Shown: piece after piece, positions 1 to 21,943 of the stretch | Layout of the letters: every line of letters starts with the position of its first letter | How positions within the stretch are numbered: the first letter of the stretch is position 1 | IMG/VR virus record: IMGVR_UViG_3300042317_001356 | Location: 1 to 21,943 of that record | DNA: 21,943 bases | Source: a virus | Strand: one strand, 5' to 3' | Program-made: the position numbers and the translations under genes | Notes under the pieces: generated by a model | What the model was told of the DNA's origin: nothing | Seen by the model: only the letters and a program-made list of their open reading frames with translations | The model's database searches: none

Positions 1-196
1 TTTCCACCGCGTCGAAGAAGATTTCCTGCTCGCCGATGTCGCGGGAGTATTCGGGGGCGCGGACATAGGTGAGGATGTCGCGCAGGCTGGCGGCTAACTC
101 GGTGGCGAGTCGGCAGGTATGCGCGATGCCGGGGTGGTCCTGCCACTCGCGGCGGCAGGCGGGACAGGCGATTTCGGGGTCAAGAGTGTTTTTCAT
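1..196 (-). CDS. Partial phage protein with N-terminal CxxC motif (3' end outside window)
   Basis: Read on the minus strand from the ATG at 196, this frame is open to the window edge, giving 65 residues beginning MKNTLDPEIACPACRREW. A CPAC pair (residues 11-14) followed by an HTC (26-28) suggests a small metal-binding knuckle, but a full zinc-binding set is not visible. The rest looks helical and charged, and I do not recognise a family. The ATG overlaps the stop of the upstream DUF551 gene in an ATGA arrangement (193-196), so it is translationally coupled and is the last visible member of the leftward replication operon. The C-terminus is missing. The start is well supported by the overlap; the function is unknown. 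Confidence 0.7.
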   Translation of the reverse strand, partial: MKNTLDPEIACPACRREWQDHPGIAHTCRLATELAASLRDILTYVRAPEYSRDIGEQEIFFDAVE

Positions 197-414
197 TTGG
201 CGGGCGGGGTGGTGGGCGGTTCGGGGAATGGTGCCCAATGGACGACTTGGGACTCGATGCGGTCGCCGGAGACGAATCGCCAGACTTCGCCATCGTGAAA
301 GCCGGTCCAGACTTCGCCATCGGCGAGGTGGACGAGGACGGTGATGTCGCTATCTGGCAGCCCGCGCTTGGCGGGCGACCAGGTGATGATGGAGTCGGTT
401 GTTTTATTTTTCAT
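193..414 (-). CDS. DUF551-like small phage protein
   Basis: This 73-aa protein carries the hallmarks of the small phage DUF551 domain as I know it: an N-terminal 'W.P...GLPD....VLV' segment (WSPAKRGLPDSDITVLVHL), a central 'GF.DGEVWRF' strand segment, and the characteristic C-terminal 'VVHWAPFPEPP' motif. DUF551 proteins are common in tailed-phage early regions and have no established function. The gene sits between dnaB (ATGA overlap at 411-414) and the partial gene at the window start (ATGA overlap at 193-196), so it is part of the same polycistronic message. The family assignment rests on motif recognition by eye. Nothing is truncated: the length fits this compact domain with a short proline-rich tail. 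Confidence 0.75.
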   Translation of the reverse strand: MKNKTTDSIITWSPAKRGLPDSDITVLVHLADGEVWTGFHDGEVWRFVSGDRIESQVVHWAPFPEPPTTPPAK

Positions 415-1775
415 TTCTGCCTTTCGTTCTGGTTGTTGCTGTAGGCTTTTTCGGTGACATTTCGGAAAACCGTGTGCTGGCCGATGAAGTTGAGTTTGAT
501 TTCGGGGGTGGGGCCGTTTCTTTGTTTTGCCAAGATGAGCAGGGTGTTGTGATCCATGGGCTCTTCGTCGGCGTCGCGTTTTTTGTTTTTATCCAGGCGG
601 TGAATCAACAAAACGGTGTCGGCGTCTTGCTCGATGCTGCCGGACTCGCGGAGGTTGGAGAGCTTGGGCTTGGAGCCTTCGTCGGCGTCGCGGTTGAGCT
701 GGGCGAGGGCGATGATGGGGATGTTTAACTCTTTGGCGGTGGTCTTGATGGCTTTGCTGATCTCGCTGACTTCGAGGGCGCGGCTCTCCCCTGCCCTCTT
801 GCTGCTGCCGTGCATGAATTGCAGGTAATCGACGACGATGAGGCCGAGGCCGTGCTGGGTCTTGGCGCGGCGGGCGCGGGAGCGGAATTGGGCGACGGTG
901 AGGCCGGGGGTGTCGTCGAGGTAGAGCTTGGCCTGGGCGAGTCGCCCGGCGGCGGCTCCGACTCCGGAGAGCTGGGCGGTGCCGAGGAAGCCGTCGCGGA
1001 TGCGCTGGAGATCGACCCCGGCTTCGGAGCAAAGGGCGCGGACCATGAGTTCGGTGCTGGGCATTTCGACGGAGAAGACGAGGGTGGGCACGGCGGCTTC
1101 CATGGCGGCGTGGAGGGCGAATTGCATCCCGAGGGCGGATTTGCCGCAGGCGGGGCGGGCGGCGATGATGATCATCTGGCCGCCGAGGAATCCGCCGGTG
1201 GAGCGGTCGAGGTCGTGGATGCCGGTGGAAAGGCCGACGCATTGGCCTCGGTTCGCATAGACTTTCTCGATGTGATCGACGGCGGCGAGGACGGCGGTTT
1301 TGCAATGGGAGACGGGGTTTTCCCTGGTGGATTGCTCGCGGAGGCCGTAGAGGGCGACTTCGCAGCGTTCCATGGCGTCGTCGGTGGTGAGGGCGGGGTC
1401 GTTGGCGGCTTCGGCCATGGCGAGGGCGGCGGAGCGCATGGCGCGGCGTCGCCAGATGTCGAGGACTTCGACGGCGTAGTAGCGCCAGTTGGCCGTGACG
1501 GCGAGGTCTTGGACGAGATCGGTGAGGCCGTGATGGCCGCCGCACTCTTCGAGCTGGCCGAGTTTTTCCAACTCGGTCGTAACCAAGATGAGATCGACGG
1601 GCCGGGCCTCCTGACGCATGGTGGCGAGGCAGGAGAGGATGAGGCGGTGGGCGGGGTGCGTGAGCTGGTCGGGGCTCACGACTTCGAGGACGGCATCGGC
1701 GTGGCGGCCATCGGCGATGGCGGCTCCGAGGACGGCGCGTTCGGCGAGGAGGTTTTCGGGTAGGGAGCTTTTCAT
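411..1775 (-). CDS. dnaB: DnaB-family replicative DNA helicase
   Basis: This 454-aa protein has normal DnaB length and both DnaB domains. The N-terminal helical domain (about 5-110) starts with the typical 'P.N..AE.AVLGA' and has 'HRLI..C...M', 'PVDLILVT.EL' and 'LEECGG...L..L'. The C-terminal RecA-like ATPase has Walker A ARPACGKSA (206-214), Walker B LIVVDYLQ (312-319), the 'LAQLNR' segment (358-362), 'LRESGSIEQDAD' (375-386) and the KQRNGP arginine-finger region (417-422). It should be the hexameric helicase unwinding the phage replication fork in the cytoplasm. The Walker A has Ala-Cys where host DnaB usually has Ser-Met. It overlaps the upstream unknown gene by TGATG (1773-1777) and the DUF551 gene by ATGA, so it is expressed within the replication operon. 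The assignment is firm. Confidence 0.97.
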   Translation of the reverse strand: MKSSLPENLLAERAVLGAAIADGRHADAVLEVVSPDQLTHPAHRLILSCLATMRQEARPVDLILVTTELEKLGQLEECGGHHGLTDLVQDLAVTANWRYYAVEVLDIWRRRAMRSAALAMAEAANDPALTTDDAMERCEVALYGLREQSTRENPVSHCKTAVLAAVDHIEKVYANRGQCVGLSTGIHDLDRSTGGFLGGQMIIIAARPACGKSALGMQFALHAAMEAAVPTLVFSVEMPSTELMVRALCSEAGVDLQRIRDGFLGTAQLSGVGAAAGRLAQAKLYLDDTPGLTVAQFRSRARRAKTQHGLGLIVVDYLQFMHGSSKRAGESRALEVSEISKAIKTTAKELNIPIIALAQLNRDADEGSKPKLSNLRESGSIEQDADTVLLIHRLDKNKKRDADEEPMDHNTLLILAKQRNGPTPEIKLNFIGQHTVFRNVTEKAYSNNQNERQK

Positions 1776-2101
1776 CAGGCGGCGAGGGCGGCGAGCTTGG
1801 GAGATGCGGCGGCGGTGGCGATTTTCAAATCCGCGCCGAAGCCGAGGAGGTGGAAGACTTTGACAAAGACGGTGGGGTTCGTCTCGTAGCCAATGAGGCG
1901 GTGCTGGATGGCGTCGGACTCGGTGAGGATGGGTTGGCCATTCTCGTCGTAAATGGTCTCGTAGAGAGGTTCTTCGACGGGGCGGGCGGTGTAGATGCCG
2001 ACTTGCCAGCGGAGAAAATCATTGATGCAATCGGGGTAATGGCGGGTGACGACACGGGGGCCGTCGGTGGCTTCTTGGATGGTTTCGATGTAGTTGATCA
2101 T
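1775..2101 (-). CDS. Hypothetical phage protein between helicase and putative loader
   Basis: This is a 108-aa protein of unknown family, starting MINYIETIQEATDGPRVV. It has no signal peptide or membrane segment. The middle holds an acidic stretch with 'YDENGQPILTESDAIQHRLIGYET', and the C-terminus is alanine-rich (ATAAASPKLAALAA). It ends in a TGATG overlap with dnaB and starts 16 bases after the upstream replication gene, so it belongs to the operon. Its position between a putative helicase loader/initiator and the helicase would fit an accessory replication factor, but that is inference from context only. No Shine-Dalgarno is visible before the ATG at 2101; the leader is a run of A-rich codons. 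Coding potential is supported by operon continuity. Confidence 0.65.
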   Translation of the reverse strand: MINYIETIQEATDGPRVVTRHYPDCINDFLRWQVGIYTARPVEEPLYETIYDENGQPILTESDAIQHRLIGYETNPTVFVKVFHLLGFGADLKIATAAASPKLAALAA

Positions 2102-2117
2102 GTTGTTTTTGTTTTGT

Positions 2118-3017
2118 TTAGGCTGCGGAAAGTTCGCGTTGTTTTTCTCGCACCCAGGCTTTCATGCTGTCGGGGAGAGCGGCCCAGGTGGTGAGGTTGC
2201 ATTCGGGGTGTTCGGTCTCGATAAGGTCGCGCCAGCCAGCGGGTTCGACGGGGGCGGTGGTGGCGGCGCTGGGGCGGTAGCCAGAGCGGGCGGCCCACTC
2301 GCCGGAGCGGGTGACTTCGGCGAGGAGGTTATTCAAAAGGGTGGATAAATCCTTGCGGCGGAACTGCGCGGCGGGGCCTTCTTTTTGGCGGTAGGCCCAT
2401 TCGAGGGTGCGCCACTCGTCTTCGGTGAGGGCCGCCGCGCTTTTTTTATTTTTTTCCCATGCACGGAGGGAGGAAGTGTCGAGCGGGGTGGAGGGCTGGA
2501 TGCGGAAGAGGGCGCGGAGCCGGGCGAGGTGGGGGTGTGTTTCCTCGGGTTTGGGAATTTCTTCGACTTCCAAATTCATGTCCCCTTGGGGACTTATAGG
2601 GGATATATCTATTCTATTCTTATCTAGCTGCGCATGGTGTTCGCTTTCCGTTCGCATGGGTTGCGAACAAGTTTCCTTGGGCTTGCGAACGAACTGCATA
2701 CGCTTGGCCTCGGAAGCGCGGCGTTTTGCGGAGGCTCCGTTGTGCTCGTCAAAGCGTGCAATCTCCACGCCGTCTTCAGTTTCTAAAAGCCAGCCGACTT
2801 TTACCAAGGCGGCTCCGATGCCTTTGAATCCGGTCTTGCGGTCGATAGCCGCGACAGAGAAGCCGTCAAGCCGCCCGTCAACGCTTTGATCGTCGGCCAT
2901 GGCCCAGAGCCAATACAGGCAGCCGATCACTTCGCGCTCAGGCTTGTTTGTGATGTCGCAAATTTTGGTGACGCGGGGGTCGTTCCAAAGATTGCTACGC
3001 ATTTTAATCCAGTTCAT
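2118..3017 (-). CDS. Phage replication protein, replisome-organiser/helicase-loader-like
   Basis: This 299-aa protein begins MNWIKMRSNLWNDPRVTKICDITN. A 'WIK....LWNDP.V..I' N-terminus followed by a helical segment 'EREVIGCLYWLWAMADDQSVDGRLDGFSVAAIDRKTGFKGIGAALVKVGWL' looks like the winged-helix N-terminal domains of phage replisome organisers and DnaT/loader-type proteins. A charged linker follows (about 120-180), then a helical C-terminal region with 'LSTLLNNLLAE'. It is immediately upstream of a small gene and dnaB, the usual place for an initiator or loader. I chose the ATG at 3017 rather than the upstream in-frame ATG at 3191: the extra 58 residues are arginine/proline-rich out-of-frame coding for the two upstream genes. 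The function is inferred; a primosomal or DNA-binding role is the best guess. Confidence 0.7.
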   Translation of the reverse strand: MNWIKMRSNLWNDPRVTKICDITNKPEREVIGCLYWLWAMADDQSVDGRLDGFSVAAIDRKTGFKGIGAALVKVGWLLETEDGVEIARFDEHNGASAKRRASEAKRMQFVRKPKETCSQPMRTESEHHAQLDKNRIDISPISPQGDMNLEVEEIPKPEETHPHLARLRALFRIQPSTPLDTSSLRAWEKNKKSAAALTEDEWRTLEWAYRQKEGPAAQFRRKDLSTLLNNLLAEVTRSGEWAARSGYRPSAATTAPVEPAGWRDLIETEHPECNLTTWAALPDSMKAWVREKQRELSAA

Positions 3018-3019
3018 AA

Positions 3020-3187
3020 TTAGTAGTTGCCGAAGCGGCGTTTTTTCTTTTTGGAGGGGGGGGTGTTTTTTTCGATCCAGCGGCGGCAGGCGGCGTCTAT
3101 GTCGCGGCCACCGCCCGTGAGCTTCCAACCGGCGCGGGCGTCGCGGTCGTCGAGAACTTCCAGAAATTCTTGGCCGTTTTTTTTCAT
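3020..3187 (-). CDS. Small basic protein, unknown function
   Basis: This 55-aa ORF runs MKKNGQEFLEVLDDRDARAGW to a C-terminus KKKKRRFGNY. Its ATG overlaps the exonuclease stop codon (ATGA at 3184-3187) and its TAA lies two bases before the ATG of the replication protein, so it fills the gap in the operon exactly. The product is small, with a mixed-charge N-terminal half and a strongly basic C-terminal tail, which would suit nucleic-acid contact. I recognise no family. Confidence that it is translated comes mainly from the tight overlap pattern and the lack of any alternative ORF in this strand segment. Confidence 0.6.
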   Translation of the reverse strand: MKKNGQEFLEVLDDRDARAGWKLTGGGRDIDAACRRWIEKNTPPSKKKKRRFGNY

Positions 3188-3753
3188 ACAATGGTGGGGG
3201 CGGGCAGGCGGTCGATGAGGCGGCGGAGGCAGGCCGTGGTCATGAGGGCGTCTTCGAGGGCGTTGTGGATGCTGCTGGATCGGGAGAAGCCCATGGCGGC
3301 GGCGATGTGGTCGAGGCTGAGGCGGGGCAGGCCGTCCTTGCCCTCGGGGAGCGGGAGCCGACCGGCCTCGTAGGCCAGCCACGCGGCGGCTTGGAGGTCG
3401 ATGCTCTTGTGCATAGGCCAGGTCATGCCGTGGCGAGCGAATCCGGCGCGGAGGAAGTCGCGGTCGAAGGCGACATTGCACCCAGCGAGGATGCTGAACC
3501 GGCGCTGGGCCAGCCAGAGGGCGAGGTCTTGGAGGACTTCGCGCTCGGGGCGTCCGTTTTTTTGCAGAAACTCAAGGGTGAAGCCGTTCTTGGCCAACGC
3601 CTCGGGCTCGGTAATCCAATCGGCATGGGGTCGAATGAGGCCGACAAACGCCTCGCCATCGCTGCTATCCACGGCAGCGACGCTCAGGAGGGCGTGGCGC
3701 TCGGCATCGAGGCCGCCGGTCTCGGTATCTATGACGACAAGACGGGACTTCAT
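3184..3753 (-). CDS. DEDDh 3'-5' exonuclease (DnaQ/RNase T family)
   Basis: The 189-aa protein has all motifs of a DEDDh exonuclease. Exo I is VVIDTETGG with catalytic Asp9 and Glu11; Exo II is CNVAFDRDFL with Asp97; Exo III is SIHNALEDA with His163 and Asp168. It is a stand-alone exonuclease of the DNA polymerase III epsilon-like superfamily, removing 3'-terminal nucleotides from DNA (or RNA) using two metal ions. In a replication operon, likely roles are proofreading, end processing or nucleotide recycling; the sequence does not decide between these. An AAGGAGG Shine-Dalgarno lies 5 bases before the ATG at 3753, one of the strongest in this operon. ATGA overlaps join it to both neighbours. 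Length is normal for the family and the active site is complete. Confidence 0.92.
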   Translation of the reverse strand: MKSRLVVIDTETGGLDAERHALLSVAAVDSSDGEAFVGLIRPHADWITEPEALAKNGFTLEFLQKNGRPEREVLQDLALWLAQRRFSILAGCNVAFDRDFLRAGFARHGMTWPMHKSIDLQAAAWLAYEAGRLPLPEGKDGLPRLSLDHIAAAMGFSRSSSIHNALEDALMTTACLRRLIDRLPAPTIV

Positions 3754-3896
3754 GCGGACCTCCTTGCGCGGCGGGAGCGGAGAGCGGCCAGAAAGGTGGT
3801 GGCGGTGATGCGGGGGGATTGTTTTTCGAGAAATCGGCGGAACAAGGCCACCGATTCCGAGGCGGTAGAGTAGAGAACAACGGGTTGTTTTTTCAT
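3750..3896 (-). CDS. Small basic protein, unknown function
   Basis: This 48-aa ORF (MKKQPVVLYSTASESVALFRR...) starts with an ATGA overlap with the upstream gene (3893-3896) and ends with an ATGA overlap with the exonuclease (3750-3753). An open frame extends further upstream, but the overlap places the start at 3896. The C-terminal third is Arg/Ala-rich (ALRSRRARRSA), giving a strongly basic protein, and the middle is probably one amphipathic helix. No known domain is visible. Its exact fit between two coupled genes is the main evidence that it is real. Confidence 0.55.
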   Translation of the reverse strand: MKKQPVVLYSTASESVALFRRFLEKQSPRITATTFLAALRSRRARRSA

Positions 3897-4171
3897 AAAA
3901 TCGAGGGAAAGGGTTCGACTACAAGTGGATCGTTCGTGCGTCGCACACGGACGACGGCGTTTTTTTTGAAGCAATGGGCAAGGCGGAGCGGCACGCGCAT
4001 CCGCACCCGCGAGAAGCCCCCCACCCCATCGGGAACGGAGAGAGTGAGGAACTGCTTGTTGATTTCATGCCCAAGGAGGCGGGCATTGATGTATTCCGGC
4101 GCGGAAGGCGCGGGCGTATCCTGAGCCGGAGACGGCTCCAGCGCGGCGTTTTTTTGTTTTTTAGTGCTCAT
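3893..4171 (-). CDS. Hypothetical phage protein, possible small beta-barrel
   Basis: The 92-aa product starts MSTKKQKNAALEPSPAQDTPAPSAPEY, a low-complexity Ala/Pro/Ser linker of about 25 residues. A folded-looking segment follows, 'INARLLGHEINKQFLTLSVPDGVGGFSRVRMRVPLRLAHCFKKNAVVRVRR', with alternating hydrophobic and polar residues that suggest beta-strands. Such small basic barrels sometimes bind single-stranded nucleic acid, but I see no OB-fold signature strong enough to claim. It is ATGA-coupled to both the upstream HTH gene (4168-4171) and the downstream small gene (3893-3896). The function is unknown. Confidence 0.6.
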   Translation of the reverse strand: MSTKKQKNAALEPSPAQDTPAPSAPEYINARLLGHEINKQFLTLSVPDGVGGFSRVRMRVPLRLAHCFKKNAVVRVRRTNDPLVVEPFPSIL

Positions 4172-5070
4172 GGTAGGGTTGATGAATCCGAATCGTCCTG
4201 CGGGGCATCATCGGCCCCTTTGTCAAAAATTTTCTGTGCACCCAAACCAGTGGGTTGTGATGGGGGGGCCTCGAAATTCTCGACCCCCTCCCCCCCCTCC
4301 TGATCGACCAGCCCGGCCTCGGCCTCGACCGGCTCGGCACCGGCGGCGTGGGGCGAAGTGGCGGACAAAGTGGCTGACATAGCTGAGCCTCTATCTGTAA
4401 AGGAGGGCAAAACATCTGATAACGAATCAGAGCCAAGCCCGGCAGGCATCACGCCAGGCAGGGCAGCGGTCCCCTTTTGTTCCGGCGCGTCGGCGCTTGG
4501 ACCGGTTAGCGGCAGCACCTCGGCCTCGAGGACCGGCAGGCTGGCCAGCATCTCGGCGAGTTTGTCCTGGCTAACCTCGACCCGCTCGACGCGGGCGGTC
4601 GCCTCTCCGCTGAGAAGTTGCATCTTGTCCACCATCACGGCGGCGACGATGGCCGCGTCCTTCGCGCTATTGATCGAAGGCACCAACTCGATGGCCCTCT
4701 CTACCGAAAGCCGGGCAGCCCGCCGAACATCCCGCAATAAATCCTTTTTATCCTGCTCTATAGAAAACCCTTCCCGATCCCTCACGGCGCAAACCGTGTT
4801 CCGACTCACCCCAAGCGCCCGAGCCTGGGCGGAAATACTCAGGCCCTCGGCACTCATTCGGATAATCGCCTGGTAAGCATCCGGCCTGCGGGCAAGCAAA
4901 CGCTCGCCGGTGAACTCCCCGACGCCTTCGAGCTTCTCTGCACTCAATTCCTCAAAATTAAAAAGAAAAGGCGCGGCGGCGGCGGCTGCTTTCACAGCCT
5001 GCAATGGGGTGTTCACCCCATCAGAATTTTGGGCACAAAAAAAAGCCGGATCGGCGGCAGGGTCCGGCAT
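4168..5070 (-). CDS. HTH DNA-binding protein with long acidic C-terminal tail
   Basis: This 300-aa protein has a recognisable helix-turn-helix at about residues 65-100 (AYQAIIRMSAEGLSISAQARALGVSRNTVCAVRD), of the homeodomain-like/HTH_23 type found in transposase, resolvase and small-terminase N-termini. A helical region (105-180) with 'DLLRDVRRAARLSVERAIELVP' follows and could oligomerise. From about 185 onward it is Pro/Ala/Ser/Glu-rich and acidic, probably disordered, ending DDAPQDDSDSSTLP. It could be a regulator, replication initiator or small-terminase-like protein; no large terminase is in the window, so context favours regulation or initiation. The tail contains a tandem 12-bp repeat (4355-4378) matching repeats around the integrase attachment site. 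It lies 3 bases downstream of the excisionase-like gene. Confidence 0.7.
   Translation of the reverse strand: MPDPAADPAFFCAQNSDGVNTPLQAVKAAAAAAPFLFNFEELSAEKLEGVGEFTGERLLARRPDAYQAIIRMSAEGLSISAQARALGVSRNTVCAVRDREGFSIEQDKKDLLRDVRRAARLSVERAIELVPSINSAKDAAIVAAVMVDKMQLLSGEATARVERVEVSQDKLAEMLASLPVLEAEVLPLTGPSADAPEQKGTAALPGVMPAGLGSDSLSDVLPSFTDRGSAMSATLSATSPHAAGAEPVEAEAGLVDQEGGEGVENFEAPPSQPTGLGAQKIFDKGADDAPQDDSDSSTLP
4355..4378. repeat. Tandem pair of 12-bp repeats matching those flanking the attachment core
   Basis: On the plus strand, GAAGTGGCGGAC is followed directly by AAAGTGGCTGAC. The same 12-bp unit occurs in tandem or singly on both sides of the tRNA-derived core at 9643-9666, 9766-9777 and 9863-9899; the pair at 9863-9886 matches this one at 22 of 24 positions. 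Here it lies inside the disordered tail of the 300-aa HTH protein, antisense, encoding a SATLSAT segment. It could be a distant binding site for the same protein, or a trace of recombination or duplication. Confidence 0.7.
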
Positions 5071-5073
5071 GGC

Positions 5074-5295
5074 TTAGGCGTGGGCAAAAAGATTGCGCCG
5101 GTGCGCAGGCCGGGCATCCGCACCCTCGACCCGGCATTGATCCAGCACCCGCTGGACCTCGCTCTCAGGAATTAAGACCCGATCCCCGAGGCGGACATGG
5201 CCAAATGTGCCATCATGCAGCCGGAGGTGCATTCCCGCCCGCGAAATCCCCAGGATCTTCGCCAGCTCCGTCGGCGAATAATGTTTCTCAATCAT
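5074..5295 (-). CDS. Excisionase-like helix-turn-helix protein (HTH_17 / MerR-like)
   Basis: The 73-aa protein MIEKHYSPTELAKILGISRAG... has the layout of small excisionase/DNA-binding domains. A first helix 'SPTELAKILGIS' is followed by a turn and recognition helix 'RAGMHLRLHDG', then a two-strand wing 'GHVRLGDRVLIPESEVQRVLDQ'. This is the HTH_17 arrangement (xxLx-VS..TV...G...V..G....IP..EV..). Such proteins act as recombination directionality factors or transcription regulators. Since an integrase is present in the window, a role in excision is plausible but unproven. The ATG at 5295 was chosen over the longer open frame because a GGAGGG Shine-Dalgarno lies 7 bases upstream and the stop of the preceding ORF overlaps it (ATGA). 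Confidence 0.8.
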   Translation of the reverse strand: MIEKHYSPTELAKILGISRAGMHLRLHDGTFGHVRLGDRVLIPESEVQRVLDQCRVEGADARPAHRRNLFAHA

Positions 5296-5399
5296 CGGGA
5301 CACCCTCCAAGTCAGCGCCGCCAAAAAAAGCGCCGGACTCACCGCGCCAGCAAATTCCCAGGCATACCCGGCCAGCCTCAAAAAATCCGCCCCGCTCAT
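5292..5399 (-). CDS. 35-aa hydrophobic mini-protein
   Basis: This short ORF (MSGADFLRLAGYAWEF...LTWRVSR) is preceded by a strong GGAGGT Shine-Dalgarno 6 bases before its ATG. It overlaps its neighbours by ATGA on both sides (5292-5295 and 5396-5399). About 20 central residues are hydrophobic (Leu, Ala, Phe, Trp), enough for one membrane-spanning or membrane-lying helix with a basic C-terminus. It could also serve mainly as a leader for translational coupling of the excisionase-like protein. No family is recognised. The ribosome binding site and precise overlaps argue that it is translated. Confidence 0.5.
   Translation of the reverse strand: MSGADFLRLAGYAWEFAGAVSPALFLAALTWRVSR
5303..5308 (-). 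promoter_or_regulatory. Shine-Dalgarno GGAGGG deciding the start of the excisionase-like gene
   Basis: On the minus strand GGAGGG sits 7 bases before the ATG at 5295. It lies within the end of the 35-aa upstream ORF and fixes the start of the HTH protein well inside a longer open frame. Confidence 0.7.
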
Positions 5400-5542
5400 T
5401 TCTCCACCTCCACGGAAAAAGGCCGAAGCCCGAAAATTTCAAAAAACCTCGCCCGCGCTGCTGCCGGGCTCGAAGCCCGCACATAGTCACCGAAAGGCCC
5501 GGTAAACGGATCGACCGCCCGGCACAAAAAAAGGCGGCTCAT
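5396..5542 (-). CDS. 48-aa hypothetical protein
   Basis: This ORF encodes MSRLFLCRAVDPFTGPFGDY... and ends VEVEK. A GGAGG Shine-Dalgarno lies 7 bases before the ATG at 5542. Start and stop overlap the neighbours by ATGA (5539-5542 and 5396-5399). The sequence contains aromatic and basic residues and one Ala/Arg-rich helix (SPAAARARFFEIFG). It resembles tiny phage proteins of unknown role; no known domain is seen. Reality is supported by the ribosome binding site and coupling, not by homology. Confidence 0.55.
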   Translation of the reverse strand: MSRLFLCRAVDPFTGPFGDYVRASSPAAARARFFEIFGLRPFSVEVEK

Positions 5543-5706
5543 AGTGCCACCTCCGAGTTTTGATTATTAGGCCGAGCCTCACGGATGCGCCTCACGAGGA
5601 GCTGCCGCACGACCGCAGATTTTGGAATCATTTGTTCCCTCGCCATTCGCTCGATGATTTCGGCGACATCGCTTGGGACCGTGGTTTGGATTGGTTTTGC
5701 GCTCAT
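5539..5706 (-). CDS. Ribbon-helix-helix (CopG/Arc-like) regulator, first gene of the leftward operon
   Basis: The 55-aa protein has the compact RHH layout: an N-terminal strand 'PIQTTVP' (5-11), helix A 'SDVAEIIERMAREQ' (12-25), a turn 'MIPKS' (26-30), and helix B 'AVVRQLLVRRIREA' (31-44), then a polar tail. RHH proteins dimerise through the strand and insert it into the major groove, usually at paired palindromic half-sites. This is the promoter-proximal gene of the minus operon, directly beside a perfect inverted repeat (5720-5770) that would suit such a dimer, so autoregulation is likely. It is ATGA-coupled to the next gene. On the other side of the operator, facing away, is another RHH-like protein. 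The assignment rests on pattern; the regulatory role is inference. Confidence 0.75.
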   Translation of the reverse strand: MSAKPIQTTVPSDVAEIIERMAREQMIPKSAVVRQLLVRRIREARPNNQNSEVAL

Positions 5707-5719
5707 TGCGCCTCACGAT

Positions 5720-5770
5720 TTCTCACGAGATATCCAGAGAGTCAATAAAAAATTTGATATCTCGTGAGAA
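5720..5770. promoter_or_regulatory. Divergent control region with perfect 15-bp inverted repeat (putative RHH operator)
   Basis: TTCTCACGAGATATC at 5720-5734 is the exact reverse complement of GATATCTCGTGAGAA at 5756-5770, with a 21-bp AT-rich spacer. An extra direct copy of CTCACGA lies at 5712-5718. Each arm itself contains the palindrome GATATC. The region separates two divergent RHH genes (starts at 5706 and 5789), so both promoters must lie here or overlap it. Minus-strand TTGACT (5740-5745) and plus-strand TTGATA (5754-5759) and TATTAT (5773-5778) are possible promoter elements, but spacings are not ideal. The repeat is best read as an operator for one or both RHH proteins; a transcript hairpin is a weaker alternative. 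Confidence 0.75.
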
Positions 5771-5788
5771 TTTATTATCGTCCCTCAA

Positions 5789-6118
5789 ATGAGCGAAAAA
5801 AACCAAGACCGCTACGGCAAAGGGATGCGGTCCGTATCCACCACCGTAAACACCGAGACTTATGAGGAGATGGAACGCCTCGCCAAATCCGGCGGCCTCA
5901 AAATCACCGCATGGGCACGCCATGCCCTCATGGACACCGCCCGGCAAGGAGCTGTTTACGGAATAACCGATTTAAAAAAATACCACATAAATGCGCCCAA
6001 AACTTTAATGGCTGCCGAAGAGCCTGGGAATATATCCGAGCTGCCCGTGCCTGGGTCCTCACCAGCGAAAACCCCGACTCGCTACCAGAAGGGCACCGGG
6101 CGGAAATCTGCGAAATAA
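5789..6118 (+). CDS. Second RHH-like regulator, first gene of the rightward arm
   Basis: This 109-aa protein has an N-terminal region 'MRSVSTTVNTETYEEMERLAKSGGLKITAWARHALMDTAR' that fits an RHH fold: strand 'SVSTTVN', helix 'TETYEEMERLAKSG', turn 'GLKIT', helix 'AWARHALMDTAR'. It differs from the divergent RHH partner in having a longer, Pro-rich C-terminal tail (about 55-109, ending TGRKSAK). It is the first gene rightward of the palindromic operator. A simple model is that the two RHH proteins compete for, or share, the operator and set which arm is transcribed, a role like CI/Cro or Arc/Mnt. The ATG at 5789 lacks a clear Shine-Dalgarno. The fold call is by pattern only. Confidence 0.7.
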   Translation: MSEKNQDRYGKGMRSVSTTVNTETYEEMERLAKSGGLKITAWARHALMDTARQGAVYGITDLKKYHINAPKTLMAAEEPGNISELPVPGSSPAKTPTRYQKGTGRKSAK

Positions 6119-6122
6119 ACCC

Positions 6123-6437
6123 ATGAAAATCCTTATTCCCGGCTGCATCCTTATCGCCGCCTCATTCCTGCCCACCCTCAACGAATTTCCGCCACCCGGC
6201 ACGCTCCTCCCAGCCGAACGCACCTGGCACGCCGGTTTTGCCTTGATCCTCCTCGGCCTCGCCCAGGTATTCCGCGAGCAAATGCCCGCCACCCTCACAA
6301 AAAAGCAACGCCTCGCCCTCTCCTGCATGGCCGCCACCTTCATCGCCTGGATCGCCGCCCACGCCTACCAAGATTTGCAGCTCCTCATCACCCTGCCCCT
6401 TCTCGGTTACATTTATTTCTTCCCCGAGAAAAAATAA
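6123..6437 (+). CDS. Small integral membrane protein, unknown function
   Basis: This 104-aa protein has three hydrophobic segments suitable for membrane helices: about 3-17 (ILIPGCILIAASFLP), about 36-50 (HAGFALILLGLAQVF) and about 66-100 ('LSCMAATFIAWIAAHAYQDLQLLITLPLLGYIYFF', possibly two). A basic loop TKKQR precedes the last pair. It ends with charged residues EKK. It follows the RHH gene by 4 bases and precedes the lipoprotein by 4, so the three are probably cotranscribed. Size and topology would allow a holin-like or superinfection-exclusion role, but its position beside the regulator, far from virion genes, argues against a lysis function. I recognise no family. Confidence 0.65.
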   Translation: MKILIPGCILIAASFLPTLNEFPPPGTLLPAERTWHAGFALILLGLAQVFREQMPATLTKKQRLALSCMAATFIAWIAAHAYQDLQLLITLPLLGYIYFFPEKK

Positions 6438-6441
6438 AACC

Positions 6442-6861
6442 ATGCGCCAAGCCGCCTATTTCCTCGCTCTAGCCGCCTTCCTTACTGGATGCGCCAACCC
6501 TGAGCCCGAGACCTACGCACCCCGCGCCATCCCCGCAGCGCCCCCCATCGAGATCACCATCCACACCAGCCCACCCGGCGGCATTGTGGACTGGAACGGC
6601 AATGTTCTAGGCGCTGCCCCCGTCACTCTCAAAATCCGCCCCGACCTCATGGCATCAGGCCGCCCACGCTGGCCCGAGACAGGAGCCAGCGCCCACATCT
6701 TCCGCGCCCGCTGGCCCAACGGAGCCCGAGCCGCCGAGCTATTCATCCCCTCCGAAATGCCACCCCAGCACATCGCCATCATTTGCCCCGGCGCATCCAA
6801 TCCCCTCCTCGATTCCCTCCGAGCCGACGCCCGCACACTCACACAGAAAAAAACCCGCTGA
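6442..6861 (+). CDS. Lipoprotein with PEGA-like domain
   Basis: This 139-aa protein begins with a lipoprotein signal peptide: MRQAAYFLALAAFLTGC, with lipobox LTGC and Cys17 as the lipidation site, followed by Ala-Asn-Pro. After a Pro-rich linker, residues about 37-65 (ITIHTSPPGGIVDWNGNVLGAAPVTLKI) match the PEGA-type beta repeat ('I.S.P.GA.V..NG...G.TP..L'). The protein would be anchored to a cell-envelope membrane facing outward. In a prophage arm transcribed from the regulatory region, exported lipoproteins often alter the host surface or exclude other phages, but that is inference. It is 4 bases downstream of the membrane protein gene and is the last gene before a 199-bp gap. Confidence 0.75.
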   Translation: MRQAAYFLALAAFLTGCANPEPETYAPRAIPAAPPIEITIHTSPPGGIVDWNGNVLGAAPVTLKIRPDLMASGRPRWPETGASAHIFRARWPNGARAAELFIPSEMPPQHIAIICPGASNPLLDSLRADARTLTQKKTR

Positions 6862-7060
6862 CCCTACGAGGCCCATTCCATCAGCCTCCGCGCCTGTCAA
6901 TAGAAATTTTCAAAAAAAGTTTCATCAAAAAATAAAAATTTCCTTGCGCTCAATTTAATTCTCCATAGATTTAATCCCGCAGGCCACAAACGGCCCGCCC
7001 GCCGAGGCGGCACCTCGAACCAAACAAACCCGCGCCGGACGGCATCCGGCACAGAAGAAA
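6862..7060 (+). promoter_or_regulatory. 199-bp intergenic leader upstream of ardC
   Basis: No ORF fits here. The middle (about 6898-6976) is strikingly A/T-rich against the GC-rich surroundings, with runs such as caaaaaaagttt and aaaaaataaaaattt, and is the best place for an ardC promoter; TTGCGC followed by TAGATT at roughly 16-bp spacing is a weak candidate. The last part carries a hairpin element (7027-7051) that recurs before two other genes. I see no strong terminator after the lipoprotein gene. Confidence 0.45.
7027..7051 (+). repeat. Pre-start hairpin element, copy 1 (before ardC)
   Basis: A 25-nt element whose core is GCCGGA-CGGCA-TCCGGC, a 6-bp stem with 5-nt loop at 7034-7050. It ends 9 bases before the ardC ATG. 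There is no Shine-Dalgarno between hairpin and start. Copies 2 (7952-7976) and 3 (9152-9176) are identical except for one loop base in copy 3. Confidence 0.85.
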
Positions 7061-7921
7061 ATGGAAAATACAACATACCAAGTCATAACCGACCGCCTCG
7101 TGGCCATGCTGGAGTCCGGCACAATCCCATGGCGCAAACCTTGGGCAGGAGCCACCGGCTTCCCCAAGAACCTCATCAGTAAAAAAGAGTATTCCGGGAT
7201 CAATTTCTGGATGCTTCACAGCGCCCCCTTCGGAAGCCCCTACTGGCTCACCTTCAAGCAAGCCAAAGAACTAGGCGGCACCGTCCGCAAAGGCGAAAAA
7301 GGAACCCCCGTCATCTTCACAAAAACCCTGCCCCCGAAAGTCGTCGATGTCCCCACCGACAACGGCGGGTCGGAAAAGATGATCGACGGCAAAAAACTCG
7401 GCGGGCGAATGCTCAAGTATTACACCGCCTTCAATGTCGAGCAATGCGACGGCCTCACCCTCCCCGACGACGGCCCACGCCACCAGCACGACCCCATTGC
7501 CAGCGCCGAAGCCATCCGCGAAGCCTACCACGGCCCCACCATCGCCCACGGCGGAGGCCGCGCCTGCTACAGTCCAGCCCTCGACCTGGTAAAAATGCCA
7601 GAGCCCGAGCGTTTCGAGCACCGGGAGGAATACTACAGCGTTCTCTTCCACGAACTCGCCCACAGCACCGGCCACAAGTCACGCCTCGCCCGCATCACCG
7701 AAACCGCCAATTTCGGCAGCGAAAACTACGGCAAGGAGGAACTCGTCGCCGAAATGGCCAGCGCCTACCTCTGCGGCCACGCCGGAATCGAACAAGCCAC
7801 CCTCGAAAACTCCGCCGCTTACTTGAAAGGCTGGATCGACGCCATCAAAGGCGACACCAAGCTCGCCATCAGCGCCGCCAGCGCCGCCACCAAAGCCGCC
7901 AACCTCATCCTCAATAAATAA
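7061..7921 (+). CDS. ardC: ArdC-type antirestriction protein (ssDNA-binding N-terminus plus zincin metallopeptidase)
   Basis: The 286-aa protein has both parts of ArdC. The N-terminal ssDNA-binding domain (about 1-130) shows 'TDRLVAMLESGTIPWRKPW', 'YSGINFWML', 'YWLTFKQAKELGGTVRKGEKGTPVIF' and 'YYTAFNVEQCDGL'. The C-terminal domain is a zincin metallopeptidase with HELAH (His197, Glu198, His201) in FHELAHSTGH and a downstream Glu in KEELVAEMASAYL (about 226-227) as third ligand. ArdC proteins on plasmids and phages protect incoming DNA from type I and related restriction; the peptidase role is less clear. Length matches the family and catalytic residues are intact. It is the first gene after the AT-rich leader and is preceded by hairpin copy 1 instead of a Shine-Dalgarno. 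It is transcribed away from the RHH operator. Confidence 0.93.
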   Translation: MENTTYQVITDRLVAMLESGTIPWRKPWAGATGFPKNLISKKEYSGINFWMLHSAPFGSPYWLTFKQAKELGGTVRKGEKGTPVIFTKTLPPKVVDVPTDNGGSEKMIDGKKLGGRMLKYYTAFNVEQCDGLTLPDDGPRHQHDPIASAEAIREAYHGPTIAHGGGRACYSPALDLVKMPEPERFEHREEYYSVLFHELAHSTGHKSRLARITETANFGSENYGKEELVAEMASAYLCGHAGIEQATLENSAAYLKGWIDAIKGDTKLAISAASAATKAANLILNK

Positions 7922-7951
7922 AACCGTTCCCCCCAGGACAACCCAACCACC

Positions 7952-7976
7952 AACCCGCGCCGGACGGCATCCGGCA
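7952..7976 (+). repeat. Pre-start hairpin element, copy 2
   Basis: Identical over 25 nt to the element before ardC. It lies in the 63-bp gap between ardC and the next gene and ends 8 bases before that gene's ATG at 7985. The stem-loop is GCCGGA-CGGCA-TCCGGC. Confidence 0.85.
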
Positions 7977-7984
7977 TCTTAAAA

Positions 7985-8323
7985 ATGACAACAACCACAC
8001 ACAGCCCCGGCCCTTGGATTATTGAAACGCGCCTACATGTTCACGCAATCAAAGACGCCAACGGCCAAGATTTAACATATCAAGACACAGAACCCCAGCC
8101 CGACGCCGGGAGCGTCACCAGTCGCGGAAGATCAGCCAATGAAACACTTGCCAACGCCCGCCTCATCGCCGCCGCGCCAGAATTGCTTTCCGCCATTAAA
8201 GCTTTGATGAATCGAGCCCTGAAAGACGCTGAACATTATGCGCCAGAAGGAAACGAGCCAATATGGGCTTTTATTGCTGACGCATCCGACGCCATCGCCA
8301 AAGCCAAAAGAGGCGCGAAATGA
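7985..8323 (+). CDS. Small phage protein of the 'HSPGPW...ANARLIAAAPELL' type
   Basis: This 112-aa protein starts MTTTTHSPGPWIIETRLHVHAIKDANG and contains 'NETLANARLIAAAPELLSAIKALM' at about 57-80. That combination of an N-terminal 'H(T/S)PGPW' and a central 'NARLIAAAPELL' is a very widespread signature of small proteins in tailed phages and prophages; I know of no established function. The C-terminal half is a helix ending KAKRGAK. It is preceded by hairpin copy 2 and overlaps the next gene by ATGA (8320-8323), starting a run of four coupled small genes. Confidence 0.8.
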   Translation: MTTTTHSPGPWIIETRLHVHAIKDANGQDLTYQDTEPQPDAGSVTSRGRSANETLANARLIAAAPELLSAIKALMNRALKDAEHYAPEGNEPIWAFIADASDAIAKAKRGAK

Positions 8324-8700
8324 ACAAAAACCTTCCAGCCTGCCACGAAGACAGCCCCCAGCACGCCGCCTATGTCGCCCGCGTCGAAGAACTCGAAGCC
8401 GAAGGCTGCACCACCAGCGACGCCCAGGGCATCGCTGATATGGAATTCGACCAACTATTGACACCAACCAAAAAACCAACCAAACCAACCCAAAAAATGA
8501 AAATCACATATTCACTGCTAGAAATCGCAAAATACCGCGAACCCTACACGGACGAAAAAGGCGAAGAAGCCGCAAACTACAATTTGCCAGGAGGCTGGCA
8601 GATCGGCTGCATCCTCGGCGAAATCACGCCAGGAGATTGGACAGCCATTAAAACCACCGCCACCGAAACCTTGGAACGAGTCATCAAAATTACAAAATGA
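8320..8700 (+). CDS. Hypothetical phage protein with Cys/acidic N-terminal region
   Basis: The 126-aa protein begins MNKNLPACHEDSPQHAAYVARVEELEAEGCTTSDAQGIADMEF, a helical acidic segment reminiscent of small phage proteins with 'EAEG.T.SDAQG..D.E', whose function I do not know. A Thr/Lys/Pro-rich linker (TPTKKPTKPTQK, about 48-59) follows, then a second region starting at Met60 (MKITYSLLEIAKYREPY). The second region could be a separately translated product from the internal ATG, but no Shine-Dalgarno supports that. ATGA overlaps join it to both neighbours (8320-8323 and 8697-8700). Confidence 0.65.
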   Translation: MNKNLPACHEDSPQHAAYVARVEELEAEGCTTSDAQGIADMEFDQLLTPTKKPTKPTQKMKITYSLLEIAKYREPYTDEKGEEAANYNLPGGWQIGCILGEITPGDWTAIKTTATETLERVIKITK

Positions 8701-8930
8701 AAACCGAAATCAAATTTCAAACCGTCGGCACGCGGGCCGTTGTCTCAAAGAAAATCACCCCAGAGCAGGCCGCCGAAATCATGCAGAAAAACCCAAACAT
8801 TACCCAGGTTGATACGCCCGCCGGTTATTACCCAAGGGACACAATGGACCCCTTCGCAATGGATCTTACTACAGGCCAGCTCTACAAAGCCGACGAAACT
8901 GGAAAATACCATTTATTGCCCAAGCCATGA
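8697..8930 (+). CDS. Hypothetical small phage protein
   Basis: This 77-aa protein (MKTEIKFQTVGTRAVVSKKIT...) overlaps its neighbours by ATGA at both ends (8697-8700 and 8927-8930). The N-terminal part alternates like beta-strands (EIKFQTVGTRAVVSKKIT), followed by a helix (PEQAAEIMQKNP) and a second strand-rich region with 'GQLYKADETGKYHLLPKP'. The product is soluble, with no signal or membrane segment and no recognised family. Coding status is supported by the overlap chain. Confidence 0.6.
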   Translation: MKTEIKFQTVGTRAVVSKKITPEQAAEIMQKNPNITQVDTPAGYYPRDTMDPFAMDLTTGQLYKADETGKYHLLPKP

Positions 8931-9121
8931 CCCACGACCAACTCACCCGCGCCGCCTCTGAACTCGAGGCGGCGCTTGCCCGTCTCGACCTTCAGCCCGG
9001 CCACACCACCGTGGCCCAGCTTGCCCAGGACGACGCCGAAATCCTCCCCGCCCTCGTGGACGGGCAGCCGGTAACTACCCCCGAGCCGGAAGAAAACAAG
9101 GCGGATGGCCGCGAAAATTAA
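8927..9121 (+). CDS. Hypothetical small acidic protein
   Basis: This 64-aa ORF encodes MTHDQLTRAASELEAALARLDLQPGHTT... The first 20 residues form a regular amphipathic helix with heptad-like leucines, possibly a short coiled coil. The C-terminus is acidic and disordered (PEPEENKADGREN). It overlaps the preceding gene by ATGA and is the last of the coupled run that begins at 7985; a 62-bp gap with hairpin copy 3 follows. No family or function is recognised. Confidence 0.55.
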   Translation: MTHDQLTRAASELEAALARLDLQPGHTTVAQLAQDDAEILPALVDGQPVTTPEPEENKADGREN

Positions 9122-9151
9122 AACCAAACCAACCCACCCCCATAAAAATTC

Positions 9152-9176
9152 AACCCGCGCCGGACGGCTTCCGGCA
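9152..9176 (+). repeat. Pre-start hairpin element, copy 3
   Basis: The third copy of the 25-nt element, with one base different in the loop (CGGCT instead of CGGCA) and both stem arms GCCGGA/TCCGGC intact. It ends 7 bases before the ATG at 9184. A substitution confined to the loop fits selection on the stem. Confidence 0.85.
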
Positions 9177-9183
9177 CCGAACC

Positions 9184-9414
9184 ATGAAAGCAACTTCACG
9201 AATCACCCTCAGCCCCCGTCGAAAACAACCCTGCGGACGGACGCAAAATTTCCCCCATAAACTCTACACCGGCCTCGCCCTACTCACCGACTCCGCCAAA
9301 CGCGTCACCGAAGAGATCGAGAACCCCATTGCCACAAAAATCAACATCCAGTTTCTTGTTCTCGCCATCGAAAACGCCGAGACAATCCTAATCAAATATC
9401 CAACCACACAATGA
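9184..9414 (+). CDS. Hypothetical small protein
   Basis: This 76-aa protein (MKATSRITLSPRRKQPCGRTQNFPHKLYTGLALL...) has a basic N-terminus and a helical C-terminal half (NIQFLVLAIENAETILIKYP). It is preceded by hairpin copy 3 and overlaps the next gene by ATGA (9411-9414). No family is recognised and no membrane segment is clear. The position between the small phage genes and the integrase gives no specific hint of its role. Confidence 0.5.
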   Translation: MKATSRITLSPRRKQPCGRTQNFPHKLYTGLALLTDSAKRVTEEIENPIATKINIQFLVLAIENAETILIKYPTTQ

Positions 9415-9644
9415 ACGACCAACAACTCCACGGAAACACCGGCAAACGCAACGCCGCCCGCGACCCCGACGCCGAGAACATGACCGCCAAAATCCAATTC
9501 TTCTGTTGGCCCGAAGAAAAATCCGCCTGGATACGCTCCGCGCACCCCGAAAAATTAAGCGCCTGGATACGCCAGCAACTCAACCAAGCCACCGGCCGCC
9601 CCACCCAACCCACCGAAGAAGAACGCCGCCGAATTAAAATGTAA
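9411..9644 (+). CDS. Hypothetical small protein upstream of the attachment region
   Basis: The 77-aa product starts MNDQQLHGNTGKRNAARDPDAENMTAKIQFFCWPEEKSAWIRSAHPEKLSAWIRQQLNQATGR. The central part, a strand 'KIQFFCWPEEKSAWIRSA' followed by 'EKLSAWIRQQLNQAT', resembles small plasmid/phage proteins where a strand and two helices could form an RHH-like unit, but the match is weak. It overlaps the preceding gene by ATGA. Its stop codon region merges with the first 12-bp repeat pair (9643-9666) of the attachment region. Confidence 0.5.
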   Translation: MNDQQLHGNTGKRNAARDPDAENMTAKIQFFCWPEEKSAWIRSAHPEKLSAWIRQQLNQATGRPTQPTEEERRRIKM

Positions 9645-9666
9645 AGTGGCGACCAAAGTGGCGGAC
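9643..9666. repeat. Tandem 12-bp repeats left of the attachment core
   Basis: AAAGTGGCGACC is directly followed by AAAGTGGCGGAC. The pair lies about 40 bp left of the tRNA-derived core and recurs to its right, matching the layout of arm-type binding sites for a tyrosine integrase. Confidence 0.75.
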
Positions 9667-9707
9667 GCACAACTTAAATTATTGCAACATAATGATAGAT
9701 TCAGAAA

Positions 9708-9749
9708 CTACGGATCAGAAGGTTGAAAGTTCGAGTCTTTCCGGCTGCA
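9708..9749 (+). other. Attachment-site core: 3' half of a tRNA-Arg(ACG) gene
   Basis: The 42 bases follow tRNA geometry exactly: anticodon loop CTACGGA (9708-9714, anticodon ACG at 9710-9712), 3' anticodon stem TCAGA (9715-9719), 5-nt variable loop AGGTT, T-stem GAAAG/CTTTC (9725-9729 and 9737-9741) around loop TTCGAGT, a 7-nt acceptor strand CGGCTGC (9742-9748) and discriminator A9749. No CCA is encoded. The 5' half is absent: the bases before the loop (AGAAA) do not pair with TCAGA, and no GCAGCCG acceptor strand is upstream. A tRNA 3' half starting at the anticodon loop, next to a tyrosine integrase, is the standard attP/att-junction arrangement, restoring the host tRNA on integration. Because phage-like genes lie on both sides, attP is favoured. 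Confidence 0.85.
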
Positions 9750-9765
9750 TTCCCCTCACCCCCTC

Positions 9766-9777
9766 AAAGTGGCGACC
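9766..9777. repeat. 12-bp repeat right of the attachment core
   Basis: A single AAAGTGGCGACC, identical to the first unit at 9643-9654, located 16 bp right of the tRNA-derived core. Possible arm-type site. Confidence 0.7.
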
Positions 9778-9862
9778 ATCTCCGGTTTCACTAGGTAACT
9801 TGTCAGAAACTTCCAGCTTTTGACTGTCTAATGCGTTTACCCCATCCAAAGAATTTCACATT

Positions 9863-9899
9863 GAAGTGGTGGACAAAGTGGCGGACAAAAGTGGCGACC
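9863..9899. repeat. Three further 12-bp repeats abutting the integrase start
   Basis: GAAGTGGTGGAC, AAAGTGGCGGAC and (after one extra A) AAAGTGGCGACC lie head-to-tail just before the integrase ATG at 9902. With the copies at 9643-9666 and 9766-9777, six units surround the core, all in the same orientation. Being so close to the integrase start, they could also mediate autoregulation. Confidence 0.75.
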
Positions 9900-9901
9900 G
9901 T

Positions 9902-10996
9902 ATGAGAAAACACAACGAGGTTTCGGTTTACTGGAAAGAATCACGCAATGGCTGGTATTACCGCGTGCAGCTTGACGGCAAGCGGGTCGAGAAGGCGACG
10001 GGGGTTTCGATCAACAACAAAGCCGGGCGGGCGGCGGCGGAGGCGAAGGCCCGCAAGATCGCCGAGGGATTGCGCTCGGGCAACGAGGAGGAGCTGGCGA
10101 AGGTCGTCCGGCGTCCAGGCTATGCCACGGCGGGCGAGATTGTGGACCGGTTCAAGCTCCACGGCCCTGGCGGGTCGGCGGTGAAGGCTGCGAGCGGCTT
10201 TGCCAAGTATGTCGCCGAGGCGAGCGGCAAGGCGGATTGGCGCGGCGTGTCTTCTCATTTGGTTCTCACGGCTCCGGTCTTGCGAGGTTGGATCACGGCG
10301 CGGCTGGCGTCGGGCTGCACCGAGGCGGGCGTGAGATCGAGCGTGCAGACGGTCAAGCAAGTGGTGGCGCAGCGACGGATGCACCTCTTCGCGGATTTGA
10401 CGCTGCCGGATTTGACCGAGTTCTGGAAAGTCTCGGGCGGAAAGGCTCAGGATCAAAGCTATGAGCCCATTCCCCGCGACATCCTGCGGCGGATGGATGC
10501 GGCGGCGAGGATTCCCCTGCGGCGGGAAAATCCCCGCGTGTGGGCGATTTACTGGCTGATGCGGCGGGCGGGGTTGCGAAACTCCGAGGTGGCCAAGCTC
10601 CGGTGGGATTGGGTGGATTGGCTTCCCAACAAGCGCGGCGTGGATTTGGTTCTCATCAAGCGCCCCGACTTTCACAGCAAAAATGGAAAATATGGCCGAG
10701 TGCCTGCGAATCTCCGCCTGATGCGGTTGATCCAGGCCACGCTTGGCGAGGGCGAGTATGTGATTCCACGCGCTCACAAGACCGAGGCCGACGACCTGAC
10801 GCACGATGGCATCAACGAATTTGTGCGGCGCTTCATCCCCGATGGCGCGAAGGGAGCCTATAATCTGCGAAAGGAATACGGCAGCCGCATTGCCCAGCGG
10901 GACGGCCTGGAGGTTGCGGCAAAGCTGCTGCGCGACTCGATGGATGTCGTCGAGAAGCACTACCACGCCCTGCTGGAGAGGCCGAAGCCGCTTTAG
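9902..10996 (+). CDS. int: Tyrosine site-specific integrase
   Basis: This 364-aa protein has the layout of phage tyrosine integrases: an N-terminal arm-binding-like region (VYWKESRNGWYYRVQLDGKRVEKATG), a SAM-like core-binding domain (about 75-180), and a catalytic domain. Visible catalytic positions are Arg226 in RRAGLRNSEVAKLRW, a Lys in the HSKNGKYGRVP hairpin (260 or 263), Arg323 in YNLRKEYGS, and nucleophile Tyr354 in VEKHYHAL. The two usual His positions are replaced (Tyr320 in place of the His of HxLR; Asp345 nine residues before the Tyr), which is unusual. I chose ATG 9902; an in-frame GTG at 9866 would add 12 residues encoded by the 12-bp repeats. Neither start has a Shine-Dalgarno. 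The gene ends convergently, overlapping the polyvalent-protein stop. Confidence 0.9.
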   Translation: MRKHNEVSVYWKESRNGWYYRVQLDGKRVEKATGVSINNKAGRAAAEAKARKIAEGLRSGNEEELAKVVRRPGYATAGEIVDRFKLHGPGGSAVKAASGFAKYVAEASGKADWRGVSSHLVLTAPVLRGWITARLASGCTEAGVRSSVQTVKQVVAQRRMHLFADLTLPDLTEFWKVSGGKAQDQSYEPIPRDILRRMDAAARIPLRRENPRVWAIYWLMRRAGLRNSEVAKLRWDWVDWLPNKRGVDLVLIKRPDFHSKNGKYGRVPANLRLMRLIQATLGEGEYVIPRAHKTEADDLTHDGINEFVRRFIPDGAKGAYNLRKEYGSRIAQRDGLEVAAKLLRDSMDVVEKHYHALLERPKPL

Positions 10997-13900
10997 CGGG
11001 CTTTGTAGAGTTTGCTGTCTTGGACTAGGCCACGGATGGCGGATTGCGCGGCGGCGCGGTTGCCAAACTCCATGTTGGTTTCCACCCCGTCCATGGCTTG
11101 CCGGTAGGTGCGATACCATTGGCCGAGTTCGTAGTAGCGCAAAGTTTCGCGGTCGCTGCGGTTCTCGCCTCGGTTTTTGAGGTAGTTGTATTCGGTGCGG
11201 AGGCCGTTCACTTGGTCGGGGAGCGAGAGTCGGACCTTGGCCATGTCGCGCTTGTCAGCTTCGTCGGCTTTGGCTTCGCTTTGATAAACGCCTCGGTCGC
11301 TGATTTTGATGAACCGATTCAGAATAGGCGCGGCGCTGAGGGTTGTTTCGGTGAGCGTGTCGGCCTTGGGATCGTAAGTGAAAAAGTTGGTGATGCCGGT
11401 TTGCTCCAGCGTCCAGCCGAGCATGGGCTTGGTGGCCTCCCATCCCCCGGCGAGCCATTGGTCGTCGGAGAGGATGTAGCGGTTGCGGAAATCATCACGC
11501 GGATTGCGGCCAGCCAGGAAAGTTGTCCAGTTCTGGCCGAGTTCGACGAGCGTGTTGGTGCCGGGAACTTGAGAGCTGATACCTGCGAAAACCTCCCCGA
11601 GTTGTGGCGCGGAGGGATCGCCTTTGGCGGAGCGGATGGCCGAGGTGAGCATTTTACTCACGACGCCGTTGATGACGCGCAGCCCTTCATCTTGTGGCAA
11701 GCGGGCATAGACGGTCTTGCCGCCGGTCTCTCCGGTGGGGACTTCGCCGAGGGGCAGCACGGCAAAGTTCGTCATGTCCCAAGTAGGCACGCGGGAGTAG
11801 AGCTTTTGCAGGTCTTCGCCGAAGAGCCCTTCTTTGGCGAGGGTTTGCAGCACGGCGATGAGCCCGCCACCAGAAAGTGCCCAGGCGAGCCACCATTCCT
11901 TGCCGCCCATGTTGCGCTCGGCTCCTCGGAGGTTGCGTTGCAGAGAGTCGTAGGAGCGGAGGAAGATGTTGAGAAACGGGACCAGCGCACCAGCGGCTTG
12001 GGCATGGCGGCCTTTCTTGTAGTAGTTTGGAATGCCGATGTGGTTGCGGATGGTGTTGGCGGCTTGCGGCGCGGGGATGCCGGTATCTTTGACCAAGACT
12101 TTGTAGGCGGCGGCTTTGGGCAGGAGTTGTAGGACTTGCCCGGCAAACTCGATGCCTTTGAGCGGGGCCATGAGGGCGCGGTCAAAACCATTTCGGGATT
12201 GCTGATCTTGCAGGTGATACTTGCGGAGGATCGCGTCGAGGCTGTCGTCGTCGCTCCCCATGCGGCCACCGAAGGCGCTGTGCGGTCCGCCCGTGGCGGC
12301 GTTCTCGATCATCTCACGGAGGAGTTCGGTCTTGCCGATGTCTCCCCTCGCCCAATCCACGGAGGCTCCCCAAGTTTCGGGATCGAGGAGGCGTTGGAGG
12401 AAACGGGCGCGGCCTTGGATGCCGCCGGGCATGTTGGTGATGGAGCGTTGAAGGTCGCGGGCGGGCGACATGAAAAGCTGGAAGGCCGGGTTGTAGCGGA
12501 TGATTGCGCCATAGACGAGGCGCTGGAATCCCGTCGAGAGGAGCTTGAGAATGGCGTCGCGCTCGGCGGGGGATTGATCCTCCCACATGCGGGCGTAGCG
12601 GTCGGGGAGGTGAACGCCGGTGAGCTGGCCGTCCTCCTTCCATTGCACCAGGGAGAGGCCGGTTTCTTGCGACTCCTGCGGCACCATCGCCTTGCCGTTG
12701 TATTTCATGGGTGCGGGCTTCACCAGCTCCGGCGCGGTCTGGCGGATGGCCTCCACGGCAGCGCGTTTGAATCGGTTATTCTGCGCGGCGCGGTGGATGC
12801 TAATGGATTTAAGAACTGTTTGCTGGAGCGGATCGGCGATTTCCTTGAAGGTTCCCACCTGCTTGCGGATGGCTGAGGGTAGATACTCCTGCACATATTC
12901 CAGCGGGGTGAAGGCGGCGTAGTTGTCGCGGTTGGCGCTGATGATTTCCCAGAGGTCGGCAGAGAAAAGCCCGGCGTCGTTTGCATCCTCCATGATGGTG
13001 AAAACAACATCGCGGAATCCCGCGACGGCGGATTCGAGGGCGGCGGTTTTATCAGGGCCGAGGCGCTGCTGGAGCGAGGCGAGCATTTCGGCGGAGGTGC
13101 GGGCCGTCTCGCCGCCAGGGTTGGCCATCACTGCGCGGCCTTTCTCCACCGTGAGATTCATTCCTTTGATCGTCTCGGTGACTTCGTAGCGTTCGTTGGC
13201 AATGCGGTGATGCTTGAGCCAGACGCCGAAATAATCACGCGGCACCCCGGCCGCATCGAGGCTTTGGTAGAGGCGGCCAATGTCGGCCAGCTTGAGCTGG
13301 AGCTTGCTATCGGCCAGCGGGTGCTCCTCGGTGAGCCAGCGGATGCTATCCTCTCCGGCTTTGGTAATGGTGCCAGCGGCGCGGGCCTTGGCAGCGGACT
13401 CGATGAGGGGCTGGTAACGGTTCCAGTATTGGTCTTTAAGGTTTTCCCACCAGCCCGTGAGGCTGGCGCGGCGCTCGGCAGCGGCGGCCTGCTTGCCGAC
13501 GAAAACCTCGGCACCGGCCTTGAAGGATTCCAGGTCGCGGGCGAGGCGCTTATCCAACACGGCATCGCGGCCCATGAGGATGCGGTTTTGAATCTCGAAG
13601 ATGCTGGCTTTCACCTGCGGGCGAGCGTCGGCGTAGTTCCAGAAAGCTTTCCAGAATGTCGGGGCGCGTTGTTGCAAGTCCGCCGGGGAGTTGAAAAGCA
13701 CGCTGATGGAGTCGGCGTAGAGTTCTTCGGCGCTGTGGCGGTAGTCCACATAGCTATCCTTGGCGTCGTCGTAGCTGAAAGGCTTCCACCATTCGGAGAG
13801 GTTGATGAGTTCTTCGCGGATGTTCGGCGAGTAGCCGCCCTGCTTCTCGGAGACAGCGCCAAGGTTCCGAGTGTCCATGGTTTGTTGCACAAGCTCGCGG

Positions 13901-16900
13901 TAGCGGGTGGTGCGGGCGTCGGGATCGGAAGGATTCTCGGCCTTGGCTTGAGCTTGGAGCTTGCGGCGGTCGGCAGTGGTGAGGGCCGGGCCTGCGCCGG
14001 GCGTTATCGGAAAGGTGCTCTTAAGATAGTTGCCCACATTCATGATGTGGCCGCCGAGGTTGCCGAGCTTGATGTTGCGCTCATCCATCCAGCTCACCAG
14101 GTGGCCGATCTCGTGGGCGAAGGTCATCATGGCGCTGGCTTCGTTTTGGAAAAGGTCAGGCCGGAGCGTGATGATGCCGGAGCTGGGGTTGAATGTGCCG
14201 AGGGCTTTGGGCATTCGTTTCAACTTCGGGTCGTTGCCGGTGAGGGAGCGCACCATTTCCACCAGCTCGGGCATTTCCATGACGGGCACCTTGTCCGTGC
14301 CGCCGAGGATCAGAGGCATCGTCCAGCCGCTGCCCTTTGTGGAACGCACCACGCCAACGGCATCGGGGAAGTCGGCGAAGACTTGGGCGTCGTTGTAGGT
14401 TTCGAGCGCGGGCTTGGGGAGCGTGGCGGTGGTGGAGAGGAGCGGCGCGGGCGGCCCGGCGTCAGCCATGGTCTTGCCGCCTCGGGAGGATTTGGCAGGG
14501 GGTCCGGCATCAGCGAAGGCCATGTTGGTTTGGCTCTTCTGCGCCTCCTCCTCCGCCGCTTGCTGGCGGTTGGCTTCGTCGGCTTCGCGTTGCAGCTTTA
14601 AGCTGTCGTCATCCAGCGGGCGGTCGAGGCTGAATGGCATTTCGCCAGGGGTAAAAAGGTTGCCTGAGAAGGGCTCGGCCTGCGGGGGTGCGGCGGGCGC
14701 GGTGTCGGTCTCATTCAGAAATGAGAAGCCATCATCCTGTGAGGGGGAGATTTCGGTTTCCTGCACCCACATTTGCGTGCCGTCTTCCACTTTCTGGAGG
14801 CCAAACTTTGCGCCGTCTTCCAGGGAAATGGTGAAGGTCTCGGGGTCGATGGCTTTCACATTGAGCCATTCGTCTGCAATCTTCACGCGGTCGCCGATCT
14901 TGAGGTCGCTGGTTGTGACCGGTTGCAGGTTGGATTTCTTGGTCTTCGAGGGGTCGAGGGCTTGCTTAGTGAAGGTGTCGTATTGCTTCTGGATTTTATT
15001 TTGCTCGGCCTCGGTGGGGTCGCCATCCTTGATTTGGCGGTAGCTATTGACCTCCGACATATAGGCATTGAACAAAGTATCCGGCGAGGGGTCGGGCAAT
15101 AAACCTCGCTCGAAGAGTTCTTGGGCGCGGACATCGTAGGGTTGGCCTGTCGAGCGGTGGGTCTCGGCGAAGTGCCTGCCGGTGCGGCGGATTTCGTTCC
15201 AAAAATCATTCTCTCCGCCCGCTGTGCCGCTAGAGCTTGGGCGCATCGGGCTTTCTTGAAGCGCGGAAAGGATAGGAAATGTGCCGGGATCGTAGGAGAT
15301 GCGGGGGAACTGGCGCTTGGGCTTGGCGGGCGGCGAAGTGGTGGCCCCCTCCCCGGCGATCAGTTCGGGTGAGCCTGTCGGTTCAGGCGCTCCACTTGCG
15401 GCGGCTGGGGCCGTAGAGGTGTTCGGGGGAATGTCGTCAACCAGCGTGGCGGTGGTGGGGTCGAAGGGGATGATGTTCGACGGCTCGGCGGCGGGGCCGG
15501 GTAAAGCAGGCACGCCCTCGGGGCCAGGCAGGGCGTTGCTGCCGCCTTGGAAGGCTGGCGCGGGGCCGCCTCGGTTGATGAAGGCTTGGCCGGTGTAGGC
15601 GGCGGGGTTGCCTGCCAGCGGCATGGCGGCTTGGGGATTCTCGGCGGCGTAGGCCAAGGCGGGCTGGCCAGCGGGCGGGGCGAATCCTGCATCGGCCAAG
15701 GCGGATTGCTGGAAGCGGGGGTTGATGATCTCGGTGGTGTCGAGGAAGCGGAAGCCTGCGGCGTCCACGGTGGCGCGGCGGATGGCTTGGGCATCGAGGA
15801 GGCGTTCATCGGCGCGGAGGGTATCCACGGCTTGGCGCATGACTCGGTAGTCCTCGGCCTCTTGGCGGGTGGCGCGTCCGGTTTTGACTTGGGATTCCAG
15901 TGTGACCAATTCCTCGGGGGCGTAGGTTTTATTGCGAGCCTTCACCCCGAGGCCCGCGCCGAGGCCGCCGAAGATGGCGGAGATGCCAGTGCTGGCGGGG
16001 TCGTATTGCGGGCGGGGGGCGAGTTGTTCGCCGGTCTGGCGGAAATGCTCCATCGCCACTTCCTTGCTGATGTCTTGGTGCAGGAGTTTATCGAGGCCGA
16101 GGTTGCCGACTTGGATCGTGGCGTCGGTGGCCACGCCAATGCCTGCGCCTGCGCCAAAGGCTCCGGTGACAAACTTGGCGGCGGCGGCGCTGCCTTTCTC
16201 GGCTTGGATGAGATTGGCGGCATTCGCCAGGCGGGAGATGGAAACGGGCGTGGGGGCGAGGATCGAGACAAGCTGGCCGCCGGTGTTGTAGCCGGGCTTG
16301 AGTTGGTTCGCGGCATAGAAGCTATCGAGGAGGTCGCTTTCCTTGGAGGAGGCTTCGAGCAGGGCGTCGTAGGCGGCTCCGGTGCCGAGCGCGGCGGCGG
16401 TGCCTGCGCCAATACCAACGGCGATGGCCCCCGGTCCAGTAAAGCCGGTGGCCGTGGCGGCGGCTCCTCCTCCCACGATGGCGGCTCCGGTTTGCATGGC
16501 TCCTTTGAGCAGGCCGGAGGCGGCGGCTTTGACTTCGGGGAAAGCTCCGGCGCGGCGCTCCAGGTCGCGGCGGGCGGCGGTGGCTTTCTCCACCGAGGGG
16601 ATCACGGTGCGGGTGGCTTCGTCCCATTGATCCACGGTGCCTTTCTGGAGCTGGGTGTAGGAGTCGGAGTCGATCACCCCGGCGGACCACAGATTCTCGA
16701 CGGCGGAGTTGTAGCGGGCGGGGTCGATGTAGATGCGGCCATCGAGGACTTTCCAAGATTGGCTGCCCTCGGGGAAAATTCCCTCCTCGCGGATGCGTTG
16801 ATCCTCGCGCATCCCGGCATCGCGGGCGGCGTCGAGTTCGGGATTCGGTGCGGGCAATGGCGAAGGCGTGGCGGATGGCAAGGCGGGCTCGTCCTCGACA

Positions 16901-17019
16901 AGAACGGCGGTGGTGGGATCGAATCCCATCGGCTCCTCCTCCACCGGCACGGCAGAGGCGGCATCGAAATCAGCCGGTTCGTCCTCGATGAGAACGGCGG
17001 TGGAGGGATCGAAACTCAT
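10993..17019 (-). CDS. Giant phage polyvalent / DNA-ejection-type virion protein with embedded zincin metallopeptidase motif
   Basis: This 2008-aa protein looks like a large internal virion ('polyvalent') protein delivered with phage DNA. Residues 1-45 are three 15-aa repeats of the FDPTTAVLVEDEP type, with a fourth near 517. About 150-215 is a Gly/Ala-rich hydrophobic stretch (GGGAAATATGFTGPGAIAVG...) suited to membrane insertion. Near 965-972 is FAHEIGHLVSW, an HExxH motif with a downstream EELYADSISVL Glu (about 1096), a complete gluzincin-like metal site. The helical C-terminal region has 'IRYNPAFQLFMSPARDLQRS' and 'ALVPFLNIFLRSYDSLQRNLRG', resembling the LPD38-type domain of phage polyvalent proteins. 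The start is the ATG at 17019 (ATGA overlap), not the out-of-frame-looking extension to 17313. It is the last gene of the virion block. Confidence 0.8.
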   Translation of the reverse strand: MSFDPSTAVLIEDEPADFDAASAVPVEEEPMGFDPTTAVLVEDEPALPSATPSPLPAPNPELDAARDAGMREDQRIREEGIFPEGSQSWKVLDGRIYIDPARYNSAVENLWSAGVIDSDSYTQLQKGTVDQWDEATRTVIPSVEKATAARRDLERRAGAFPEVKAAASGLLKGAMQTGAAIVGGGAAATATGFTGPGAIAVGIGAGTAAALGTGAAYDALLEASSKESDLLDSFYAANQLKPGYNTGGQLVSILAPTPVSISRLANAANLIQAEKGSAAAAKFVTGAFGAGAGIGVATDATIQVGNLGLDKLLHQDISKEVAMEHFRQTGEQLAPRPQYDPASTGISAIFGGLGAGLGVKARNKTYAPEELVTLESQVKTGRATRQEAEDYRVMRQAVDTLRADERLLDAQAIRRATVDAAGFRFLDTTEIINPRFQQSALADAGFAPPAGQPALAYAAENPQAAMPLAGNPAAYTGQAFINRGGPAPAFQGGSNALPGPEGVPALPGPAAEPSNIIPFDPTTATLVDDIPPNTSTAPAAASGAPEPTGSPELIAGEGATTSPPAKPKRQFPRISYDPGTFPILSALQESPMRPSSSGTAGGENDFWNEIRRTGRHFAETHRSTGQPYDVRAQELFERGLLPDPSPDTLFNAYMSEVNSYRQIKDGDPTEAEQNKIQKQYDTFTKQALDPSKTKKSNLQPVTTSDLKIGDRVKIADEWLNVKAIDPETFTISLEDGAKFGLQKVEDGTQMWVQETEISPSQDDGFSFLNETDTAPAAPPQAEPFSGNLFTPGEMPFSLDRPLDDDSLKLQREADEANRQQAAEEEAQKSQTNMAFADAGPPAKSSRGGKTMADAGPPAPLLSTTATLPKPALETYNDAQVFADFPDAVGVVRSTKGSGWTMPLILGGTDKVPVMEMPELVEMVRSLTGNDPKLKRMPKALGTFNPSSGIITLRPDLFQNEASAMMTFAHEIGHLVSWMDERNIKLGNLGGHIMNVGNYLKSTFPITPGAGPALTTADRRKLQAQAKAENPSDPDARTTRYRELVQQTMDTRNLGAVSEKQGGYSPNIREELINLSEWWKPFSYDDAKDSYVDYRHSAEELYADSISVLFNSPADLQQRAPTFWKAFWNYADARPQVKASIFEIQNRILMGRDAVLDKRLARDLESFKAGAEVFVGKQAAAAERRASLTGWWENLKDQYWNRYQPLIESAAKARAAGTITKAGEDSIRWLTEEHPLADSKLQLKLADIGRLYQSLDAAGVPRDYFGVWLKHHRIANERYEVTETIKGMNLTVEKGRAVMANPGGETARTSAEMLASLQQRLGPDKTAALESAVAGFRDVVFTIMEDANDAGLFSADLWEIISANRDNYAAFTPLEYVQEYLPSAIRKQVGTFKEIADPLQQTVLKSISIHRAAQNNRFKRAAVEAIRQTAPELVKPAPMKYNGKAMVPQESQETGLSLVQWKEDGQLTGVHLPDRYARMWEDQSPAERDAILKLLSTGFQRLVYGAIIRYNPAFQLFMSPARDLQRSITNMPGGIQGRARFLQRLLDPETWGASVDWARGDIGKTELLREMIENAATGGPHSAFGGRMGSDDDSLDAILRKYHLQDQQSRNGFDRALMAPLKGIEFAGQVLQLLPKAAAYKVLVKDTGIPAPQAANTIRNHIGIPNYYKKGRHAQAAGALVPFLNIFLRSYDSLQRNLRGAERNMGGKEWWLAWALSGGGLIAVLQTLAKEGLFGEDLQKLYSRVPTWDMTNFAVLPLGEVPTGETGGKTVYARLPQDEGLRVINGVVSKMLTSAIRSAKGDPSAPQLGEVFAGISSQVPGTNTLVELGQNWTTFLAGRNPRDDFRNRYILSDDQWLAGGWEATKPMLGWTLEQTGITNFFTYDPKADTLTETTLSAAPILNRFIKISDRGVYQSEAKADEADKRDMAKVRLSLPDQVNGLRTEYNYLKNRGENRSDRETLRYYELGQWYRTYRQAMDGVETNMEFGNRAAAQSAIRGLVQDSKLYKAR
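16885..17019 (-). repeat. Three in-frame 15-aa repeats at the N-terminus of the polyvalent protein
   Basis: Residues 1-15, 16-30 and 31-45 align without gaps: xxFDxxxAVxVEDEP. A fourth unit, IPFDPTTATLVDDIP, lies at 15427-15471 (from residue 517), ahead of another domain. The acidic repeats look like short linear motifs between modules, possibly docking or packaging tags; I recall similar FDPSTA-type motifs in other phage virion proteins, but cannot verify that here. Confidence 0.8.
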
Positions 17020-18035
17020 TCCCAAGCTCCGTTGCCACGGTAGGTTTTCACATTGCCAGCGGCATCGCGGTAGCGTTTGCCTGGTTGGAATTGGTCGGGC
17101 GTGGGCATGGGGTTGGGCCGGGGGGTTTGGGAAGGGGCGGCGGAGCGGGTGGCGGCAGGCGTCGGCGTCGGCGCTGGCGTGGCAGCGGGCGCGGGGGAGG
17201 ATTTGGAGGAGCGGTTCACGGGGCGGATGGCGACTTCGATGCGTTTGTCGAAATCGGATTTTTCGCTTTCCAGTTGCTTGCGGAGGGAAGCCACCTTGGT
17301 TCCGCCGAGCCACCCGGCAGGCTCATAGGTGCCGGTCTCGTCGTTGTAGGCCACAGATTCCGCTTCGGTAAAACGAGTGAGATCCGTGAGGCGAGCGCCC
17401 ACATTTTCACTCTGGAGCTGGAGGCGTTTGATGTTGTCCTCTTGCGTAGCGGAGAGTTTCGCGGGGCCGCGCACGGCTTCCCCGGTGCTTTCATTCCATG
17501 CCGGGAAGCTGCGGCCCGTGAGCGGGTCGATCATAACCATGGTGCCATCCTCGGCTTGCTTGATTTCCATCTTCACCGCCTCGGTCTGCTTGGCTTCGGG
17601 GATGATTTGGTTATTCACCATGTTGACGGTGCGGCCATCGGGCAGGGCTACGGTCTGAACTTGCGAGGCGCGGGATCGCTTCACGCTGTCTTGGTAAATG
17701 CGGAGGGCATCGCGGGCGGGGACGCTGCGGCCCGAGGCTTTGGTGGCGCGGATGACTTCCTTCTCATGCGGGGAGAGGGCATTCCATTGCTCTTGGCTGG
17801 TGATGCGAATGCTGGCTCCCTGGGCGAGCCGGGCGGCGACGGCATCGAAAGGCTCGTCGTCTTGACCCGCCACGGCATCTAGGGCTTGGCCCACCGGTTG
17901 TTGCTGGGTGGCCGGATCGACGGCATCAAACGCTGCCGATAAGGGCATGATGTTATTTGGATCAGCGTCGGCAGAGGGGTTCACCGGGAGCGGCACAACC
18001 TGGTCGTAATCGAGAGCGGCTTGCTGGGGGGTCAT
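17016..18035 (-). CDS. Virion-associated hypothetical protein with C-terminal GKRYRDAAGNVKTYRGNGAWE motif
   Basis: This 339-aa protein has a Pro/Asp-rich disordered N-terminus (1-60), a central folded region with 'EQWNALSPHEKEVIRATKASGRSVPARDALRIYQDSVKRS' and 'VALPDGRTVNMVNNQIIPEAKQTEAVKMEIKQAEDGTMVMIDPLTGRSFPAWNE', a helical coiled-coil-like stretch around 210-285, and a Pro/Ala-Thr linker. It ends 'FQPGKRYRDAAGNVKTYRGNGAWE', a short motif I associate with C-termini of phage structural proteins. It overlaps the giant protein by ATGA (17016-17019), so the two are coupled and probably co-assembled. A tail/ejectosome role is inferred from position. No enzyme motif is visible. Confidence 0.65.
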   Translation of the reverse strand: MTPQQAALDYDQVVPLPVNPSADADPNNIMPLSAAFDAVDPATQQQPVGQALDAVAGQDDEPFDAVAARLAQGASIRITSQEQWNALSPHEKEVIRATKASGRSVPARDALRIYQDSVKRSRASQVQTVALPDGRTVNMVNNQIIPEAKQTEAVKMEIKQAEDGTMVMIDPLTGRSFPAWNESTGEAVRGPAKLSATQEDNIKRLQLQSENVGARLTDLTRFTEAESVAYNDETGTYEPAGWLGGTKVASLRKQLESEKSDFDKRIEVAIRPVNRSSKSSPAPAATPAPTPTPAATRSAAPSQTPRPNPMPTPDQFQPGKRYRDAAGNVKTYRGNGAWE

Positions 18036-18044
18036 GGAAAGATT

Positions 18045-18542
18045 TTACTGCCAGATGTCAACGCCATCCGCCACATCGACGCTAAACATAGGCGAAGACC
18101 CACCTCCTCCGCCGATGCCGAGGGCGGCTTTCTGTTTGGCGAGATTGAGGGCTTGGGTGTATTGGGCGTTTTGATTGAACCGGCTTTGGAGGTTTTGCAT
18201 GGCGGGCTGGAAGGCCATGTAAATGCCGGACATTTTATCGAGGTTATTTCCAGCATCGGCCATTCGCTTGGTGATGATTTGTTGCAGGGCTACTCCTTCG
18301 GCTCCGTAAGTAGGCAGGGTGGACTGCATGGTATTAAGGGCTTCGCCAATGCTGGTCGCCTTGCTGGCGTCTTCCTGTTTCTTGGTAATAACTTCCGCAA
18401 TGCTGGACCCCATAGATTCTAGTCCTTCGCCGATGGATTGGCCCATGTTGGCCATTCCTTGGGCGCGGGTGTTGGCGGCGTTGGCGGTGTATTGTCCGAG
18501 GATTTCGCCGGAGCGGTCGTTGACGGTGGGGGCGTAGGGCAT
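18045..18542 (-). CDS. Virion-associated hypothetical protein, helical
   Basis: The 165-aa protein starts MPYAPTVNDRSGEILGQYTANAANTRAQG and is largely helical, rich in Met, Ala, Gln and Asn, with a Gly-rich patch (GIGGGGGSS, about 143-151). The composition resembles the neighbouring 702-aa protein and small phage internal virion or tail-adaptor proteins. It lies 9 bases before the 339-aa gene and 4 bases after the YkgJ-like gene, so it is in the same transcription unit. No Shine-Dalgarno or family motif is evident. An ejection-apparatus role is a guess from composition and place. Confidence 0.6.
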   Translation of the reverse strand: MPYAPTVNDRSGEILGQYTANAANTRAQGMANMGQSIGEGLESMGSSIAEVITKKQEDASKATSIGEALNTMQSTLPTYGAEGVALQQIITKRMADAGNNLDKMSGIYMAFQPAMQNLQSRFNQNAQYTQALNLAKQKAALGIGGGGGSSPMFSVDVADGVDIWQ

Positions 18543-18546
18543 GGGA

Positions 18547-18834
18547 TTAGGTGGGGAGGTTTTGGGATTGGCGGGCTTCTAGGCAGAGAGGGCTGCCGGG
18601 GACAAATGCTCGGCAGGCAGATGGGCGGGATTCGTAAATTGCGCAGGCGACTCCTCGGCCCACCTCGCCACGGAGGGCGATGCAGCGTCCGCAGGGGTCG
18701 GTCTTGAGCAGGGGGTAGTCGGTGCGGAGGTAGTCGGCAGGGATGCCGGTGGCGTCGGAGCGGTCGCGGCGGAGCACGGGCCAGCTCCATTTGTGGCTGC
18801 AACATGCGCCGCAGGATTGGCAGTCGTATTCCAT
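18547..18834 (-). CDS. YkgJ-family cysteine-cluster protein (putative metal-binding)
   Basis: The 95-aa protein carries the YkgJ/cysteine-cluster signature: CQSCGACC (Cys5, 8, 11, 12), then 'PCGRCIAL' (48, 51), 'ACAIYESRPSACRAFVPGSPLC' (64, 74, 84). The family is thought to chelate zinc or iron-sulfur; its biochemical role is poorly defined. An in-frame TAA sits 9 bases before the ATG at 18834, so this is an independent start. The preceding PP-loop gene remains open through most of this gene in another frame (256 nt overlap), which is odd. The pairing with a PAPS-reductase-family gene suggests joint sulfur or redox chemistry, by context only. Confidence 0.85.
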   Translation of the reverse strand: MEYDCQSCGACCSHKWSWPVLRRDRSDATGIPADYLRTDYPLLKTDPCGRCIALRGEVGRGVACAIYESRPSACRAFVPGSPLCLEARQSQNLPT

Positions 18835-19652
18835 ATAGGCTTAAATCCGAGGTCGGGGAAAACGATGTCTTCGTAAGGGGCGAGGTGACTGATGTTGCTG
18901 ATGCGAGCTTTGAGCTTAGGGCAATCCACATGCGGGCCTTGGTGGCGGTCCACGCAGTTGAAGCAGACGGGGTAGAAGTCGGCGTTGAGGGATTTGTCGG
19001 GGTTGTTGACCCAACCGGCTTCGGTCTTGATGTAGCGGGTGGGGTCTGGCGTCACGCCGTGGTCTTCGAGGTAGGTGTAGATGTCCGTGTCGCTCCAATC
19101 GCGCATCGGGTAGAGGCTCACGGGGCCGCCGGGGACATTGCGGATGTCGAGCGCGAGGGGCACATGGCCTTTGATGAGGTCGGTGTCTTGGTATTTGGTG
19201 CCGATGTAGACGGCTTCCCAGGGCCAGTTGAAATTCCCGGTGGGGCGTTGGAGAAAATCGGTAACGCCGCAGAGGTAGCGTTCGCCCGGCTTGGGCCGCT
19301 CGGTGCCGAGGCTCATTACCACGGCGGTCTTACCCCATTGGTAATACTTGAGCATGTCAAAACGCATGGTGCCATTTTCCACATCGGGGCCATCGGCGAT
19401 GGCCATGCGTGTCGGCGGGTAGTCATAAATGGTGAGGCCCCATTCTTTGATCAGATGGTCGCTGTAGGCGTAGCGCTCGCGGAGCTTGGGCTCGCGGTAT
19501 TGCACGACAGGTAGGTCGATGCCGCAGTAGTGCAGGAGCACATGGAGCATGGCGGTGCTGTCCTTCCCGCCGCTCCAAAGCACGGCGGCGTTGGGCCATC
19601 GGGTGTGCCAGGCGTGGATGCGGTCAACGGTGTTGGCGATGAGTTCCTGCAT
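18579..19652 (-). CDS. PAPS-reductase-family PP-loop protein (C-terminus doubtful after residue 270)
   Basis: This protein has an adenine-nucleotide PP-loop SGGKDST (27-33) in 'NAAVLWSGGKDSTAMLHVLLH', followed by 'LPVVQYREP', 'RYLCGVTDFLQ', and 'LYPMRDWSDTDIYTYLEDHGV' (180-200), the conserved W/D segment of the phosphoadenosine-phosphosulfate reductase/PP-loop family. A CFNC pair (230-233) with a nearby Cys244 could bind metal. The ECGLH reductase tail of canonical CysH is not seen, so an assimilatory reductase is not assured; base or nucleotide modification is possible. Folded sequence ends near residue 270 (PDLGF). The remaining 87 residues are Pro/Thr/Ala-rich and read through the YkgJ gene in another frame, so the natural stop may have been lost by a one-base change near 18843. 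Confidence 0.82.
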   Translation of the reverse strand: MQELIANTVDRIHAWHTRWPNAAVLWSGGKDSTAMLHVLLHYCGIDLPVVQYREPKLRERYAYSDHLIKEWGLTIYDYPPTRMAIADGPDVENGTMRFDMLKYYQWGKTAVVMSLGTERPKPGERYLCGVTDFLQRPTGNFNWPWEAVYIGTKYQDTDLIKGHVPLALDIRNVPGGPVSLYPMRDWSDTDIYTYLEDHGVTPDPTRYIKTEAGWVNNPDKSLNADFYPVCFNCVDRHQGPHVDCPKLKARISNISHLAPYEDIVFPDLGFKPIWNTTANPAAHVAATNGAGPCSAATAPTPPASLPTTSAPTTPCSRPTPADAASPSVARWAEESPAQFTNPAHLPAEHLSPAALSA

Positions 19653-19654
19653 AT

Positions 19655-21763
19655 TTAGATGATAACAGCTCCCCCAATCATTCCCCCCGCTGCCAGCGCC
19701 CCGCCGCCGATACTGCCAAACATGCCCATCATTCCGGCATCGCGGGAGGCTCCGGCTTGGATTCCGGCACCTCGGAGGGCGGCTTGGTTGTTTTGGAAGC
19801 TGTTGTAGATCGACGCCTGCATGTTCGTGTTCGTGTTGAAGAGGTCGGAGCCGTAGTTCATCGTTTGGCCGTAGGCTTGGCCGATGAGTCCGGCGCTGGG
19901 GGAGATCGTGGCGATGGGCATGTTGCTGCCGAGGGCTCGCTGGTAGGGGTCGAGGGCGACTTGGCTTTGGGCCATGCCTTGCGCGAGGGCGGCGCTGGTC
20001 TGGCCGAGTCCCGCCTGCTGGCCGTAGAGGCCGGAGAGCATGGAGGTGCGGGCTTGGTTTTGATCGAAATTCATCCCGGCGACCGAGCCGAGGAAGGCGC
20101 GGTTGTATTGCTCTTGCTGCTGGTTGGCGGCTTGGTTCTGGGCCTGGGCCGACATGTCCTGGGAGACATTGTATTGCGCGGCGTTGAGGTTGGCCTGTTG
20201 GTTCGCGAGGTTGGCCTGCTGGGCGAATTGGGCGTTGTTGGTGGCGCGTTGGTCGGCACTGGCGAAGGTCGCGGCGTTGGCCTGTTGCTGGAGATTGGCG
20301 TTGGTCTGGCCGAGCTGGAGGGCGGCGGCTTGGTTGGCGAGCCCGGCGCGGAGGAAGGCGTCTTGGTTGGAAAGGCTGGCCTGCTGGCGGTTTTGCATAT
20401 TCGCCAGCGCCATTTGCTGCTGGTTGCCTGCGTTGTATTGACCTGTTTGAAGGGCGGCTTGTTGATTTTGAAGGGCGGCTTGGAGTCCTCCTTGCTGTTG
20501 AAATTCGGCGGCCCGGGCGTTGGCAGATTGGTTGGCAAGCGCGGCGCGGAGGTTGGCGTCTTGATTGGCGAGGGCGGTTTGTTGCTGGCTTTGGGTATTG
20601 AGCTGGCCAATGCCAAACGCGGTCTGCTGGTTGGCGAGTTGGGCTTGGAGGTTGCGGGCGGTATTTCCCTCCATGCGGGTGGCGTAGGCTTGGTTGGCGG
20701 CTTGGCGGATGCCGGTGCCTTGGTTGAGGGTTTGCTGGGCAAAGGCAAGGCGCTCGTTTTCACGCTGCGAGGTGAAGCGGTCGCGGTTGAGGAGTTCGGC
20801 AGCCACGGCGGATTGGCCGAGGCCAAGTCCACGGGCAGCGGCGGCGGCGCGAGCGCTCTGCGTGGCGTCTCGGCTTTGCTCGGCGGAGAGAGAACCCCCG
20901 AGAGCAAGGTCGCTGGCGGCGCGGGATTCCAGTTGGCCAAGGAGTCCGCCTCCTCTGGCTTCGTTCATCAGTCCACGCTCGGCGGCGCTGGCGCGGATGT
21001 TCCCGACTCCGACTTCGCCGATTTGATCCATTTGCGCGGCCCTCATGCGTTGAGCGCGAACTTGATTGGGGTCGTAGCCTGCCGGTCCCTGCACATCGGC
21101 GACTTGTCCCATTTGCGATGCAATACCCTGAGCGGCAAGCACGCGCCGCGCTTGCACATCGGCAACTGGGCCAGCCTGCGCGGCCTCCATGCGGCCGACA
21201 TCGGCGACGCGGGCTCCGCTGACTTGATCGGCGGCGACTTGCCCGGCGCGAATCTGGTCGGGGCGGTAGAGCTGGCCGAGGGCCATGTCGTTGAGCCGGG
21301 ACATGGCGGGGTCTTGGCCTTGCGCGGCGTATTGGTCGCGGAGCTGGCCGAGGCCGGTCGAGGCCGCGTTTACCTGGTTGATGCCGCTTTGGGCTTGATC
21401 CAGATTGGCGCGGGCGGCGCGGGTGTAGTCGTTGTCGAGTTGGCGGGCGATGTCGCGGGTCGATTCCTGCGCTTGGTCTTGGAAGGCGTCGTTGGTGCGA
21501 ATCGCGGCATCGGCTTGGCTGTTGGCGTTTTGGGAGGCGTATTGCGAAATAGCCCCCATTTCCTCGGCGAAACTGCGAGGCTGCGGGGCGGGCGGACGAT
21601 TGCCCCCCATTCCCATGCCGCCTCCACCACCACCGCTGGACATTTTTCCTCCCCCGCTGGACATGGCTTGCGACATGGCTTGCGACATGGCTTGCGACAT
21701 GGCGGCGGACATTCCGCCTCCGCCACCCCCACCGCTGGACATTGCTGCTGACATCATTGACAT
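19655..21763 (-). CDS. Large Q/A/N-rich virion (tail/ejection) protein with hydrophobic C-terminus
   Basis: The 702-aa protein has three parts. The N-terminus (1-57) is Met/Ser/Gly low complexity with AMSQ repeats. The long middle is helical, Gln/Ala/Asn-rich and repetitive, with recurring 'LANQxANLxAA' units such as ALANQDANLRAALANQSA and QANLANQQANLNAAQ, indicating long coiled-coil or alpha-solenoid rods. The C-terminus (679-702, GMMGMFGSIGGGALAAGGMI...) is Gly-rich and hydrophobic, apt for membrane insertion. This resembles phage internal virion or ejection-tube proteins rather than an enzyme. Downstream are the PP-loop gene (2 bases away) and other virion-like genes. An AAAGGA Shine-Dalgarno precedes the ATG at 21763. 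A tape-measure or tail-fibre role is less likely but not excluded. Confidence 0.7.
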   Translation of the reverse strand: MSMMSAAMSSGGGGGGGMSAAMSQAMSQAMSQAMSSGGGKMSSGGGGGGMGMGGNRPPAPQPRSFAEEMGAISQYASQNANSQADAAIRTNDAFQDQAQESTRDIARQLDNDYTRAARANLDQAQSGINQVNAASTGLGQLRDQYAAQGQDPAMSRLNDMALGQLYRPDQIRAGQVAADQVSGARVADVGRMEAAQAGPVADVQARRVLAAQGIASQMGQVADVQGPAGYDPNQVRAQRMRAAQMDQIGEVGVGNIRASAAERGLMNEARGGGLLGQLESRAASDLALGGSLSAEQSRDATQSARAAAAARGLGLGQSAVAAELLNRDRFTSQRENERLAFAQQTLNQGTGIRQAANQAYATRMEGNTARNLQAQLANQQTAFGIGQLNTQSQQQTALANQDANLRAALANQSANARAAEFQQQGGLQAALQNQQAALQTGQYNAGNQQQMALANMQNRQQASLSNQDAFLRAGLANQAAALQLGQTNANLQQQANAATFASADQRATNNAQFAQQANLANQQANLNAAQYNVSQDMSAQAQNQAANQQQEQYNRAFLGSVAGMNFDQNQARTSMLSGLYGQQAGLGQTSAALAQGMAQSQVALDPYQRALGSNMPIATISPSAGLIGQAYGQTMNYGSDLFNTNTNMQASIYNSFQNNQAALRGAGIQAGASRDAGMMGMFGSIGGGALAAGGMIGGAVII
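21661..21708. repeat. 12-bp tandem repeat encoding AMSQ units
   Basis: ACATGGCTTGCG occurs three times head to tail (21661-21696), followed by a degenerate unit ACATGGCGGCGG. On the minus strand it encodes AMSQAMSQ-like repeats at the N-terminus of the 702-aa protein, beside poly-Gly tracts. Slippage would add or remove 4 residues in frame. Confidence 0.85.
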
Positions 21764-21943
21764 GGGGGGAGGTCCTTTCTGAGAAACATGGAGGCGTTTT
21801 CTTCGCCGTAGTTGAGGGTGAGTTCTTCGCCGGTGGCGATGTCGCGCAGGGCGTAGTGCCGCATGAGTTCGTTCACGCGGTCGATTTCGTGGTCGGTGTT
21901 GGGCGCTTCGCTGTGGTTGTAGAAGCCTGCCATGCCGCCGCCG
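21754..21943 (-). CDS. SET-domain protein, C-terminal part (5' end outside window)
   Basis: On the minus strand from the window edge, a frame open to a TGA at 21754-21756 encodes GMAGFYNHSEAPNTDHEI... and 'MRHYALRDIATGEELTLNYGEENASMF'. These are the two most conserved SET-domain motifs: NHSxxPN (the pseudoknot/AdoMet-binding strand) and 'A.RDIA.GEELT..YG' with the catalytic-site Tyr of the NYG motif. SET proteins transfer methyl groups from S-adenosylmethionine to lysines; small bacterial and phage versions exist with unknown targets. The stop overlaps the ATG of the 702-aa protein by 10 bases, so the two are in one message. The N-terminal half is beyond the window. Confidence 0.85.
   Translation of the reverse strand, partial: GGGMAGFYNHSEAPNTDHEIDRVNELMRHYALRDIATGEELTLNYGEENASMFLRKDLPPCQ

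Follow-up and report, generated by a model that had tools for sequence, protein, structure and literature searches.

The immunity region of phage lambda is organized around CI, Cro and OR, with divergent HTH repressors, shared operators at both promoters and a cassette whose exchange changes specificity. Repressors of the RHH type are also part of phage immunity regions, as in the immI region of P22, where Mnt represses arc/ant and Arc inhibits mnt; immI is, nevertheless, an additional region, which controls the antirepressor ant and exists alongside the HTH C2/Cro switch (PMC2629481, PMC11016777). Likewise, AvtR (gp29) from AFV6 binds a stretch of around 100 nt that separates its own promoter from the promoter of gp30, another gene predicted to encode an RHH protein, and F55 keeps the lysogenic state of SSV1 (PMC5569661). 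Finally, the cro gene of phage A2 contains a -1 frameshift that is decoded in E. coli, giving a product 12 residues shorter, and that is apparently irrelevant in the natural host (PMC5009743).

Here we analyse a virus record of 21,943 bases, read at full length (the window), in which two divergent genes for RHH proteins lie between the xis/replication and the integrase arms. Comparison with its relatives suggests, with a probability of roughly 0.7, that a temperate Verrucomicrobiota phage uses this locus as its primary immunity (lysis-lysogeny) region, with two RHH repressors as its components. Among known phage immunity regions that contain an RHH pair, the one with Mnt/Arc from P22 comes closest, and we found no RHH-only, cassette-exchanged switch in the openly accessible literature.

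Gene organization of the locus

The genes at the centre of the locus, as read from the sequence, are these (coordinates of the window, strand, feature):
5396-5542, minus: 48-aa gene, located 3' of A and overlapping it by 4 bp; the left boundary of the exchanged cassette
5539-5706, minus: protein A, a predicted RHH regulator of 55 aa that heads the leftward xis/replication arm; Cro seat
5789-6118, plus: protein B, a predicted RHH regulator of 109 aa that heads the rightward integrase arm; CI seat; the RHH part covers residues ca. 13-56 and is followed by a low-complexity tail in the 0 frame

Genes A and B are divergent, with 82 bp between them. Leftward, A is followed by the 48-aa gene and by genes for an excisionase-like HTH_17 protein, an HTH_23 protein, an exonuclease, a replication initiator and DnaB; rightward, B is followed by genes for a small hydrophobic protein, a lipoprotein-like protein, ArdC and an integrase. 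A preliminary description of the window had placed two ORFs across the 82-bp region, the first genes of the replication and of the ardC/integrase arms, respectively, and both the ORFs and the gene content of the arms agree with it. The ArdC gene (7061-7921) appears in few related loci (e.g. L013, L014 and L019), and the right arm is variable here too. The lipoprotein-like protein (6442-6861), in turn, is conserved, contains an GIVDWNGNVLGAAP motif and is always encoded close to B; a surface or exclusion function is possible.

Proteins A and B are predicted RHH proteins

Both products had been described as RHH-like, with structure prediction proposed as a check, and the models retrieved RHH neighbours for each of them. 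Protein A matches Pfam RHH_1 with 20.6 bits (cut-off, 20.5; E 4.3e-4), and its AF2 model shows the short beta strand and two helices (12-25 and 29-44) of the family, with CopG as the top PDB match (probability 0.99). Protein B of the window alone does not match RHH_1; its AF2 model contains an N-terminal strand-like segment followed by helices 22-34 and 39-56, and its best PDB neighbours are RHH proteins (TacA, AtaR, PutA, AmrZ, CopG and Arc), with Z of 5.0-5.7 over 44-52 aligned residues, modest values that are expected for a 45-residue domain modelled as a monomer. Searches of PDB sequences with the A and B profiles retrieved nothing useful. Since the top structural matches of B agree, and since its homologues from the same locus in L015, L016 and L044 do match RHH_1, the fold comparisons and profiles indicate that A and B are both RHH proteins.

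Candidate operators at both promoters

The intergenic region contains TTCTCACGAGATATC at 5720-5734 and its exact reverse complement at 5756-5770, with a 21-bp spacer, and the region has no perfect inverted repeat longer than this one. The preliminary description took it as one perfect 15-bp inverted-repeat operator; the exact repeat is indeed present, but we prefer to read its sequence as two near-palindromes of 10 bp, TCTN4AGA, one per promoter. Each arm contains its own near-palindrome, TCTNNNNAGA, and in the closest relative, L013 (from the same contig as L002/L003; A and B are 93% and 81% identical, respectively), the left arm has AAATC in place of the outer ATATC, with only the core TTCTCACGAGA being symmetric on both sides. 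We therefore discarded the long repeat as a single unit. The features of the region are (coordinates, strand, feature):
5717-5745, minus: putative A promoter, with TTGACT at 5745-5740 and a -10 GAAATC at 5722-5717 that is weak by E. coli standards
5720-5730, plus: candidate operator O_A, TTCTCACGAGA, with core TCTCACGAGA at 5721-5730; part of the perfect inverted repeat, with the class motif TCTN4AGA, in the A promoter zone and conserved in L013
5731-5759, no strand: outer TATC/GATA inverted-repeat extensions and AT-rich 21-bp spacer; the AT-tract is kept in all classes (see below)
5754-5781, plus: putative B promoter, TTGATA-16-TATCGT, the sole promoter-like site in 5600-5900 (0.2 expected)
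5760-5770, plus: candidate operator O_B, TCTCGTGAGAA, with core TCTCGTGAGA at 5760-5769; between the -35 and -10 of the B promoter

The window's intergenic region has two copies of TCTN4AGA, against 0.11 expected from shuffles, and no zero-mismatch copy of TCTCACGAGA occurs elsewhere in the 21.9-kb window. The presence of a site at each promoter, with a motif specific for the class, is consistent with the proposal that the divergent pair shares operators. The promoter scan of 5600-5900 did not report the putative A promoter; its TTGAC is found in many relatives from all classes, as seen by eye in their intergenic regions. The start codon of B lies ca. 8 bp past its putative promoter, with no Shine-Dalgarno seen, and the B mRNA would be leaderless or nearly so.

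We also evaluated other elements of the region. Two extra half-sites had been proposed, CTCACGA at 5712-5718 and CTCACGAG at 5591-5598; both are there, but neither is well supported as an operator, because the first coincides in part with the likely Shine-Dalgarno of A (GTGAGG...ATG) and the second, within the coding part of A, differs from the core at two positions. A terminator or RNA hairpin was rejected, because there is no terminator-like site in 5600-5900 and the spacings differ in relatives. The exact 15-bp repeat with a spacer of 10-30 bp had no match in the viral contig collection.

Three classes of exchangeable cassettes

Relatives were gathered by searching with the lipoprotein (47 viral loci) and with the xis-like protein (25 viral loci). 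A divergent RHH pair occupies this position in 45/45 readable loci, including the window (41 extracted automatically, plus L023, L039, L051 and L068). A contig from a Verrucomicrobia MAG (L081) also contains a divergent RHH pair, in a close cassette, which suggests Verrucomicrobia as the host phylum. Comparison of the lipoprotein and of one B class with 50,697 GenBank phages did not yield any match, and thus no isolated or named phage relative.

The strand of A defines three classes, QT (that of the window), ARLP and SIRLP, and A, B and the operator differ from class to class. The motif TCTN4AGA is found in every QT intergenic region and in no ARLP or SIRLP one, TGTCNGACA occurs in intergenic regions of the ARLP class only, and the operators of the SIRLP class are TGTTACA or TGTGATnCA. 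Among five cassettes with near-identical A (L024, L038, L041, L042 and L044), the N4 centres of TCTN4AGA differ (AATT vs. ATAC/GTAT), and specificity thus seems to be carried by the half-sites rather than by the centre. Copies or near-copies of the class's own operator are also found inside the A gene, with TCTCACGAGA at nt 22-31 in L021, L030 and L036, and TGTCNGACA at nt 144-152 in ARLP members; amino-acid constraint could explain them.

Four relatives of the window (L009, L015, L016 and L019) show ca. 88-97% DNA identity to it in xis, the 48-aa gene and, where present, the integrase, whereas A, the operator and the RHH part of B are not alignable. Likewise, the 48-aa gene is 88-96% identical in several relatives with a different A. 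The exchanged cassette has its left edge at the stop of A and its right edge within the 3' end of B or the lipoprotein. On a tree of the integrase with 29 rows, at least 11 changes of class are needed (minimum, 2; shuffled mean, 13.7), which is close to random, and the nearest neighbours of the window come from all three classes. Because the flanks are kept while A, the operator and the RHH part of B are replaced, and because class changes are near random on the integrase tree, these loci behave as immunity cassettes; judging from the aligned loci, the exchangeable unit is composed of the sites, A and the DNA-binding part of B, and, as in lambda-type immunity, repressor and operators are exchanged together among related phages.

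This behaviour also bears on whether the phage might carry, in these genes, an RHH locus of the toxin-antitoxin or plasmid type (copy control, relaxosome). Such loci often contain RHH_1 and CopG proteins, and B shows a weak NikA-like match. Nevertheless, a type II toxin is inherited with its RHH antitoxin, whereas here the gene after A (5396-5542) stays unchanged when A is replaced by one of another class, and there is no toxin or relaxase among the scanned neighbours; we thus consider this origin very improbable.

Together with the conserved -1 frame of B described below, cassette exchange with matched operators is the strongest fact about the locus, and neither can be seen from one sequence. 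The cassettes constitute a natural set of repressors and operators, more than 40 in three classes, with sub-classes changing only the strand of B and the operators, and this set could reveal an RHH recognition code.

Both operators follow the strand of protein B in the SIRLP class

The sub-classes of SIRLP differ in their operators as follows:
B strand RNFSIR (L010, L015, L039, L050): two TGTTACA sites
B strand TQFSVR (L014, L023, L047, L049, L051): two TGTGATnCA sites
B strand VQFS[IV]R (L052-54, L081): TGTGCTACA and TGAATCACA

Within this class, therefore, both operator sites change together with the strand of B, while A is identical in L039 and in L023/L051 despite their different operators. 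The contrast is repeated in three backbone groups (L010/L015 vs. L014, L039 vs. L023, and L050 vs. L047/L049). Since both operators track the strand of B with A unchanged, in three backbone groups, B probably binds both sites, although part of the co-change could be due to linkage, because the N-terminus of B adjoins the intergenic region.

These same cassettes could be taken to mean that only B reads the operators, with A having another target or antagonizing B by forming heterodimers, and that there is no Cro-like competition for sites. However, the linkage of A with the operator and B is complete at the class level across the loci compared, and the strand of A resembles that of B within a class (IQTTV/VSTTV, ISIRLP/FSIRLP), so that a role for B alone appears rather unlikely to us, and we favour that both proteins act at the shared sites.

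A candidate main switch for lysis and lysogeny

We examined twelve related viral records of 33-43 kb, classed as 'linear', in which the absence of a repressor refers to the recorded sequence. No CI-type HTH repressor was found in them: HTH_3 gave nothing over the cut-off, and there was no S24 peptidase. Their recognisable RHH_1 matches are at this locus, apart from weak ones elsewhere, and hardly any copies of the operator motifs lie outside it in the related genomes scanned. The preliminary description had proposed an RHH pair in the place of the usual HTH repressors; RHH proteins do occupy both seats, and the twelve records agree with it, but the arrangement has precedents in Mnt/Arc from P22 and AvtR/gp30 from AFV6.

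The locus shares with lambda-type immunity the divergent repressors, the operators at both promoters and the exchange of cassettes, but its proteins are RHH instead of HTH, there is no S24 domain, and the related genomes scanned contain no distant OL-like copy of the operator. It shares with P22 immI a pair of RHH repressors in an immunity region, with divergent genes and the operators between them; unlike immI, which is secondary to an HTH switch, the pair is situated between the xis/replication and the integrase arms, with no HTH CI-type repressor found in the twelve relatives. In addition, the P22 papers (PMC2629481, PMC11016777) describe neither three-class exchange of cassettes nor a frameshifted B. 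AvtR/gp30 and F55 are similar in being viral RHH regulators, but they are from archaeal viruses, AvtR is a tandem-RHH monomer and F55 acts alone (PMC5569661).

A secondary module, as immI is in P22, would govern an accessory arm (ArdC, lipoprotein) instead of the lytic decision. The same fold in both seats, the divergent genes, and the presence of ArdC and of the predicted lipoprotein on the arm of B would fit such a module, although A heads the xis/replication arm, the twelve related records contain no other recognisable CI-type repressor, and no antirepressor gene was recognised among the scanned neighbours (xis-like, HTH, exonuclease, replication initiator, DnaB, ArdC and integrase genes were recognised, and some small neighbours are matchless). 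We consider this quite unlikely and favour a primary immunity region.

For such a region, we infer binding, repression, the direction of the switch and its bistability from the arrangement of genes and sites. Dimers of B would bind the palindromic sites at both promoters; at O_A, B would shut the leftward xis/replication arm, holding the lysogen, and at O_B it would control its own promoter. A would be a small antagonist in the Cro seat, repressing B when the lytic arm is on. The cassette of sites, A and the DNA-binding part of B would set immunity specificity and be swapped between related phages. If this is correct, another DNA-binding fold could support an immunity region like that of lambda, including the exchange of cassettes and the specificity of operators, and the locus would give a handle on lysogeny in Verrucomicrobiota.

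A conserved -1 frame in the B gene

The 3' part of B contains a protein-like motif in the -1 frame that is conserved in all three classes (e.g. LRWWILNSDNPELPPGWISEIHDLTSP, and RAWVLTSENPDSLPEGHRAEICEINP in the window), as seen in B genes from L009 to L062. The corresponding features of the window are:
5971-5980, plus: T TTA AAA / A AAA AAA, read in the 0 frame of B, a candidate site for -1 slippage; L013 also has A AAA AAA
5981-6126, plus: -1 frame extension of B, ending in RAWVLTSENPDSLPEGHRAEICEINP before the stop; the selection signal comes from the PPGW tails of relatives

The stop of this frame (TGA, 6124-6126) shares bases with the ATG of the following gene, at 6123. In 27 cassettes, an in-frame G GGA AAA or G GGA AAC precedes the -1 motif, and these heptamers are found in 13 of 21 non-redundant B linkers, against 0.89 expected by synonymous recoding, a comparison whose significance is only a guide due to shared ancestry. 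In PPGW tails, pN/pS is 0.48 (0.42-0.54) in the -1 frame vs. 1.17 (1.01-1.39) in the 0 frame, indicating purifying selection on the former; for the tail type of the window, the test gave a non-decisive 0.43 against 0.55. Moreover, the -1 frame is the only one of the six that is free of stops. On the other hand, there is no usable copy of G GGA AAM in the SIRLP class, L048 and L052, though they contain the -1 motif, and we found no consistent downstream stem-loop (z from -2.3 to +1.3). The C-terminal -1 peptides had no convincing match in Pfam, PHROGs or phages.

The -1 frame could also be an internal overlapping gene, and in L025, L034, L038 and L041 there is an ATG four codons before the motif. 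Most members, however, have no start codon in the -1 frame before the motif, which makes internal initiation unlikely, and the residue preceding the G GGA AAM heptamer varies (T, S, Q or E) while the heptamer itself is conserved. Frameshifting of B is slightly favoured for the family and is less probable for the window. As a second inference, B would be made as a short form and as a -1-frameshifted long form in many members, perhaps including the window, and the ratio of the two forms would then be a translational input into the lysis-lysogeny decision. Phage A2 cro also shows -1 frameshifting in a lysis-lysogeny gene (PMC5009743), but here the -1 frame carries a conserved C-terminus. The full combination, that is, an RHH/RHH pair as the only lysis-lysogeny switch of the lineage, interchangeable cassettes with matched operators, and a CI-like repressor in two isoforms by conserved -1 frameshifting, is a tentative proposal to which we give somewhat less than even odds.

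In L017, L018, L019, L024, L031 and L044, the -1 frame of B continues without stops into the frame of the lipoprotein. Some of the stop-free -1 frames pass through tandem repeats coding for QPPATSH, whose copy number varies between members.
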